DNA from: an uncultured Lachnoclostridium sp.
GTDB taxonomy: Bacteria; Bacillota; Clostridia; Lachnospirales; Lachnospiraceae
Direction: 5' to 3'
DNA: 61,261 nucleotides
Assembly: GCA_946415315.1 (NCBI GenBank)
Contig: CAMKRZ010000018.1
Span: 1-61,261, forward strand
The translations under genes were made by a program, and so were the position numbers. Below are positions 1 through 61,261 of the stretch, in pieces. Within the stretch, counting starts at the first letter, position 1. Every line of letters begins with the position of its first letter. The notes beneath the pieces are model-generated. The model ran no database searches and was not told the origin of the DNA. It saw nothing but the letters and a program-made list of their open reading frames with translations.

Positions 1-1391
1 TGCACATATGAGTCAGGTTTTCGGTTGCTCAAGAGGCACACAGTCTCGACATGCGGCGTCTGCGGAAACATATCGACCGGCTGGACGCTGACGACGCGGT
101 ATCCTGCGTCCTGGATTGCGGCCAGATCATTCGCAAGTGAGGTCGGTTTGCAGGAAATATAGACCATATTTTCCACGCCGTAGGCGAGTATCTTGGCCAG
201 CGCCTTCGGATTGACACCCTCGCGTGGCGGATCGAGTACGATGAAATCCGGGCGCTCCGTCACCTCGTCAAGTTTTTTCAGGACATCGCCGGCGATAAAT
301 TCGCAGTTGGTCAGACCGTTCAGCGTTGCATTGGCGCGTGCTGCAACAACCGCCTCCTCCACGATCTCGATGCCGACAACCTTGCGGGCGACCTGTGCGA
401 GCAACTGCCCGATGGTACCGGTGCCACTGTAAAGGTCGAAAATGACTCCTCCGGACTCTCCGGTCACCTCTAGCACCCGGTCGCGCACTGCGCTGTAAAG
501 TACTTCCGCGCCTTCCGAGTTCGTCTGGAAGAAGGAAAATGCGCTGATCCGGAAGGTCAGTCCCAGCAGTTTCTCCGTGATGCAGTCCTCCCCGTACAAC
601 ACGGTCGTGCCGTCGTTGATGATCGTGTCCGCAACCGCATCGTTGACCGTATGGAGAACTCCCTTGAGTTGTCCCGTGAACGGAAGCGCCGCGATGCGCG
701 AGGCCCATTTGCTCCAGTCGTGCTCCTGCTGCGTAGTTGTGACAATATCGACGAGGATCTCGCCGGTAATCTTCGCCTTGCGCACAAGAAGGTGCCGCAG
801 ATAGCCTTCCTTCCGCATCTTGTGATAAAACGGCAGCCCCGACTCCTCAGCGTAACGCAAGGTCTCCCTCACGATACTCCGAACATCCTCATCGATCAGG
901 CAGCAGCACTCTGCGTTAACCAGGTCGTACATGCTGCCCTTCTTGTGCTGCCCGAGCGTGATAGGACCGTCTCGGTACTCATCCCCGAATGTAAACTCCA
1001 TCTTGTTGCGGTACTCGTACGCGGACGGACTCCCCGCGATCGGCAGCCACTGACACTCATCGGCGTTCCGGATCACCGGCGAAAGCATCTTGCGGATATG
1101 CGATTCCTTGAGTTTCAACTGCTCTTCATACGGCATGCGCTGCAGCGTGCAGCTCCCGCAGATTCCGAACTGCGGACAGGCCGGTTCCGCACTTTCCAGC
1201 GGAGACGGCGTGATCACGCGGCGCAGGATTCCCTCTGCTTTCTCCTTCGAGGATCGCTTGATCGCGGCCTCTACCTCCTGCCCCGGGAGCACGCCCTTCA
1301 CCTTCACTCTCGTATCGTCAACAATGATGCTTCCGTGGTTGGGAAATGTCGTCTCTCCGACAATTCCCGTCACGATTTCTCCCCTCTTCAT
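1..1391 (-). CDS. 23S rRNA (uracil-5-)-methyltransferase, RumA/RlmD-type (C-terminus cut by window edge)
   Basis: The reading frame is open from an ATG at 1391 to the window edge, about 463 codons, so it lacks a stop here and only the last residues are missing. An N-terminal TRAM-like RNA-binding domain (about residues 1-58) is followed by a C-x5-C-x2-C cluster (Cys72, Cys78, Cys81; CPQFGICGSC) and a later Cys pair near residue 157, as expected for the [4Fe-4S] cluster of this family. The SAM fold carries DLYSGTGTIGQ, DPPREGVNP and the catalytic-Cys motif YISCKPTS near residue 414. These enzymes methylate C5 of a uracil in 23S rRNA; Clostridia often carry several paralogues, so the exact target base is uncertain. 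The start is supported by AGAGGAAA just upstream. It diverges from the YerC-like gene. Confidence 0.9.
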   Translation of the reverse strand, partial: MKRGEIVTGIVGETTFPNHGSIIVDDTRVKVKGVLPGQEVEAAIKRSSKEKAEGILRRVITPSPLESAEPACPQFGICGSCTLQRMPYEEQLKLKESHIRKMLSPVIRNADECQWLPIAGSPSAYEYRNKMEFTFGDEYRDGPITLGQHKKGSMYDLVNAECCCLIDEDVRSIVRETLRYAEESGLPFYHKMRKEGYLRHLLVRKAKITGEILVDIVTTTQQEHDWSKWASRIAALPFTGQLKGVLHTVNDAVADTIINDGTTVLYGEDCITEKLLGLTFRISAFSFFQTNSEGAEVLYSAVRDRVLEVTGESGGVIFDLYSGTGTIGQLLAQVARKVVGIEIVEEAVVAARANATLNGLTNCEFIAGDVLKKLDEVTERPDFIVLDPPREGVNPKALAKILAYGVENMVYISCKPTSLANDLAAIQDAGYRVVSVQPVDMFPQTPHVETVCLLSNRKPDSYV

Positions 1392-1510
1392 AGGTTGGAT
1401 TTTCCTCTCTGCATTTATTATTCTTTCCTGCCCGGAAGTATTCCGCCTGCCGTCGCCGGTTACTCATTCGGTCCTTCGCGATCTCCCGGACACAATCTCG
1501 CAAAAACTTC

Positions 1511-1539
1511 TTTACTTTACCTCTGCGCAGTGTTAAAAT
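1511..1539 (+). promoter_or_regulatory. Sigma-A promoter for the YerC-like gene
   Basis: TTTACT at 1511-1516 and TAAAAT at 1534-1539 are separated by 17 bp. Transcription would begin near 1546 and leave a leader of about 120 nt before the start codon at 1668. I see no recognised riboswitch in that leader. Confidence 0.55.
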
Positions 1540-1667
1540 GTCGGTGACGGTACGAGAAGAGCCGTCCCGATGTCCGCCGCGATCATTTCCGATTGCGGGT
1601 GATACGGTATTTCCCTTGCTCTCGCGCGGTGCGCTCCGCCGAAAGCCACATGTATCGGAGGTTTCCT

Positions 1668-1988
1668 ATGGGTAAAGATATTCATACACCGGCTGTCAAC
1701 CGGCTTTTTAACGCCATCCTCACGCTGAAGTCCGTTGAGGAATGCTATCAGTTCTTCGAGGATGTCTGTACGATCCAGGAGCTTGTCGCGATCTCGCAGC
1801 GTTTCGAGGTTGCCGAGATGCTCACGCAGAAGAAAACGTACCTTGACATCGCCGAGAAGACCGGCGCGTCCACCGCGACGATCAGCCGCGTGAACCGCTC
1901 TCTCACTTACGGCAACGACGGCTATACGCTTGTTCTGAAGCGCATGGCAGAGGCTGCTGCGGAGACAACCGCGGAGGAAGACAACTGA
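1668..1988 (+). CDS. YerC/YecD-family TrpR-like DNA-binding protein
   Basis: This 106-residue protein has the TrpR-like fold of the YerC/YecD family: an N-terminal helical region (residues about 5-45), then a helix-turn-helix read from YLDIAEKTGASTATISRVNR (about 63-82), the typical DNA recognition segment of these small regulators. The family is widespread in Firmicutes; its ligand and regulon are mostly unknown, so no target is assigned. I chose the start at 1668 over the upstream frame extension because CGGAGG lies 6 bp before it and family members begin at this point. The tail is acidic and Ala-rich. A strong terminator follows. Confidence 0.85.
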   Translation: MGKDIHTPAVNRLFNAILTLKSVEECYQFFEDVCTIQELVAISQRFEVAEMLTQKKTYLDIAEKTGASTATISRVNRSLTYGNDGYTLVLKRMAEAAAETTAEEDN

Positions 1989-2055
1989 TCATTTTTCGAC
2001 GCAGAAAAACCGGCCGGCTTCCGAACGGCTGCAACATAACAACGCTTTTGAAACA

Positions 2056-2085
2056 GGGGACATCCGGTTTGTGATGTCCCCTTTC
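2056..2085 (+). terminator. Intrinsic terminator after the YerC-like gene
   Basis: GGGGACATC (2056-2064) pairs perfectly with GATGTCCCC (2073-2081) and is followed by TTTCT. It sits between the convergent YerC-like and DUF1836 genes. Confidence 0.85.
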
Positions 2086-2094
2086 TGTTCCTGC

Positions 2095-2817
2095 TTACGC
2101 TTCTTCTTTGTCCGCCTTGTCGGCTTTGTCGGGCTCTTCGTCTTTCTTCGACTCTTCCTTGCCTTTGCGTTCCGGTTTCGCGTTTTTCTTCGAACCGTCC
2201 TTCCTCGCCTTGCGCTCTTCCTGCGCGGGAACGAGCAGTTCATCGATGATCTTCTCGATCATCGCCTTCTTCAGATACACGTCAAAACTGAGCATGGCGA
2301 TAAAGCTGAAAATGTTGAGAAACTCCCGCTCCTCTTCGCCCTTCACCTCGTCGAACGCATTCCGGGAACGCATGAACTTCTTCATGACATCCTTGCCGAG
2401 GCCCTGTGCCACTTCCTTCTCAATATCCACGATCCGCTCGTATACATCACCGAGCTTGATTTCGGCATCGGGGCCGTAGAACATCTCCTGCATCGGCTCC
2501 ACAATGCGCTTCACATCGCTGATGCTGAGGAAATTCTTGAGATAGTATATAAACACCAGAAGATACATGTGGCCCCTGGTGTACTTCTTCTTGTCCGGAT
2601 TCGGGAGCAAATGGTTCTTCGTGTAGTTGTTGATCATCGTCTTGGTCAACAGCTTGTCGTCCTCGAACCGCTTGGTCGTCTCCAGATGCTCGTCCATGAA
2701 CGTCGTCACCTGATCCATGTAGAGATCGATGTTCGGAATGTCATGCGGACGAATGTAGTCCGGGTTCTGAACACTGTCCAACAATTCCCTGAGGTAATTA
2801 CGCCATTCTCTGTCCAT
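2095..2817 (-). CDS. DUF1836 family protein with Lys/Glu-rich tail
   Basis: A 240-residue protein. The first 180 residues match the pattern of the DUF1836 family of Clostridia: an N-terminal segment starting MDREWRNYLRELL with IRPHDIPNIDLYMDQVTTFM, then a helical region containing TKTMINNYTKNHLLP, which resembles a winged or MerR-like helix-turn-helix. The function of DUF1836 is not established; DNA binding is an inference from the helix pattern. The last 45 residues are almost only Lys, Glu, Asp and Ala. The start at 2817 is chosen over an upstream in-frame ATG because AAAGAGGTC lies just before it. Its promoter at 2854-2882 would sit inside the longer reading frame, which argues the same way. 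Confidence 0.75.
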   Translation of the reverse strand: MDREWRNYLRELLDSVQNPDYIRPHDIPNIDLYMDQVTTFMDEHLETTKRFEDDKLLTKTMINNYTKNHLLPNPDKKKYTRGHMYLLVFIYYLKNFLSISDVKRIVEPMQEMFYGPDAEIKLGDVYERIVDIEKEVAQGLGKDVMKKFMRSRNAFDEVKGEEEREFLNIFSFIAMLSFDVYLKKAMIEKIIDELLVPAQEERKARKDGSKKNAKPERKGKEESKKDEEPDKADKADKEEA

Positions 2818-2853
2818 TTTGTGACCTCTTTCCGCAGCGCGAATATTTGCTTT

Positions 2854-2882
2854 ATTATACGCGTTGAAGGCTTTTTTTGCAA
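2854..2882 (-). promoter_or_regulatory. Sigma-A promoter for the DUF1836 gene
   Basis: On the minus strand, TTGCAA (2877-2882) and TATAAT (2854-2859) are 17 bp apart. The rest of the 417-bp divergent intergenic region 2818-3235 holds this promoter, the pcrA promoter and the pcrA leader hairpin; nothing else is recognised in 2883-3083. Confidence 0.75.
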
Positions 2883-3083
2883 CATCTTGTTTTGAAAACC
2901 TCTTCCTGTGATAAGCCCATAGTCTTCTCCTGTTTCGATAGTTTAGAAAAATTTTATTTTCTATTGGTCTGTGCATATCACATCGTATTGTAAGCCACGT
3001 CCTGTGATTTTGAGCGCGACTGTCATCCCGTTGCCCATGAAAGTTCCGAATCGCACAAATGTTCTGTTTTTGTCTCGAAATCG

Positions 3084-3112
3084 TTGAAAAATGACCGCGG
3101 ATGTGCTATACT
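3084..3112 (+). promoter_or_regulatory. Extended -10 promoter for pcrA
   Basis: TTGAAA at 3084-3089 and TATACT at 3107-3112, spaced by 17 bp, with a TGC extension directly before the -10. Transcription would start near 3119 and give a 117-nt leader. Confidence 0.85.
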
Positions 3113-3181
3113 TTCGTTGTCAGCCGACGCGCCCGGATTGCCGCAATTCTGACGGCACGAAGGCGCATTTTTCGGCTTTTT

Positions 3182-3201
3182 GACGACCGTTATCGGTCGT
3201 C
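3182..3201 (+). other. Perfect 8-bp hairpin in the pcrA leader
   Basis: GACGACCG (3182-3189) pairs with CGGTCGTC (3194-3201) around a TTAT loop, 35 nt before the pcrA start. It lacks an immediate U-run (next bases GATTCCCC), so it is not a classic terminator. It may stabilise the message or bind a protein; the role is unknown. Confidence 0.5.
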
Positions 3202-3235
3202 GATTCCCCTCATTTTCTACGACGAAGGTTGATTT

Positions 3236-5773
3236 ATGGGCTTATACGATTTTCTGAACGACGAACAATACCAGGCCGTAACACACGGAAGCGGCCCTCT
3301 TCTGGTGCTTGCGGGCGCCGGATCGGGCAAGACGCGCGTGATCACGCACCGCATTGCGCACCTGATCCGCGAATGCGGCGTCAGCCCCTACCGGATCCTT
3401 GCGATCACATTTACCAACAAGGCCGCGAACGAGATGAAAGAACGTGTCGCGCGGCTTCTTGACAATGAATACAACGACGTCTGGGTCAGCACGTTCCACT
3501 CCGCCTGCGTGCGCATGCTGCGGAGATTCTGCTCCGGACTCGGTTATGATACGAATTTTGCGATTTACGATACGGACGACCAGAAGCGCGCCATGAAGGA
3601 TGTCCTTCGCCACCTCAACATCGATGTCAAGCAGTTCCCTCCGAAGCAGGTGCTCGCCGTCATCTCGAAGGCGAAAAATGAACTAATCGGGCCGGAGGAC
3701 TTCCGCTCCTCGGACATCGGGCGAACCTGCGACCGCAACATCGCGCGCGCCTACACCGAGTATCAGGAGTTCCTGCAGAAGAACAACGCATTCGACTTTG
3801 ACGATCTTCTGATGAAGACCGTCGAGATGCTGCAGACCAACCATGAGGCGCTTGCCTACTATCAGGATCGCTTTGAACACATTCTGGTCGACGAGTATCA
3901 GGACACAAACACCGCACAGTTTGAGCTTGTGCGCCTTCTCGCGACGCACATCAACCGGGACGGCGAGCCGGAGCACAATCTCTGCGTGGTCGGTGATGAC
4001 GATCAGTCCATTTACAGTTTCCGCGGCGCCAACATCCGCAACATTCTTGACTTTGAGAAGACCTACCCGGACGCAACCGTCATCAAGCTCGAGCAAAACT
4101 ACCGCTCCACCAAGCGCATTCTGGAAGCTGCCAACGCCGTGATCAAAAACAACATGGGCCGCAAGGAGAAATCTCTCCGCACGGACAACGACGAGGGCGA
4201 ACTGGTCCGTGTGACGGAATATCCCTCCGACCTCGACGAGGCGAAAGAGATCGTTCGCGAGATCGGCAAGCAGGTGCGCGACGGTCACAGCACGTACAGT
4301 GACTATGCGATCCTCTACCGCACGAACGCGCAGTCCCGCGCATTCGAGGAACAGTTTGTCTACAGCGGCATTCCCTACCGGCTCGTCGGCGGTACCAACT
4401 TCTACGAGCGCATGGAGATCCGCGATATGCTTGCTTACCTCCGCGTCATTGAGAACGGCAACGATGCCGTGTCCCTGAAACGGATCATCAACGTCCCCAA
4501 GCGCGGCATCGGCGATACGACGGTGGACCGCGTGGACGACTACGCCTATGTCAAGGACATTGCGCTGTATGATGCGCTGTGCAATGCGTCCGATATCCCT
4601 TCTCTCGGATCGCGCGCGATTTCCGGGATCCGCAAATTCACGGAGATGATCGACTCTCTTCGGGCGATGCTCTCCGGGGATGGGTATCATTTGCCGCAGA
4701 TCATCGATGATGTGCTCGCTGCCACGGGGTACGAGGAGGACCTGACCGCTCAGGAGCCCGAGAAGGCAAGCGACCGCATGAACAACATTACCGAACTGAA
4801 GAACAAACTTGCACAGTACGAACAGCAGGCTGACCAGCCGTCGCTGTCCGGTTTCCTTGCGGAAGTCGCTCTCGTCGCCGACATCGACTCGATCGACAGC
4901 GGCTCCGACTACGTCGTGCTGATGACTCTGCACAGTGCCAAGGGTCTGGAGTTCAACCACGTGTTCATCAGCGGTCTGGAGGATGGTCTCTTCCCCAGCT
5001 GCCGGAGTATCGAATCGGATGACCCCGGACTGTCGGAGGAGGAAGGCATCGAGGAGGAACGCCGGCTCTTCTACGTCGGCATCACGCGCGCCATGCAGTC
5101 TCTCATGATCAGTTACGCCGTACAGCGTATGACACGCGGCGAGATGCAGTTTAACCGCCCTTCCCGTTTTCTCTCCGAACTTCCCCGTGAAGTTACGAAG
5201 AAATCCATAGCGGGCGGCTCTTCCTGGAGCGACCGCAATTCCATGCGCGGTTCCGCCGGACGGTACGGCGGTTCCTACAATTCCGGAAGTTACGGCTCCA
5301 ACTCCGCCGGACGCAGCAATTCCTACGGTTCGGGAAGTTACGGCAACCGTTCCGCCGGGCGCGGCGGTTCCTACGGTTCCGGAAGTTACGGTGACAGTTC
5401 TTCCGGGCGCGGCGATTACTACACTTCCGGGGGATACGGCAACCGTTCTGCGGGACGCAGTGATTCTTTCGGCTATGACTCGGACAGCAGTTCCTACGGT
5501 TCCTCCCGAAAGCCCGCAGGTTCCGCTTCCTCCGGCAACGTCGGTGGAAGCTATCGAAGTCCCTACACCAAACCGACAACGCCGGCGCCTGTAGCCGCTT
5601 CTGCTTCCGCACTCGGATACGGAGTCGGTGACCGCGTGAAGCACATCAAATTCGGCATCGGTACAGTTCGGTCAATCACGGCCGGAACGCATGACTACGA
5701 GGTAACCGTGGAATTTGCCGCCGGTGTCAAGCAGATGCTTGCCTCCTTCGCCAAACTGGTAAAGGTGGACTGA
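3236..5773 (+). CDS. pcrA: ATP-dependent DNA helicase PcrA/UvrD
   Basis: An 845-residue superfamily 1A 3'-5' helicase for nucleotide excision repair, plasmid replication and clearing of RecA filaments. Visible motifs: Walker A AGAGSGKT (residues 26-33), Walker B VDEYQDTN (about 219), GDDDQSIYSFRGA (about 255), LEQNYRST (about 285), TLHSAKGLEF (about 565) and FYVGITRA (about 620). The C-terminal Tudor-like domain (about 797-845, GDRVKHIKFGIGTV) that contacts RNA polymerase in relatives is present. The family is usually 720-760 residues; the excess is a Ser/Tyr/Gly-rich insert at about residues 655-785 built of GSYG-type repeats. The ATG follows AAGG with fair spacing. The gene is monocistronic with its own promoter. 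Confidence 0.96.
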   Translation: MGLYDFLNDEQYQAVTHGSGPLLVLAGAGSGKTRVITHRIAHLIRECGVSPYRILAITFTNKAANEMKERVARLLDNEYNDVWVSTFHSACVRMLRRFCSGLGYDTNFAIYDTDDQKRAMKDVLRHLNIDVKQFPPKQVLAVISKAKNELIGPEDFRSSDIGRTCDRNIARAYTEYQEFLQKNNAFDFDDLLMKTVEMLQTNHEALAYYQDRFEHILVDEYQDTNTAQFELVRLLATHINRDGEPEHNLCVVGDDDQSIYSFRGANIRNILDFEKTYPDATVIKLEQNYRSTKRILEAANAVIKNNMGRKEKSLRTDNDEGELVRVTEYPSDLDEAKEIVREIGKQVRDGHSTYSDYAILYRTNAQSRAFEEQFVYSGIPYRLVGGTNFYERMEIRDMLAYLRVIENGNDAVSLKRIINVPKRGIGDTTVDRVDDYAYVKDIALYDALCNASDIPSLGSRAISGIRKFTEMIDSLRAMLSGDGYHLPQIIDDVLAATGYEEDLTAQEPEKASDRMNNITELKNKLAQYEQQADQPSLSGFLAEVALVADIDSIDSGSDYVVLMTLHSAKGLEFNHVFISGLEDGLFPSCRSIESDDPGLSEEEGIEEERRLFYVGITRAMQSLMISYAVQRMTRGEMQFNRPSRFLSELPREVTKKSIAGGSSWSDRNSMRGSAGRYGGSYNSGSYGSNSAGRSNSYGSGSYGNRSAGRGGSYGSGSYGDSSSGRGDYYTSGGYGNRSAGRSDSFGYDSDSSSYGSSRKPAGSASSGNVGGSYRSPYTKPTTPAPVAASASALGYGVGDRVKHIKFGIGTVRSITAGTHDYEVTVEFAAGVKQMLASFAKLVKVD
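5220..5560 (+). repeat. Degenerate repeat encoding the Ser-Tyr-Gly-rich insert of PcrA
   Basis: Units of about 36-48 bp encode variants of GSYGSGSYGNRSAGRG. The unit recurs about five times with TCCTACGGTTCCGGAAGTTA-like cores. The segment lies between the helicase core and the Tudor-like domain and keeps the reading frame. Confidence 0.8.
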
Positions 5774-5795
5774 CCGTTAATTTTTTATAAACGAC

Positions 5796-5824
5796 TTTTC
5801 AAAGCCATCGTTCCGTGATATAAT
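5796..5824 (+). promoter_or_regulatory. Extended -10 promoter for small membrane protein gene
   Basis: TTTTCA (5796-5801), 17-bp spacer, then TATAAT (5819-5824) preceded by TGA, an extended -10. The start codon of the next gene is 52 bp downstream. Confidence 0.75.
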
Positions 5825-5875
5825 GTTTTCGGCACGTAAAAGTGGCAGAAACTAATTCTTTGGGAGGATACGAAT

Positions 5876-6091
5876 ATGGATTGCAATTGTAAAGAATGCA
5901 GCAGCTGCAAAGTGATCGGCTGGATCCTCGGCATCATCGGCATCATCGCCGTAATCGCCGGCATCGCTTACGCAGTATATCGTTTCTGCACTCCGGAGTA
6001 CATTGAGGAGTTCGATGACATCGACCTCGATCCTGAGGAAGAAGCGAAGAATGAGGAAGAGAAGGAAGAAGATATCTTCGAAGAGAAATAA
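5876..6091 (+). CDS. Small single-pass membrane protein with acidic tail (unknown function)
   Basis: A 71-residue protein not recognised as a named family. It begins with a Cys-rich segment (Cys3, Cys5, Cys8, Cys11; MDCNCKECSSC), followed by a transmembrane helix (about residues 13-37, rich in Ile, Gly and Ala), then a cytoplasmic or surface tail dominated by Glu and Asp. The four N-terminal Cys in C-x-C-x2-C-x2-C spacing could bind a metal, which is an inference. GGGAGG lies 8 bp before the ATG, and the gene has its own promoter and terminator, so it is a real, independently expressed gene. Confidence 0.75.
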   Translation: MDCNCKECSSCKVIGWILGIIGIIAVIAGIAYAVYRFCTPEYIEEFDDIDLDPEEEAKNEEEKEEDIFEEK

Positions 6092-6156
6092 GGAACCTTG
6101 AATACAATCTCATTGTTGAGATGACAGGTTTTCATTTTTCGAAACAGACGAACGAA

Positions 6157-6184
6157 GGGCCCCGCTATTCGCGGAGCCCTTTTT
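6157..6184 (+). terminator. Intrinsic terminator after small membrane protein gene
   Basis: GGGCcCCGC (6157-6165) pairs with GCGGaGCCC (6171-6179) with one mismatch, followed by five T. The convergent HtrA gene ends 42 bp further on. Confidence 0.85.
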
Positions 6185-6225
6185 CATGTAAAGCTGTTCT
6201 TGCATGCAGCGTTGTTTTTTTGTCG

Positions 6226-7908
6226 TTATTCCTTCTTCTGGTTCTGAGCTTCCAGAGCTTCCTCGTAGCTGCCGAGTGTGATCGTCAGTTCTATCTCCTC
6301 GAACTCGCCGTTTCTGGCACGTCTTTCCACCGTGAGCGTGATTTCCGTTCCGGCCTTCGTGTAACCCATCATATCCTGAATTTCGCGCAGTCCGGTGATA
6401 GGCTCGTTGTTGATCTTCGTAATGATATCGCCCGCATGGAGGCCGCCCTCCTCTGCCGGGGACCCCTTTATGATCTCCTGCACATATACGCCCTGCGGCA
6501 TGCCGAGCATGAAAGAGTAATCATTTGTCAGATCCTGTGCGGCACCGATTCCGATAAATCCTCTCTCCGCATCGTCCAATTTCTCACGCGTGCTGAGATC
6601 CTCGATAATCTCACGCACGTTGCTGATCGGAATGGCAAATCCCATGCCTTCCACGGAATAATCGGAATATTTCGCGGAGTTGATCGCGATCACTTCGCCG
6701 TACTGGTTCAGGAGCGCGCCGCCGCTGTTGCCGGGGTTGATCGCTGCATCGGTCTGGATCAGCGTGTACGTCACGTTATCGATCGTAATCTGCCGGTTCA
6801 AAGCACTGATGTAACCGACCGTCACGGACTGACCGTAACCGAGCGCGTTGCCGATCGCGATCGCCATCTGTCCGACTTTGACGCTGTCGGAATTACCGAT
6901 CCTCGCCACGCGGATCGCATTGGCCGTCTCCTGCGTCAGTTCCGCAAACGGCACTGCCACTACGGCAAGGTCCGAAGATGCCGCCGTTCCCTTGATGGTC
7001 GCCTGTGCTTTCGATTCGTCGCAAAATACGATCTCAACGCGTTCCGATCCGGACACAACATGGTTGTTCGTAACGATCAGAACCTCATTGGCATTCTGTC
7101 CGATGATAATACCGGAGCCGCTTCCGAGCAGTTGTTCCGAACTCGAACCCTTACCACCCCAGTAATCATAAGTCGTGCGCATCGCGTAACTGTTGATCGC
7201 CACAACCGCCGGCATCACGCTGTCGACAACCGGAGATACATCGATTGCCGAAATGGCAGTCGGCTGACTCTCGCTGAGATTGCCTGTCTGGGTAAGTTCA
7301 ACTGACTCTGTCGGGGCAAATTCTCCCTGCTCGTGTTTGTTCGCCGCGTCTTCCATATTCGCCTTCGGTCTCTCCGTAGGCGTTGTCTTATTCTTTCGGT
7401 ACTGTTCGATCCCGTAGTACGTTCCTCCTGCGACCATCCCCATGATCACGGCAAGCAGAACAAATCCGATTGCTCTTCCGAGGAACGAGCGCTTCTTCGG
7501 CTTCTTCTCCTCCTCACGTTCCCGAGCGATTGAGTCAATGCGACGAATGTAAGCATCTTCCGAAACCGGTGCGTAGATCGGTGTTGGCGCAACAGGGGAC
7601 GCGTAGTACGGCGTCTGTCCAACCGGTGCCTGCCCAACCGGAATCTGTCCGATCGGCGCCTGTCCAATCGGCGTCTGTCCAATCGGCGTCTGCACCGGCT
7701 GTCCGTTCGGGATTCCTGCTGCCTGACCTGCCTCCATGGGATTTATTCCGCTCGGATTCGTCTCCATCGACGGTGCCGTCACAGGGTTCTGCACAAAAGG
7801 CGTTGCTGAACAATCAGGTGCCGTGGGCATCACAACCGGATTGACATTGGTCTGATCTGTCGGTCCCGTCATGTTTGTCAAATTGTTTCCCTCATAATAA
7901 TCACTCAT
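6226..7908 (-). CDS. HtrA/DegP-like membrane-anchored serine protease
   Basis: A 560-residue trypsin-like protease with one C-terminal PDZ domain, which degrades or refolds damaged extracytoplasmic proteins. Order: a long cytoplasmic N-terminus rich in Pro, Gln and Thr with tandem QTPIGQAPIG-type pentapeptides (about 70-100), a basic stretch, one transmembrane helix (about 148-170), the protease domain with His near 283 (TNNHVVSG), Asp near 313 (SDLAVVAV) and Ser near 395 (NPGNSGGALL), then PDZ (about 468-535). The topology is that of B. subtilis HtrA/HtrB. The start at 7908 has AGAGG 9 bp upstream; an in-frame upstream ATG at 7950 has no ribosome site. Relatives answer to CssRS-type stress systems, but no operator was identified here. 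Confidence 0.92.
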   Translation of the reverse strand: MSDYYEGNNLTNMTGPTDQTNVNPVVMPTAPDCSATPFVQNPVTAPSMETNPSGINPMEAGQAAGIPNGQPVQTPIGQTPIGQAPIGQIPVGQAPVGQTPYYASPVAPTPIYAPVSEDAYIRRIDSIAREREEEKKPKKRSFLGRAIGFVLLAVIMGMVAGGTYYGIEQYRKNKTTPTERPKANMEDAANKHEQGEFAPTESVELTQTGNLSESQPTAISAIDVSPVVDSVMPAVVAINSYAMRTTYDYWGGKGSSSEQLLGSGSGIIIGQNANEVLIVTNNHVVSGSERVEIVFCDESKAQATIKGTAASSDLAVVAVPFAELTQETANAIRVARIGNSDSVKVGQMAIAIGNALGYGQSVTVGYISALNRQITIDNVTYTLIQTDAAINPGNSGGALLNQYGEVIAINSAKYSDYSVEGMGFAIPISNVREIIEDLSTREKLDDAERGFIGIGAAQDLTNDYSFMLGMPQGVYVQEIIKGSPAEEGGLHAGDIITKINNEPITGLREIQDMMGYTKAGTEITLTVERRARNGEFEEIELTITLGSYEEALEAQNQKKE

Positions 7909-8029
7909 GTCGTAAACCTCTTTTCTCCCTTCGTTACTCAAAGAATACAATACAAGTATGTCAAAATTGTGTTGTCAAATCATGATTTTCGTGAAAAAGA
8001 ATGCATCAATTTGTGAATGAAACAGAAAT

Positions 8030-8057
8030 GGGAAGCATGGATAGATCCATGCTTCCC
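8030..8057 (-). terminator. Terminator after GH5 cellulase gene
   Basis: A perfect 13-bp stem (GGGAAGCATGGAT at 8030-8042, complement at 8045-8057) with a 2-base centre. On the minus strand it is followed by ATTTCTGTTTC. It isolates the GH5 gene from htrA. The region 7909-8163 holds only this and two TTGACA boxes upstream of htrA without a good matching -10. Confidence 0.75.
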
Positions 8058-8163
8058 CGAACTCCCGCCGGTCATCCGACGACATTTGTTTTATTCGTAT
8101 CTCCGTCTAACAATAACTTCGATTACTGCTTTCCGCCGCATCTCTGTCGATCAATGACGTTGA

Positions 8164-10338
8164 TTACTTGATTCCCTTCGCTTCCTTGAGCGTGATCCCG
8201 TTCACTCCGAGGGCGATCGCATGGTCAAGTCCGACAAACTTGCCGTTCTCCTGCCACAGTACTTCCTTCACGAACGCGTATTTGTCCGCATCCCAAGTCG
8301 TAAAATCATCGAGCAGCAGTCCGCCGGTGTCTCCCGAATTGGCATTCAGGCACCAGAACGTATGGCTCAGATGATATGTCTTGATCAGCTGACGCATCAG
8401 CTTCATCCAGGAAATGTTCGGCTCCGTCATGTAGCCGCCCCACTCACCGATCAACAGCGGCGCCGTATTATCCTCGTAGATATAGAACCAGTTGTCATGC
8501 CAGCAGTCCTTCATCAGGCTGTCATAGTCGAATGCTCCGTTGAACCACGGCTGCTTGTGCACGGTCGGGCCGTAGTCATGCGGCGAATACACCAGCTTGT
8601 CCTGGTATTTGCCAAGATCGATCGGATACTCGCTGACTCCTCGCAGGTTGCCTCCCCACCAGTTGAAATCATAGTCCTTCTCATTGGTGGAATGGAAATC
8701 CGAGTTGGTCTCGAGATCTTTCGGGAAAATTTCGATTCCCTCGACGAGGATCAGCACGTTCGGGTTGACCGCCAGGATCCTGGCCGCAGCCTTCTCCGCC
8801 GCGCGCTTCCAGTTGTTCTGCTTATCCGAATCGTTCCAGACCGCGGCGCCGTCTCCCTCGTACGGCTTGCCGTGAGGCTCATTTTTCAGATCATACGCGA
8901 TGATCGTATCGTTGTCTTTATAGCGCTTTGCCATCCACTCGAGTGCCTTCAGCCAATCCTCCTCCGCAACCTTGGATGTGTACCAGAGATTTACATTGTG
9001 GCCGGAGGCGTTGGTCTCCGCGCTGTGGATATCCGGCATTACCTTGATCCCGTTCGCCTCCGCGAGCGCCAGGAAGTAGTCGAATATCTCCAGGCTGTTC
9101 ATGGAGTTCAGCTTCGGATTGTACGCGTGATTGTAATTGGCAGTCGGATACACTCCGGCAGCCCACTGATTGATCAGCTCCGCGGAGATCGGGACACGGA
9201 TCAGGTTGAAACCGTGATCAGCGATTGCCTTGACGGTCGGCTCCAGTTTGGAGTTCCACAAACCGTCAAACGTGTTCGTTCCGGTATTGTAACCAAACCA
9301 GTTCAGACCCGTGAGCCATACTTCCTTCCCGTCCTTGTCGAGAATACGGCGTCCGTCCGTATGAAGCCAGTCATCACCCTGAACCGCTTTCTCCGAGCGC
9401 TTGAGCATCTCCTCGACGTCGACGTCCTCGCCGCCGTTGTTGCCGTTATTTCCGTTGTTACCGTTATTTCCCTGATTGTTCTGATTATTCTGATTCACAA
9501 CACCCGCGCGCAACGTACACGCAACTCCGTTCAGGGTTGCCTTTGTGATCTTGAGTTCACCATTCGAGATTCCCAGATTGCAGCCGACCACCTGCGTCGC
9601 GCCGATAGCGATGTCGCCGTTATAGTTGGCGTTGGTTATGGTCAGCGTATTGCCCTTGGTCGTAAAGCTGCCGTTCCAGCCGCTCACTTTGGCCAGCCCT
9701 TCGATCACGACTTCCAGTTTCCATCCGTCGCTGATCGCTGCCTTGCTGTTGTTGCGGATCCCGAACTCCAGGTTCATCATGGTGACGCCGCTGTCATCCC
9801 ATGTGTTGCCGGTGGAATACTCCACGAGATACCCATCGATCTCCTCCGGCTTCGGAGTGGGTGTGGCCGTCGGCTTGTTCGTGCCGGTCGGCGTCGGTGT
9901 ATTCTTTCCTGCTTCCGTCGGCGTCAGTGTATTCTTGCCCGCTTCCGTCGGCGTAGGCGTATCCTTGCCTGCCTCTGTCGGCGTAGGCGTATCCTTGCCC
10001 GCTTCCGTTGGCGTAGGCGTGTCCTTGCCTGCCTCCGTCGGCGTAGGCGTATTTCCCTTTACCACGTCGGTAGGCGTCGCAGTCGGAGTCCCGTTGTCCG
10101 GCAAATTCTCTGCCGCGCTCGTCGGAGTCGCCCCGTCACCGGAATTGTCGCCGTTGTTCTTCGCATTGATCAGCGCGATCACGAGCCCGACGATCACAAG
10201 CGCCATCAGCACAACCGCGATGATCACCCAACGATTCGTAAAGCTGCTGCCTCCCGTCGTCTTCGCGGAGTCCTCCTCCGCGTTATTCTTCTTCGTCTCC
10301 TCAGCGGATTCGATCTGATTGTCTTCGGAATGATCCAT
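8164..10338 (-). CDS. Membrane-anchored GH5 endoglucanase with carbohydrate-binding module
   Basis: A 724-residue glycoside hydrolase family 5 enzyme expected to cut beta-1,4-glucan (cellulose). Order: an acidic cytoplasmic N-terminus (1-35), one uncleaved transmembrane helix (about 37-60), a Thr-Pro linker with tandem TPTPTEAGKD repeats (about 80-155), a CBM2-like binding module (about 160-265, with SGWNGSF), an Asn/Gly linker, then the GH5 barrel (about 305-715). Catalytic residues visible: acid/base Glu in DLKNEPHG near 487 and nucleophile Glu in LIGEWGGY near 632. There is no signal cleavage site, dockerin or sortase motif, so the enzyme should stay anchored by its N-terminus. The start at 10338 has GGAGG 6 bp upstream. 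Substrate is inferred from the family; mannan or xyloglucan remain possible. Confidence 0.9.
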   Translation of the reverse strand: MDHSEDNQIESAEETKKNNAEEDSAKTTGGSSFTNRWVIIAVVLMALVIVGLVIALINAKNNGDNSGDGATPTSAAENLPDNGTPTATPTDVVKGNTPTPTEAGKDTPTPTEAGKDTPTPTEAGKDTPTPTEAGKNTLTPTEAGKNTPTPTGTNKPTATPTPKPEEIDGYLVEYSTGNTWDDSGVTMMNLEFGIRNNSKAAISDGWKLEVVIEGLAKVSGWNGSFTTKGNTLTITNANYNGDIAIGATQVVGCNLGISNGELKITKATLNGVACTLRAGVVNQNNQNNQGNNGNNGNNGNNGGEDVDVEEMLKRSEKAVQGDDWLHTDGRRILDKDGKEVWLTGLNWFGYNTGTNTFDGLWNSKLEPTVKAIADHGFNLIRVPISAELINQWAAGVYPTANYNHAYNPKLNSMNSLEIFDYFLALAEANGIKVMPDIHSAETNASGHNVNLWYTSKVAEEDWLKALEWMAKRYKDNDTIIAYDLKNEPHGKPYEGDGAAVWNDSDKQNNWKRAAEKAAARILAVNPNVLILVEGIEIFPKDLETNSDFHSTNEKDYDFNWWGGNLRGVSEYPIDLGKYQDKLVYSPHDYGPTVHKQPWFNGAFDYDSLMKDCWHDNWFYIYEDNTAPLLIGEWGGYMTEPNISWMKLMRQLIKTYHLSHTFWCLNANSGDTGGLLLDDFTTWDADKYAFVKEVLWQENGKFVGLDHAIALGVNGITLKEAKGIK
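9885..10075 (-). repeat. 30-bp tandem repeats encoding Thr-Pro linker of GH5 enzyme
   Basis: Five to six copies of a 30-bp unit encode TPTPTEAGKD (variants GKN, LTPT). Copies differ at a few third positions, as for a recently expanded or recombining coding repeat. Confidence 0.85.
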
Positions 10339-10389
10339 AAAAACCTCCGTCATTCTGCCGTAGAAATAGCCAACATTTCTCCACGACGA

Positions 10390-10395
10390 ATTATA
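10390..10395 (-). promoter_or_regulatory. Extended -10 element for GH5 gene
   Basis: Minus-strand TATAAT preceded by TGA, about 50 bp upstream of the GH5 start codon. No convincing -35 exists, so an extended -10 or an activator would be needed. Confidence 0.5.
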
Positions 10396-10402
10396 TCACA
10401 AA

Positions 10403-10429
10403 GCGCCCGCGGTTCATAGCCGCAGGCGC
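10403..10429 (-). terminator. Terminator-like hairpin after NlpC/P60 gene
   Basis: GCGCCCGCGG (10403-10412) pairs with CCGCAGGCGC (10420-10429) with one mismatch. The minus-strand tail is TTTGTG, so the U-run is weak. It separates the NlpC/P60 gene from the GH5 promoter. Confidence 0.6.
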
Positions 10430-10475
10430 CTCATTTTTCGTACAAATCAACGGTCAAATAAAACAAAACCTCTAA

Positions 10476-12470
10476 TCAAAACTGATTAATCTTCACGCCC
10501 AATTCTTTGAGCTTATCATAAATCTCTTGAGCTGTTTTAGTGGTGGTGTGATCAGTTACACGGTATACAGAATATTGAGTGCGATAATACCTGGTAACAC
10601 CATCCTTTTTGCTTGTGTACGATCCTTCCATATATCCAAGATGAATATGATACTTCGACTGGGACAGATACCAGTAATGTCCGTTTACATAACCGAGGTA
10701 AATGCCCACATGGTTACTTAACGTATATGGATCTTTTGTAGTTGCAACAAGATCACCGGGGCGAGCCTCATCCCAGGAAATCTTCTCACCATAGTCTATC
10801 TGACTTTGTACGCTTCGCCCCAGATCAATACCCAGGACTTCCTTGTATAACACCTGAACAAATCCGCAGCAGTCGGCCGAATCCCATGTGTTGTTTGCAC
10901 GGTACGGCAGGTTTTTGTGCTTCGCGCTCACCATGAACAGGTCGTAGATCGCATCGTGCTCCTGCTTCACGGAGTTGGAGAGGTAGTTGGAATGTATGTA
11001 CGCATCCTCACCTTCGTAGTCAACCCGGTACCAAGTGTTGCCCTTGTAGGTAGTCTTGCCGGTGACATGGAATTCCTTGCCGAATTCCCTGATTGTTGTT
11101 ACCTTGTTTCTATTGTCCGATGTGGTCTCCGGAGTGGACCGCACATTGACTTCCTGTGCGTTGATATACATCTTCTTATCCATCTCCTCGATCTTATACG
11201 GAGTCGATGTTGGTGTGACAGTTGTTCCGGGCTTGTCCGCCTTACCGGGCTCTGCCGAAGGAGTCGGGGACCCTTCCGGGGTATCCGAAGGCTTCGGCAC
11301 AGCGGTAGGCGTAGGAGCATTCGTCAAGAAAACTGTCGGCGTAGGTGTCGGAGTAGGTGTGTCTGTCGGAGTCGGCGTATTCGTCGGCTTCGGCGTCGGT
11401 GTCGGAGTCGGCGTATTCGTAGGCTTCGGCGTCGGTGTATTCGTCGGCTTCGGTGTCGGCGTGTTCGTCGGCTTCGGCGTCGGTGTATTCGTAGGCTTCG
11501 GCGTCGGCGTGTTCGTCGGCTTCGGCGTCGGTGTGTTCGTCGGCTTCGGTGTCGGCGTGTTCGTCGGCTTCGGCGTCGGTGTATTCGTCGGCTTCGGCGT
11601 CGGTGTGTTCGTCGGCTTCGGCGTCGGCGTGTTCGTCGGAATCGGAGACGGTGTCGGCGTTGCGCTCACCTGTCTCGGATTCTCACGCAGATTCTCCGGA
11701 CGCATAAATCCGGTCTGCGTGATTCCTTTAGCGGTAAATGAAATCCGGTACCAGCCGTTCTCGATGCAGACGCCGGTTACATGAACACGGCTGCCGAGAG
11801 CAAGCTCATGGATCATTTCACTGCTTTCATACGGTTTGTCAAATACTTCCGCAAACCGGTTGACATCGCTTACTGACAGGAAAATGTCCTGGTCATCGAT
11901 GGTAAATGAAGTCATATCCGGAATTTCGGGCGTAACTTCAGGCGTGATCTCCGGTGTGATCTCCGGTGTGATCTCCGGCGTAATGTCGGGTGTGATCTCC
12001 GGAGTTACAGACGGCGTCACATCATCCGGATTCATGGTATCATCGTCGAGGTTCGCGGAATCGCCATCTCCTGTGCCCGCACCATTGTCCGGATCCGAGG
12101 GTTCTTCCGTCGGCTCTCTGTGCTCATCCGTTCCGTCACCGGAATCCGGGGTCGAGCTGTCCGGAGTGCTCCGATCAATTATGCTCGAGGAATCCTGCGA
12201 GGGGTTATTCGGAAAAACAGGCGAATCCGGATCCAGAATGATCAGTCCCGAAGCGCCATCCATCGATGCTTTGTCGATGGCTGCCTGTGCGGTTCCCGGG
12301 AACTCTCCTGCCTTGGATTCGGACAGCGTCTTCTGTTCCGATGACTCATTGCCCGCTTTCTTGTCCGCCGATACGGAACGGAACAGATGCGGACCGAGTG
12401 TAAAACCGAATGCGATCAGTGCTGCCACCAGCAGCGCGATCAATCGCTTAACCGATTTGCTCAACTTCAT
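10476..12470 (-). CDS. Secreted NlpC/P60 peptidoglycan hydrolase with two SH3-like domains and Thr-Pro linker
   Basis: A 664-residue exported cell-wall hydrolase. Order: signal peptide (1-35, MKLSKSVKR then a hydrophobic core), a Ser/Asp/Thr-rich region with repeated EITP units (about 155-185), an SH3-like domain (about 190-275), a spacer of roughly ten KPTNTPTP octapeptides (about 290-385), a second SH3 domain (about 428-500) and a C-terminal NlpC/P60 domain (about 510-650). The catalytic Cys lies in SADCCGF (near 533) and the His in NHVGIYLG (near 587). Such enzymes cut gamma-D-Glu to diamino-acid bonds in stem peptides. The upstream region carries three TGTTAC boxes at 11-bp spacing that match the WalR site, fitting a WalRK-controlled wall hydrolase. 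Confidence 0.92.
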   Translation of the reverse strand: MKLSKSVKRLIALLVAALIAFGFTLGPHLFRSVSADKKAGNESSEQKTLSESKAGEFPGTAQAAIDKASMDGASGLIILDPDSPVFPNNPSQDSSSIIDRSTPDSSTPDSGDGTDEHREPTEEPSDPDNGAGTGDGDSANLDDDTMNPDDVTPSVTPEITPDITPEITPEITPEITPEVTPEIPDMTSFTIDDQDIFLSVSDVNRFAEVFDKPYESSEMIHELALGSRVHVTGVCIENGWYRISFTAKGITQTGFMRPENLRENPRQVSATPTPSPIPTNTPTPKPTNTPTPKPTNTPTPKPTNTPTPKPTNTPTPKPTNTPTPKPTNTPTPKPTNTPTPKPTNTPTPKPTNTPTPTPTPKPTNTPTPTDTPTPTPTPTVFLTNAPTPTAVPKPSDTPEGSPTPSAEPGKADKPGTTVTPTSTPYKIEEMDKKMYINAQEVNVRSTPETTSDNRNKVTTIREFGKEFHVTGKTTYKGNTWYRVDYEGEDAYIHSNYLSNSVKQEHDAIYDLFMVSAKHKNLPYRANNTWDSADCCGFVQVLYKEVLGIDLGRSVQSQIDYGEKISWDEARPGDLVATTKDPYTLSNHVGIYLGYVNGHYWYLSQSKYHIHLGYMEGSYTSKKDGVTRYYRTQYSVYRVTDHTTTKTAQEIYDKLKELGVKINQF
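11360..11645 (-). repeat. 24-bp tandem repeats encoding KPTNTPTP spacer
   Basis: About ten near-identical 24-bp units in the NlpC/P60 gene encode KPTNTPTP, flanked by looser TPTPTPTD units. Neighbouring copies are nearly identical, so copy number is likely to vary between strains. Confidence 0.9.
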
Positions 12471-12640
12471 AGGATAGCAATCTCCTGTTGTTCGTGATCA
12501 TGTCGCTCACTCGGAACTCCCCCATTCCCAATGCAGCAACGAAAAATGTCAGCCTGTCTATATAAATCTCCGTGCCGGCAGCGAAAACTTTACGATTCAT
12601 CCATGACATTGCTGCCCGACCGAAATTGTTAACTCTTAAA

Positions 12641-12668
12641 TGTTACACAAATGTTACATAAATGTTAC
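12641..12668 (+). promoter_or_regulatory. Three WalR-like boxes (TGTTAC at 11-bp period)
   Basis: TGTTAC occurs at 12641-12646, 12652-12657 and 12663-12668, so each neighbouring pair is TGTWAH-N5-TGTWAH, the published WalR (YycF) recognition pattern of low-GC Gram-positives. The boxes lie about 90-115 bp upstream of the likely transcription start of an NlpC/P60 wall hydrolase, the type of gene WalR controls. Other OmpR-family regulators such as PhoP also use 11-bp repeats, so the assignment is an inference. Confidence 0.6.
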
Positions 12669-12862
12669 GCGTGCATCATAACACACAAAACCAGAAAAAT
12701 CAAGCCCAAAACGGAAGTAGCATGTAAATTCAAGGTTTTTTAACAATTTTTTTGTCATTTACGGAAAAATACCGCGAGAAAAAACATGTAACAAATTGGC
12801 TCGTTTTTTACTACGAACGTAGTACAAATTGTTACGTTTCCGGCATTTTGCGATATAAAAAT

Positions 12863-12886
12863 GAGGTGACACCGAAGCATCACCTC
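12863..12886 (-). terminator. Terminator after RlmI-like gene
   Basis: GAGGTGA (12863-12869) pairs with TCACCTC (12880-12886). Minus-strand RNA continues with AUUUUUAU, and the plus strand with TTATTTT, so it may work both ways. Confidence 0.8.
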
Positions 12887-12927
12887 TTATTTTCATCGTT
12901 ATTCAACACAACACCCTGCCGGGCTCT

Positions 12928-14148
12928 TCATCGCTCTTCCGTCACCTGGAAGATGAAAAACTTCAGGTAGTACGACTCGTCCGCCGCCCAGAGGATCGGG
13001 TGATCCGGCGCCTGCGTGCGATACTCTACCTGCCGGATTCTGCGATGTGCTCCGTTAGCCGCCTGCGCGATCGTCTCCGCGAACAGTTCAGGCGTCATAA
13101 AATGGGAACACGAGCACGTCGCAAGGAAACCTCCGTCCTTCACAAGCCGAAGTCCGCGCAGATTGATCTCGCGGTACCCCTTGATCGCCTGCTTTGTAGC
13201 GGTTCTTGACTTCGTAAACGCGGGCGGGTCGAGAATGACCACATCAAACTGCCTTCCCTCCGCCTCCAGCTTCGGCAGAAGGTCAAACACATCGGCCGTC
13301 GTAAAATGAACCCGCTCCGAGAGACCGTTGAGTTCCGCGTTGCGCTCCGCCTGACGCACGGCAAGCTCAGAGGCGTCCACGCCGAGCACGTCCGCTGCCC
13401 CCGCGATCCCCGCGTTGAGCGCAAACGAACCGGTGTGTGTAAAACAGTCAAGCACCGAAGCGTCTTTGCACAGTTTCTGGATCGACAGACGATTGTATTT
13501 CTGATCGAGAAAGAAACCGGTTTTCTGACCGTTTTCCACATCAACCTCGTATCGGACTCCGTTCTCCGTAATCTCCACGATCGGTTCGAACGGTTCCCCG
13601 ATAAATCCCTTCACGCGCTCCATGCCCTCAAGCTCGCGCACCTTCGCGTCGCTCCGCTCGTAGATGCCCCGAACCGGCATTCCGTCCGCCGCCAGGTACT
13701 CCTTGAGCGCTCCGAGGATCACGTCCTTGAAGCGGTCCATACCGAGCGACAGCGACTGGATCACCAGAACATCGGAGAATTTGTCAACCACGATGCCGGG
13801 CAGCCAGTCCGCCTCACCGAAAATGATCCGGCACGACGAAGTGTCCACCGTCTTTTTGCGGTACTCCCATGCCGCACGAACACGGTCGCGCAGGAACTCC
13901 TCCGTCACTGCCGTGTCTTTACGTCTGGTGAGCATGCGCACGCGGATCGTCGAGTTCCCGTTGTACACGCCGATGCCCATCGGGTAGCCGTCGAAATCCT
14001 TGACCGCCGCAAGCGCGCCGTTCTCTCCTCCGCCGACCACCGACGCGATCTCATTGTCGTACACCCACAGTCCGCCGGCCTTGAGACTTCTGCCCTCGCT
14101 CTTTTTGAGCGTCACCGTGCGCGTCACATTGTATCGTTCGTCTCCCAT
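12928..14148 (-). CDS. Class I rRNA cytosine-C5 methyltransferase, RlmI-like
   Basis: A 406-residue SAM-dependent methyltransferase of the RlmI/YccW group. An N-terminal PUA-like RNA-binding domain (about 8-80, SLKAGGLWVYDNEI) precedes a central domain and a Rossmann SAM fold with DCFTHTGSFALNAG (about 232-245), GVDASE (about 255) and the active-site loop ILDPPAFTKSR (about 308), followed by CSCSHFM. The E. coli enzyme makes m5C1962 in 23S rRNA; that target is inferred here. AGGAG lies 8 bp before the ATG. The gene lies just downstream of the GtrA gene and probably shares its message. Confidence 0.88.
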   Translation of the reverse strand: MGDERYNVTRTVTLKKSEGRSLKAGGLWVYDNEIASVVGGGENGALAAVKDFDGYPMGIGVYNGNSTIRVRMLTRRKDTAVTEEFLRDRVRAAWEYRKKTVDTSSCRIIFGEADWLPGIVVDKFSDVLVIQSLSLGMDRFKDVILGALKEYLAADGMPVRGIYERSDAKVRELEGMERVKGFIGEPFEPIVEITENGVRYEVDVENGQKTGFFLDQKYNRLSIQKLCKDASVLDCFTHTGSFALNAGIAGAADVLGVDASELAVRQAERNAELNGLSERVHFTTADVFDLLPKLEAEGRQFDVVILDPPAFTKSRTATKQAIKGYREINLRGLRLVKDGGFLATCSCSHFMTPELFAETIAQAANGAHRRIRQVEYRTQAPDHPILWAADESYYLKFFIFQVTEER

Positions 14149-14189
14149 GAAATGCTCCTGAAAAATCCGTTCTCATCCCCGGCAACGGT

Positions 14190-14762
14190 TTACTCGTCCG
14201 CGCCGTTCTTCTCGTCCTTCCCTGCTACTGCCTCATTTTCCGTATTGGCTTCCACCGCCGCCTCGGCACTTCCTTCCGCTTCGGTCTCATCGGCTTTCTT
14301 GCGGAACACGAAGAGCTTGCTGAATACGTAATTGAGTATGATCACGATGATGCTGGTGATCGCTTTGGCCCAGAAGCCCTTGTACAGGATATGTTTGTCA
14401 AACACCGTGACATCCAGCGGCTGCTTGAGGCCGAGCTTGACGAGCAGCGTCGGCAGGGTGATCTCGATGGCACCGGTTGCCAGTCTCGCGCCGATAAACT
14501 TGCCCATCTCGTAAAAGTACGCTTTCGCTCCGACGGTTTTGCTTTCGAACACGTACTTCTTATTGGTAAAGAAAGCAAACAGGACCGCCACGATCCACGC
14601 AACCGCATTGGTGATCGCAAACTCGATTCCCTCTTCGCTTAAATTGAAGACCTTCTGTATCGCAAACGCTGTCACCCAGTTTACAAGCGTTGTCGCGACG
14701 CCGAAGATCAGATACATGATCACTTCGCGGTATTTGTTGAACAGTTCCTCGATCTTATTCAC
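14190..14762 (-). CDS. GtrA-family membrane protein
   Basis: A 190-residue GtrA-like protein with four predicted transmembrane helices (about 15-38, 45-65, 80-100, 120-145) and the typical N-terminal segment GVATTLVNWVTAF and FFTNKKYVF. GtrA proteins help move lipid-linked sugars across the membrane for glycosylation of teichoic acids or other polysaccharides. The C-terminal 40 residues are an acidic, Ala/Glu-rich tail not usual for the family. I chose the GTG at 14762 rather than the upstream ATG because AAGGAG sits exactly 6 bp before it. Confidence 0.85.
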   Translation of the reverse strand: MNKIEELFNKYREVIMYLIFGVATTLVNWVTAFAIQKVFNLSEEGIEFAITNAVAWIVAVLFAFFTNKKYVFESKTVGAKAYFYEMGKFIGARLATGAIEITLPTLLVKLGLKQPLDVTVFDKHILYKGFWAKAITSIIVIILNYVFSKLFVFRKKADETEAEGSAEAAVEANTENEAVAGKDEKNGADE

Positions 14763-14838
14763 AATAATCTCCTTGTCACATAGATTCGCGCACCTCAAAA
14801 GTTTGCTTTCGAGATGCGCGTTTCCTTCTTTGGTTCAT

Positions 14839-15291
14839 TTAGGAATTCTTGCGGGTGCCCCAAAGATTCTTTTTCTTCAGGTCCAGGTACTCGTTGTAGG
14901 CCTTCTCCAGGATCTGCTTCTCGTTCGAGAACTTCAGCAGGTGGTACGCCTCATGATACTTGTAAAACCCGGAATCCGCAAAATACTCCTCGGTCTGTGG
15001 TTTGCTGTAATAGCTGTCCGCCATCATCAAGTACCAGTGCACGTCCTTCTTGACCATGCCCTGGGGCGTCTTGAAGGTGTACTGGCTCTTCCCGACGTAT
15101 TTGACGATCTGCGCATCGGCTCCGCTCTCTTCTTTGACCTCCCGAGTTGCTGTCTCGGGAAACTCTTCGCCATCTTCCACGGTTCCCTTGGGAAGCACCC
15201 ATCCCTCATACTTGTGCTTATAATTCTTGTAAAGCAACAGGATCTTCCCTCTGAAAATAACAACACCACCACAGCTAGTAGCCTCAACCAT
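14839..15291 (-). CDS. NUDIX hydrolase
   Basis: A 150-residue protein with a complete Nudix box, G-x5-E-x7-REVKEESGA (about residues 38-60), which binds the metal and hydrolyses nucleoside diphosphate derivatives. GWVLPKGTVEDG is typical of the diadenosine polyphosphate/MutT-like branch, but the substrate cannot be read from sequence. The C-terminus is helical and basic. The ATG at 15291 is preceded by GGGGGT; a TTG two codons upstream is possible. It has its own promoter and lies upstream of the GtrA gene. Confidence 0.88.
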   Translation of the reverse strand: MVEATSCGGVVIFRGKILLLYKNYKHKYEGWVLPKGTVEDGEEFPETATREVKEESGADAQIVKYVGKSQYTFKTPQGMVKKDVHWYLMMADSYYSKPQTEEYFADSGFYKYHEAYHLLKFSNEKQILEKAYNEYLDLKKKNLWGTRKNS

Positions 15292-15332
15292 AAGCAAAGA
15301 CCCCCTGTCTATAGGTGTATTACATTGAGTTC

Positions 15333-15361
15333 AGTATAAGCCCATTGCCATGGTTTTGCAA
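15333..15361 (-). promoter_or_regulatory. Sigma-A promoter for NUDIX gene
   Basis: Minus-strand TTGCAA (15356-15361) and TATACT (15333-15338) are separated by 17 bp, about 42 bp before the start codon. Confidence 0.75.
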
Positions 15362-15400
15362 GTGTTATCTGGCAGCGGTTTCATTTTCCGTAAAACGATG

Positions 15401-16246
15401 TCATTCATTGTCGATCAGGTTGTCAACCATGGCCATGTTATCCATGAGCGCACGGCCCCTCCTCAGACAAAACCATCCCGGCCCGTATCGCACTCCCAGG
15501 AAAATGCCGACGGCGATCACAATTCCGGACAATATGTATGATTTAAACAAAATATACAGAATGATCGCGGCAACTATCGTCCAAAGGTAGCCCATGTTCC
15601 ACAGAAATCTTCTGGAAAACTTCTCCAATCCGTAGTTCAACAGACATCCGGCTACCAAAGCTCCCAGCGCCTTCCATATTCCGTGCGTCGCAATAAGCAC
15701 CGTCAGGCCGGCGACAACACCGATGAGAACGCCGATCCACAGACACTTGTTCTGCGTGGAACGGCTGATGAAACTGCGGTATTCCCTCCAGTCATCCACA
15801 TCCCTGTCGGAATAATGCAGCAATCCCCGGTAGCATTTGTTCGGCATGCGGTATTCAAAGGAGTCACGCCCGTAGTTACTCCTGGCAAGCGTGCCGTCAC
15901 TCACCGGATGGACGGGCCCTCTGACGCGCGGCAAAGTGGTCCGGGATGTCTGTACCGTGTATGCAGCGGGTCGTGCCTCCTCGTCGCGGTCAGTCTGCAC
16001 AAGCGTTCTCTGTCTGCGCTCGCGCTCTGCCCATTCCCGTTCCGACTCTTCCGCCTGCTTTCGCTGCTCCGCGATCTGCTGTTCGCGGTACCTGTACTCT
16101 TCCTGATGCGTCTTCTCCGCCTGCTCGTCATAGTACTCGCGCAACTTCGCGTCTTCGGACTGCCATGTCGCGCCGCACAGCGGACAGGTGAACGTATCCT
16201 GATTGCTGAATGCGGCCGTTCCGCACTTAGGACAGTTTTCTCTCAT
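15401..16246 (-). CDS. Zinc-ribbon, coiled-coil and multi-pass membrane protein (unknown function)
   Basis: A 281-residue protein not assigned to a named family. The N-terminus is a zinc ribbon with two Cys pairs (CPKCG at about 5-9 and CPLCG at about 20-24). A charged coiled coil rich in Glu, Arg and Gln follows (about 30-85), then a soluble linker with a short DWREYRSF segment. The C-terminal third holds about four transmembrane helices (about 170-255). The layout suggests a cytoplasmic sensor or scaffold domain tethered to the membrane, which is inference. GGAGG lies 7 bp before the ATG. It ends the ruvAB-zapA-U32-HD gene series. Confidence 0.7.
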   Translation of the reverse strand: MRENCPKCGTAAFSNQDTFTCPLCGATWQSEDAKLREYYDEQAEKTHQEEYRYREQQIAEQRKQAEESEREWAERERRQRTLVQTDRDEEARPAAYTVQTSRTTLPRVRGPVHPVSDGTLARSNYGRDSFEYRMPNKCYRGLLHYSDRDVDDWREYRSFISRSTQNKCLWIGVLIGVVAGLTVLIATHGIWKALGALVAGCLLNYGLEKFSRRFLWNMGYLWTIVAAIILYILFKSYILSGIVIAVGIFLGVRYGPGWFCLRRGRALMDNMAMVDNLIDNE

Positions 16247-16278
16247 CTCGCACCTCCGGGTAATCCCCGCTTTGCGGT

Positions 16279-16770
16279 TTATATCGTCTGTTCCTCTATC
16301 CTCCGCAGCTGCTCACTCAGCCGTCTGATCGCCGGCATGTAACAGGTCTGCACCTTCTCGTTTCGCTTGGCATAGAAACGGTCCCTCGCCACGGGGTCCG
16401 TGATCGTGATCCCGCGCGAGACATCCGTGTTGTGCCGAAGATCCGCAAGCTTCACGCGGATCGCCAGCCGGTTGTTCGAACTTCGGATTTTCTCGATGTA
16501 CTCCTCGTAGGAGTCGTCGCGGTCGTGTCGGAGCAGCAAAAGCGCATCCGTCACCCGATCCCCGAAAATTCTCCGGAAGTCCTCTTCCGTCATGTAATCC
16601 GGGTGGTCCTCCATCACGTCGTGCAGGTACGCAACGATTTTCTCCTCCTCGGTGTCCACGAACGAAGCAACCGCCTCCGGATGCAGAAAATAAGGGCGGT
16701 TTGCCTTGTCCATCTGATCTTTGTGCGCATCCCTTGCAATCGCAATCGCCTGGTTTAACAAGTCGCTCAT
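16279..16770 (-). CDS. Small HD-domain phosphohydrolase (SpoT hydrolase-like)
   Basis: A 163-residue stand-alone HD protein resembling the hydrolase half of RelA/SpoT. Motifs: YFLHPEAVA (about 27-35), the metal-binding HD in VAYLHDVMEDH (about 45-56), and VKLADLRHNTD (about 105-115). No synthetase or regulatory domains are present. Small alarmone hydrolases of this type can degrade (p)ppGpp, but many family members act on other nucleotides, so the substrate is open. It starts 20 bp after the U32 gene and is probably co-transcribed. Confidence 0.82.
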   Translation of the reverse strand: MSDLLNQAIAIARDAHKDQMDKANRPYFLHPEAVASFVDTEEEKIVAYLHDVMEDHPDYMTEEDFRRIFGDRVTDALLLLRHDRDDSYEEYIEKIRSSNNRLAIRVKLADLRHNTDVSRGITITDPVARDRFYAKRNEKVQTCYMPAIRRLSEQLRRIEEQTI

Positions 16771-16790
16771 ACCGTCCTTTCTCCTTTATG

Positions 16791-19421
16791 CTATTCTACT
16801 CCGCGTTTCCAATGTCCCCTGGTGTACTGCACTCCCGCGATCGGTTCCGCAACCGCCGCCCCCCCGAGGGCATCCGCGAGAGTTCGCAGCACAAGGTCGG
16901 TTTCCCTTCGGGTCTCCGTTGTGCAGTTGACGCGCACCCCGTACGGCTTCTTCTGCAATACTTCCGGCATCACCGTGAGAAGGGACGTGACATGCGCATT
17001 GTACAAAATGGAATGACAGTACCGGCACACGCTCTGCACCGGCATTTCGATACCGTCCATGTTGGTCAGGATGCCGGCAGCATTCTGTCCGCAACTGCCG
17101 GTGCCGTGCACGGTCCGATGTGTGCACTGTTCCGAGATCATCAGCGGACACCGCTCATATACGGTTATCCACGAGCCGTCCGTCATTCCCGTCGTGATCT
17201 CGCTTCTCCGAAGCTCCACGGAGAGCGTGCCGTGCTCTGAACCGTGTTCCCTCAGCCAAGCGGCAGCCTCCTCGTTCATCAGATACAACGTGTTGTCCGT
17301 GTGGACGGTCAGGTCCGGTCTGCGGGCTTTCCACTCCCCCGCGAGCGCCAGCTGATCCGGCGTGCGGATCACAATTCCGTCGACCATCGGATCCGCAAGC
17401 AGTTTCTCCACCTCCGCAAGCATCCGCACTCTCCGCTCGCCCTTGCATACTCTCGGCAGCGCGAGGTTCACGCTCAGGTGCTTCGCAGCATTGAATCCGC
17501 GCTCCGCACGCACAATATGCAAACATGCCTCATAGGCACCTTCCATATCCACAAACAGGTCCGTGACAACTTTTCCGCGAACTGCCGCTTCCGTCTGTTC
17601 CGGTGTCATCACACAAACTGCGCACCTGAGGTCGGGACTGCTCTGCATCGAAACGGAGAGCAGCGGCTCCCGGTCTTCCTCCGAAGAAACGCAAATGTCA
17701 TCTTCTCCCTCATTCTGAGGCATGATCCAATAATCTTCACTGCCCTGATTCGCCTGAGGCTCGATTCGCTCCTCTGTGCTGCCTTGAGACGCCTGAGACT
17801 CGATCCGCTCCTCGTCACTGACGTCCTTCGCCCATTCCGGGACACTTCTGCGCCACTCCCGCACCACGGTCTCCTCGTACGCCGAAAGCGCCTCCCGACG
17901 GAGCTCATTGAGCTTTGACACGGGTATGAACAGTCCGTCCGCGACATCGGCGGACAGCTGGCTCCACGTGTAACCGGAACCGCCCGTTCGGCGAAGTTTG
18001 GCAAGCACCTGCTCCGCGTCCGCGGCGCTCTGTACGGCGCTTTCGGGAACATCTCCCTCGACCGTCACGTGCGCTCGTCCTTCCTCATCCGTCACCGTGA
18101 GCCGGATCGGTTCTCCCGGCGCCGCGCGAAACACGCCGCAAACGGGAATGTCGCGCTGTGAGAGAAGGAACGTCTCCCGGATCTCATTGAGAAGCGTTCC
18201 GTTCTTCGTACGGAACACCTCCACCGTCTTCGGAAAATTGCCGTAAACAGGGTTCCAGTGCACCGCCACCGGCTTGTTCGCATCGAATCTTGCCATATCT
18301 TTCGGTGTAGTCACTTCCCCGCAGACAAATCCTGTCGGAGATCGGAGTTCCAGAACCTCCTCCGGACCGATCTCCTCGCGGTACGTGATGACCGCCGCAG
18401 GTTTGGGACCGCCCTCGACAATCCCGTGTCCCACTACGACCCCGGTGTGATTCGGACGATCCGCGCAGAGCATCTCGCTTCCCTTGCGCCCGAATGCGTA
18501 GCCCTCGCAAAATCCTCCGCGGTTGTAGATCTCCGCCAGCGTTCCGACATCGTCCGCCATCTCCTTCGCGTGCGCTGCCAGATACTTCTCATATTCCGCA
18601 AACCCGAGTTCCGCAAGACGATCCAGCCAGCGGCGATAGATTGCCGTGACGCCCGCCGCGTACTCCGGTTTCTTCATTCGTCCTTCAATCTTCAGGGAAT
18701 CCGCTCCGGCCGCGATCAGCTTGTGAACGCTCGGCAGAAGGCACTGATCCTTCGGGCTCAGCAGAAAGCCGTACGCCTCGTGATCGTCCTTCCTCGCATT
18801 TTCCCGATAACGATAACGCTTCCGGCACGGCTGCGCGCACCGCCCGCGGTTGCCGCTCCGCCCGCCGACCATCGAGGAAAGCAGACACTGTCCCGAGTAG
18901 CAATAACACAGCGCGCCGTGAACGAAGATTTCCAGTTCCCGCTCCGTCCCGCGCGCCATCGTCTCAATCTCCGCAAGGGACAGTTCCCTCGCCGGCACGA
19001 TCCTTGTAACCTGCTCCGGCAGCAGTTTCGCCGCATCCGCGTCCGCGATCGTCATCTGCGTGCTCACATGGATCGGAAGCATCGGAAAATGTTCCGCGAT
19101 TGTCCGCATCACCCCGAAATCCTGCACGATCACCGCATCCAGACCGGCCTCATAGTACGGCAGAAGGTAATCGCACAGTTCCTCGATCTCCGTCTGCTTC
19201 AGGAGCGTGTTGACCGTCATGTAAACTTTCACACCGCGCATGTGCGCGTGGTCGATTCCCTTCAGCAGGAGCTCCTCCTCCGGATTGTTCGCATACGCCC
19301 TTGCCCCGAACCTGGTGCCGCCGATGTAAACCGCATCACAACCGGCCTCGATGACCGCGCAGAGCGCATCGTAGGAACCGGCAGGCGCCAGCAATTCGAT
19401 TTTCCGGTTTGGGTCTCTCAT
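16791..19421 (-). CDS. U32-family protein (prephenate-independent RNA hydroxylase/peptidase family), DUF3656-containing
   Basis: An 876-residue member of family U32. The N-terminal barrel starts ELLAPAGSYDALCAVIEAGCDAVYIGG and carries VHGALCYCYSGQCLLSS and GRCAQPCR (about 168-200), the Cys-rich signature, then SLKIEGRMK. In E. coli, U32 members RlhA and TrhP hydroxylate 23S rRNA and tRNA using a Fe-S cluster, so the peptidase label is probably historical. The second half matches the long DUF3656 form common in Clostridia. A low-complexity insert of repeated RIESQASQGSTEE/RIEPQANQGSEDY units (about 545-580) is unusual. The ribosome site GGAGG is 12 bp before the ATG, which is long. It follows zapA in the ruvAB cluster. 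Confidence 0.88.
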   Translation of the reverse strand: MRDPNRKIELLAPAGSYDALCAVIEAGCDAVYIGGTRFGARAYANNPEEELLLKGIDHAHMRGVKVYMTVNTLLKQTEIEELCDYLLPYYEAGLDAVIVQDFGVMRTIAEHFPMLPIHVSTQMTIADADAAKLLPEQVTRIVPARELSLAEIETMARGTERELEIFVHGALCYCYSGQCLLSSMVGGRSGNRGRCAQPCRKRYRYRENARKDDHEAYGFLLSPKDQCLLPSVHKLIAAGADSLKIEGRMKKPEYAAGVTAIYRRWLDRLAELGFAEYEKYLAAHAKEMADDVGTLAEIYNRGGFCEGYAFGRKGSEMLCADRPNHTGVVVGHGIVEGGPKPAAVITYREEIGPEEVLELRSPTGFVCGEVTTPKDMARFDANKPVAVHWNPVYGNFPKTVEVFRTKNGTLLNEIRETFLLSQRDIPVCGVFRAAPGEPIRLTVTDEEGRAHVTVEGDVPESAVQSAADAEQVLAKLRRTGGSGYTWSQLSADVADGLFIPVSKLNELRREALSAYEETVVREWRRSVPEWAKDVSDEERIESQASQGSTEERIEPQANQGSEDYWIMPQNEGEDDICVSSEEDREPLLSVSMQSSPDLRCAVCVMTPEQTEAAVRGKVVTDLFVDMEGAYEACLHIVRAERGFNAAKHLSVNLALPRVCKGERRVRMLAEVEKLLADPMVDGIVIRTPDQLALAGEWKARRPDLTVHTDNTLYLMNEEAAAWLREHGSEHGTLSVELRRSEITTGMTDGSWITVYERCPLMISEQCTHRTVHGTGSCGQNAAGILTNMDGIEMPVQSVCRYCHSILYNAHVTSLLTVMPEVLQKKPYGVRVNCTTETRRETDLVLRTLADALGGAAVAEPIAGVQYTRGHWKRGVE

Positions 19422-19513
19422 GCGATACTCATGCCTCCGGAGAATAGTCTAAACAGTCTCAACATAAGGAATCACGAACCGGCAGACAGCCGATTCGCGC
19501 TCCGTTTCAAAAC

Positions 19514-19930
19514 TCAATTTCGATTCTTACGATAGTTGGCGATCTCCGTCTCGAGGCGCACGATCTTCTTCTGATCTTCCATGCGCGCGGCTTTCACCTG
19601 CTCAAGCTGCTCCTCGAGCTCCTTGATCCTGGCGCGATCCGCAAGCATATCGTGCTTGAGGTCGAAAATGTCCTTGTCCTTCTGCTCGAGTTCCGCCTGC
19701 TTCTCGGCAAGCTGCTGACGACCCTTGAGATAGTCATCCGCGGCATTGATCAGGACAAGCATCTCCTTCTTGTCCTTGTCGAGGTTCCGATACCCCTTCA
19801 TCTCCTTCACAGCCGCGTATTTGCTGTTCAGGTAGGTCGCGATCTTCTGGAGATTTTCCTCGTCGTCAATTCCCATGATACAGAACGGTCTGTCATTGAT
19901 GATCACCTTTACTTCCGTTCTCTTCTGCAT
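19514..19930 (-). CDS. zapA: Cell division protein ZapA
   Basis: A 138-residue protein with the ZapA N-terminal domain (VKVIINDRPFCIMGIDDEENLQKIATYLN, quoted in parts from residues 7-35) and a long C-terminal coiled coil (about 65-135) rich in Glu, Lys and Gln. ZapA bundles FtsZ filaments at the division site. It lies between ruvB and the U32 gene, an arrangement frequent in Clostridia. AGGAGG precedes the ATG by about 9 bp. The coiled coil is longer than in E. coli ZapA. Confidence 0.88.
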   Translation of the reverse strand: MQKRTEVKVIINDRPFCIMGIDDEENLQKIATYLNSKYAAVKEMKGYRNLDKDKKEMLVLINAADDYLKGRQQLAEKQAELEQKDKDIFDLKHDMLADRARIKELEEQLEQVKAARMEDQKKIVRLETEIANYRKNRN

Positions 19931-19955
19931 CGTATGCTACCTCCTCTTCTCCTCA

Positions 19956-20963
19956 TCAGGATTTGTTCGCGGGCATCGGGATTCCCATATGCTCGTACGC
20001 TTCCTTCGTCACCATGCGTCCGCGTGGTGTCCGCACGATCAGCCCGGTCTGCACCAGATACGGCTCGTACACTTCCTCCACGGTCTCCTGATCCTCACCG
20101 ATCGTCGTCGCGACCGCTGCCGTTCCGACGGGTCCGCCGCCGAATTTCGTGATCATGGTCTGCAGGATCGCGCGGTCGATCTGATCGAGTCCCAGCCGGT
20201 CGACATCGAGCACGTCAAGCGCCTCCCTCGCGACATCGCCGCGCACAACGCCGTCGTGCTTCACCTGCGCAAAATCCCGCACTCTCTTCAAAAGGCGATT
20301 GGCCAGACGAGGCGTGCCGCGTGACCGTCTCGCGATCTCCGTTGCGCCGTCCTCGTCGATCTCGACGTTCAGTACATTGGCCGAATGCCGCACGATCAGC
20401 GCAAGCTCCGGCACCGTGTAAAACTCCAGACGATCCACCACTCCGAATCGGTCGCGCAGAGGCGCGGTCAACATACCGGCCCGCGTCGTCGCTCCGACAA
20501 GCGTAAACTTCGGCAGTTTCAGTCTGACCGGTTTCGCCGCCGGTCCCGACCCGATGATGATGTCGACACCGAAGTCCTCCATCGCCGAGTACAGCAGTTC
20601 CTCCACCTGACGGTTCAGACGATGAATCTCGTCGATGAAGAGGATATCATTTTTCTGAAGCTTGCTCAAAATGGCTGCCATATCGCCCGGCTTATCGATC
20701 GCAGGGCCCGAGGTCTGCCGCAGGTTGACTCCCATCTCGTTGGCGATGATGTTCGCAAGCGTTGTCTTGCCGAGTCCCGGAGGTCCGAACAGAAGAACAT
20801 GGTCGAGAGCCTCACCGCGGGCTTTCGCCGCCTCGATATACACCGCCATGGTGTTCTTCACTTTCGTCTGCCCGATGTACTCGGACAGCTTCTGCGGCCG
20901 CAGCGATCCCTCCAGGCGGGTATCCTCCGTCGTCGCTTCGGTTGTCGTGATTCGTTTCGCCAT
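19956..20963 (-). CDS. ruvB: Holliday junction branch migration ATPase RuvB
   Basis: A 335-residue AAA+ motor that drives Holliday junction migration with RuvA. Walker A is [14 protein letters not shown] (about 56-69), Walker B is [10 protein letters not shown] (about 105-114), sensor 1 is GATTRAG (about 155-161), with the typical C-terminal winged helix and [10 protein letters not shown]. The ATG at 20963 is used because the longer frame begins with a TTG and the family starts near MAKRI. It lies 58 bp downstream of ruvA. Confidence 0.97.
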
Positions 20964-21021
20964 AGTTTTTATCCCTGTATCACACAATCATTATCCTGTC
21001 CGCGATCGCATCGCGTCAGGG

Positions 21022-21630
21022 TCACAGATATCGCAGACTGTTCGTCAGCAGGTCGTCCGAATCCATGCTGTCTCCGCCCGGCACAGCCGCCACGGCCTTC
21101 GCTGCATCGCTTCGTGAGTACCCGAGCGCCACCAGCGCTTCGATGGCATCCGCTGCCGCCGCGCTCCGTCCGGGCACTGCTGCAGCCGCCGCGCCGGCAT
21201 CCAGCCGCGCTTCAAGCGTTGCCTTCCAGTCAACCTTGTCCTTGAGTTCAAGCACAAGCTTAGCCGCCGTCTTCTTGCCGATCCCCGGCGCTTTCGCGAT
21301 CGTCGCCACGTCCTCCGTCAGGATCGCCATCTGCAGATCCTGCACCGAGATGGTCGAGAGAACGCCAACCGCGCCCTTCGGACCGATACCGCTCACGGTG
21401 ATCAGACGCCGGAACATCTCCAGCGAGTCGCGCGAAAGAAAGCCAAACAAATTGATGCCCGTGTTCTCATTTACGCTCAAATGCGTATACACGCGCACCT
21501 CTTCGCCGACCGGCGGCATCGCCGACAGATCCGCCGCAGGCATGGTCACTTCGTACCCAACGCCGCCGCACAGGATCACGGCTTCCGATTCTGTCATATA
21601 CTCAAGCTTTCCCTGAAGCATTGCTATCAT
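21022..21630 (-). CDS. ruvA: Holliday junction DNA-binding protein RuvA
   Basis: A 202-residue RuvA with its three domains: an N-terminal OB fold (about 1-62, ending NLFGFLSRDSLEMF), the tandem helix-hairpin-helix region (about 70-130, VSGIGPKGAVGVLST and APGIGKKTAAKLV) and the flexible C-terminal domain (about 155-202, ALVALGYSRSDAAKAV) that contacts RuvB. RuvA targets RuvB to four-way junctions. GAGGTG precedes the ATG at 21630. A minus-strand extended -10 (21670-21675) probably serves the ruvA-ruvB-zapA-U32 unit. Confidence 0.97.
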   Translation of the reverse strand: MIAMLQGKLEYMTESEAVILCGGVGYEVTMPAADLSAMPPVGEEVRVYTHLSVNENTGINLFGFLSRDSLEMFRRLITVSGIGPKGAVGVLSTISVQDLQMAILTEDVATIAKAPGIGKKTAAKLVLELKDKVDWKATLEARLDAGAAAAAVPGRSAAAADAIEALVALGYSRSDAAKAVAAVPGGDSMDSDDLLTNSLRYL

Positions 21631-21669
21631 CCCTGGCACCTCACTTCCGGGCATACTACCCCTGTTAGC

Positions 21670-21675
21670 AGTATA
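21670..21675 (-). promoter_or_regulatory. Extended -10 promoter for ruvAB operon
   Basis: Minus-strand TATACT preceded by TGTGA, 40 bp upstream of the ruvA start. The -35 region is poor. Confidence 0.5.
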
Positions 21676-21802
21676 TCACAGTGCCGGCGGAAAAGCACCC
21701 ATTTTCTGCCTTTTTCCGCTTGAAATCTTACGATTATTTTGTTACCGTAGTACTCGGAAAATGTGCTCCGCACTTCATCCCGATTCTTTCCGGAGGAACC
21801 CC

Positions 21803-23137
21803 ATGCGTTACGTTGAACTCCCGTTAACCGAACTCGTTTCCGAGGACCTGCTGCCCGCGCTGGCGGCATGGCTTACGAACGATGCGTACTGCCCGATCGG
21901 CAGTGCCTCACCGGTGTGGTTCGACATTGAAACGACGGGGCTCTCTGCGACTTCCGCGTGCGTCTACATGATCGGCGCCGTGATGCAAAACGAAGACCGA
22001 AGCTGGATCTTCCGCCAGTGGTTCGCGGAACTGCCGTCGGAGGAAATCGAACTGCTGCAGGCATTTTCCGAGAGCCTACCGAAGGAGTGCGCGCTTCTTC
22101 ACTTCAACGGTACAACGTTCGACATTCCCTTCCTTCGCGACCGTTGCCGCTTCCTCGGACTTGATATCACCTGGCCCACGGTCTCCGTCGATCTCTACAC
22201 GCAGCTGCGAAAGCTCAAGCGTCTCGCCATGCTGGATTCCTGCCGGCAGCGCGACCTCGAGCCCTACGCCGGGTACACCCGCATCGATCCGTACGACGGA
22301 GGCACGCTGATCGGGTTTTACTCAGAGTACGTCAAATGTGCGAAACTCATTTCCATCCTCCGCGCCAAACAGTTCGACGACAACACGGCTGCACCTGAGA
22401 ACCTGTCTTCTGAAAAAGATGACAGCGCGGCAGGAGGAAGGCATTTTACGCCGATCATCGACCACGTGATCGACGAGTCCGCCGGTGACGACATTCCGTA
22501 CAGCCACGAGGATGTCGCCGTTAATCGCTACGACTCGCTCGCGCGGCATAACCGCGAGGACCTCGCAGGCCTTGTCTCGCTGGTACGGCTTTTCGACTGC
22601 TTTGAGATACTGAACGGAAACCTGACAGACGCGGAACTCGCGGAGTACGGTAACCATGTCAGCTTCACGCTGATCACAGAGTGCAAATGGCCGGAGGAAC
22701 TGCTGTTTTTCATCCCGCTTCGCGAGCGTTTTCTCACCATGTCGCAGGAACACTTCGACAAGGTGATCACCCTGTCCGTTGATGAGGACGGACATCTGAC
22801 GCTGAGCATCCCGATTCTCACGGAGCCCGCCAAACATTTCTACGACAACTACCGGGATTACTACTACCTCCCCGTGGAGGGACGCGTGATCCACAAGAGC
22901 ATCGGCGCACATATGGACCGCGCCTACTGCCGCCCCGCCAAGCGCGAGGAAGCGTTTGACTGGTTCCGCGGTGAGCTGCTCCCGCAGGTCGGCGAGGTAT
23001 TCTCCCCGTGCTTCCTGTACGGCTCCAAAGACGTGTGTCTGCTCTTCCCCATGAAGGAACTGCCGAAGCATCCGGAACGACATCTTGAGTATGTGAAGGG
23101 AATCCTGTCGCTGTTCCTTTACAAAAAGCGGAAATAA
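21803..23137 (+). CDS. YprB-like RNase H-fold exonuclease-domain protein
   Basis: A 444-residue protein with a DnaQ/RNase H-like exonuclease domain at about residues 35-245. Conserved acidic motifs: WFDIETTGL (ExoI, about 36-44), HFNGTTFDIPFLRDR (ExoII, about 97-111) and HNREDLAGL (ExoIII, about 244-252), matching the YprB family of Firmicutes. The C-terminal 190 residues are of unknown function. YprB neighbours a DEAD-box helicase in Bacillus; here it stands alone, diverging from ruvA. GGAGG is 6 bp before the ATG at 21803. The substrate (DNA or RNA) is not known. Confidence 0.8.
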   Translation: MRYVELPLTELVSEDLLPALAAWLTNDAYCPIGSASPVWFDIETTGLSATSACVYMIGAVMQNEDRSWIFRQWFAELPSEEIELLQAFSESLPKECALLHFNGTTFDIPFLRDRCRFLGLDITWPTVSVDLYTQLRKLKRLAMLDSCRQRDLEPYAGYTRIDPYDGGTLIGFYSEYVKCAKLISILRAKQFDDNTAAPENLSSEKDDSAAGGRHFTPIIDHVIDESAGDDIPYSHEDVAVNRYDSLARHNREDLAGLVSLVRLFDCFEILNGNLTDAELAEYGNHVSFTLITECKWPEELLFFIPLRERFLTMSQEHFDKVITLSVDEDGHLTLSIPILTEPAKHFYDNYRDYYYLPVEGRVIHKSIGAHMDRAYCRPAKREEAFDWFRGELLPQVGEVFSPCFLYGSKDVCLLFPMKELPKHPERHLEYVKGILSLFLYKKRK

Positions 23138-23155
23138 CCGCCTGACAATACCGGA

Positions 23156-23185
23156 ATAAGCCCCTGCGATCCTGCAGGGGCTTAT
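23156..23185 (+). terminator. Terminator after YprB-like gene
   Basis: A perfect 12-bp stem, ATAAGCCCCTGC (23156-23167) with GCAGGGGCTTAT (23174-23185), loop GATCCT, followed by CTTTG. It separates convergent genes. Confidence 0.75.
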
Positions 23186-23232
23186 CTTTGAATTCACTGA
23201 TTCATTTTTCGAATGAATAATCGATCCCGGTA

Positions 23233-24900
23233 TTAATTTCCTGCTTCGGAGTCAGCAGATTTTTCCTCAGTTTTGCCGTTGAATTCAGTCAAAGTGAAGC
23301 ATTTCACAAATTTCTTTTCTGTCTCTTTATCAAATGTAACGACATACGTCTCCGTACTGTCATCCTTGAACGTCACTTCAACGTACACGCTGTCTTCCTT
23401 CGTCTGATCCGTCAGGGAAGCCTTCTTAGGTACGCCATGCGCTTCGGCAACAGCATCCACACGCTCCGAAATCAGCGCGATCAGCCGTGCAGCATCCGCC
23501 TTCTGCGCTTCGGAGAGGTAATCAACATTGTTGAGCAGACTCTCGCCAATATACAGCTTGTCATCGGTCTTGCCGGAGGAATCCGAACTGTCATACGGGG
23601 AAACGGGGATCTCGTTGACAAGATAATCCTTGTTGAACGGCTCGATATAACGGTTGTAGGCAGTTACATAATCCCTATCGTTGCGGGCATCATCGCCCCA
23701 TCCATTAAGCACAAAGCTTGTATTGCCTTTGCTCACAATATTCCCTTGGGAATCCAACTCAAACTCCGAACACATACCGGCATGATATGTATCAACATGA
23801 GTTTTCCCAGCAACATCGTACTGTAGATGGAACACTAAAACAATCTTGCTATGGACATCCCGGTTTTCCTTTGGCGTCATGAAAAACACCTTTTCGCAAC
23901 GGATATTGTAATTTGATATTGAGATTTTATCTCCCCAGTATGCATCCCCATTAAATTCATAACGATTATAACTGGATGACGACAGTTTAACAAATAAATA
24001 TTCCGAAACCGCACCTGAGATCTCATCCCACGCATTCTTAACAATCGGTTGGATATCCAGCCCCTCCAGTTTCGTAGGATACATGTTCAGTCCGTCAATG
24101 GTAAACTCCTTGGTCTCGCTTGCCAGGACATACACGTCATCTCCGTTGCGCAGATTATCACCCCAGCACGCTTTGACGGTAAACTTCTCACCGTTGCGAT
24201 ATACTGTCTGGTTGCGGTCATAATCAAACAAAACGTAGTTACGGACAAAGTCAGAGCAGCCGCTGTTGTCCAATATGATCTGTGCTTTTTCTTCCGATCC
24301 GGAGAAGTGGACTGTAAATCCATCAAATGCATCAATGCTCTTCAGAACCTTCAGTCCGGAAACAATCTGCGTGAATTCCGGTTTCTCGATAGCCAGGCCA
24401 AGTTTCGCCGCTTCGGATTCGTTGTACAACACCTTAACGGTAATCGTATCCCCGTTGCTCAGGTCTTGTTCCGGTGTTGCAAGGAAAGAAATCGAAGAAA
24501 ACAAGCGGGAAACATCAACTGATCCCGTAACGTCCAAGTTATAGTTTTCTTCGGAGTCCTTCGCGTTCGAGCCTTGTTGTTCCGTAAGTTTTGCAGAAAC
24601 CTCCCTCTGAAGCGAATACAGAGTCTCATAATCAATTCTGCAGTTGGCAACGCCCATACCGTTAAACCCGCTGTATTCCATCTTCGCTGCGGAACTGACA
24701 TCAATATTCAAAACAGGTTTCGTCGGTGCTTTCGTCGGCTCTGCAGCTTTCGTCGGCTCATCCTTATTCTCCGCAGCTTCCGTGACTGTATTGCTGCCAC
24801 GTCTGTCATCGTCGTCATCATCGTCATCCGATTCACATCCGACTAATACAAGGGCTGCGATCAACAACAGCCATACAATACCAAGTAAGCGCTTTTTCAT
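23233..24900 (-). CDS. Lipoprotein with acidic linker (unknown function)
   Basis: A 555-residue exported lipoprotein. The signal peptide ends at a lipobox LVGC (Cys22), followed by a run of eight Asp (residues 25-32) and a Thr/Lys/Pro linker. The rest is predicted beta-rich and carries a domain repeat-like pattern of strands (GDTITVKVLYNESEA and GEKFTVKACWGDNL echo each other), suggesting two beta-sandwich modules. No catalytic motif was recognised. AAGGAG lies 7 bp before the ATG. The upstream region contains a striking 14-bp inverted repeat. Confidence 0.75.
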   Translation of the reverse strand: MKKRLLGIVWLLLIAALVLVGCESDDDDDDDDRRGSNTVTEAAENKDEPTKAAEPTKAPTKPVLNIDVSSAAKMEYSGFNGMGVANCRIDYETLYSLQREVSAKLTEQQGSNAKDSEENYNLDVTGSVDVSRLFSSISFLATPEQDLSNGDTITVKVLYNESEAAKLGLAIEKPEFTQIVSGLKVLKSIDAFDGFTVHFSGSEEKAQIILDNSGCSDFVRNYVLFDYDRNQTVYRNGEKFTVKACWGDNLRNGDDVYVLASETKEFTIDGLNMYPTKLEGLDIQPIVKNAWDEISGAVSEYLFVKLSSSSYNRYEFNGDAYWGDKISISNYNIRCEKVFFMTPKENRDVHSKIVLVFHLQYDVAGKTHVDTYHAGMCSEFELDSQGNIVSKGNTSFVLNGWGDDARNDRDYVTAYNRYIEPFNKDYLVNEIPVSPYDSSDSSGKTDDKLYIGESLLNNVDYLSEAQKADAARLIALISERVDAVAEAHGVPKKASLTDQTKEDSVYVEVTFKDDSTETYVVTFDKETEKKFVKCFTLTEFNGKTEEKSADSEAGN

Positions 24901-24948
24901 CCGATTCTCCTTTCGCCGTCACGGCACATATTTTTATGAGGTTAGTTT

Positions 24949-24980
24949 GTATAGGGATGTCTGTCAAGACATCCCTATAC
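24949..24980. repeat. Perfect 14-bp inverted repeat plus second hairpin upstream of lipoprotein gene
   Basis: GTATAGGGATGTCT (24949-24962) pairs perfectly with 24967-24980 around a 4-base loop; directly beyond it lies CCACTAT...ATAGTGG (24981-25001). The minus-strand TATACT within the second element (24990-24995 region) may be the gene's -10, which would place the first hairpin at the 5' end of the mRNA. Confidence 0.6.
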
Positions 24981-25062
24981 CCACTATGCTTAGTATAGTG
25001 GCGGTTTTACAGAAATGTCGGAATATCAAGGAATATCAAGCAATACGAACACAACGAAAAAA

Positions 25063-25086
25063 GGCTGATCGGTTTCCCGTTCAGCC
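25063..25086 (-). terminator. Terminator after rpmF
   Basis: Minus-strand GGCTGA...TCAGCC with inner CGG/CCG pairs, followed by six U (plus-strand A at 25057-25062). Confidence 0.8.
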
Positions 25087-25110
25087 CTTAGCTTTCTTAC
25101 ATATCCAAAA

Positions 25111-25296
25111 TTACGCTTCCTGCGGAATGATTTCCTTCTTGTTGTAAGAACCGCATGCCTTGCATACTCTGTGAGGCATCATCAGCGCGCCGCACTTGCT
25201 GCACTTAACAAGATTCGGAGCAGTCATCTTCCAGTTAGCTCTACGACTGTCTCTTCTCGCCTTGGAATGTTTATTCTTCGGACAAATAGCTCCCAT
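25111..25296 (-). CDS. rpmF: 50S ribosomal protein L32 (zinc-binding form)
   Basis: A 61-residue L32 of the large ribosomal subunit. It has the basic N-terminus with NKHSKARRDSRRANWK and two Cys pairs, CSKCG and CKACG (about 31-49), the zinc-binding C+ form. AAGGAGG lies 8 bp before the ATG at 25296; the longer frame uses a GTG inside the ribosome site. In many bacteria rpmF follows a DUF177/YceD gene; here it is preceded by a lipoprotein gene and has its own consensus promoter. Confidence 0.97.
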   Translation of the reverse strand: MGAICPKNKHSKARRDSRRANWKMTAPNLVKCSKCGALMMPHRVCKACGSYNKKEIIPQEA

Positions 25297-25358
25297 TGCG
25301 TCCACCTCCTTGATTCCTATTCGGCCGAACCTTCTGTGCCCGGCACACGCATGATGGT

Positions 25359-25387
25359 ATTATACCGAACTGCCGATAGTTTGTCAA
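25359..25387 (-). promoter_or_regulatory. Full-consensus promoter for rpmF
   Basis: Minus-strand TTGACA (25382-25387) and TATAAT (25359-25364) with 17-bp spacing: both hexamers match the consensus exactly, as fits a highly expressed ribosomal gene. Confidence 0.92.
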
Positions 25388-25477
25388 CGACTATTTTTGA
25401 AAATCTTTATATTCTGTTTCATCTGTTTTTCGGCGTTTTTCACCAGCCAGATGACGCCGATCGGAAGGATATCGTTC

Positions 25478-26548
25478 TCAATACTCAGTCGGAATCGTCT
25501 TGCCGTCCCATGATTCACCCGGCTCGTCAAAACGCACTTCACACACGCCCTGATCATTCAGTAGGACTTTGATTTTCCGCGCCGTCATTTCAGCCAGGAA
25601 ATATCGAACATCAGCAGAGTCCGCTGCCTGCTCGGGGTCTGCTCCCTTGCTGACCGTATAGTGCTCAAGCCACACCTTGTCCTCCTGCGTACCGGACTCA
25701 TTTGCGGCAGACAACACATTGGACCGGACGATCGTCCAGCTCTCCCCGTTCTTATCCAGAACGATCGCGCCGCACAGGTTGTATCTATGCAACCAGCTTA
25801 TCAGCTCCTTCTCCCGCGAGAGGAAATCCGAATCAGTCAGGGTTATCTCCGGCATAAGCTGGCAACACCATTTTGATTGCAGATACAACTTGATCTCTTC
25901 CTGTCGGAAGAACGCATCCCTGTTTTCCTCGTATGTGTATTTGTCCATGTCGGAAAATGTCGGCTGCGGCACACTGATGTCGTAAGCATTTCGCCCATCC
26001 AGATATGGCAGTAACAGTTTACCGGCAAACTCGTTCTCTCCGACGATATAGTACGGTTCGGCTTCTTTACGACCTCCCGGCGGTTCCGTATAGCTGACCG
26101 GTATGAAAGTTTCCCTCCCGGCGCGAATGCCGGTCAGTGTGACTCCGTCTATTATAGTCAGAAAATTCGCAAACTCTTCCACACTCTTCTTCGGAAGCGA
26201 ACTCACATAGAGCGCCATTGTATCATCGTTGTAAAGGAAAGACACTTCCTCACCGTCGCTGCGGCGATACTTGCCGGTTGCGACATTCATGACTCTGGTT
26301 TCCTTGTAACCGCTCTCGTTCGTTTCCTCGTAGATCTTAACCGTCGAATACCCGGGCCAGATTGCATCCGGATCATTTTCCGCAAGCCATTTTTCCACAC
26401 GTTCCCGGCAATTGTCCGTGATTTCTCGCTTCAGTTCCTCTGCTGTCTTGCCCTTGCAGCCTGTAAACACTGCCACAGCCGCGATCAGCAGAAACAACAT
26501 CGCTACGCAGGATCGTCTTCGCCCTGCGAAACCATTCTTCCTTCTCAT
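25478..26548 (-). CDS. Lipoprotein (unknown function)
   Basis: A 356-residue exported protein with a basic N-terminus, hydrophobic core and lipobox FTGC (Cys near 31). The mature part starts with a charged helix and is mixed alpha/beta with no motif I recognise. It contains an EEVSFLYNDDTMALYVSS segment near 100. The start could also be the ATG at 26560; I prefer 26548 because GGGG lies 6 bp before it. It lies downstream of ackA's region but behind the ackA terminator on the opposite side, so it must have its own promoter, which I could not identify with confidence. Confidence 0.7.
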   Translation of the reverse strand: MRRKNGFAGRRRSCVAMLFLLIAAVAVFTGCKGKTAEELKREITDNCRERVEKWLAENDPDAIWPGYSTVKIYEETNESGYKETRVMNVATGKYRRSDGEEVSFLYNDDTMALYVSSLPKKSVEEFANFLTIIDGVTLTGIRAGRETFIPVSYTEPPGGRKEAEPYYIVGENEFAGKLLLPYLDGRNAYDISVPQPTFSDMDKYTYEENRDAFFRQEEIKLYLQSKWCCQLMPEITLTDSDFLSREKELISWLHRYNLCGAIVLDKNGESWTIVRSNVLSAANESGTQEDKVWLEHYTVSKGADPEQAADSADVRYFLAEMTARKIKVLLNDQGVCEVRFDEPGESWDGKTIPTEY

Positions 26549-26619
26549 GTTTTCCCCCATTTCTCAGGGTTGCGCCCTTGCGCACGCCCCGAACACCATT
26601 AATCTTTCTCCTGTGAAAG

Positions 26620-26647
26620 GGACGCCCGGTGTTGTCGCCGGGCGTCC
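26620..26647 (-). terminator. Terminator after ackA
   Basis: A perfect 10-bp stem GGACGCCCGG (26620-26629) with CCGGGCGTCC (26638-26647); minus-strand RNA then reads CUUUCAC. Confidence 0.75.
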
Positions 26648-26676
26648 GTGTGTGCTGTTTTCACAGCACGAAAAAA

Positions 26677-27864
26677 TCAGATCAGTGCAACTGTCTCACG
26701 GCAGATTGCAAGCTCCTCGTTGGTCGGGATCACCATAACCTTGACCTTCGAATCAGGCGTGGAAATGATGACTTCCTCGCCGCGGATCGCGTTCTTCGCA
26801 TCGTCGATCGTGATCCCCAGAAAACCGAGGCGATCGCAAATCTTCTTGCGAACCTTGCCGTCGTTCTCGCCGATACCTGCGGTAAATGCGATCGCGTCAA
26901 CGCCGTTCATCGCTGCCGTGTAAGCACCGACGTACTTCGCCACTCTGTAGGCAAATGCCTCAACCGCGACCTGTGCTCTCTCGTTGCCTTCCTTCGCTGC
27001 CGCATCGAGATCACGGAAATCGGAGCCGACACCGGAAATACCGTCCACGCCGGACTTCTTGTTGAGAACCGTCATCATCTCGGAGAGGGACTTATTTTCC
27101 TTCTTCGCAACGAACTCGATGACCGCGGGATCGATATCGCCCGAGCGGGTTCCCATGATGAGACCCTCGAGAGGCGTGAGACCCATCGAAGTGTCGACCG
27201 AGCGACCGTTCAGGACCGCGGAGCAGGAAGCGCCGTTGCCGAGGTGGCATACAACGACCTTCGAGTTGTTCGCGTCGAGACCGGCAACAGCGATCGCACG
27301 CTTGGAAACATAGCTGTGGCTGGTGCCGTGGAATCCGTAACGGCGAACACCGTAGTTGGTGTAGTACTCGTACGGAACCGCGTACAGATATGCTTCCTTG
27401 GGCATCGTCTGATGGAACGCAGTGTCAAATACAGCAACTTCCGGAACGCCGGGCATGAGCTTCATGCACGCGTCGATACCGATCAGGTTGGCCGGATTGT
27501 GAAGAGGCGCGAGGTCGCAGCATTCCTTGATGCCTGCGATCACGGCGTCGTCGATCAGCACGGACTTGGTGAATTTCTCACCGCCGTGGACCACACGGTG
27601 TCCTACCGCACCGATCTCGGAGAGATCCTTGATCACGCCGTAGGTCGGGTTCGTGAGTGCCGCAAGTACGTTCTTGATCGCTACCTCATGGTTCGGAAGC
27701 GCATCCTCGAGAACAACCTTGTCACCGCCTGCAGGCGTGTGCTTCAGGCGTCCGTCGATGCCAATGCGCTCGCAGAGACCGACTGCAAGAGCCTGCTCGG
27801 TCTCGGAATCAATCAACTGATATTTCAGGGAACTGCTGCCGCAGTTAACTACCAATACTTTCAT
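26677..27864 (-). CDS. ackA: Acetate kinase
   Basis: A 395-residue acetate kinase that makes ATP and acetate from acetyl phosphate, the substrate-level phosphorylation step of acetate fermentation. Signatures: [13 protein letters not shown] at the N-terminus, [11 protein letters not shown] (about 170), [12 protein letters not shown] (about 205), [12 protein letters not shown] and [10 protein letters not shown]. The ATG at 27864 follows GGAGG by 6 bp; upstream in-frame starts overlap pta and have no ribosome site. It lies 16 bp after pta in a two-gene operon. Confidence 0.97.
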
Positions 27865-27880
27865 GTAAATCCTCCGTTGA

Positions 27881-28879
27881 TCAGTCATTTGCCTGAGCCT
27901 GAACCGCCGTGATGGCAACAACACCTACGATATCCTCGGCGATGCAGCCTCTGGAGAGGTCATTGACCGGAGCGGCGATACCCTGCGTTACAGGGCCGTA
28001 AGCCTCTGCCTTCGCAAGACGCTGAACAAGCTTGTAACCGATGTTGCCGGCGTCGAGATCCGGGAACACGAGAACGTTCGCCTGACCTGCAACATTGCTG
28101 CCGGGAGCCTTGGAAGCTGCTACGGAAGGAACCATAGCGGCGTCAGCCTGAAGCTCGCCGTCAAGATCGATGTCGGGGCGAAGCTCCTTTGCGATCGCGG
28201 TCGCTGCCAGAACCTTATCAACGTCAGCATGCTTTGCGCTGCCCTTCGTGGAATGCGAAAGCATGGCAACTTTTGCCTTCTTCTGAACCAGAAGCTCGAA
28301 CGACTCTGCCGAGGAGATTGCGATTGCCGCAAGCTTCTCCGGATCGGGATTCTGCTCGAGACCGGAATCTGCGAAGAGGAACGTGCCGTCCGCACCGTAC
28401 TCGCAGTTCGGAACTACCATCATGAAAAATGCGGAAACCAGCTTGGTGCCGGGCTTCGTCTTGATGATCTGAAGTGACGGACGAAGCGTGTTCGCGGTCG
28501 AGTGGCATGCACCGGAAACAACACCGTCTGCAGCGCCCATTTTCACCATCATGCAGGCATAATACATATAGTCGGTCGTGAGAAGCTTCTCCGCCTCCTC
28601 GGGGGTCATGCCCTTCGCCTGGCGAAGCTCAACAAGCTTGTCAATGTAAGCCGGAAGCTCTGCCGCGGTGTGAGGATCAATCACCGTAGCGCCTGCCACA
28701 TCAAGGCCTTCGCTGTTGGCTGCGCACTCCTCCGGGGTACCGAGAACGATCACGTCCGCGATGCCTTCTTTGAGGATGATCTCAACGGCCTCCCACGTTC
28801 TTCTGTCCATGGACTCCGGAAGAACGATCGTCTTCTTGTTCTGCTTAGCTCTCTCTTTGATGCTGTCAATAAATCCCAT
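27881..28879 (-). CDS. pta: Phosphate acetyltransferase
   Basis: A 332-residue short-type Pta converting acetyl-CoA and phosphate to acetyl phosphate for AckA. Family motifs: [13 protein letters not shown] near the start, [40 protein letters not shown] and [17 protein letters not shown]. It lacks the N-terminal DRTGG regulatory domain of the long form, as usual in Clostridia. AAAGGAG precedes the ATG at 28879. The operon has a strong promoter at 28942-28970. Confidence 0.97.
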
Positions 28880-28941
28880 GATTACTGACTCCTTTCTATT
28901 CTCTGTCGCACACTTACGCGCAACGTTTATTCCAAACAAAT

Positions 28942-28970
28942 ATTGTAAAGCAAAGCCACGCCGGTGTCAA
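28942..28970 (-). promoter_or_regulatory. Promoter of pta-ackA operon
   Basis: Minus-strand TTGACA (28965-28970) and TACAAT (28942-28947) with 17-bp spacing, 63 bp upstream of pta. It sits directly behind the terminator of the preceding gene. Confidence 0.88.
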
Positions 28971-28976
28971 GAAAAA

Positions 28977-29002
28977 GTCCGAGGCACCGAAGCGCCCCGG
29001 AC
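28977..29002 (-). terminator. Terminator between the 72-residue protein gene and pta
   Basis: Minus-strand 11-bp stem (with G-U pairs) closed by a UUCG loop, then five U (plus-strand A at 28972-28976). Confidence 0.85.
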
Positions 29003-29056
29003 CGGTTTTGGTTCATTTTCGTAAAATGCCGGCAACAGCGACCGCTGTACCGCCGA

Positions 29057-29275
29057 TCAGAACAGTTTCTTGATCGCGCCAAGCGCATCGCTCGCGCTGT
29101 CAAGGCTGATCTTTGCCTTCACGCCGTCCACGATCTTGTCGATCGCTTCCGAAGGAATCTTATCTCCCGCCACCTTCTTAACCGTTGCGGTCGGGTCTTC
29201 CTTGAACGCCTTCGTGAGATCTCCGTCACCGGTGATCTTCGCAACGGCATCTTTTACCATAGCAGCAATATCCAT
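29057..29275 (-). CDS. Small helical protein (unknown function)
   Basis: A 72-residue soluble, mostly helical protein. It reads as two similar halves of helices around ITGDGDLTKAFKEDP and KIPSEAIDKIVDGVK, and has no Cys and no membrane segment. I do not recognise a characterised family. AAGGGTGAG sits about 8 bp before the ATG and a strong terminator follows, so it is likely a real gene. It lies between mscL and pta. Confidence 0.65.
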   Translation of the reverse strand: MDIAAMVKDAVAKITGDGDLTKAFKEDPTATVKKVAGDKIPSEAIDKIVDGVKAKISLDSASDALGAIKKLF

Positions 29276-29357
29276 ATATACTCACCCTTTCTCCGAAAAT
29301 AATACTGTCTCAGCCGGGCGTGATCCCGCACCGGGAGCCCGTCAGATCATAATCCGA

Positions 29358-29846
29358 TCACTCAGCCGCTTCCTCGGGAATTTCCGAAGTACAATGCGGG
29401 CAACGCGTTGCGTCGATTGCGATCTCGGACTTACAGAACGGGCAGGTCTTCGTGGTAGGAGCAGCCTCTTCCTCTTCCTTCTTGCGGAAGTCCTTCGCCT
29501 TGTTGAACGCCTTGATCACCAGGAACAGGCAGAGCGCGATAATGAGAAAGCTGATGATAGCGGAGATAAACGCACCGTATCCCAGGCAGGTGAAGCCTGC
29601 TTCCTGTGCCTCAGCCAGAGTTTCCGGAAGAGGCGGAACCTTACCGTCCACTTCCGGTGCATCCTTGAGCACGACAAACGCGTTGGAAAAATCAGCATTG
29701 CCACCCAGAGCAAGACCGATCAGCGGCATCAGGATGTTGTTAACAAGGGACGTGATGATCGCGCCGAACGCGCCGCCGATGATGACACCGACTGCCAGAT
29801 CAAGCATGTTCCCACGCATGATAAACTCTTTGAATTCCTTAAACAT
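29358..29846 (-). CDS. mscL: Large-conductance mechanosensitive channel MscL with C-terminal zinc ribbon
   Basis: A 162-residue MscL, a pentameric tension-gated safety valve. The first helix FIMRGNMLDLAVGVIIGGAFGAI (split here as residues 8-30) and FLIIALCLFLVIKAFN in TM2 (about 100-120) are typical, as is the periplasmic loop. The extra feature is a C-terminal zinc ribbon, CPFCKSEI...CPHC (about 135-152), after the cytoplasmic helix; standard MscL (about 130-140 residues) lacks it. AAAGGAG lies 7 bp before the ATG. Confidence 0.95.
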   Translation of the reverse strand: MFKEFKEFIMRGNMLDLAVGVIIGGAFGAIITSLVNNILMPLIGLALGGNADFSNAFVVLKDAPEVDGKVPPLPETLAEAQEAGFTCLGYGAFISAIISFLIIALCLFLVIKAFNKAKDFRKKEEEEAAPTTKTCPFCKSEIAIDATRCPHCTSEIPEEAAE

Positions 29847-29884
29847 GGTACTCTCCTTTGCATTATTATATTTTCAAAACCCTG

Positions 29885-30364
29885 TTATGCCCGCTCCAGA
29901 CCGGTCAACCCGGTTCTCACAAGCTCGAGGATCTCGAATTCATAGAACATCTTGATAAACGCGTCGATCTTCGCCGTCTCGCCCGTCAGCTGCATCATGA
30001 GCGAATCCACTGCGACATCGACGACCTTCGCGCGGAACACATCCGCGATACTGATCGCGCTCTGCCGCTTGGCGTCCGTCTTTGTGCGCACCTTGAGTAA
30101 AATGAGTTCGCTACACACCGACTTCTCCGGCGACAGCTCCTTGACGGAGATGACTTCCTGCAGCTTCTCCAGCTGCTTGCCGATCTGCGAAAGCGTCTGC
30201 TCATCGCCGATCGCCACAACCGTCATGCGGCTGATGTCCGGTCTCTCCGTCTCGCCCACGGTAAGGCTCGCGATGTTGTAGCCGCGGCGCCCGAACAGCC
30301 CGGAAATCCGCGCCAGCACACCGGCGGTGTTATTGACAAGTATGGACAGAACGATCTTCCGCAT
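29885..30364 (-). CDS. ilvN: Acetolactate synthase small (regulatory) subunit
   Basis: A 159-residue regulatory subunit of acetohydroxyacid synthase for branched-chain amino acid synthesis. The N-terminal ACT domain reads LSILVNNTAGVLARISGLFGRRGYNI (residues 4-29, quoted in parts) with the Gly and Asn residues used for valine feedback; the C-terminal half matches ALS_ss_C. The catalytic subunit ilvB is not adjacent, so the gene is an orphan in this window. GGAGGA lies 5 bp before the ATG at 30364. Confidence 0.92.
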   Translation of the reverse strand: MRKIVLSILVNNTAGVLARISGLFGRRGYNIASLTVGETERPDISRMTVVAIGDEQTLSQIGKQLEKLQEVISVKELSPEKSVCSELILLKVRTKTDAKRQSAISIADVFRAKVVDVAVDSLMMQLTGETAKIDAFIKMFYEFEILELVRTGLTGLERA

Positions 30365-30430
30365 ATGCTCCTCCCGTCGCGGGTTTTCCACCGCACAGCC
30401 GGGTTATCATAAGGCTCCCGGCTTTCTGTC

Positions 30431-30459
30431 ATTGTACCGCGATAAAGTGGTGTTGTCAA
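30431..30459 (-). promoter_or_regulatory. Promoter of ilvN
   Basis: Minus-strand TTGACA (30454-30459) and TACAAT (30431-30436), spacing 17 bp. The short leader contains AGCCGGG/CCCGGCT, a small hairpin; no T-box or leucine leader peptide is seen. Confidence 0.88.
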
Positions 30460-30501
30460 CGGCTGAATAACCGTTTTACGCGCCTCGCGAGCAACGACGA
30501 A

Positions 30502-30530
30502 CGGCCGCCTTCCATGTAGGAAAGCGGCCG
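30502..30530 (-). terminator. Terminator-like hairpin after the Lys/Ala-rich protein gene
   Basis: CGGCCGCCTTCC (30502-30513) pairs with GGAAAGCGGCCG (30519-30530) with one mismatch; the minus-strand tail UUCGUCGUU is only weakly U-rich. Confidence 0.6.
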
Positions 30531-30558
30531 CCGAATAAATCTTGATCGTACTACTGAA

Positions 30559-31023
30559 TTACAGGTTTACCTTACCGGTAATGTCATCGTTTGCTACGTA
30601 GTATGCAGCGCCGTCCTCAGGCTTAACATACAGCGTGATCGTCTTAAGAGCAACCGTGTTGTTCGCAGCGAAATCCTTCTTAGCAGCCTCAAGGATATCC
30701 GTCATCTTGAACTCGGCGCCGGCAAACTGAAGAACAACCGTAGCCTTTGCGTCCTTCGTGTCAGCCTTCTTGGCAACCGTCTTGGCAACCTTCTTGGCAG
30801 CCGTGTCGACAGCCTTCTCAGCCTTCTTCACAACCTTCTTGGCAGCAGCGGCAACCTTCTTCTCCTCCGGAGCCTTCTCAACCTTGGCAGCAGCCTTCTC
30901 AACGGTCTTCTCTGCCTTGGCAACAGCCTTCTCAACCTTCTTCTCGGTCTCCTTAGCAGCAGCCTTTACAACAGCCTCTTCCTTCTTGATCTCAGGAATA
31001 CCATTTGTCTTCTTTACAGCCAT
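30559..31023 (-). CDS. DUF6465-like protein with Lys/Ala-rich histone-like N-terminus
   Basis: A 154-residue protein. Residues about 13-90 are almost only Lys, Ala, Glu and Val in coiled-coil or histone H1-like repeats (KKVEKAVAKAEKTVEKAAAK). The C-terminal 60 residues form a compact domain (VVLQFAGAEFKMTDILEAAK...) seen in many Lachnospiraceae proteins classed as DUF6465. The basic tail may bind nucleic acids; this is inference. AAGGAGG before the ATG and a good promoter suggest high expression. Confidence 0.75.
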   Translation of the reverse strand: MAVKKTNGIPEIKKEEAVVKAAAKETEKKVEKAVAKAEKTVEKAAAKVEKAPEEKKVAAAAKKVVKKAEKAVDTAAKKVAKTVAKKADTKDAKATVVLQFAGAEFKMTDILEAAKKDFAANNTVALKTITLYVKPEDGAAYYVANDDITGKVNL

Positions 31024-31111
31024 GATATCTTATCCTCCTTATTGTGCGGACGTACGTACCTCTCTCAACGGTCGTGCGTGTTTCCGCAGAACACTGATTT
31101 GTCACGGCAAC

Positions 31112-31139
31112 ATCATACTACAAAACGGAAAATATGCAA
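31112..31139 (-). promoter_or_regulatory. Promoter for the Lys/Ala-rich protein gene
   Basis: Minus-strand TTGCAT (31134-31139) and TATGAT (31112-31117), spacing 16 bp. Confidence 0.6.
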
Positions 31140-31256
31140 TACTTGCCCCTTATTTTCTACGTTTTAGCGACAAAGCGAGCGATTCCGCGATCGGTTTTGT
31201 AACATTTTCCGATACTTTTTCGCTTCTGCCGCATGTCGTTAAACCGTCGGATCCGT

Positions 31257-34200
31257 TTACTGCGATATATACAGAACTCTCACTTCACCGTTTTTCGCCG
31301 TGACTTTCGTTCCCGGCGAAACGTAGCAGCGGCAAATCCTGTCGGTGGCCGCTCTGTTGAGGATCACCTCGGAAATGTTGTTGCCGTAGCAGTACAGCAT
31401 CTCCACCTGCGTTTTATCGAGATTCAGGCTGGTTAAACGGTTGTTGCTGCAGTCAAAGCTGCACAGCACGATATCCGTAAGGTCGATCGATGTCAGATTG
31501 TTGTTGCTGCAATCGATCAGTTTATTCTCATTTCCGCCCTTGTTCAAAATAAGCGAGGTCAGGTTGTTATTGTTGCAGTACAGTCTGTACAGTTTTGTGT
31601 TCTTGCTCAGATCCAGCGAAGTCAGACTGTTGCCGTAGCAATAGAGATAGAGAAGCTCCGTGTTCTTGCTCAGATCCAGTTTCTTCAACTTGTTATTGTA
31701 GCAATGAAAATATACAAGCGCTTTGTTCCTGCTCACATCGATCGAGGTCAGGCTGTTATTGTAGCAGCGGAGAGCCGTCAATGCAGTGTTTCTGGTCACA
31801 TCCAACGAAGTCAGTTTATTATTCTGACAGTAGAGGCCGGTCAACGCCGTGTTCTTGCTCAGATTCAGCGAGGTCAGGCTGTTTCCGTAGCAGCTGAGCA
31901 CCTTTAACGCCGTGTTGCATGTCACATCCAGTGATGTCAGCTTGTTTTCGTAACAGTAGAGCTCCTCAAGCGCTGTATTCTGGCTCAGATTCAGTGAGGT
32001 CAGTCCGCTCATACCGCTGCAATACAGATATTTCAGCGCCGTATTCTTGCTCAGATCGATCGACGTCAGCTTGTTTTCCGAGACGAAAAGTTCGACCAGC
32101 GCCGTATTATTGCTCACGTTGAACGAAGTCAGGTTGTTGCCGAGAACATTGAGGTTCGTCAGCGCCGTGTTATTGCTCACATCGAGCGAACTCAGGTTGT
32201 TGTTGCGGCAGTAAAGATATTTCAACGCCGCATTATTTCTCACATCCAGTGAACTCAGCTTGTTCATCTGGCAGAAGAACTGGGTCAGCGCCGTGTTCTT
32301 CGTAACATCCAGCGATGTCAGCTTGTTATCGTAGCAACTGAAATATGTCAGCGCCGTATTATTGCTCACATCGATCGAAGTCAGCTTATTTTCCGCGACA
32401 ACAAGTTCCGTCAATGCCGTGTTTTTGCTCACATTCACCGAAGTCAGGTTGTTGCCGAGAGCATTGAAACTCAACAGCGCCGTGTTCTTGCTCAGATCCA
32501 GTGAACTAAGCTTGTTGTATTTACAGTTGAAAATCTTCAGCGCCGTATTCTTGCTCAAATCCAGAGAAGTCAGGCTATTGTTGTAGCAGTACAGGTTCTC
32601 CAGCTTCGTGTTCTTGCTCACATCCAGCGAAGTGAGGTTGTTGCCGAAGCAACTGAGAAACGTCAACTCCGGATTATTTCTCACATCCAGAGAAGTCAGA
32701 TTGTTTTCATAACAGTAAAACCTTTGCAGCGCAGTGTTTCGACTGATATCAAGCGAGGTCACGTTGCAATTGCCGCAGGAGAAACCTGTCACTTCCGTAA
32801 AGAACTCTATGCCCTTAATACTGCCGACTCCTCTTCCCGTCAGGTTGATGTCGTCCACGCTTGCAATCTCGCCCGCGCTGAGTTTTCCGTCCTTATCCTT
32901 GTCATAACGCGCGGAAACCACTTCGCGGAAAAGCTCATCCGGGAAGTATGTCTCATCGATTGGGATGTCGCAGAGTGTCAGCGTTACAACCATCGTGTAA
33001 GAGACTCTTCCGCTTCCGTCCGTGATCTTGCAGCGGAACTGATATCCCTGCAGGCTTGCGGTCGTGCTCACGGAGAGTTTCGCCGTCTTGTTGCCGTTCT
33101 GTCCGGAGTTTGCCCAGGAAGAAACAGCATTCTTCCGATACTGCCACTGGTAGGTGAGCGTTCCGGTTCCGGCCGCCGTTACGGAAAATGTAGCTGCGGT
33201 TCCGAGTGACGCGCACTTGTCCTCAGGCTGAACCGTGATCCTCGGGCTTACGGTAAGCGTAGCAGCGCTTGTGTACGCCTTCTGTCCGTTTCCGTCCGTG
33301 ATCACACAGCGGAACTGATACCCGTGAAGAGCGGCGCTCGCTGTCACAGACAGCGTGGCGGTCTTATTACCGCTCTGTCCGGAAGCTGCCCATGCGGAAT
33401 TCGAATCTGTCCGGTACTGCCACTGGTACGTAAGCGTCCCCGTACCGGTCGCAGCTGCGGTAAAGGTTACTTTTGAGCCGGGTGAAACGGTCGTGCTCGC
33501 CGGCTGGGTTGTGATCTTCGGAATGATGTACAGGGTAACCGCACCGGTGTAGGCCTTCCGTCCGCTTCCGTCCGTGATCACACAGCGGAACTGATACCCG
33601 TTCAATCCTGCTGTTGCCGCTACCGAGAGCGTGGCAGTCTTGTTGCCGCTCTGGCCGGAAGCCGCCCATGAGGAACTTGCATCCTTGCGGAACTGCCACT
33701 GGTATGTGAGTGACGCCGTTCCGGCCGCCGTCACGGAAAATGTCGCCGTGCTGCCTGCCGTAACACTCTTGTTCGCCGGCTGGACTGTGATCCTCGGGCT
33801 GATGGAGAGCGTGACAGCGCTCGAATACGACTTCTGTCCGTTTCCATCCGTGATCACGCAGCGGAACTGATATCCGTGAAGGCCGTTGGTCGCCGCGACC
33901 GAAAGCATTGCCGTTTTGTTGCCGTTCTGGGCGGAGCTTGCCCAGGACGACGCGGAATCCTTCCGGTACTGCCACTGATACGTAAGCGTTCCCGTGCCGG
34001 TCGCCGCAACCGTAAACGTCGCCGTAGCGCCGGGTGCAACAGTCTTGCTCACCGGCTGGGTTGTGATCTTCGGGATGATGTTCAGGGTGGCCGCATCGGA
34101 GTAGACCGTCGACCCGTTACTGTCCTTTACCATGCAGCGGAACTGATATCCGTTCAGTCCCGCCGTCGCCGACACGTAAAGCGTGGTGGTCTTGTTGCCG

Positions 34201-34436
34201 CTCTGCGCAGAAGGCGCCCATGCGGAGCTTGCATCCTTCCGGTACTGCCACTGGTAGCTGATTGATGTAGCCGGAGTCTCAGCAGTCACGGCAAACTTCA
34301 CCGTGGATCCTGCTACTACGCTCTTGTTCACCGGCTGTGACGTGATTGTCAGAACATCCGTCGCCGCCGCAGCAGCGCCGGTCATCACGACCAGAAGAAG
34401 CATCATAATTCCGAGCAGTTTCAGTACGTGTTTCAT
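31257..34436 (-). CDS. Secreted Ig-like and leucine-rich repeat protein
   Basis: A 1059-residue exported protein. A signal peptide (1-25) is followed by five Ig-like modules of about 87 residues (about 28-460), each opening with ITxQPxxKxV and containing YQWQYRKDxxSxW and GYQFRC. Then comes an EF-hand-like segment with DKDKDGKLSAGE (about 490-501), and about 22 leucine-rich repeats of 21 residues with the form LTSLDVSKNTALxxLYCYNN (about 520-1040). The C-terminus has no sortase motif, membrane anchor or known wall-binding module. Such proteins serve in adhesion or protein-protein contact at the cell surface; the ligand is unknown. GAGG precedes the ATG. Confidence 0.88.
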   Translation of the reverse strand: MKHVLKLLGIMMLLLVVMTGAAAAATDVLTITSQPVNKSVVAGSTVKFAVTAETPATSISYQWQYRKDASSAWAPSAQSGNKTTTLYVSATAGLNGYQFRCMVKDSNGSTVYSDAATLNIIPKITTQPVSKTVAPGATATFTVAATGTGTLTYQWQYRKDSASSWASSAQNGNKTAMLSVAATNGLHGYQFRCVITDGNGQKSYSSAVTLSISPRITVQPANKSVTAGSTATFSVTAAGTASLTYQWQFRKDASSSWAASGQSGNKTATLSVAATAGLNGYQFRCVITDGSGRKAYTGAVTLYIIPKITTQPASTTVSPGSKVTFTAAATGTGTLTYQWQYRTDSNSAWAASGQSGNKTATLSVTASAALHGYQFRCVITDGNGQKAYTSAATLTVSPRITVQPEDKCASLGTAATFSVTAAGTGTLTYQWQYRKNAVSSWANSGQNGNKTAKLSVSTTASLQGYQFRCKITDGSGRVSYTMVVTLTLCDIPIDETYFPDELFREVVSARYDKDKDGKLSAGEIASVDDINLTGRGVGSIKGIEFFTEVTGFSCGNCNVTSLDISRNTALQRFYCYENNLTSLDVRNNPELTFLSCFGNNLTSLDVSKNTKLENLYCYNNSLTSLDLSKNTALKIFNCKYNKLSSLDLSKNTALLSFNALGNNLTSVNVSKNTALTELVVAENKLTSIDVSNNTALTYFSCYDNKLTSLDVTKNTALTQFFCQMNKLSSLDVRNNAALKYLYCRNNNLSSLDVSNNTALTNLNVLGNNLTSFNVSNNTALVELFVSENKLTSIDLSKNTALKYLYCSGMSGLTSLNLSQNTALEELYCYENKLTSLDVTCNTALKVLSCYGNSLTSLNLSKNTALTGLYCQNNKLTSLDVTRNTALTALRCYNNSLTSIDVSRNKALVYFHCYNNKLKKLDLSKNTELLYLYCYGNSLTSLDLSKNTKLYRLYCNNNNLTSLILNKGGNENKLIDCSNNNLTSIDLTDIVLCSFDCSNNRLTSLNLDKTQVEMLYCYGNNISEVILNRAATDRICRCYVSPGTKVTAKNGEVRVLYISQ
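31420..32800 (-). repeat. 63-bp leucine-rich repeat array
   Basis: About 22 units of 63 bp encode 21-residue repeats with core LTSLDLSKNTAL. Conserved DNA cores such as GTGTTCTTGCTC and GAAGTCAG recur, making this a likely site of slippage or recombination. Confidence 0.9.
32960..34360 (-). repeat. Five tandem Ig-like modules of about 261 bp
   Basis: Modules alternate between two subtypes: IIPKITTQP in modules 2 and 4, and SPRITVQP in modules 3 and 5. This suggests duplication of a two-module block. Confidence 0.85.
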
Positions 34437-34532
34437 TTTTTCATTTCCTCACTTTCTCACTCAACATTTGTACGATAGAGTTTCATTTTCAAAACGCCTG
34501 TCAGGGCATTCCTACCACTGTTGCGTCCGGCA

Positions 34533-35033
34533 TCATCCCCTGCGTTTCCGCCGGACAATCCTCATCACCAGCAGTGTCAGCAGGATTCCGACGGCCGCGC
34601 CGCATATATCGATCAGCACATCGCGCCATTCCCCGGATCGTCCGGACACCGACAACTGGTGGTACTCATCCGATGCGGCATACGCTGCCGCGATCGGCAG
34701 TGCGATCGCCGCCCGCGCCGCGAGACGCGAAAGTCCCCACGCCGCCAGCGCAAGCATGATCAAAGCGCCGAGTATCGCATACTCGGTGGCATGGGCTGTT
34801 TTTCTCACGTAAAACCCGATCGTATCGCGTACGGAAGGTGTCACCTTCTCCCGCGTTGTCAGCTTCACGTCAACAGCCACTTCGATCACCGCATCGACCA
34901 CTATCTCCGATTTCTTCGACGACTCCTCCGAATCGTCCGCAGACATCAGAAAGATCACAACCATCCACACGAGGACCGCCGCTGTCGCAAGAAGCCGCAA
35001 CAGCCATCTTCCCCGCTTTTCCGTCTCATTCAT
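34533..35033 (-). CDS. VanZ-like family membrane protein
   Basis: A 166-residue membrane protein with about four helices and the VanZ hallmarks: an N-terminal MSADDSEESS after helix 1, FYVRKTAHATEYAILG (about 75-90) and DEYHQLSVSGRSGEWRDVLIDICG (about 120-143, quoted as two halves DEYHQLSV and SGEWRDVLIDICG). VanZ gives low-level teicoplanin resistance in enterococci; most homologues have no tested function and may act on envelope lipids. It has a GGGAGAG ribosome site and lies 96 bp upstream of the Ig/LRR gene. Confidence 0.85.
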   Translation of the reverse strand: MNETEKRGRWLLRLLATAAVLVWMVVIFLMSADDSEESSKKSEIVVDAVIEVAVDVKLTTREKVTPSVRDTIGFYVRKTAHATEYAILGALIMLALAAWGLSRLAARAAIALPIAAAYAASDEYHQLSVSGRSGEWRDVLIDICGAAVGILLTLLVMRIVRRKRRG

Positions 35034-35105
35034 CACATGCTCTCCCGAAGCATATTCCCCTACATTACAGCACCCGGTAACGCGCAGGATTATCCCGCAT
35101 TCTTC

Positions 35106-36476
35106 TTACTTGTCAACCTCTCTCATGGTCCACAGAACATCATCCAGCAGATACGCACCGTCGTCCACCCAGTCGGTGTAACGAAGAAGCACGATGAGCC
35201 ACATGGTCCCGTCCTCATTCTCGTGCATGAACACTTCCTCCGTGTAGTCGTCACCGGCTTCGCGGTACGTGAGTGTCCAGTGCTGGTACTGCATCCGGCC
35301 GGAATACTCCGTAATTTCCGAATAGTGGAATTTTTCGTCGTTGTACTTCTGCTTCTTTGCGTTGTAGTAATCCTCCGCCGTCTTAATCCCGTCCTGCGGC
35401 GTAAAATGCTGAATGCTGATCGACTCTGCGGTTCCGGCATTGAAATACAGGTTGATATCGCCGTCCTCATCCTTGTCGATCCGGTTCAGTTCCTCCGTAT
35501 CGTATGCAAATTCCATACTGGTGCCGTCCGGCATCTCCACGACCGCGGATGAATACTGATACTCCATGGGCGTTTCAAGTTGGACGAGACTCTTTGCGCA
35601 GTCAAGCCAAAGGTCGTACAGTTCCTTCTTCTGACTGTCGGAAGCGGAATCCACCCCGTCGAGTATGAACACAACAGTATAGACACCGATCGGATCATAC
35701 TTGCAGTCGTACGCGCAGTACCATCCGCTGCCGGAGTAGTCCCAGTCCTCGAACTGTATCGTCACTGTCTCAGCCGCCGCGCCGACGCAGATCACGCCGT
35801 TAATGCTTGTCTTCTCCACTGCCCCGACTCCGCGCATCGCATCGACCGCCAGCAGTTCCTTATAGTCCGCCTCGGTCTTCATAAGATTCGCGCAATCGTT
35901 GGCATCATAGATCACACCATCATAAATCGTGTTCACGTACCATACGCTGAAGTACGCATTGTTCGTCGTCGCAACAATGCCGCTGTTGTACTCTTCGATC
36001 TCCGCATCGTCAGGCACTTTCACGGAAAATGTTCCGTCGCCCTTCGTGTACGTAGCGGTAGTCTTGGAGAAGGAGAGCTCAGCAGACGTCACCTGCGGCG
36101 TCGGTGTAGGCTCCTCGGTCGGAGTTGCTTCCGGCGTCGGCTCCTCCGTAGGTGTTGCTTCCGGCGTCGGCTCCTCCGTCGGTGTTGCTTCCGGCGTCGG
36201 CTCCTCCGTAGGTGTTGCTTCCGGCGTCGGCTCCTCGGTCGGAATTACTTCCGGCGTCGGCTCCTCCGTAGGTATTGCTTCCGGTGTCGGTTCCTCCGTC
36301 GGTGTTGCCTCCGAAGTCGGAGTCGCAACCGGAGTTTCCGTCACGCTGACGTTCTGGTTACCCGACTTCTTACCGCGCTCCTCCGGATCCACGTCCCCGT
36401 CGCATGCAGTCAGGATGCCGACCAGCAGTATCGCTACGCACAATATCGAAATCATTCGCATCCATCGTTTCTTCAT
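35106..36476 (-). CDS. Lipoprotein with Thr-Pro-Glu repeat linker (unknown function)
   Basis: A 456-residue exported lipoprotein. The signal peptide ends at LTAC (Cys near 25). A spacer of about eight TPTEEPTPEA decapeptides follows (about 50-130), then two beta-rich domains (about 140-300 and 310-456) without a motif I recognise. The second half contains TSMEFAYDTEELNRIDKDEDGDINLYF (quoted in parts), suggesting a calcium-like acidic loop. The start at 36476 fits both the ribosome site GGGTGAG and the promoter at 36545-36573; the longer frame would start inside the promoter. Confidence 0.75.
   Translation of the reverse strand: MKKRWMRMISILCVAILLVGILTACDGDVDPEERGKKSGNQNVSVTETPVATPTSEATPTEEPTPEAIPTEEPTPEVIPTEEPTPEATPTEEPTPEATPTEEPTPEATPTEEPTPEATPTEEPTPTPQVTSAELSFSKTTATYTKGDGTFSVKVPDDAEIEEYNSGIVATTNNAYFSVWYVNTIYDGVIYDANDCANLMKTEADYKELLAVDAMRGVGAVEKTSINGVICVGAAAETVTIQFEDWDYSGSGWYCAYDCKYDPIGVYTVVFILDGVDSASDSQKKELYDLWLDCAKSLVQLETPMEYQYSSAVVEMPDGTSMEFAYDTEELNRIDKDEDGDINLYFNAGTAESISIQHFTPQDGIKTAEDYYNAKKQKYNDEKFHYSEITEYSGRMQYQHWTLTYREAGDDYTEEVFMHENEDGTMWLIVLLRYTDWVDDGAYLLDDVLWTMREVDK
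36095..36315 (-). repeat. 30-bp tandem repeats encoding EEPTPEATPT spacer
   Basis: Seven to eight 30-bp units; two copies carry GCIATT variants giving EAIP or EVIP. They are nearly identical and probably length-variable. Confidence 0.88.
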
Positions 36477-36544
36477 ATTCTCACCCTTCCCTCTCTGCGC
36501 TGCCTCTACGACAGACGCAATCGAACAACAAACAACATATAGCA

Positions 36545-36573
36545 ATTATATCGGATTACGAAGAGGATGTAAA
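36545..36573 (-). promoter_or_regulatory. Promoter for Thr-Pro-Glu lipoprotein gene
   Basis: Minus-strand TTTACA (36568-36573) and TATAAT (36545-36550), spacing 17 bp. Confidence 0.85.
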
Positions 36574-36679
36574 CGAAAACCGACAACAACAGCATGGAAA
36601 ACTTCATTTTTCGAATGCCTGCGAAACACTCCCGAGATTGCCTCCAAACACTTTGTCGCGTTAAAGCGAAAAATTTTTC

Positions 36680-36708
36680 TTGACATGCAGAAAAGAATGG
36701 TGTATTTT
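36680..36708 (+). promoter_or_regulatory. Promoter of T-box leader and phenylacetate-CoA ligase gene
   Basis: TTGACA (36680-36685) and TATTTT (36703-36708) at 17-bp spacing, with transcription expected near 36715. Confidence 0.8.
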
Positions 36709-36714
36709 GTTTGC

Positions 36715-36992
36715 AAATGCAACGACCGGGAACCAGTACGAAATCAGTTTTCCCTCACAGCGAGCCGGGTTTGGTGTAAGCCGGCACGGAAAGCCTTCCG
36801 AATTCCTCCCGAGAGCAGCATGTTGAACAGCGGTATTTCATCGCTAAGTAGGCATCGCCGGATGCGTCCGTTATCGCGATAGGGTATATAATCTGTACCC
36901 GAACGAGGGTATGCAGTTTTGCATACTGAATTGAGGTGGTACCACGGGTCTAACGCTCGTCCTCTATCGTAGTTAGGGGATGAGCTTTTTTT
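36715..36992 (+). ncRNA. T-box riboswitch, predicted phenylalanine specifier (UUC)
   Basis: A leader that reads uncharged tRNA and controls transcription of the ligase gene. Visible parts: Stem I base GGGA (36728-36731) pairing with TCCC (36807-36810); AGTA loop-E element (36735-36738) opposite GAA (36800-36802); the specifier codon TTC (36803-36805) directly after GAA, which reads Phe; a distal GCCGG/GCCGGC stem with GGTG; then the T-box core TGGTACCACG (36937-36946). The TGGT bulge pairs with an ACCA tRNA end, so a discriminator A, as in tRNA-Phe. The competing terminator is GCTCGTCCTC (36955-36964) with GGGGATGAGC (36976-36985) and seven T. Uncharged tRNA-Phe should open expression. Confidence 0.92.
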
Positions 36993-37120
36993 GTGAGTTT
37001 TCGCGGCAGCATTTCGAGAGTTTGAGCGAAGCGAAAACGAAGCAATGCGGCTTTCGCCGTTTTCCAAGACTCGTCCTCAGGGCATTGTTACACTACTATT
37101 TTTTCACCTGGGAGGCACCT

Positions 37121-38446
37121 ATGAAACAGCCGAAAATCCACAAGATCTACAATCCCGCCATGGAGTGCATGGATCGCTCCAAACTGCGCGAGCTCCAGAG
37201 CGAGCGTCTGCGCGAGACCGTAAAACTCGAGTACGAGCGCGTGCCGCTCTACCGCAAACGCATGGATGAGAAGGGCGTGAAGCCCGAGGACATCAAAACC
37301 GTTGACGATCTGCGCAAGCTTCCGTTCACCGAAAAGACCGACCTTCGCGATGAATTTCCTTACGGCCTTCTGGCTCAGCCGCTCAAGGACATCGTCCGTA
37401 TCCAGGGTTCGTCGGGAACAACCGGCAAGCCCATTGTTGCAGGTTACACGGCAAACGACGTTGAAGTCTGGACAGAGATGGTCGCCCGCGCTCTCACCGC
37501 TGCCGGCGGCGACGCTGACGATGTCATCCAGATCTGCTACGGCTACGGTCTCTTCACCGGTGGACTCGGCGCACACCAGGGCGCAGAACGCATCGGCGCC
37601 ACCGTCATTCCGATGTCAGCCGGCAACACCGAGCGCCAAATGATGATGATGACCGAGCTCGGCGCGACGATGCTCTGCTGCACGCCGTCCTACGCGACCT
37701 ACCTTGCCGAAACGCTCCGCGACCGCGGTCTTCTCGGCAAAGTCAAACTGAAAGCCGGTATTTTCGGCGCTGAGCCCTGGACCGAAGAGATGCGCACACA
37801 CCTCGAGGAGATCCTGGATTTCGACGCCTGCGATATTTACGGCCTCACCGAGATCGGCGGCCCCGGCGTTGCGTTCGAGTGTCTTGAGAAACACGGCATG
37901 CACGTCAACGAGGACCATGTAATCGTCGAGATCATCAATCCGGAGACCGGCGAACCTCTTCCTTACGGGGAGTCCGGTGAGCTTGTTTTCACAACCATCA
38001 CGAAGACCGGTATGCCGATGCTCCGCTACCGCACGCACGACATTTGCCGCCTGATCGCAGAGCCTTGTGCCTGCGGTCGTACGCTCATCCGCATGAGCCG
38101 TCTCACCGGCCGTACCGACGATATGCTCGTCATCCGCGGCGTGAACGTATTCCCGAGCCAGATTGAGTCCTGTCTCGTCGGCCTCGAGGGCGTCGCTCCG
38201 TTCTACATGCTCATTGTCGACCGTGTCAACTCCACCGACAAGCTCGAAGTTCAGATTGAGATGTCCGAGGAGATGTTCACCGATAAGGTCAGCGAGATCG
38301 AACAACTGCGCAGCACGATCACCGAGCGGATCAAGTCCGTCGTCGGCATCGCTGCGAAGGTCACGCTCGTTCCGCCGAAGTCCCTGCCTCGTTCCGAGGG
38401 CAAGGCAAAGCGCATCATCGACAACCGCGGACTCACCAACAAGTAA
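37121..38446 (+). CDS. paaK: Phenylacetate-CoA ligase
   Basis: A 441-residue adenylate-forming enzyme that joins an aryl acetate to CoA using ATP. Family motifs: the P-loop QGSSGTTGKPIVAGYT (about 102-117), CYGYGLFTGG, YGLTEIGGPG (about 240), YRTHDICRL, GRTDDMLVIRGVNVFPSQIE and the C-terminal PRSEGKAKRI with its catalytic Lys. In gut anaerobes PaaK is often paired with indolepyruvate/arylpyruvate:ferredoxin oxidoreductase and a tandem-ACT protein, which is next here. GGGAGG precedes the ATG at 37121. Control by a Phe-type T-box argues for an anabolic role in making phenylalanine from phenylacetate rather than degradation. Substrate choice among aryl acetates is inferred. Confidence 0.92.
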   Translation: MKQPKIHKIYNPAMECMDRSKLRELQSERLRETVKLEYERVPLYRKRMDEKGVKPEDIKTVDDLRKLPFTEKTDLRDEFPYGLLAQPLKDIVRIQGSSGTTGKPIVAGYTANDVEVWTEMVARALTAAGGDADDVIQICYGYGLFTGGLGAHQGAERIGATVIPMSAGNTERQMMMMTELGATMLCCTPSYATYLAETLRDRGLLGKVKLKAGIFGAEPWTEEMRTHLEEILDFDACDIYGLTEIGGPGVAFECLEKHGMHVNEDHVIVEIINPETGEPLPYGESGELVFTTITKTGMPMLRYRTHDICRLIAEPCACGRTLIRMSRLTGRTDDMLVIRGVNVFPSQIESCLVGLEGVAPFYMLIVDRVNSTDKLEVQIEMSEEMFTDKVSEIEQLRSTITERIKSVVGIAAKVTLVPPKSLPRSEGKAKRIIDNRGLTNK

Positions 38447-38469
38447 CTGTCCGAAGCACTGCATTTTCC

Positions 38470-38498
38470 TTACATAACTCCCCGGCATATGATATAAT
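38470..38498 (+). promoter_or_regulatory. Extended -10 promoter for tandem-ACT gene
   Basis: TATAAT (38493-38498) preceded by TGA, with a weak TTACAT (38470-38475) at 17-bp spacing. It would let the ACT gene be expressed apart from the T-box. Confidence 0.65.
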
Positions 38499-38548
38499 GC
38501 AGGAAGGGGTATGAAACTCAGGGGTTTGTATTTCAAAGGAGGTATTAC

Positions 38549-38995
38549 ATGTTTGTACATCAGGTTTCTGTATATCTCGTCAACGCTCACGGAACGCTCT
38601 GCAAGCTGACCGGTCTTCTCAAGGATCACAACGTTGACATTCTCGCTCTGATGATCGCCGACATGGCGGAATTCGGTATCGTTCGTTTCATCGTCAAGGA
38701 TGAGGACATCCAGCCCTGCCTTGACCTTCTCAAGGAAGCCGGTTACTCGGCGCGTAAGAACCATGTTGTCTGCGCAAAAATCCCGAATGAGCCGGGCGGA
38801 CTTCACCGCGCTCTCCAGCTTCTGGAAAATTCCGGCAACAGCATCGAGTATCTCTACTCGTTCAACTACGCAAGCGGCGACAACAGCGCCCTGATCATTT
38901 TCCGCCTTGCAGACCGCGAGGCAGGCGCCAAGCTTCTGATCGAGAACGGTTTCACGATCGCCACGCAGAAAGAGATCGACGCTCTCGGCTGCTGA
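38549..38995 (+). CDS. Tandem ACT-domain protein
   Basis: A 148-residue protein made of two ACT domains (about 1-70 and 72-142). The first reads VYLVNAHGTLCKLTGLLKDHNVDILAL (in parts, residues 8-34), the second VCAKIPNEPGGLHRALQLLEN. ACT domains bind amino acids. Stand-alone tandem-ACT proteins of this type sit beside paaK and ior genes in many anaerobes and probably sense an aromatic amino acid to adjust that pathway; the ligand is not known. AAAGGAGG lies before the ATG. A terminator follows. Confidence 0.9.
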   Translation: MFVHQVSVYLVNAHGTLCKLTGLLKDHNVDILALMIADMAEFGIVRFIVKDEDIQPCLDLLKEAGYSARKNHVVCAKIPNEPGGLHRALQLLENSGNSIEYLYSFNYASGDNSALIIFRLADREAGAKLLIENGFTIATQKEIDALGC

Positions 38996-39033
38996 TCCGA
39001 ACCGGTCGATCATTCGGCAAACAAAGCAAAAAG

Positions 39034-39067
39034 CGCTCCGGCAAAACCAACCTGCCGGAGCGTTTCT
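39034..39067 (+). terminator. Terminator after tandem-ACT gene
   Basis: CGCTCCGGCA (39034-39043) pairs with TGCCGGAGCG (39053-39062), then TTTCTT. Confidence 0.85.
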
Positions 39068-39080
39068 TATACCAGCAAAA

Positions 39081-39108
39081 ATGCGGCCCCGCAAACGCGG
39101 AGCCGCAT
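39081..39108 (-). terminator. Terminator after malic enzyme gene
   Basis: Minus-strand ATGCGGCTCCGC pairs with GCGGGGCCGCAT (one mismatch), followed by a run of U. Confidence 0.85.
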
Positions 39109-39125
39109 CGTAGTATTACAAAATC

Positions 39126-40298
39126 TTACAGTCTCGCAACACCGGTCTCACGTGCTGCCTCGGCAACTGCCTTCGCAACCGCCTGAGCAACCGTCTTGTC
39201 GAGTGCGCTCGGGATGATGTAGTCAGCGGAAAGCTTGTCGTCGGTAACGAAACCTGCGATTGCCTTCGCTGCAGCGATCTTCATCGCATCGTTGATATCG
39301 CTAGCGCGTACATCGAGCGCGCCGCGGAAAATGCCCGGGAACGCAAGTACGTTGTTGATCTGGTTCGGGAAATCGCTGCGGCCGGTACCAACTACCGCTG
39401 CACCTGCAGCCTTCGCCTCGTCGGGCATGATCTCGGGAGTCGGGTTTGCCATCGGGAAGAGGATTGCCTTCGGAGCCATGCTCTTCACCATCTCAGGCGT
39501 AACGCAGCCGGGAGCGGAAACACCGATGAACACATCAGCGCCCTTGATGACTTCCTCAAGGCTGCCCTTGCGCATCTGCTGGTTGGTCATCTCGGCGATG
39601 ATCTCCTTCTCCGGGTTCAGACCGTCGCGACCCTTGTAGATCGCACCCTTGCGGTCGCACATAACAACGTCCTTAAGGCCCATGCTGATGAGAAGCTTGA
39701 TGATGGCGATACCGGCAGCGCCTGCACCGCTCGTCACGACGCGGATCTCATCGATCTTCTTGTCAACAACCTTCAGAGCGTTAAGCATAGCGGCAAGGCA
39801 GACAACAGCCGTACCGTGCTGATCATCGTGGAAGATCGGAATATCGCAGCACTCCTTCAGCTTTCTCTCAATCTCGAAGCAGCGAGGTGCGGAGATATCC
39901 TCAAGGTTTACGCCGCCGAACGAACCGGCAAGAAGGCGAACCGTATTTACGATATCGTCAACTTCCTTGGAGCGAATGCAAAGCGGAATCGCGTCAACAT
40001 CGCCAAATGCCTTGAACAGTGCGCATTTGCCTTCCATAACCGGCATGCCGGCTTCCGGGCCGATGTCGCCGAGGCCGAGAACCGCGGTACCGTCCGTGAC
40101 AACCGCTACAAGGTTGGAACGACGGGTGAGGTCATAGCTGAGGTCAACATTTTTCTGGATCTCAAGGCAGGGCTGTGCAACACCGGGGGTGTATGCAAGA
40201 GAAAGATCCTCTTTCGTCTCCAGGGGAGCGCGAACGATCATCTCTACCTTTCCTTTCCATTCGTAGTGCTTCTTCAGGGATTCTTCTGCATAGTTCAT
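39126..40298 (-). CDS. NAD(P)-dependent malic enzyme
   Basis: A 390-residue short bacterial malic enzyme (malate to pyruvate and CO2 with NAD(P)H). It has LAYTPGVAQPCL (about 34-45), VVTDGTAVLGLGDIGPEAGMPVMEGK (parts, about 66-90), the metal-binding FHDDQHGTA (about 155-163) and a Rossmann GAGAAGIA (about 190). PMANPTPEI lies near 282. The gene heads a malate cluster: fumarase and malate dehydrogenase lie directly upstream on the same strand. AAAGGAAT precedes the ATG. Coenzyme preference is not readable with confidence. Confidence 0.94.
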   Translation of the reverse strand: MNYAEESLKKHYEWKGKVEMIVRAPLETKEDLSLAYTPGVAQPCLEIQKNVDLSYDLTRRSNLVAVVTDGTAVLGLGDIGPEAGMPVMEGKCALFKAFGDVDAIPLCIRSKEVDDIVNTVRLLAGSFGGVNLEDISAPRCFEIERKLKECCDIPIFHDDQHGTAVVCLAAMLNALKVVDKKIDEIRVVTSGAGAAGIAIIKLLISMGLKDVVMCDRKGAIYKGRDGLNPEKEIIAEMTNQQMRKGSLEEVIKGADVFIGVSAPGCVTPEMVKSMAPKAILFPMANPTPEIMPDEAKAAGAAVVGTGRSDFPNQINNVLAFPGIFRGALDVRASDINDAMKIAAAKAIAGFVTDDKLSADYIIPSALDKTVAQAVAKAVAEAARETGVARL

Positions 40299-40340
40299 AA
40301 TGATATTCCTTTCTTATCAAGCGCTTTCCGCTTATTTTTC

Positions 40341-41717
40341 TTAACACATATCTTCCGGCCGGAACACTTCGTCGAAGCGCTCCGCGCTCAGGAAGCCGAG
40401 CGCCACGCAGGCTTCCTTGAGGGAAATGTTCTCCGCGTAGGCTTTCTTCGCCGTCTTCGCCGCGTTCTCGTATCCGATGTACGGATTCAGTGCCGTGACC
40501 AGCATCAGCGACTTATTCAGATTCTCCTGCATCTTGCCCGTATCAGCCTTGATCCCGCTCACGCACCGCTGCTCAAACGACCGCATCGCGTCCGAAAGGA
40601 GCCGCACGGACTGCAGGAAATTGTACGCGCACACAGGCATAAACACATTGAGCTCGAAATTGCCCTGGCTTGCCGCCATGCCGACTGCCGTATCGTTCGC
40701 AATGACCTGAACAGCCACCATGGTCACCGCCTCGCACTGCGTCGGATTAACCTTGCCCGGCATGATGGACGAACCGGGTTCGTTCGCCGGGATTGTGATC
40801 TCCGCGAGTCCGTTGCGCGGCCCGCTTGCGAGCCAGCGGACATCGTTGGCGATCTTCATAAGGTCTGCCGCCAGCGCTTTCAGCGCGCCGTGGGCAAACA
40901 CAAATTCATCTTTTGAGGTGAGCGCGTGGAACTTGTTCAGCGCGGTTTCAAACGCGCTTCCCGTGATCTCCGCGACGCGCGCCGCTGCCGCCTCACCGAA
41001 GTTCTTCGGCGCATTGATGCCGGTTCCGACAGCCGTGCCGCCGAGGGCAAGTCTGCGAAGCATCGGCAGAGCCGCAACGATCATCTCACGGTCGGTCGCA
41101 AGGCTCTCGCTCCACCCGGAGATCTCCTGGGAGAACCGGATCGGTGTCGCATCCTGCAGATGCGTACGGCCGCATTTGACGATTCCCTCGTTCGCCGTGG
41201 CAAGAGCACGGAAGGTCTCCGTCAGCGAGTCAAGCGCCGGCAGAAGTTTCCGCTCGATCCCGAGCACTGCTGCAATGTGCATGGCCGTAGGAAATGTATC
41301 GTTCGAGGACTGCGACATATTGACGTCATCATTCGGATGAAGAAGCTTCCGCCCCGCGATCTCATTTCCGCGGTTCGCGATCACTTCGTTGGCATTCATG
41401 TTCGACTGCGTGCCGCTTCCGGTCTGCCATACGACCAACGGAAAATGCTCCGCGAGCGTCCCGTCGATCACCTCGTCGCACGCTCTCGCGATCGCGTCGA
41501 GTTTCTCCTGCGTCATTCGCTCCGGCACGAGTTCCCGGTTGGCAAGCGCCGCTGCCTTCTTCAGGATTCCGAATGCCTGAACAATCTCCGCCGGCATCGT
41601 CTCAAGGCCGACTCCGATCGGAAAATTCCCGCGGCTTCGCTCGGTCTGCGCGCCCCAGTAGCGGTCGGCAGGCACCTGGACATCGCCCATCGAATCATGT
41701 TCAATACGGTACTTCAT
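40341..41717 (-). CDS. fumC: Class II fumarate hydratase
   Basis: A 458-residue fumarase interconverting fumarate and malate. Features: YRIEHDSMGDVQVPADRYWGAQTERS at the start (in parts), SQSSNDTFPTAM (about 130-141), GRTHLQDATP (about 183) and the family signature GSSIMPGKVNPTQ (about 315-327) with the catalytic Ser. It is the iron-independent class. AAGGAG lies 8 bp before the ATG. It stands between malic enzyme and malate dehydrogenase, giving a malate-fumarate branch for succinate formation or the malate shunt. Confidence 0.95.
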   Translation of the reverse strand: MKYRIEHDSMGDVQVPADRYWGAQTERSRGNFPIGVGLETMPAEIVQAFGILKKAAALANRELVPERMTQEKLDAIARACDEVIDGTLAEHFPLVVWQTGSGTQSNMNANEVIANRGNEIAGRKLLHPNDDVNMSQSSNDTFPTAMHIAAVLGIERKLLPALDSLTETFRALATANEGIVKCGRTHLQDATPIRFSQEISGWSESLATDREMIVAALPMLRRLALGGTAVGTGINAPKNFGEAAAARVAEITGSAFETALNKFHALTSKDEFVFAHGALKALAADLMKIANDVRWLASGPRNGLAEITIPANEPGSSIMPGKVNPTQCEAVTMVAVQVIANDTAVGMAASQGNFELNVFMPVCAYNFLQSVRLLSDAMRSFEQRCVSGIKADTGKMQENLNKSLMLVTALNPYIGYENAAKTAKKAYAENISLKEACVALGFLSAERFDEVFRPEDMC

Positions 41718-41786
41718 GCGAAGTCTCCTTCCCCTAAGCGCAACGAAGCAGCACTCTCCGAAGAGAATGCTGCCGCATCGTCATAA

Positions 41787-42731
41787 TCAGTCGAGATTAA
41801 TGCTGTGGATAACAGTCTTAAGGTTATCCGCGCTGTGCTGAAGGAGTGCGATCTCCTCCTCGGTAAGAGGCGTCTCCACGTTGCCGATGATACCGCTCTT
41901 GCCGACGATGGCAAGCGTGCTGAGGCATACATCACTGATGCCGTACTCACCGTGCATCATCGTGGATACGGTCATGGTCGTATCAATACCGGTAGCAATC
42001 GTTCTGACAATGAACGCCACGGAAACAGCGATTGCGTAATAGGTAGCTCCCTTGCGGCTGATGACAACGCCGCCGGACTTCTTTACGTAATCTTCCACTT
42101 CATCCTTGTTGAGCTCCGGGAACTCCTTGATGGAGTTGTGCACGCGCTCCTTGTACTGGGAAAGAGGAACATTCGAAATATTGGCAAGAGACCAGGTGAT
42201 GAAAGACGAATCACCATGCTCGCCGAACACGTATGCGTGAACGTTGCTCTGGCTGATATCATAGAGCTCGGACAGTCTGGAGCGAAGTCTCGACGTATCG
42301 AGGATCGTACCGGAACCGATGATCTGATTCTCCGGGATGCCGGAGAACTTGTGGAACGCGTAGGTCATAACATCAACCGGGTTGCTCACGATAATGTAGA
42401 TAGCCTTAGGAGCATACACCGTGATCTTGGACGCGATGTCCTTCATGATGTTGACATTGGTCTGTGCAAGCTCAAGTCTCGTCTGTCCGGGCTTTCTCGG
42501 AATGCCGGACGTGATGATGACGATATCGGATCCTACAGCATCACTGTAATTGCCCGCAATGATACTCAAAGAGCCGAAGAACGGTGCTCCCTGGAGAATA
42601 TCCATAGCCTCGCCTTTGGCCTTCTCCTCATTAACGTCAATGAGAACGATGTCCGAAGCGGTGCCGTTCGTTGCGAGAGTGAATGCGATCGTCGATCCGA
42701 CGCTACCCGCGCCAATGATAGTAACCTTCAT
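41787..42731 (-). CDS. mdh: Malate dehydrogenase of the lactate dehydrogenase-like family
   Basis: A 314-residue NAD-dependent 2-hydroxyacid dehydrogenase. Rossmann motif GAGSVGSTIA (7-16); catalytic His in GEHGDSS (near 178) and Arg in DTSRLRSRL. The substrate loop reads GIPRKPGQTRLEL (76-88). The residue that decides specificity (Gln102 in lactate dehydrogenase, Arg in malate dehydrogenase) is Arg79 here, so malate/oxaloacetate is predicted even though QTRLEL resembles lactate dehydrogenases. The neighbours, fumarase and malic enzyme, agree. Automatic annotation may call it L-lactate dehydrogenase. AAAGAGG precedes the ATG. Confidence 0.85.
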   Translation of the reverse strand: MKVTIIGAGSVGSTIAFTLATNGTASDIVLIDVNEEKAKGEAMDILQGAPFFGSLSIIAGNYSDAVGSDIVIITSGIPRKPGQTRLELAQTNVNIMKDIASKITVYAPKAIYIIVSNPVDVMTYAFHKFSGIPENQIIGSGTILDTSRLRSRLSELYDISQSNVHAYVFGEHGDSSFITWSLANISNVPLSQYKERVHNSIKEFPELNKDEVEDYVKKSGGVVISRKGATYYAIAVSVAFIVRTIATGIDTTMTVSTMMHGEYGISDVCLSTLAIVGKSGIIGNVETPLTEEEIALLQHSADNLKTVIHSINLD

Positions 42732-42944
42732 ACATACCTCTTTCCGCGCTATTGCGCCGTTTTTCCTGCCTTTGTTATTCTGTTCCGAACTACTGCATGC
42801 GCAGTAATATTCATGTTACTACAGATTGTACCACAGTGTGCTTTTCGTTACTATTGACAATCTTACGAAAAATAAGTCAATTGAAACAGTTGTATTATAC
42901 AAAAACACGAAGAACGGCGATGCGGAAACCCCGCCGCTTCCGTC

Positions 42945-43418
42945 TCATTCCGCGTCGCAGTAGATCATCGAGACATGTGTACCCCGGATTCCCGCGACGA
43001 TCGCGGCAAGTACCGTTGCATAAGTGTCTTCAATGAGCTCACATTCCTCCGGGCGGACACCTTCTTTCTCCGCGATCTCACGGATCACGGGAAGCTTGTC
43101 CGCGTCATGCTCAACGGTGAGAACCTCCGTGAAAAATCCGGCCGGATAGTTCTGTCTTACAAACTTGTTCTTCGCATCGCATTCATATTTCGTCTGCGAA
43201 GTGCTGAGCACGTAAACCTTCGCGCCGCACTCACGCAACTTCCTCGCATACTCGGTCACCGACGGTACCGGCTTACAAAACCGGTAGGTGTCCTCCCCGT
43301 TCTTTTCACAGAACGCGTGCCAGGCTTCGTCGGACATGCCTCCTACCATTTTCCCGTTCACGTAAAATCTCGGCGCGCACAGCGTACCGTCCATATCGAA
43401 AAATGCAAGCCGTATCAT
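42945..43418 (-). CDS. HAD-superfamily hydrolase (small)
   Basis: A 157-residue HAD phosphatase-like protein. Motif I is FFDMDGTLC (6-14) with the nucleophile Asp8 and acid/base Asp10; motif II is YVLSTSQTK (about 68-76); a later Lys and the acidic IEDTYATVL (about 130-138) fit motifs III and IV. It resembles the 5' nucleotidase-like short HAD proteins. The substrate is unknown. AAGGAG lies about 10 bp before the ATG. Confidence 0.8.
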   Translation of the reverse strand: MIRLAFFDMDGTLCAPRFYVNGKMVGGMSDEAWHAFCEKNGEDTYRFCKPVPSVTEYARKLRECGAKVYVLSTSQTKYECDAKNKFVRQNYPAGFFTEVLTVEHDADKLPVIREIAEKEGVRPEECELIEDTYATVLAAIVAGIRGTHVSMIYCDAE

Positions 43419-43510
43419 TCGTTCTCTCTCCTTTTCCCCGGGTGGTCAACGGGGATTATACCATATGCCCTGCCGAAAACGCAATGAACATATCATTTTT
43501 CGAAAGGGGG

Positions 43511-43539
43511 TTGCTTTCGATGTGTCTTTGTGGTATATT
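43511..43539 (+). promoter_or_regulatory. Promoter for TrhA/hemolysin III gene
   Basis: TTGCTT (43511-43516) and TATATT (43534-43539), spacing 17 bp, with TGG before the -10. Confidence 0.75.
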
Positions 43540-43593
43540 TGATGTAGTATTAAAAACTATGTCACGAGGTTTTTATTGTACGGAGGTGCTCTG

Positions 43594-44268
43594 ATGAAAA
43601 AACGTACTCCGCTTCGGGAGCGGTCTTTCCCGAACTATACACGCGGTGAAGAGATTGCCAACATGGTCACTCATATCGTCGGTGGAGCTCTCGCCATCGC
43701 CATAACGGTGCTGTGCATCATCATGGCGGCATCCCACCACAACGTCTGGGGTGTTGTCTCCTCCTCCATCTACGGCGCCACAATGATCATCATGTTCACG
43801 GTATCTTCCGTCTACCACGGTTTGCACAAGAACACCGGGAAGCAGGTTATGCGCATCATCGATCATTGCGACATCTATTTTCTGATCGCGGGAACATATA
43901 CGCCGATCTTGCTCTCCTCCGTCCGCGTAAATCATCCCGGGCTTGCCTGGACCATCTTCGGCATAGAGTGGGGATGCGCGTTCGCGGCGGCAGCCATCAA
44001 TGCGATCGACCTGCAGGCGTACCGCGTGTTCTCCTTTCTCTGCTATCTCATCATGGGATGGGCTATCATCGTCTGCGCGAAGATCACCATCGCATCCATG
44101 ACATTCATGGGTTTTCTGTGGATACTCCTCGGTGGGATCGCCTTCACCATCGGCGCCGTGCTCTACCTGATCGGCGCAAAGAAGCATTACATCCACAGCA
44201 TTTTTCACGTGTTCGTCATCGCCGGCTGCGTGCTGCAGTTCTTCGGTATTTTGTTCTACGTGCTTTAA
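43594..44268 (+). CDS. TrhA/hemolysin III (PAQR-like) membrane protein
   Basis: A 224-residue seven-helix membrane protein of the hemolysin III/TrhA family, related to eukaryotic adiponectin receptors. Metal-binding motifs are conserved: SSVYHG (about 72-77), DHCDIYFLIAGTYTP (about 90-104) and the C-terminal HSIFHVFVIAG (about 200). Bacterial members affect membrane fluidity or lipid composition; the haemolysin label comes from Bacillus cereus. The start at 43594 has GGAGG about 7 bp upstream. Confidence 0.92.
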   Translation: MKKRTPLRERSFPNYTRGEEIANMVTHIVGGALAIAITVLCIIMAASHHNVWGVVSSSIYGATMIIMFTVSSVYHGLHKNTGKQVMRIIDHCDIYFLIAGTYTPILLSSVRVNHPGLAWTIFGIEWGCAFAAAAINAIDLQAYRVFSFLCYLIMGWAIIVCAKITIASMTFMGFLWILLGGIAFTIGAVLYLIGAKKHYIHSIFHVFVIAGCVLQFFGILFYVL

Positions 44269-44300
44269 GAACAACCGCAGCGTCACTACGCAAACATGAA

Positions 44301-44333
44301 AAGGCTCCCTTCGGAAAATCCGTAGGGAGCCTT
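44301..44333 (-). terminator. Bidirectional terminator between trhA and tRNA-Gly
   Basis: AAGGCTCCCT (44301-44310) pairs with AGGGAGCCTT (44324-44333), with an inner CGGA/TCCG pairing. The minus-strand tail is UUUUCAUG, so it mainly ends the tRNA transcript. Confidence 0.8.
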
Positions 44334-44346
44334 AAGCAATAAAAGA

Positions 44347-44418
44347 AGCACGAGACGGGATTCGAACCCGCGACCCTCGCCTTGGCAAGGCGATACTCCA
44401 CCACTGAGCCACTCGTGC
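44347..44418 (-). tRNA. tRNA-Gly (anticodon GCC)
   Basis: The acceptor stem GCACGAG pairs with CTCGTGC; the T arm contains GGTTCGAATCC; the anticodon stem TCGCC/GGCGA closes the loop TTGCCAA with anticodon GCC. The discriminator is U and the 3' CCA is not encoded. A consensus promoter and a terminator flank it, so it is a single-tRNA unit. Confidence 0.95.
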
Positions 44419-44449
44419 GTATGTCCTGCTCTCCGCAGGCACAATGTGG

Positions 44450-44478
44450 ATTGTACACGATAAGAAGTCGTTTGTCAA
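44450..44478 (-). promoter_or_regulatory. Promoter for tRNA-Gly
   Basis: Minus-strand TTGACA (44473-44478) and TACAAT (44450-44455), spacing 17 bp, about 32 bp upstream of the tRNA. Confidence 0.88.
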
Positions 44479-44498
44479 CAACAATTTTGATTTTTTTT

Positions 44499-44532
44499 AA
44501 AACCGGCGCAGCCATACGACCGCGCCGGTTTT
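44499..44532 (-). terminator. Terminator after sortase-anchored adhesin gene
   Basis: An 11-bp stem AAAACCGGCGC (44499-44509) with GCGCCGGTTTT (44522-44532). It works in either direction by its own A/U ends. Confidence 0.8.
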
Positions 44533-44540
44533 TCGTCCGC

Positions 44541-47108
44541 TTATCGCTTTCCTGTTTTTGCGTTAACACGAACTCTGTTGCGCCGTTTCTCCGCAAGGAG
44601 TACAACCGCTGTCGCCATCGCAAGGAGCATCGCAAATGCTCCGATGTACAGGATCGGTCTGCTCTCCGATGTCTGCGGGGACTTCACGGCACTGTTCGCT
44701 TTCTTGTTTACCTCGGGACGTTCCTGGCTTTCGCTCTTGCTTTCCGGTTTTTCCTCGAGCTCCTGGTCGATCATAACGATCGAGCCGCCCGGGATCGGTA
44801 CGCCGTTCGCGTCACACAGGACGCCGTCCACAAGCTTGAACCAGATATCCGATGCATAACTATATCCTGCCGGCGCACCGCTCTCGTGGAGACGATACGT
44901 ACCGTTCGGAAGATTTTTCAGGAATGCCGCTTTGTCTGTGCTTGTCCAGGAAATGCTTGTCTTGCTGAGCGAGAAATCCGTTCCGCCGGATTCCCCGGAA
45001 ATCACTACCTGATAGAGATTATTTTCCTTCGTGTAGGTAGTCAGCGTCAGTCTCGCTCCGGGCAGTTCGTCGCACGTCACCGTCTGCTTGGAGAAAATTC
45101 CGGTGCGGGGACCTGTGCTCGTGTTCTTCTGTGCCAGGTTCTCAGATCCGTTGACATTGTTCTCTCCGCTCTCCGTCGGCTTCGGTGTTGCCGTAGGCCG
45201 GCGATACGGTGTCGGCGTCGCGGTTTTCCCCGGCGCCTTCGTGGGCGTCGGTGTCACGGTCTGCTGCGGTGCGCCCGTCGGGGTAGCCATGGGAGCATTT
45301 GTAATCACCGGCTGCGTTGTCGGTGTCGGAGTCGACGTCGGTACGGACGTCGGCAAAGGCACATTCGTCACCCTCGGAGTTGCCGTAGGGAACGGAGTCG
45401 CTGTCGGCGTGTTAGTCGCTCTGGGCGCCTGCGTCACTGTCGGCGTAGGAGTGTTCGTTGCCGTAGGGACAGGCGTAGGTGTGCTGGTCACTCTCCACCA
45501 CGGGTACGTTGTCGGCGTAGGAGCCTTGGTCACCGTCGGTGTCGGCGTGTTCGTTGCCGTAGGCCGAGGCGTGCTCGTCGGCGTAGGAGTGCTTGTCACC
45601 CTCCACCACGGGATTCCTGCGGTCGTCGGAGTCGGTGCTTTCGTCGGGGTCGGTGTCGGCGTGCTCGTCACTCTCCACCACGGGTATGTAGTAGGCGTCG
45701 GCGCTTTGGTCACCGTCGGTGTCGGCGTGTTCGTTGCCGTAGGCCGAGGCGTGCTCGTCGGGGTCGGTGTGCTGGTTACTCTCCACCACGGGTTCGCTGC
45801 CGGGGTCGGTGTAGGCGAGTTGGTCGCAGTCGGCCGAGGCGTAGGCGAATTTGTTGCTGTAGGCCGAGGCGTAGGCGAATTTGTTGCTGTAGGCCGAGGC
45901 GTAGGCGAGTTGGTTGCCGTAGGCCGAGGCGTAGGCGAATTTGTTGCCGTAGGAATCGGTGTCGGCGAGTTCGTCGCCGTCGGGATCGGCGTAGGCGAGT
46001 TCGTCGCCGTCGGAATAGGCGTAGGCGAATTCGTTGCCGTCGGGATCGGTGTCGGCGAATTTGTCGCTGTCGGAATCGGAGACGGTGAATTCGTCGCTGT
46101 CGGCGAGTTCGTTGCCGTAGGCGAGTTTGTTGCCGTAGGCGAATTTGTCGGTGTAGGTGTTACTTTCTTCGTCGGAAGCTTCAGTGAGCAGGGATAGAAA
46201 TGCGCCTCACCGATCGTCACAAAGGTTTTCGCGATAATTCCGCCTTCAAAGTTACCGCCCTTCATGTCAACACTCGCACGAGGAGCAATCACATGACCGA
46301 CAAGTCCCTCGAAACTGATCGTACCCGTCGCATCGGGGAAGTTCCAGAACAGGTTCATTCCGGTAAGGTTGTACTGCTCATCGTTTGTTCCCGGGAATTT
46401 CTTGCGGAAAGCATTTCCCATGACTTCCCCGTTCAGCTTGATATGATAACCGTTATAGCTTGCCGTGCCGCCGTTGACACCGGTCACGGAAATGCAAAGG
46501 ATATGGTTGCGAAACCAGGTATAGTCCGAAACGGTAATCTCAAGAGAATTCAGATTGTCTTTGGAAATCGTGAGATATACATCCGAATTGACGTTCCGAA
46601 GATCCAGTTTCGTCCCGCTCATCGCCTCGCTCATATCATAGAGCGCTGCAGACTGCTCTTTGATCTTCTCAAATGCCTTCTTAACATCAATATAATTCGG
46701 ATTCTGAATGATCGTATTCGGATCATTCGACTGAACGCCCCAGCCCTTCGTCCCGTAGTAGACCGTACGGTCAATTTTCCGGTTCACGTAAAATGTACCG
46801 GTTCCCACGTTTCCTCTTTCCCAGTTGCCGATGTAAGAGGGATACAGGGCTGCATCGCCGAATGTGTTGTAGTTTTTGTACGTACCGCCGACTACAATAG
46901 CACTCATAATGTGGCTACTGTTGGATTCCGATGCAAGATCATCGCGGACAAAAAGCGAATATCTGCTCAGGATCGTAGACGCATTATAATCGCCATCGTA
47001 GCGGTCCCTGTCGGAAGCTGCCATTACTTCATTGCCCGCGAACAGACAGACGACCATCACGAACGCGAGCATAACGCTGATTAATCTCCAAGTTTTCCTG
47101 TTTTTCAT
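44541..47108 (-). CDS. Sortase-anchored adhesin: choice-of-anchor A-like domain, Thr-Pro stalk, SpaA/Cna_B domain
   Basis: An 855-residue surface protein. Order: signal peptide (1-32), an N-terminal adhesin-like domain (about 40-300) with [25 protein letters not shown] and [24 protein letters not shown] (in parts), which resembles the choice-of-anchor A family; a Thr-Pro stalk (about 305-610) with NSPTPxPTAT repeats and three to four [11 protein letters not shown] islands; a SpaA-like/Cna_B fold (about 650-790, [16 protein letters not shown]); and a wall-sorting tail with SPQTS, a hydrophobic helix and RRNR. The sorting motif fits class B or D sortases, and the sortase gene lies 60 bp upstream in the same operon. 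Confidence 0.85.
45180..46160 (-). repeat. Thr-Pro stalk repeats including [11 protein letters not shown] islands
   Basis: A block of about 1 kb encodes 24-30-bp units of [19 protein letters not shown] and [11 protein letters not shown], with four copies of a longer unit containing [10 protein letters not shown] at 45490, 45600, 45670 and 45780. The larger unit itself appears duplicated. Confidence 0.88.
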
Positions 47109-47167
47109 AATACCATTCTCCTCTATCTCATGCGCCGTGCGCACAGGTACAGCATTTCCCCAGCCGG

Positions 47168-48088
47168 TCAACTCTTCGGTGCCGGTATCTCCTCGATCGG
47201 CACGCTCAGCACTCTCTTGCCGACCACCACAAACCGCTTACCGTCGCCGCAGGTGGACAGCACCAGGATGGTGTCGTCATCTGTGGGTTCCGGAGCAGCA
47301 ATGTATGCTTTTTCATCCTCCTCACGCAGTTTCCGGATCAGTCGAGCTGTCTCGAAACCGTCAAACTTGTCAAAGACCCATTTGCCGTTTTTCTTGACAT
47401 AGTCCTCGGAAAGCAGATGATCCGTGGGTGCGTGCGAGACGATAACCACCTCATAGACCATCACCCGGTCTTCCATATAGATAAAGAAATACGGGTGGGT
47501 GTTTCGGAACTCCTCGTCCTTAAACTCCTTCAAGCTTCCGAACATGGTGCCGTTTTTCATGTTGTGCCCGTAAATGATGGTGAACGGATCGTTCATGTCC
47601 CGGCTGTTGCAGTTCTGTATGTAAAGGGCACCCGGGTAACCCTTCGTGTGATCAATGTTGTGTTTTAAGTAGTAATCTTCCTTCTCGCTCGCCAGGATCG
47701 GGTAATCGATGATCGTGTCGGGGATCGCGATGTAGGAAAAAACATCCTCATTTTCCGAATGAAGGATTTCAAAGTCGGGAAGGATCGTGAAGTACTCCTC
47801 GTACTCATCCATGAGTGCCGCGAGCACCATGTCCTCCTCTTCCGGAACCGGTGTCGGCGTCGGTGTCGCATCCGGAGCCTGCGTCGGTGTCGGCGTCACT
47901 TCTCTCTCGGAAAATGCTTTCTCCCTGAGGTCCTCATATCCCTGCTGCTGTTTGTCGGCTTTCCACTCGGTATAATACCAGTAGCCGAATACTCCTGTCG
48001 CACCCAGCAGCAACACGATCAGCAAGATCAGAAGAAACCTTCTGCGCTTTCGTCTGCGCTCGACGACATCCCATGACGTATACCCCAT
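47168..48088 (-). CDS. Class B sortase
   Basis: A 306-residue membrane-bound transpeptidase that links sorting-motif proteins to the wall or pilin. An N-terminal transmembrane helix (about 18-38) is followed by a short Thr-Pro segment ([17 protein letters not shown]) and the sortase fold (about 105-300). Catalytic residues: His in IIYGHNM near 174, Cys in LVLSTC near 279 and Arg in KRFVVVGKR just after. The long helix before the Cys and [19 protein letters not shown] are class B traits. Its likely substrate is the adjacent adhesin with SPQTS. The transcript begins with a structured leader ending in a terminator (48148-48254). Confidence 0.92.
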
Positions 48089-48147
48089 GGTTCTCTCTCC
48101 TCCGTGCGCCGCCCGATGCCACGCACTAAAAAATCCTTATAACATAT

Positions 48148-48254
48148 AAAAAACTAAGAACACTCAGGTCTTGCTCGTGTCTTAGTTTTCTCTTTGCTAT
48201 AACCGGAGGCTGCCCCTTATGCAGCTCCGATGCCCCCGATGGGCTTCACTTTCC
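48148..48254 (-). ncRNA. Structured leader with terminator upstream of sortase B (class not identified)
   Basis: From the expected start near 48254 the minus-strand RNA forms a GGAGCUGC/GCAGCcUCC hairpin (about 48209-48230), a conserved-looking AUAGCAAAGAG joint, and then a terminator ACUAAGA-CAC...GUGUUCUUAGU with six U (48148-48189). The order aptamer-like fold, linker, terminator, gene is that of a riboswitch or attenuator. I compared it by memory with c-di-GMP-I/II, c-di-AMP, preQ1, fluoride and T-box patterns and found no convincing match. Confidence 0.5.
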
Positions 48255-48260
48255 GCGGTC

Positions 48261-48304
48261 ATCATATCACCTGACTATGGCAGCGTCAAGGTACAATATT
48301 GTAC
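48261..48304 (-). promoter_or_regulatory. Promoter of sortase-adhesin operon with flanking palindrome
   Basis: Minus-strand TTGACG (48284-48289) and TATGAT (48261-48266), spacing 17 bp. A perfect 14-bp palindrome GTACAATATTGTAC (48291-48304) abuts the -35 and could be an operator. Confidence 0.75.
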
Positions 48305-48398
48305 AATATTTATGAATTTTCGTAAGTTTTTTGTGCATTATTGATAGTTGCGCACAAAGGGTATTAATTTTTTGCATATTTTGACGCGTAAAATGACA

Positions 48399-48434
48399 AA
48401 AAATCAGACAGTGTCGCAACACTGTCTGATTTTT
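48399..48434 (-). terminator. Terminator after GH10 xylanase gene
   Basis: A perfect 16-bp stem (AAAAATCAGACAGTGT with its complement) with loop CGCA, ending in a run of U on both strands. Confidence 0.95.
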
Positions 48435-48517
48435 GTTATATCCTGTCAAAACGAGGCCCGAGATGTATTATCTTATACCGAACTATAATTTGAATTCGCA
48501 GAAGTAAATTTTCACCA

Positions 48518-50362
48518 TCACTTCAGCGTGATCTCAGCCCATGCGGAAGGATTCGTGTAATCGCTGTCCTGCGTAGCGTTCAGCTTCATAACGCTGATAC
48601 GCGCGCCCTTGTCGTTCGCGTCGTTGATATGACCGTCGACACCCATCACGACACCGGCTTTGGCTTCGATCAGCATCGGTACCGCGATCTCGACGCGATA
48701 ACCGGTACCCGTCTTGACAGCCTGCGCCGTCACACCGTCGCGGGACGGAACCGTGCCGTACGAGAGCGAGCTCTCATAGTTGCAGCGGTACTGACCGCAA
48801 AGCTTGTCGTAGGTGGAATCCTTGCAGTTGTTCGGATCCAGGAACAGCTCAATGGAATCCTGCTCGTAGGTGTTGCTGTTGTCCTTGTTGAGAACGCCGT
48901 CCTTCACGTCGAACAATGCGTAGAAGTTGTTCTCATCCCACATGTACTTGACCGTGCCGCTGGCGCCCTGCCATGCCATTACCGGGATGTTGATCTCGTA
49001 CGCGGTCGCGCTGCTCCAGCAGTCATCGACTTCCCCGTCAATCACCGGAGTGCCCTTGGCCGCCTCGAGTTTCTTCGTCGTCAGCTTGATCTCCTGCGGT
49101 CCGAGTGCAGCATACGCGTCCGTGTTGAGAACCGCGTAGTACGCTTCCTTCGGATTCAGGTTTGCGTCGAACAGAAGCGGTGCGCTCTCGGCACGCCAGC
49201 TTGTATTGTCCTTGTAGCCCCAGAAGGTAACACGCTCGATCAGATCAGCATTTTCCTTGTAAATGTTGAACAGTCTCGCGTAGAAGATCGCCTGGGTCAT
49301 CTCCTGCTCACCGTCGTACTTGCCCTTGGAGATGCCGTTGATCTGGACATCCAGCTCGGACACGCTCACCTTGATGCCGTCAATCTTACGGAACATATCA
49401 AGGCTCTTGCGAACGTTGTCAAGGCTGGTCGTCGTGGAGTAATGGCCCTGCATGCCGATACCGTCGATCGGGATGCCGCGGCTCTTCATATCCGCAACCA
49501 TGGCCGCTGCGATCTTCGCCTTGGCAGGCTGATCGAGGTTGTAATCATTGTAGTACAGTTTTGCGTCCGGAGCCGCCTCATGAGCAAGCTGGAACGCGAT
49601 CTCGATGTAATCCAGACCGATGGACTTCGTCCACTGTGTCTCGCGAAGGCACTTCGTCCAGTCGCCGTCCGCCGGCAACGTAGCGCCGTCACGGATCGCT
49701 TCGTTGACGACATCCCAGGAATAGATCTGGCCTGCATAGTGGCCGGCTACACCGTTGATGTGCGCACGGAGCTGCTCGATCGCCTCCTCGCGGTCCTTCG
49801 CGCTCGTTCCGAGCCAGTTACCGCTCTGGCTGTGCCAAGCGAGCGTATGGCCGTGAACGATCAGACCGTTATCCTGAGCATATGCCATCATCTTGTCAGA
49901 CTCGGTGTACTTGAACGTCCCCTGTACGCGCTGCATCTCCTCGGGCTTCATCAGGTTCTCGGGAGTGATGATGTCATAGTTGGCAAGAACCAGATCCTTG
50001 TCCTTGCCCGACGTGATGATGTTGGTGTAGATCGTACCGATCAGGAAGTAATCCTTGTACGCTTCCTTCAGCGACGTGTACTCTGTCTTGTGCAGAGTCT
50101 CATAATCGTACGCCGGAGTCGGAGTCGGCGAAGGAGAGTTCGTCGGCGTAGGCGTGTTCGTCGGTGTGGGCGTCTCGGTAGCGGTCGGCTCGGGAACCGG
50201 CGTGCTCGTCGCCGTCGGTTCAGGTGCCTTCGTGTCCGTCGGCGCCGTCGTAGAGGTAGGTGTATCGCCCGAATTGTCTTTGGTCGAGTTGCATGCCGTA
50301 AGCCCCATCACCAGGATAGCGGCAAGGAGCCATGCAACCACGATCCGAACTGTCTTGTTCAT
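48518..50362 (-). CDS. GH10 endo-1,4-beta-xylanase lipoprotein with CBM9-like module
   Basis: A 614-residue xylan-degrading enzyme. A lipoprotein signal ends at LTAC (Cys24), then a Thr-Pro linker (about 30-85), the GH10 barrel (about 90-410) and a C-terminal CBM9-like domain (about 425-614). Catalytic residues: acid/base Glu in WDVVNEAI near 219 and nucleophile Glu in SVSELDVQ near 337; HTLAWHSQ lies near 170. The CBM9-like part (WDENNFYALFDVKD, DSIELFLDPNN) binds reducing ends of sugars in relatives. The lipid anchor keeps the enzyme on the cell. AGAGGAAA precedes the ATG. Confidence 0.94.
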   Translation of the reverse strand: MNKTVRIVVAWLLAAILVMGLTACNSTKDNSGDTPTSTTAPTDTKAPEPTATSTPVPEPTATETPTPTNTPTPTNSPSPTPTPAYDYETLHKTEYTSLKEAYKDYFLIGTIYTNIITSGKDKDLVLANYDIITPENLMKPEEMQRVQGTFKYTESDKMMAYAQDNGLIVHGHTLAWHSQSGNWLGTSAKDREEAIEQLRAHINGVAGHYAGQIYSWDVVNEAIRDGATLPADGDWTKCLRETQWTKSIGLDYIEIAFQLAHEAAPDAKLYYNDYNLDQPAKAKIAAAMVADMKSRGIPIDGIGMQGHYSTTTSLDNVRKSLDMFRKIDGIKVSVSELDVQINGISKGKYDGEQEMTQAIFYARLFNIYKENADLIERVTFWGYKDNTSWRAESAPLLFDANLNPKEAYYAVLNTDAYAALGPQEIKLTTKKLEAAKGTPVIDGEVDDCWSSATAYEINIPVMAWQGASGTVKYMWDENNFYALFDVKDGVLNKDNSNTYEQDSIELFLDPNNCKDSTYDKLCGQYRCNYESSLSYGTVPSRDGVTAQAVKTGTGYRVEIAVPMLIEAKAGVVMGVDGHINDANDKGARISVMKLNATQDSDYTNPSAWAEITLK

Positions 50363-50566
50363 GTGTTTTCCTCTTTTCGGATGGTGTAGTAATGTTTACC
50401 GACCCTCTCCAGGGTCCCGAGCGGGTCCGGAAGGTCAAACGCGGGGACACGGGTCCCGAGGCACTTCCCTATCTGCCCGATCTGTGTTATAGTACCATTG
50501 TATACTCAATCGACAGATTACTCAATAGAGTTTTTTAGCGTGAACATCAAAAAAAGGGAGTTTTGT

Positions 50567-51415
50567 ATGATCTACATCGCCTGTGCCATGTACACGGAAG
50601 CCGCACCGTTCATCCGGCGCTTCGCATGCAAACGCGACGACTCGTTCCGCCACGAGCAGGTGTTCGTCGGTGATGAGGCCGTCGTCATCATCACGGGAAC
50701 CTCTCCTGTTCCCGCGGCTGTTGCTCTCACGGAAGCGCTCGCGCTTCTCCCGCCGGACGATGGGGACTTCTTCGCCAACGTCGGGCTGTGCGGCTGCGCG
50801 GAGCCTTCGGTTGACGCAGGCTCGCTCTTCCTGATCAACAGCATCCGGGAACATGCGACCGGACGAAGGTTCTTTCCCGATCTGCTGTATCAGCATGAAC
50901 ATCGGCAGGGCGCGCTCACGACATTTTCCGCGGTCGTGACAACACCTCCAGGCGATGCCTTCCTGTTCGACACGGAGGCTGCCGGGCTCTATCAGGCCGC
51001 CGTCCCTTTCTTCCCTACCGACCGCATGGTTTTCTTCAAGATCGTGTCCGATCACGGGGAGGATGCCGCTGCGATATCCCCTTCCCGGGTCTCCGAACTT
51101 ACAGAAAATGCCGCCCCCCTCGTGTCCGACACGCTTCTTCGATTCGCCTCGATCGTCCCGCAGCGTTTTCGCTGGTCCGACGAGGAGGCTGCGATCATCG
51201 ATTACTTCTGCCGCAGCCTGCGCTGCTCCGTCACCATGGAACACGAACTGCGGCGGCTGATCCGGTATTACGAGATGGAGCGCGGCTGTGCGATCGAACA
51301 TCTTCGCGAGTTTATCAAAACACACGAACTGGATTATGAGAACGATGTCATTCTCCGTTCCAGAAAGGAGGGCAAGAATGTCCTTGACGAATTCCGTCTC
51401 TCCTGCCTGCAATGA
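50567..51415 (+). CDS. Nucleoside phosphorylase/nucleosidase-like protein
   Basis: A 282-residue protein whose first two thirds resemble the PNP_UDP (purine nucleoside phosphorylase/MTA-SAH nucleosidase) fold: MIYIACAMYTEAAPF at the start, VVIITGTSPVPAAVALTEAL (in parts, about 40-58), FANVGLCGCAEPSVDAGSLFLI (about 68-88, in parts) and FFKIVSDHGED (about 160). The C-terminal helical part (about 190-282) is not part of that fold. Its stop overlaps the start of the spore photoproduct lyase-like gene by 38 bp, so the two are translationally coupled. The enzyme activity is inferred. GGGAG lies 7 bp before the ATG. Confidence 0.75.
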   Translation: MIYIACAMYTEAAPFIRRFACKRDDSFRHEQVFVGDEAVVIITGTSPVPAAVALTEALALLPPDDGDFFANVGLCGCAEPSVDAGSLFLINSIREHATGRRFFPDLLYQHEHRQGALTTFSAVVTTPPGDAFLFDTEAAGLYQAAVPFFPTDRMVFFKIVSDHGEDAAAISPSRVSELTENAAPLVSDTLLRFASIVPQRFRWSDEEAAIIDYFCRSLRCSVTMEHELRRLIRYYEMERGCAIEHLREFIKTHELDYENDVILRSRKEGKNVLDEFRLSCLQ

Positions 51416-52520
51416 TACATCTGCCTGCGGTACGTGTGCGTCCGGCGTGGGAACGTCAGGCGCGGAATGCCTGACGACACCGTACCGAAAGACATTTTCC
51501 GTGGTCTATGTCGAGGAAGCCGCGCTGTCTCTCCCGCGCACACGGCAAATCCTCGCGAAACTGCCCGGTGCGGAAGTGATCCGCTGCCGCGACTACCGGG
51601 AAGTTTTCAACCGCCCTCACCAAAGCCCTGCGCTTCAGAAACATGCGCAGGCTCTGATCCTGGCAGTCTCCGACAGACCGCGTCTCTACCCCGGAGCCCC
51701 TGTGTGCCAGGACTTCGGCAATGAACGCTTCTATTACACCTCCGACGTGATGAACTGCGTGTTCGACTGCGAGTACTGCTATCTTCAGGGAATGTACCCT
51801 TCCGGGCATGTCGTGGTCTTCGTCAACCCGGAGGACACGTTCCGGGAACTCGACACCATACTGTGTGACGGTAATCCACGCGGCGTCTATGTCTGCATCA
51901 GCTACGACACGGACCTTCTCGCGCTGGAACCTCTGCTCGGATTTGTCGCGGAGTGGATCACTTACGCGGAAAAACATCCCACCCTCACTCTCGAGCTGCG
52001 CACAAAAGCCGCATCTGCCGCGGTGCTGCGGGCACTCCCCGTGTCGAGCCGCTTGATCCTTGCGCTGACGCTCTCTCCGGAGCCTGTCATCCGCGCGATG
52101 GAACACCACACGCCGTCCCTATCCGCAAGGCTTGCGCTGGCGCGCGAGGCGATGGATCTCGGTTGGAAGGTACGCCTTTGCTTCGACCCGATGCTCGCCG
52201 TACACGACGCGGTCACCGTGTACAGCGCCATGTTTGACGAAGTATTTTCCGCGCTTCCGATGGAGCGCGTATGGGACGTGAGCGTCGGCCTGTTCCGCAT
52301 TTCCCGCGAATATCTGAAGGAGATGCGCAATCGTCGTCCGTGCAAAGTCACATACTACCCGTACGAGCTGTCGGAAGGCGTGTATCGCTACCCCAAAGCC
52401 GTCGGCGAACCGCTGATCGCGCTTGCCGTCGAACGACTTGCGCAGGCGATCCCGCGGGAGCGCATTTTCCTCTGGGACGACACGGATTGCTCCGAGCCTC
52501 CCTGCCGGAACTCCGACTGA
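51378..52520 (+). CDS. Spore photoproduct lyase-like radical SAM enzyme
   Basis: A 380-residue radical SAM protein related to SplB, which reverses the spore UV lesion 5-thyminyl-5,6-dihydrothymine. The Fe-S motif is CVFDCEYC (Cys127, Cys131, Cys134; C-x3-C-x2-C), preceded by FYYTSDVMN and followed by YLQGMY. Cys173 in YVCISYDTD lies where the hydrogen-donor Cys of SplB is expected. The remainder (ELRTKA, LILALTLSPEP, LCFDPML) follows the family. A 40-residue Cys-containing N-terminal extension (four Cys in residues 11-31) is unusual. AGGAGG is 6 bp before the ATG at 51378, inside the upstream gene. Confidence 0.9.
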   Translation: MSLTNSVSPACNDTSACGTCASGVGTSGAECLTTPYRKTFSVVYVEEAALSLPRTRQILAKLPGAEVIRCRDYREVFNRPHQSPALQKHAQALILAVSDRPRLYPGAPVCQDFGNERFYYTSDVMNCVFDCEYCYLQGMYPSGHVVVFVNPEDTFRELDTILCDGNPRGVYVCISYDTDLLALEPLLGFVAEWITYAEKHPTLTLELRTKAASAAVLRALPVSSRLILALTLSPEPVIRAMEHHTPSLSARLALAREAMDLGWKVRLCFDPMLAVHDAVTVYSAMFDEVFSALPMERVWDVSVGLFRISREYLKEMRNRRPCKVTYYPYELSEGVYRYPKAVGEPLIALAVERLAQAIPRERIFLWDDTDCSEPPCRNSD

Positions 52521-52576
52521 GCACGCATGTGCGGTCCGGATGGGCAATTCGCAAATTCACTGAAAGGAACGAACCC

Positions 52577-53311
52577 ATGAACTCTTCCTCTACTCTTCAG
52601 GGCGCATCCGGTGCCGGAACCGCCCTCGTGACGGGCGCTACCTCCGGGATCGGACGGGCGATCGCCTTGAAACTTCTGGCGAACGGCTACACCGTGTACG
52701 GCATCGGCCGCAACGAGAGCGGCGCTCCGACACATGAGAACTTTCATCTGCTCCTCGTCGACCTCACGGACGCCTCCGCCGTTGAGCGCGCAGTCCGCCC
52801 GATTGCCGCAGAGCTGTCCCTGCTGGTGAATTCCGCGGGCGTCGCCTACTATGGCCCTCACGAATCGCTTACCCCGCAAGCGATCGCGGAGATGACGGCC
52901 GTCAACGTGACCGCGCCGATGATCCTTGCCAATCTTCTGCTGCCTCATCTTAGGACTTGCGCCGGCACCATCATCAACGTCTCGTCCGTCACCGCGCAAA
53001 GCAGTTCCAACACGCACGCGTGCGCGTACGGCGCGACCAAGGCGGCGCTCAGCAGTTTCTCGGGCAGCCTGTTCGAGGAGTACCGCAAACACGGTATGCG
53101 CGTGATCACCATCCACCCCGACCTGACCGATACGAACCTTTACCGCAACGCGGATTTTGCGCCGAAAAATGACCCGCAGTACAGCCTGTCCGCCGAGGAG
53201 ATCGCCGACTGTGTCCTGCTGTCACTGTCCACGCGCAGCGGCATGGTGGTCACCAGTTTCACGGTCCGGCCGCAGCGCAACGGGATTGACCGCAAGCCGC
53301 ACGGGGAATAG
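52577..53311 (+). CDS. Short-chain dehydrogenase/reductase
   Basis: A 244-residue classical SDR oxidoreductase. Cofactor motif TGATSGIG (about 20-27), LVNSAG (about 95-100), catalytic Ser in ISVSSVT-like NVSSVTAQSS (about 137) and YGATK (Tyr-x3-Lys, about 152-156). AAGGAAC precedes the ATG. It follows the radical SAM gene by 56 bp on the same strand and is probably co-transcribed with it, but its substrate is unknown and a role in DNA repair is not implied. Confidence 0.88.
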   Translation: MNSSSTLQGASGAGTALVTGATSGIGRAIALKLLANGYTVYGIGRNESGAPTHENFHLLLVDLTDASAVERAVRPIAAELSLLVNSAGVAYYGPHESLTPQAIAEMTAVNVTAPMILANLLLPHLRTCAGTIINVSSVTAQSSSNTHACAYGATKAALSSFSGSLFEEYRKHGMRVITIHPDLTDTNLYRNADFAPKNDPQYSLSAEEIADCVLLSLSTRSGMVVTSFTVRPQRNGIDRKPHGE

Positions 53312-53411
53312 TTTCGCAAATGCCGGTACGGGCGGTCTTCCTGCCATCGGCAGACCGGGTCATGATCGGACCGCGCAGATCCCCGACAATCCATCCATAC
53401 ACAAAAAACAT

Positions 53412-53446
53412 CCCTCCGTGCTGTCAACACACGGAGGGTTTCTTTT
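53412..53446 (+). terminator. Terminator after SDR gene
   Basis: CCCTCCGTG (53412-53420) pairs with CACGGAGGG (53430-53438), then TTTCTTTT. Confidence 0.88.
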
Positions 53447-53476
53447 GGACTTTCACCACGCAGGGGCTAATGCACA

Positions 53477-53505
53477 ACAGCCGGAGAGGCACTCTCTCCG
53501 GCTGT
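53477..53505 (-). terminator. Terminator-like hairpin after LtaS-like gene
   Basis: A perfect 12-bp stem ACAGCCGGAGAG (53477-53488) with its complement (53494-53505); the minus-strand tail has few U. Confidence 0.65.
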
Positions 53506-53516
53506 TTCCTGTCAGG

Positions 53517-55625
53517 CTACTGCATCCACGGCAGATAGTCCTGTATGTACTTGTAGTAATCGTTGTTCAGGATCGCGCGTGCAATGTTCAGCTTCGCCTT
53601 GGAAACATTTTTGCACGACTCAACGTACGCTTTCTTATCCGCGTCGGAGAGATCCACATCCACGATCCACTCAGTCTTGCCGGTCGAAGCGCTGTACCGT
53701 ATGAAGTCCGTGACGATGCTGCCGTTTCGGAACTGCACAAAACCGGGCTGATCGGACAGAATGTCATGTCCCATGTACAGGCGGGAATCGTACTCGACGC
53801 CCATAAGGTTCAGGATCGTGGGCATCAGATCAAGGCTGCAGCACGGCTTTTCCACCGTGATGGTTTCCTCAAACGCACCGCTCCAGATGACGCAGTAATT
53901 CTCGAAGCGCTCGAATTCCTTCTCCAGCTTATGTCCCGCCAGATCCGCGAGCTCATCCTCCGACATCGCGTACGGATAATGGTCGCCGGTCATCACGATC
54001 AGCGTGTTATCCAGTTTGCCGGCCTGCTCCAGCTCGATGAGCAGGTACTCCAGCGCCCGATCCAGCTCGATACTGCAGGCCATGTAGCATTTTCCTGCCG
54101 TCTTGTACGGAAGGTCATCCACGTACTCGCGGTTTTTCTTGCAGATCGCGTTGCTCCACGAATACGGCGAATGCCCGCTCATGGTCATGAAGTATGCCAG
54201 GAAACGGTTATCGTTGATGAACATCGGGATTGCCGCTTCCATCATCTCCACGTCGGATTCATGGCTCTGTTTCGTGATCTCCAGCCCGTTTCCGACCGCG
54301 ATAAATTCATACCCGAGATTCGGGTGCGTCTTGTTCCGTTCGTAGTAAGTATAGTCGTGATCGTGGAACGCGCGCGCCGTGTACCCCAGATCCTTGAACA
54401 TCGGAGGCAGCGCGAGCGGCATCGAGTTGCTCGCCGATTTTGCGAAACTCTTGGCACCCTTCGTATCCGGCAGAATTCCCGTGCAGATGGTGTACTCGCT
54501 GTCCGTCGTGTTATTCTGCCACTTCGGCGTATAGAAATTCTCGCATACGATCCCGCTGTGAATCAGCCTGTACAGAGTCGGCGTCAGCTCCTCGTCCACC
54601 GACAGTTTGCAGAACGATTCGGCCGTGATCACGATCAGGTTAAAGTCCTTGCAAAGCCCTGTATACTCATTCTTGTTGGTCGGGGTCTCGTTCGCAAAAT
54701 ACTCGTGGATCGTCTTGATCGTCTTATCCTTCGTCGAGTCCGCAAGGCCCTCGAAATCGATGTTCAGCACGTGCGGCGAACGGTCCACCGGCGTCGGGCT
54801 CGGTGACGGCGATGGCGTCGGGGTCGGTGTGTCCTCAGGTGCCTGCGTCGGTCCCGGGGTCGGCGAAAGCGTCGGTGTCGGCGTGTTCGTCACCTTCTGC
54901 GGCATCACCGGCATGATCGTCGGCACCGTCACATTGGTAATCTCTCCGACCTCCTGAGGATTGTAGGTGATCCTCTCATGCAGATCCTGGAAGAACCCGA
55001 TGCACACGCCCATGTTCGTGATACCGCGGTCATTTTCCCAGTCCTCGAAGAACATGTCGAACTGTCCGTTGTCCTTGCAGTGTTTCGAGTTCAGCGCGAT
55101 GCCCGCGATCAGGAAGCAGTCGATCGCCAGCAGCGCCGTCACGCCCACAATCCAGCCGCGCACTTTTTCGTGCGGGATAACTTTCTTTATAAGGAAAATG
55201 AAATACACGACAAGAGGGATCAGAAGCAAAAGCACAAGCGGTGTGCGCCGCAGCAGGCATGTCATGACATCGCCCGTGAATTCCGCAGCTTCGTCCGCGT
55301 TGTCCGTCAGCGCCAGCGTGAGATACGATTGCAGCATCCCGTGGCTCACTGCCTGCACCACGAACCAGCCGGTGATCGCCACCAGCGCGATCCAGTTGGC
55401 AATGATCCTGGCTTTCGTACCCATTCGGCCCGTTATCGCAGCGATCGCAAAACCAATCCCGAGCGCAAAGAGCACGAGAAATCCAAGCGATGCATTGTGA
55501 AAGTTCTTGTTAATATAGGCGTGGAACACCAGCTCGTCCCAGAGCATTGTGACCGGGATGATCAGCTGAAGGGCATACTGTTTGCCGATCATCCGCCTAT
55601 ACTGCTTTTTTACTTCACCTTCCAT
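53517..55625 (-). CDS. LtaS-like sulfatase-family phosphoglycerol transferase with Thr-Pro linker
   Basis: A 702-residue membrane enzyme of the lipoteichoic acid synthase type. Four to five N-terminal transmembrane helices (about 15-200) lead to a linker with TPTPTPSPSPSPTP (about 255-285), then an extracellular sulfatase-fold domain (about 300-640). Metal and catalytic motifs: VITAESFCKL (near 330), NNTTDSEYT with the likely nucleophile Thr (near 375), AFHDHDYTYYERN (near 435) and MTGDHYPYAM (near 575). It probably polymerises or transfers glycerol phosphate to an envelope glycolipid. The Thr-Pro linker inside the enzyme is unusual. The start is uncertain: the ATG at 55625 has only a close GGGG, and a TTG at 55652 is possible. 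Confidence 0.85.
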   Translation of the reverse strand: MEGEVKKQYRRMIGKQYALQLIIPVTMLWDELVFHAYINKNFHNASLGFLVLFALGIGFAIAAITGRMGTKARIIANWIALVAITGWFVVQAVSHGMLQSYLTLALTDNADEAAEFTGDVMTCLLRRTPLVLLLLIPLVVYFIFLIKKVIPHEKVRGWIVGVTALLAIDCFLIAGIALNSKHCKDNGQFDMFFEDWENDRGITNMGVCIGFFQDLHERITYNPQEVGEITNVTVPTIMPVMPQKVTNTPTPTLSPTPGPTQAPEDTPTPTPSPSPSPTPVDRSPHVLNIDFEGLADSTKDKTIKTIHEYFANETPTNKNEYTGLCKDFNLIVITAESFCKLSVDEELTPTLYRLIHSGIVCENFYTPKWQNNTTDSEYTICTGILPDTKGAKSFAKSASNSMPLALPPMFKDLGYTARAFHDHDYTYYERNKTHPNLGYEFIAVGNGLEITKQSHESDVEMMEAAIPMFINDNRFLAYFMTMSGHSPYSWSNAICKKNREYVDDLPYKTAGKCYMACSIELDRALEYLLIELEQAGKLDNTLIVMTGDHYPYAMSEDELADLAGHKLEKEFERFENYCVIWSGAFEETITVEKPCCSLDLMPTILNLMGVEYDSRLYMGHDILSDQPGFVQFRNGSIVTDFIRYSASTGKTEWIVDVDLSDADKKAYVESCKNVSKAKLNIARAILNNDYYKYIQDYLPWMQ

Positions 55626-55779
55626 ATCCCCACTGTCTATCCTTACTGTCAAAATCTCAGGGAAACACCGATGCGTTCCGCCGTAGTCCGATTTGCGAAA
55701 GCAATATCAGCGTTTCCCCGTTATCATTCTTGTTTGCATTTTTCGCAAAGCCGGGAATCAGACGATCCCTTTCTCTGCG

Positions 55780-57159
55780 TTATGCGTTCGGCCCCTCCGC
55801 CGCGCCTTCTGCGGCGTCTACCACCTGCTGTGCTGCCACATCAACCTGCGCCGCTGCCTGCTCCGCGGACTGCAATACATCCACCGGCTGACGGTCGGTC
55901 TGTACGGATTGCTTCACATCCACCGGCTGACGATCGGTCTGTACGGACTGCTGCACATCCACCGGCTGACGATCGGGCTGTACGGACTGCTGCACATCCA
56001 CCGGCTGGTATGCGGGCTGCTGCGCATATGCCTGCTGTTGCTGCGCGTAAGCCTGCTGCTGCGCATAAGCCTGCTGCTGCGCGTAGGCCTGCTGCTGCGC
56101 GTAGGCCTGCTGCTGCGCATAGGCCTGCTGCTGCGCATAAGCCTGCTGCTGCGCGTAAGCCTGCTGCTGCGCGTAAGCCTGCTGCTGCGCGTAAACGCGC
56201 TGCTGATACGCATACTGGTTCGGGTCAACCTCCTGCTCGTCATCACCGCCGCCGAACGAAACCATAATGATCTTCAGAATGATCGCGAAGACGATGCATC
56301 CTGCGGAAATGTAAAGTACCAGGAGCGCCGGCTTGCGGAACAGTTCCGAGACCATCGTGCCCGCGAGCACCGAAAGCGTTTTGTTCGTGTCCGACAGTTT
56401 CTCCACCAGCTTGTCCACTCCGAGGAGCAGTACCGAGCCACCGGCAATGCCTCCGACGATGCCGTATTCGGCAAATGTACCCGGAACGAAGCGTCCGCGC
56501 AATACTGCGATGATCAGCATCATCAATCCGCAGAAGCCGAGCACAGCCCACGGGATCCAGGATGCGAAGGTCTTTGCCTTCGAGATACCGTCGCGGATCG
56601 TTTCGATCTCATCACCGGCAATCTTGCTCATATCCAGCTCTTCCAGATCCATCTTGTTGAGCTCGGTGCGGATGTCATCCATCGCGGAGTCGGCGATCTT
56701 CTCTCCTGTCACCGACTCGACAAACTCCTTGTTGTCCTCGATCAGCCGGTACAGCTCGTCCGCCGAGACAGACGCTTTGCTGTCCTTCTTGTCGTCCGTC
56801 AGGAACTCTACGTAATCGGCCATTTTCCCCTCGAGGAAATCCTTGACCGCTTCATTTTTCAAAATCTCACTGACCTGATCTTCGGTGACGTTGATCTTCT
56901 CACCGCTGATCTCGGTCGCCTTCTCACTGATATACTTTGACAAATCCTTTCCGTCCGTTGCTTTCTCGATGTACTCGGACTTTGCCAGTTTCTCAAGATC
57001 AATATTCTTCGTGAACTCCGAAGCCAGCTCCTTCGGCTCCATCACAAGCAGATCGCTGATCCGCGCCGTAAAGATCCACGCGATCACGCCTACAAGCAGA
57101 AAAAGCCCGAAGAAAATGGCAAAAAAACGGCTGATAAACGACAGTTTCTTCTTTTTCAT
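55780..57159 (-). CDS. Membrane protein with Gln-Ala-Tyr repeat tail (unknown function)
   Basis: A 459-residue membrane protein. An N-terminal helix (about 8-30) precedes a large charged extracytoplasmic region (about 35-205), then three to four helices (about 205-305) and a cytoplasmic tail (about 310-459). The tail has about ten AYAQQQ hexapeptides followed by four copies of a QPVDVQQSVQTDR-type unit and an Ala-rich end. No known domain was recognised. Gln/Tyr-rich repeats of this type can mediate self-association, which is inference. GGAGG lies 7 bp before the ATG and there is a clear promoter. Confidence 0.75.
   Translation of the reverse strand: MKKKKLSFISRFFAIFFGLFLLVGVIAWIFTARISDLLVMEPKELASEFTKNIDLEKLAKSEYIEKATDGKDLSKYISEKATEISGEKINVTEDQVSEILKNEAVKDFLEGKMADYVEFLTDDKKDSKASVSADELYRLIEDNKEFVESVTGEKIADSAMDDIRTELNKMDLEELDMSKIAGDEIETIRDGISKAKTFASWIPWAVLGFCGLMMLIIAVLRGRFVPGTFAEYGIVGGIAGGSVLLLGVDKLVEKLSDTNKTLSVLAGTMVSELFRKPALLVLYISAGCIVFAIILKIIMVSFGGGDDEQEVDPNQYAYQQRVYAQQQAYAQQQAYAQQQAYAQQQAYAQQQAYAQQQAYAQQQAYAQQQAYAQQQQAYAQQPAYQPVDVQQSVQPDRQPVDVQQSVQTDRQPVDVKQSVQTDRQPVDVLQSAEQAAAQVDVAAQQVVDAAEGAAEGPNA
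55880..56210 (-). repeat. Tandem repeats: 39-bp QPVDVQQSVQTDR units and 18-bp AYAQQQ units
   Basis: About four 39-bp units (55880-56010) and about ten 18-bp units with core GCCTGCTGCTGCGC (56020-56210). The 18-bp array is nearly identical between copies and is a likely slippage site. Confidence 0.9.
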
Positions 57160-57269
57160 ATCAAAGCCTCCGTTTCATTCCGTATATTGCAAACGTACCC
57201 TGCACGCCCGCGCGCCCGCGACCGCGCATCACACAGACCTGCGCACAAAGCACGGTCTGAACAGTAGTT

Positions 57270-57298
57270 ATTGTACAACAATCCGAAGCATTTGAAAA
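57270..57298 (-). promoter_or_regulatory. Promoter for repeat-tail membrane protein gene
   Basis: Minus-strand TTTTCA (57293-57298) and TACAAT (57270-57275), spacing 17 bp. Confidence 0.7.
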
Positions 57299-57362
57299 GA
57301 ATATTATTCGCGCGCGGCCAAGCGTGAATACAGCTCGCGCACCGAAATGTCATAAGATAAGA

Positions 57363-57386
57363 CAACCGCATCGAAAAATGCGGTTG
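57363..57386 (-). terminator. Terminator after carB
   Basis: CAACCGCAT (57363-57371) pairs with ATGCGGTTG (57378-57386); the minus-strand tail is UCUUAUCUUAUG. The loop contains CGAAAAATG. Confidence 0.7.
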
Positions 57387-57396
57387 CCTGATGATC

Positions 57397-60300
57397 TTAT
57401 ACAATAGGTGTGATCTCCGCGTGGATCTCCTGCAGCGACTTCACCGGGCAGTCCGTATGGGTCTTCACATAGTGGATACCCTCGGCAGTTGCGCGGGCTG
57501 CGGCAATCGTCGTCACATACGGAACTTTTGCCTTGATGGCTGCCTTCCGAAGGTAGCTGTCATCGTGCACGCTGTCCTTGCCGATCGGCGAGTTGATGAC
57601 GAGCTGTATTCTTCCGTTGGTGATCAGGTCGTAGCAGTTCGGGCGGCCTTCGTACAGTTTGAGCACCTTCTCAGCCGGGATTCCCGCTGCCGTGATGGCA
57701 TCGAACGTGCCTCCGGTCGCGTAGATCTTGAAGCCGTCCTCCGCGAACTGCTTCGCGATGTCGAGCATCTCGTCCTTGTCTTTATTTTTCACGGAGATCA
57801 GTACCGAGCCTTCCAGCGGAAGTTTCGACTGGATCGCCTCCTGCGCCTTCACGAACGCCTCGCCGTAGGACGGCGACAGTCCGAGCACCTCACCCGTGGA
57901 GCGCATCTCCGGTCCGAGGATCGGGTCAACCTCCGGGAACATGTTGAACGGGAAGGCTGCTTCCTTCACGCCGTAGTTCGGGATGTGCATCTCGTGAAGC
58001 TCCGGAAGCGGCGACTTGCGTCCGGTCAGCTCGCCGGTGATGATATCGGTAGCGATCGGCACCATGCGGATGTTGCAGACCTTCGATACCAACGGCACCG
58101 TGCGGGATGCGCGCGGGTTCGCCTCGAGAACGAACACCTTGCCGTTCTCGATCGCGTACTGCATGTTCATCAGACCCTTGACATGCATCTCCTCCGCGAT
58201 CTTGCGTGTGTATTCCTTGATGGTTTTCACATTTTCCGCCGAGATATGAACCGACGGGATGATGCATGCGGAGTCACCGGAGTGAACACCCGCAAGCTCA
58301 ATATGCTCCATAACCGCAGGCACAAATGCGTGCGTGCCGTCCGCGATAGCGTCGGCCTCGCACTCAAGCGCGTGGTTGAGGAAACGGTCGATCAGGATCG
58401 GGCGGTCCGGCGTCACGCCGACTGCCGCATTCATGTATTCGGTCATCTGGTCATCGTCGTAGACAACTTCCATGCCGCGTCCGCCGAGCACGTAGGACGG
58501 GCGTACCATAACCGGGTAACCGATCTTCTTTGCGATCACGATGGCGTCGTCAACCGTGACAGCCATTCCGGACTCCGGCATCGGAATGCCGAGCTTGTCC
58601 ATCATCGCACGGAACAGGTCTCTGTCCTCTGCGAGGTCGATGACGGCAGGCGAAGTGCCGAGGATCTTCACGCCGTTGCGCTCCAGATCCGCAGCAAGAT
58701 TCAGAGGTGTCTGACCGCCGAACTGTGCGATCACGCCGAGCGGCTTCTCCTTCTTGTAAATGCTGAGCACATCCTCGAGCGTCAGCGGCTCAAAGTAAAG
58801 CTTGTCAGACGTGTCGTAGTCGGTTGAAACGGTCTCGGGGTTGCAGTTGACAATGATCGTCTCGAAGCCGAGTTTCTTGAGCGCCATTGCTGCATGTACG
58901 CAGCAGTAGTCGAACTCGATACCCTGGCCGATACGGTTCGGGCCGCCGCCGAGGATCATGACCTTCTTATTGTTCGAGGAAGGGCTCTCGTCCTTCTCGA
59001 TGTTGTAGCTCGAGAAATAGTATGCGCTGTTCTGCGTACCGCTTACGTGTACTCCCTCCCATGCCTCCTCGAGGCCGATCTGAAGGCGGCGGTTACGGAT
59101 GTCATCCTCCTTCACGCCGACCAGCTTAGCGAGGTAACGATCGGAAAATCCGTCCTTCTTCGCCTTGATGAGCACACCGTCCGCGGGAACGGCGCCCTTC
59201 ATCTCAAGCAGCGCCTCTTCCTCCTCGACGAGCTCCTGCATCTGCTCAATGAACCACTTCTTCACGTGGGTCGCATCATGCACCTCATCGACGGTAGCGC
59301 CCTTGCGAAGCGCCTCATACATCTGGAAATGTCTCTCGCTCGAGGGCGTTGCCAGCTTCTTCAGCAGATCCTCCTTCGAGAGTTCATGGAAATTCTTCAC
59401 ATAGCCGAGGCCGTAGCGTCCGGTCTCCAGGCTGCGGATTGCCTTCTGGAAAGCTTCCTTGTAGGTCTTACCGATGCTCATGACCTCACCTACGGCGCGC
59501 ATCTGCGTGCCGAGCTTGTCCTGAACACCCTTGAATTTTTCGAAAGCCCAACGGGCGAACTTGATCACGACATAGTCGCCGCTCGGAACGTACTTGTCGA
59601 GGGTACCGCATTTTCCGCAGGGGATATCCTTGAGCGTAAGGCCCGTTGCGAGCATCGCGGATACCAGCGCGATCGGGAATCCCGTTGCCTTCGACGCGAG
59701 TGCCGAGGAACGCGAGGTTCTGGGGTTGATCTCGATAACAACGATACGATCGGACTTCGGATCGTGCGCGAACTGTACGTTCGTACCGCCGATGACCTGT
59801 ACGCGGTCTACGATCTTGTAAGCCTGCTCCTGCAGACGCTTCTGTACTTCCGGGGAAATGGTGAGCATCGGAGCCGCGCAGAACGAGTCGCCGGTGTGAA
59901 CGCCCATCGGGTCGATGTTCTCGATGAAGCACACGGTGATCATGTTGCCCTCGCAGTCGCGGACAACCTCAAGCTCGAGCTCCTCCCAGCCGAGCACGGA
60001 CTCCTCGACGAGAACCTGACCTACCAGGCTGGCCTGAAGACCTCTCGCGCAAACCGTGCTGAGCTCTTCCTTGTTATAAACGAGACCGCCGCCGGCGCCG
60101 CCCATCGTGTACGCGGGGCGAAGCACCACCGGGTAGCCGAGCTTGTCAGCGATCGCGAGCGCCTCATCCACGCTGTAGGCAACCTCGCTTCTTGCCATCT
60201 CGATGCCGAGCTCATTCATCGTGTTCTTGAACTCGATGCGGTCCTCGCCACGCTCAATGGCATCCACCTGCACGCCGATAACCTTCACATTGTATTTATC

Positions 60301-60624
60301 CAAAACGCCGGCTTTGTTCAGCTCCGCGCAAAGGTTCAGACCGGACTGTCCGCCGAGGTTCGGCAGCAGCGCGTCCGGACGCTCCTTCGCGATGATCCGC
60401 TCCAGTCTCTCCACGTTGAGCGGCTCGATGTACGTTACATCCGCCGTCTCCGGGTCGGTCATGATGGTCGCCGGGTTCGAGTTTACAAGAACGATCTTGT
60501 AACCGAGCTTGCGAAGCGCCTTGCACGCCTGCGTTCCCGAGTAGTCAAACTCGCACGCCTGACCGATAATGATCGGACCGGATCCGATGATCAAAACCTT
60601 GTCGATGTCTGTTCTCTTGGGCAT
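57397..60624 (-). CDS. carB: Carbamoyl-phosphate synthase large subunit
   Basis: A 1075-residue enzyme that makes carbamoyl phosphate from bicarbonate, ammonia (passed from CarA) and two ATP, for pyrimidines and arginine. Both homologous ATP-grasp halves are present, each opening with a GSGPIIIGQ or GGGPNRIGQG motif and containing AYTMGGAGGG or PSYVLGGRGM-type loops and EINPRTSRSS or EANPRASRT. The MGS-like allosteric domain ends the protein (about 940-1075, IYATGGTFDAI). carA is not in the window next to it. AGGAGG lies 7 bp before the ATG. The 200-nt leader contains a small ORF and a strong hairpin, suggesting attenuation. Confidence 0.97.
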   Translation of the reverse strand: MPKRTDIDKVLIIGSGPIIIGQACEFDYSGTQACKALRKLGYKIVLVNSNPATIMTDPETADVTYIEPLNVERLERIIAKERPDALLPNLGGQSGLNLCAELNKAGVLDKYNVKVIGVQVDAIERGEDRIEFKNTMNELGIEMARSEVAYSVDEALAIADKLGYPVVLRPAYTMGGAGGGLVYNKEELSTVCARGLQASLVGQVLVEESVLGWEELELEVVRDCEGNMITVCFIENIDPMGVHTGDSFCAAPMLTISPEVQKRLQEQAYKIVDRVQVIGGTNVQFAHDPKSDRIVVIEINPRTSRSSALASKATGFPIALVSAMLATGLTLKDIPCGKCGTLDKYVPSGDYVVIKFARWAFEKFKGVQDKLGTQMRAVGEVMSIGKTYKEAFQKAIRSLETGRYGLGYVKNFHELSKEDLLKKLATPSSERHFQMYEALRKGATVDEVHDATHVKKWFIEQMQELVEEEEALLEMKGAVPADGVLIKAKKDGFSDRYLAKLVGVKEDDIRNRRLQIGLEEAWEGVHVSGTQNSAYYFSSYNIEKDESPSSNNKKVMILGGGPNRIGQGIEFDYCCVHAAMALKKLGFETIIVNCNPETVSTDYDTSDKLYFEPLTLEDVLSIYKKEKPLGVIAQFGGQTPLNLAADLERNGVKILGTSPAVIDLAEDRDLFRAMMDKLGIPMPESGMAVTVDDAIVIAKKIGYPVMVRPSYVLGGRGMEVVYDDDQMTEYMNAAVGVTPDRPILIDRFLNHALECEADAIADGTHAFVPAVMEHIELAGVHSGDSACIIPSVHISAENVKTIKEYTRKIAEEMHVKGLMNMQYAIENGKVFVLEANPRASRTVPLVSKVCNIRMVPIATDIITGELTGRKSPLPELHEMHIPNYGVKEAAFPFNMFPEVDPILGPEMRSTGEVLGLSPSYGEAFVKAQEAIQSKLPLEGSVLISVKNKDKDEMLDIAKQFAEDGFKIYATGGTFDAITAAGIPAEKVLKLYEGRPNCYDLITNGRIQLVINSPIGKDSVHDDSYLRKAAIKAKVPYVTTIAAARATAEGIHYVKTHTDCPVKSLQEIHAEITPIV

Positions 60625-60685
60625 TGTTGTTTCCTCCTGCTTCCCTGTGTTCGATTGGTCCCTTCGGTTTCCGCCTTATAAACGA

Positions 60686-60719
60686 ATTTGACGGAATAGA
60701 AAAAACTATTCCGTCAAAT
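60686..60719 (-). other. Perfect 14-bp hairpin in carB leader
   Basis: ATTTGACGGAATAG (60686-60699) pairs perfectly with 60706-60719 around a six-base A (plus) or U (minus) loop. On the minus strand the 5' arm contains the stop codon of the 23-codon leader ORF. There is no U-run after the stem, so it is not a simple terminator. Confidence 0.8.
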
Positions 60720-60785
60720 GAAAATACATATCGTATTGAAGTTCGTTTCTTTCCCGCTGCAATTGTGCGAAACCATGGAAACCAT
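60714..60785 (-). CDS. Candidate leader peptide upstream of carB
   Basis: A 23-codon ORF in the carB leader, MVSMVSHNCSG followed by KETNFNTICIFI. AAGGAG (60793-60798) lies exactly 7 bp before its ATG, as good as that of real genes here. Its TGA (60714-60716) falls inside the 5' arm of the 14-bp hairpin, so a terminating ribosome would cover that arm. No run of a single regulatory amino acid is present. It lies about 90 bp before carB. The role in attenuation is inferred from layout only. Confidence 0.5.
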   Translation of the reverse strand: MVSMVSHNCSGKETNFNTICIFI

Positions 60786-60830
60786 GTGACTTCTCCTTAC
60801 CAATGCTATGTCTGTTTCACAACCTGGTAT

Positions 60831-60859
60831 AATATATCATAAGCCCCCGAAAACTTCAA
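60831..60859 (-). promoter_or_regulatory. Promoter for carB leader
   Basis: Minus-strand TTGAAG (60854-60859) and TATATT (60831-60836), spacing 17 bp, giving a leader of about 200 nt. Confidence 0.7.
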
Positions 60860-60902
60860 TAGGAAAATGTGACGAAACGAAGCATTTTTTCAGGCCGGAC
60901 TT

Positions 60903-61159
60903 TTACTCTTCCGTCTTCGCGGCAGCCTCCTTTTTTCTTTTCCCGGAGATACACATTGTATCCGCACACGATGCCGATCAGTACCCGCGCGTAGCCGCCC
61001 GGAGTCCCATATGCATCATACCTGCGATCGGGATCGCAAGCCATTTTTTCCGCCCTGGTAGTTGTTCCGCCCGATCTGATACCCGGGGTTCAGTTCCACG
61101 AGCAGCAGGGTCATCCACTCTTGCGTCGGCGGAAAATGCAAGCCAAAATCCGTTGACAT
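60903..61159 (-). pseudogene. Frameshifted remnant of a small membrane protein gene
   Basis: No single long frame exists, but protein-like pieces appear in successive frames: MSTDFGLHFPPTQEWMTLLL and QIGRNNYQGGK, then KWLAIPIAGMMHMGLR after a run of six A, then VLIGIVCGYNVYLREKKK (a helix with basic end), and EAAAKTEE before a TAA at 60903. The breaks fall at or near homopolymer runs, so it is either a decayed gene or indel errors in the sequence. The rest of 61160-61261 shows nothing I recognise. Confidence 0.35.
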
Positions 61160-61261
61160 GGGCCCATTTTCCGCGAAGCCGAAAAAAATCCGGAAAATCC
61201 GGAAAATACTTAATTGTTTTTTGAAATTCTGGTTTTAGTGTTCAATCCATAAGTTAGTCAT

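What the first reader, a model, noticed from the sequence alone, without database searches (positions are those of the whole stretch)
36715..38995. A phenylalanine-type T-box controls phenylacetate-CoA ligase, pointing to Phe synthesis from phenylacetate
Seen: complete T-box layout with AGTA/GAA loop, specifier TTC at 36803-36805, TGGTACCACG core (36937-36946) and a terminator with seven T, 130 bp before paaK, which is followed by a tandem-ACT protein. Known: T-boxes turn genes on when the matching tRNA is uncharged; arylpyruvate:ferredoxin oxidoreductases can in principle reductively carboxylate arylacetyl-CoA, and rumen anaerobes are known to make Phe from phenylacetate. Inference: Phe starvation induces PaaK so that scavenged phenylacetate becomes phenylacetyl-CoA and then phenylpyruvate and Phe. 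This would be the opposite direction to the usual catabolic reading of paaK, with the ACT protein as a candidate effector.
Basis: partly seen in the sequence, partly recalled or inferred. Interest (0 to 1): 0.82.

Follow-up and report, generated by a model that had tools for sequence, protein, structure and literature searches.

The report
Phenylalanine T-box controls phenylacetate activation
In a gut-type anaerobic bacterium, an RNA switch that senses a shortage of phenylalanine sits in front of the gene that activates phenylacetate, and similar switches for tyrosine, isoleucine and leucine sit in front of related genes, which suggests that such bacteria rebuild amino acids from scavenged acids when they run short.

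Summary
RF00230 matches 36713-36967 above its cut-off, with a TTGACA promoter and a strong terminator ending in seven T. The leader, always GAA-UUC-C, is present in 15 of 18 same-genus genomes with a full-length paaK ortholog. Rfam's own alignment puts UCC (Ser) in the specifier columns; other paaK T-boxes and tRNA discriminator bases favour UUC, Phe. Phe T-boxes directly upstream of paaK fall in three groups of a PaaK tree. The genome has iorAB, the partner enzyme, and prephenate dehydratase too, so the route is supplementary. Elsewhere Tyr T-boxes head ligase-iorA-iorB-paaK-ACT runs, two with a sodium symporter; in this genome two more T-boxes, Ile and Leu, head acyl-CoA ligase genes, the Ile one with a VOR operon. 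Best reading: T-box-controlled assimilation of phenylacetate into Phe by reductive carboxylation. The pathway is known; T-box control of it was not found in my searches, which lacked two main surveys. Nothing was tested at the bench.

The parts
36680..36708 (+). promoter-like TTGACA-17-TATTTT
   Evidence: TTGACA identical in all 15 aligned genus leaders
36713..36967 (+). T-box leader RNA (RF00230)
   Evidence: 103.3 bits, gathering 93
36735..36738 (+). AGTA, 5' side of the specifier loop
   Evidence: read; aligned
36800..36806 (+). 3' side of the specifier loop, GAA-UUC-C; specifier UUC (Phe) at 36803-36805
   Evidence: (15 of 15 identical)
36933..36964 (+). antiterminator with T-box core UGGUACC; UGGU faces discriminator A of tRNA-Phe
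36955..36992 (+). intrinsic terminator, 12-pair stem plus seven T
37121..38446 (+). paaK, phenylacetate-CoA ligase-like AMP-forming ligase, 441 aa
38549..38995 (+). tandem ACT-domain protein (PF19571 ACT_8), 148 aa

Best explanation
A phenylalanine-specific T-box attenuates transcription of paaK and the ACT gene. Uncharged tRNA-Phe(GAA) pairs its anticodon with UUC in Stem I and its acceptor end with UGGU in the antiterminator, so transcription reads through when Phe is short (shown: anatomy and conservation; inferred: induction). PaaK then spends ATP to make phenylacetyl-CoA from scavenged phenylacetate, the iorAB product encoded elsewhere in the genome carboxylates it with reduced ferredoxin and CO2 to phenylpyruvate, and an aminotransferase makes Phe (inferred from the enzyme families and from T-box-controlled relatives). 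The ACT protein may feed aromatic amino acid levels back on the ligase or IOR (a weak inference). The genome also keeps prephenate dehydratase, so this is a salvage branch for when phenylacetate is at hand.
For: T-box anatomy. Conserved with UUC in 15 of 18 genus genomes holding a full-length ortholog of 74% identity or more. Phe T-boxes directly upstream of paaK in L165, L185, L197, L201; with the genus they form three groups on a PaaK tree. tRNA-Phe ends in A73 against UGGU, tRNA-Ser in G73; Trp T-boxes carry UGGC and tRNA-Trp G73, thrS carries UGGA and tRNA-Thr U73. iorA and iorB in the genome; iorA in 22 of 22 genus genomes. iorAB lies within 4 kb upstream of paaK in 65 of the 109 PaaK rows where this could be judged. 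Tyr T-box ahead of ligase, iorA, iorB, paaK, ACT, with a symporter in two (L138, L161, L168) and ahead of the ligase in seven more loci. L185: Phe T-box, paaK, ACT, then DAHP synthase, chorismate mutase-PDT and prephenate dehydrogenase genes on the same strand. Of 13 T-boxes in this genome three lead acyl-CoA ligase genes: Phe, Ile (with VOR) and Leu.
Against: No expression or flux data. PaaK scores 549 bits, below the TIGR02155 equivalog cut-off of 646, so its substrate is inferred. The Rfam alignment taken alone reads UCC. Two same-genus orthologs (G163, G169) have no T-box in the 12.5 kb held. Of 44 judged PaaK rows without iorAB upstream, 40 have no T-box found, so a T-box is not the rule. 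Published work assigns such oxidoreductases of gut bacteria to making phenylacetate from Phe (told in PMC13285125 and PMC12599254). The genome has a PDT, so need for the route is not forced.
Confidence: 0.82

Rival explanations
1. Catabolic reading: IOR oxidises phenylpyruvate from Phe to phenylacetyl-CoA, and PaaK either runs backward to phenylacetate or opens phenylacetate degradation. The T-box would only tie its level to Phe.
For: Passages in PMC13285125 and PMC12599254 tell of work assigning IOR or PPFOR of gut bacteria to production of phenylacetate, and PaaK to degradation; that PPFOR is of the IOR kind is recalled.
Against: A T-box turns genes on when the amino acid is short, the wrong sign for Phe breakdown. 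AMP-forming ligases favour acyl-CoA formation (stated in PMC13285125). Tyr T-box runs join ligases to iorAB and in two cases a symporter, and L185 sets paaK beside de novo Phe genes. The oxidative pathway in PMC13285125 uses a phosphotransferase and a kinase instead.
Confidence: 0.1
2. The leader is a serine T-box (specifier UCC), as the Rfam columns place it, and paaK control is a relic or unrelated to Phe.
For: In cmscan's alignment the specifier columns fall on UCC, posterior mark 9. In this genome's thrS, metG and ileS T-boxes the codon lies one base after GAA, the offset that would give UCC here.
Against: L165 reads GAAGUUCG and L197 and L201 read GAAUUCA, with UUC as the only shared codon. 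UGGU matches A73 of tRNA-Phe; tRNA-Ser(GGA) and (UGA) here end in G73, which could only wobble.
Confidence: 0.04
3. The T-box is Phe-specific and anabolic, but PaaK mainly activates another aryl acid (4-hydroxyphenylacetate or indoleacetate), with Phe only as the general aromatic signal.
For: PaaK is below the phenylacetate equivalog cut-off; related runs carry Tyr T-boxes; a C. difficile ligase acts on several arylacetates (PMC13285125).
Against: All 19 T-boxes found directly upstream of paaK (15 in the genus, 4 elsewhere) read Phe, none Tyr or Trp.
Confidence: 0.12

Closest known systems
Aryl-acid pathway of aromatic amino acid synthesis in Methanococcus maripaludis via indolepyruvate oxidoreductase (Porat et al.; seen only as a passage in PMC4162585)
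   Same: Aryl acids enter aromatic amino acids through IOR beside a de novo route.
   Different: Archaeal. No T-box and an ADP-forming acyl-CoA synthetase, both from recall.
Phe synthesis from phenylacetate by rumen bacteria (Allison 1965; seen only as a citation in PMC7356843)
   Same: Same overall conversion in gut anaerobes.
   Different: As cited, physiology without genes or regulation; the work itself was not seen.
Bacteroides IOR with AMP-forming arylacetate-CoA ligase (PMC13285125, passages)
   Same: Same gene pairing; authors assayed the ligase and suggest biosynthesis.
   Different: No T-box in the passages seen; the paper also cites work tying that IOR to phenylacetate production.
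T-box control of amino acid synthesis and tRNA ligases (Wels 2008, PMC2494555, passages)
   Same: Same RNA mechanism and specifier logic.
   Different: 'oxidoreductase' and 'acyl-CoA' occur 0 times in the main text; in the survey PMC3766115 'oxidoreductase', 'CoA ligase' and 'phenylacetate' occur 0 times. Supplements were not seen.
Oxidative Stickland route HpdDEFG-HpdJ-HpdK (PMC13285125, passages)
   Same: 2-oxoacid:ferredoxin oxidoreductase acting on arylpyruvates.
   Different: Uses phosphotransferase and kinase, runs oxidatively, serves fermentation.

Membership tests
T-box riboswitch (RF00230) | covariance-model score at or above the gathering score | tested here: met
   103.3 bits against 93
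T-box riboswitch (RF00230) | Stem I with AGTA/GAA specifier loop and a codon in it | tested here: met
T-box riboswitch (RF00230) | UGGN core in an antiterminator that excludes a terminator | tested here: met
   overlapping folds, -9 (z -0.34) and -20 kcal/mol (z -5.63)
T-box riboswitch (RF00230) | readthrough induced by uncharged cognate tRNA | not testable with these tools
   needs an experiment
Phe-specific T-box | specifier codon UUC or UUU | tested here: met
   UUC by comparison with L165, L197, L201; the Rfam columns alone read UCC
Phe-specific T-box | UGGN base complementary to the discriminator of tRNA-Phe | tested here: met
   UGGU and A73
PaaK phenylacetate-CoA ligase (TIGR02155) | score at or above the equivalog cut-off | tested here: not met
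   549.1 bits against 646.3; hence called PaaK-like
PaaK phenylacetate-CoA ligase (TIGR02155) | AMP-binding fold and PaaK-type C-terminal domain, close to solved phenylacetate-CoA ligases | tested here: met
   PF00501, PF14535; 2y27, 2y4o, 4r1l
PaaK phenylacetate-CoA ligase (TIGR02155) | activity on phenylacetate | not testable with these tools
   needs an assay
Aryl-acid (IOR) pathway | IOR alpha and beta in the genome | tested here: met
   TIGR03336 713.2 bits against 650.9; NF005325 264.4 against 230, while TIGR03334 is 177.7 against 205.8
Aryl-acid (IOR) pathway | label from aryl acid enters the amino acid | not testable with these tools
   needs an experiment
Clostridial oxidative arylpyruvate fermentation | acyl phosphotransferase and kinase beside the oxidoreductase | tested here: inconclusive
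   none recognised by eye among ORFs around iorAB; the genome was not searched for them

The most novel reading that the evidence does not exclude
[quoted passage not shown] IOR/PaaK clusters that are read as aromatic amino acid degradation, and as sources of phenylacetate in the gut, would in these organisms be starvation-induced synthesis routes that consume phenylacetate, 4-hydroxyphenylacetate and branched-chain acids.
Probability: 0.72. Interest if true: 0.75.

Novelty: new variant of a known kind. Interest (0 to 1): 0.66.

Why it matters
The direction in which IOR and arylacetate-CoA ligase run in gut anaerobes is disputed in print: production of phenylacetate from Phe (passages in PMC12599254, and the work cited in PMC13285125) against synthesis (PMC13285125's own suggestion). 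A T-box is an independent sign of need that can be read from sequence: it says the cell wants these enzymes when the amino acid is missing. That makes the direction testable from genomes and gives targets for labelling. If right, some gut bacteria are sinks for phenylacetate, the precursor of the host metabolite phenylacetylglutamine, and metagenomic calls of paaK and iorAB as degradation genes need revision.

Tried and rejected
Rejected: a Ser T-box (UCC), on cross-lineage and discriminator evidence; the offsets in this genome's other T-boxes could not decide it, because codons lie 0, 1 or 2 bases after GAA. Rejected: the T-box at L099 as paaK's own, since it is a Leu (CUG) T-box before a gene read by eye as leuA. 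Rejected: pattern hits in L109, L116, L122, L123, L172, L212 that looked by eye like chance matches (not tested by cmscan). Rejected: a missing prephenate route as the reason for the salvage; PDT is found in 19 of 22 genus genomes and in 13 of 13 that are at least 90% complete and at most 5% contaminated. The other shikimate steps were not checked beyond DAHP synthase and, by eye, 3-dehydroquinate synthase. Led nowhere: folding Stem I alone (z 0.10); papers with T-box plus reductive carboxylation looked off-topic in their listing. Vitreschak 2008 and Gutierrez-Preciado 2009 are not held, so an earlier mention in their tables cannot be excluded. On rechecking, the Leu T-box gene that I had taken for a sugar isomerase proved to be a fusion with an acyl-CoA ligase; for that I raised the odds of the novel case from 0.68 to 0.72.
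Full report
What is in the window. The T-box is real. cmscan finds RF00230 at 36713-36967 on the + strand with 103.3 bits against a gathering score of 93. A promoter-like TTGACA-17-TATTTT lies at 36680-36708 and a 12-pair terminator at 36955-36985. The terminator folds at -20 kcal/mol, z -5.63. The overlapping antiterminator folds at -9 kcal/mol, no better than shuffles (z -0.34), and Stem I folded alone is not more stable than shuffles either (z 0.10). The case for those two parts rests on the Rfam model and on conservation.

The genes. The 441-residue product of 37121-38446 is an AMP-forming ligase with the PaaK-type C-terminal domain. Among solved structures it is nearest to phenylacetate-CoA ligases 2y27, 2y4o and 4r1l. 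It scores 549.1 bits against TIGR02155, below that model's cut-off of 646.3, so I call it PaaK-like and treat the substrate as inferred. The 148-residue neighbour is a tandem ACT protein, PF19571, related to solved chain 2f06.

The organism. The genome (2.93 Mb in 42 contigs) is unnamed. A same-genus contig (G169:C3, 265441 bp) has the length of a named contig of an uncultured Lachnospiraceae bacterium, and another (G153:C51, 51724 bp) that of Lachnoclostridium sp. UBA7482.

Conservation in the genus. Of 22 genus genomes, 21 have a PaaK match. Eighteen, the window's included, hold a full-length ortholog of 74% identity or more. In 15 of these 18 the leader is present and every one reads GAA-UUC-C; the 14 besides the window also score above gathering. 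It is absent in G163 and G169 (12.5 kb scanned by cmscan) and not seen by pattern in G152, where only 574 bases upstream were held. One further genome has a cut fragment and two have only a 56-57% relative. The TTGACA box is identical in all 15. In L063 and L064 a C-G pair at the base of the lower Stem I helix is U-A, a compensatory change (read by eye).

Which codon. In cmscan's alignment the Rfam specifier columns fall on UCC, Ser, not UUC. This genome's other T-boxes cannot settle it. There are 13. Nine lead genes that NCBIfam names over cut-off: valS, tyrS, thrS, trpE, a trpB-like gene, proS, pheS, metG, ileS. The fitting codon lies directly after GAA (or CAAA for trpE) for proS, tyrS, valS and both trp boxes, one base on for thrS, metG and ileS, and two bases on for pheS (read by eye). 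Two other lines decide. First, four T-boxes directly upstream of paaK in other organisms read GAAG-UUC-G (L165), GAA-UUC-C (L185), GAA-UUC-A (L197) and GAA-UUC-A (L201); UUC is the only codon they all share. Three of the four pass the Rfam gathering score; L201 does not. Second, the core is UGGU. tRNA-Phe(GAA) of this genome ends in A73, tRNA-Ser(GGA) and (UGA) in G73. As controls, both Trp T-boxes carry UGGC and tRNA-Trp ends in G; the thrS T-box carries UGGA and the three tRNA-Thr end in U (acceptor ends trimmed by eye where ARAGORN added a pair). These tRNAs come from 30 of the 43 tRNA loci of the genome and two others. A U-G wobble with tRNA-Ser is not excluded by this alone.

Groups on a tree. 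On a FastTree tree of 137 PaaK rows (some genomes twice), the Phe T-box label needs 3 changes: the genus, the L185-L197-L201 group, and L165. Rows with little upstream sequence were counted as without T-box. Three gains, or an old state with losses, would both fit. No pattern hit stood upstream of paaK on its strand in 29 family loci, L032-L060, within the up to 1.5 kb held; 15 of the 29 were also scanned by cmscan, with no T-box.

The partner enzyme. iorA is present, 713.2 bits against 650.9. iorB follows it directly, 264.4 bits against 230 for NF005325, though 177.7 against 205.8 for TIGR03334. All 22 genus genomes have iorA, 21 over cut-off. In related bacteria the genes often sit together: iorA lies on 23 of 40 fetched loci, five of the 40 being same-genus, and on 43 of 80 named loci. 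A script that asked for iorAB within 4 kb upstream on the same strand found it in 65 of 137 rows, not in 44, with 28 too short to judge. In the 15 genus genomes with the T-box, paaK and iorA lie on different contigs in all 15 (draft genomes), and the other four Phe T-boxed paaK loci have no iorAB beside them. So T-boxed paaK genes are those parted from iorAB; but the reverse does not hold, since 40 of the 44 parted rows show no T-box.

Is it needed? The genome has a chorismate mutase-prephenate dehydratase protein and DAHP synthase and, by eye, 3-dehydroquinate synthase. PDT is found in 19 of 22 genus genomes and in 13 of 13 that are nearly complete and clean. The remaining shikimate steps were not checked. 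The phenylacetate route is most likely extra.

Direction: the T-boxes of related operons. Three of the 80 named loci have a Tyr T-box (GAA-UAC) ahead of a same-strand run that holds the ior and paaK genes. In L138 the order is sodium:solute symporter, AMP-forming ligase, iorA, iorB, paaK, ACT; in L161 ligase, symporter, iorA, iorB, paaK, ACT; in L168 ligase, iorA, iorB, paaK, ACT. Some members were placed by tblastn only. Pfam confirms SSF symporters in L138 and L161 and an AMP-binding ligase in L168; the NCBIfam models they resemble are all below cut-off. A search for the L168 ligase found relatives in 147 of 391 class genomes. Of the 30 loci fetched, 7 have a Tyr T-box about 100 bases upstream, found by pattern and read in an alignment, and 5 of these 7 show iorA in the 1.5 kb after the ligase. 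All 10 Tyr T-boxes read UAC. The window's genome has such a ligase too (68%, C2:219860-221482), without T-box or ior genes recognised nearby. In L185 the Phe T-box-paaK-ACT unit is followed on the same strand, after 427 bp, by DAHP synthase, chorismate mutase-PDT and a prephenate dehydrogenase; co-transcription is not shown.

Parallels in this genome. Three of the 13 T-boxes lead acyl-CoA ligase genes. Besides paaK, the T-box at C6:13649-13896 (92.6 bits, just under gathering) has AUC, Ile, in its specifier loop and leads a same-strand series: an HTH-cupin-acyl-CoA ligase fusion whose best NCBIfam hit is MbcS (429.8 bits, below cut-off), a P-loop ATPase by eye, a ferredoxin-type subunit below cut-off, a VorB protein over its cut-off (532.6 against 399), and beta and gamma subunits. 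The T-box at C2:100333-100574, the best-scoring of the genome (113 bits), reads CUC, Leu, and leads a fusion of a xylose isomerase-like TIM barrel with an acyl-CoA ligase (704.2 bits for PRK12583, below its cut-off). For the Ile module, a search of 150 family genomes gave 8 full-length relatives of the ligase at 57% identity or more, the window genome's own included, and 8 of 8 have a T-box directly upstream: seven with AUC and one, a second copy in G075, with GUA, Val; three of the seven scanned pass gathering, the other four score 74 to 86 bits. The 22 other loci fetched, shorter or more distant, have none by pattern. MbcS as a 2-methylbutyryl-CoA synthetase, and isovalerate as the Leu-side substrate, are recall and inference. 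The logic is the same each time: acid, CoA ligase, reductive carboxylation, amino acid. The relatives of the Leu module were not surveyed.

How it most likely works. Shown: the leader, its codon by comparison, the genes, the presence of iorAB. Inferred: readthrough on Phe starvation, activation of phenylacetate, carboxylation by IOR to phenylpyruvate, transamination to Phe. The sign of T-box control and the AMP-forming chemistry both point to the synthetic direction. The role of the ACT protein is a guess from its place: tblastn finds an ACT relative on 72 of 80 named loci.

Literature. Passages of PMC13285125 (2026) report an arylacetate-CoA ligase beside IOR in Bacteroides and suggest a biosynthetic role, while citing work that ties the same IOR to phenylacetate production. 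Passages of PMC12599254 give the catabolic reading. A passage of PMC7356843 cites Allison 1965 for Phe from phenylacetate in rumen bacteria, and one of PMC4162585 tells of aryl acids as substrates in M. maripaludis. A search for T-box with phenylacetate-CoA ligase found 0 papers, T-box with indolepyruvate 0, T-box with paaK and phenylalanine one genome paper, seen in the listing only, T-box with reductive carboxylation 8 papers, off-topic by their listing. The library lacks the two main T-box surveys, and supplements could not be read.

Verdict. The pathway is known; its control by T-boxes of matching specificity, repeated for Phe, Tyr, Ile, Val and Leu, is the part I did not find in print. 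It turns a disputed direction of flow in gut anaerobes into a simple test.

Noticed in passing
L022 13449-13626 (-); L064 1625-1807 (-); L066 1371-1554 (-): Clostridiales-1 RNA (RF01699) elements lie between the T-box and the gene in the Ile T-box leader of this genome and in two paaK leaders of the genus; L247 holds two more in tandem after its ligase. Looks like a repeated RNA element that enters T-box leaders.
   Followed up: no
L023 7687-10233 (-), T-box at 10334-10575 (-): Leu (CUC) T-box leading a fusion of a xylose isomerase-like TIM barrel with an acyl-CoA ligase; an odd fusion whose relatives were not surveyed.
   Followed up: partly
L022 7804-13896 (-), contig C6 of the window's genome: Ile T-box leading an HTH-cupin-ligase fusion and a VOR operon; the ligase and its T-box recur in six other genomes of the family.
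   Followed up: partly
L247 and L270 (G075:C62): Two neighbouring copies of the ligase gene, one behind an Ile (AUC) T-box and one behind a Val (GUA) T-box.
   Followed up: partly
L004 / L028 7670-8958 (-), C3:106746-106957: A T-box whose specifier reads AAC or ACC, with core UGGA as in thrS, in front of a gene with 2'-5' RNA ligase-like and GNAT acetyltransferase domains.
   Followed up: no
L099 3883-4128: A strong T-box (134.5 bits), read as Leu (CUG), before a leuA-like gene with paaK as the next gene on the strand.
   Followed up: partly
G156:C33, G160:C49 and C76, G154:C13, G150:C15, G167:C201: Some genus members have a second iorA next to a 42-44% PaaK paralog.
   Followed up: no
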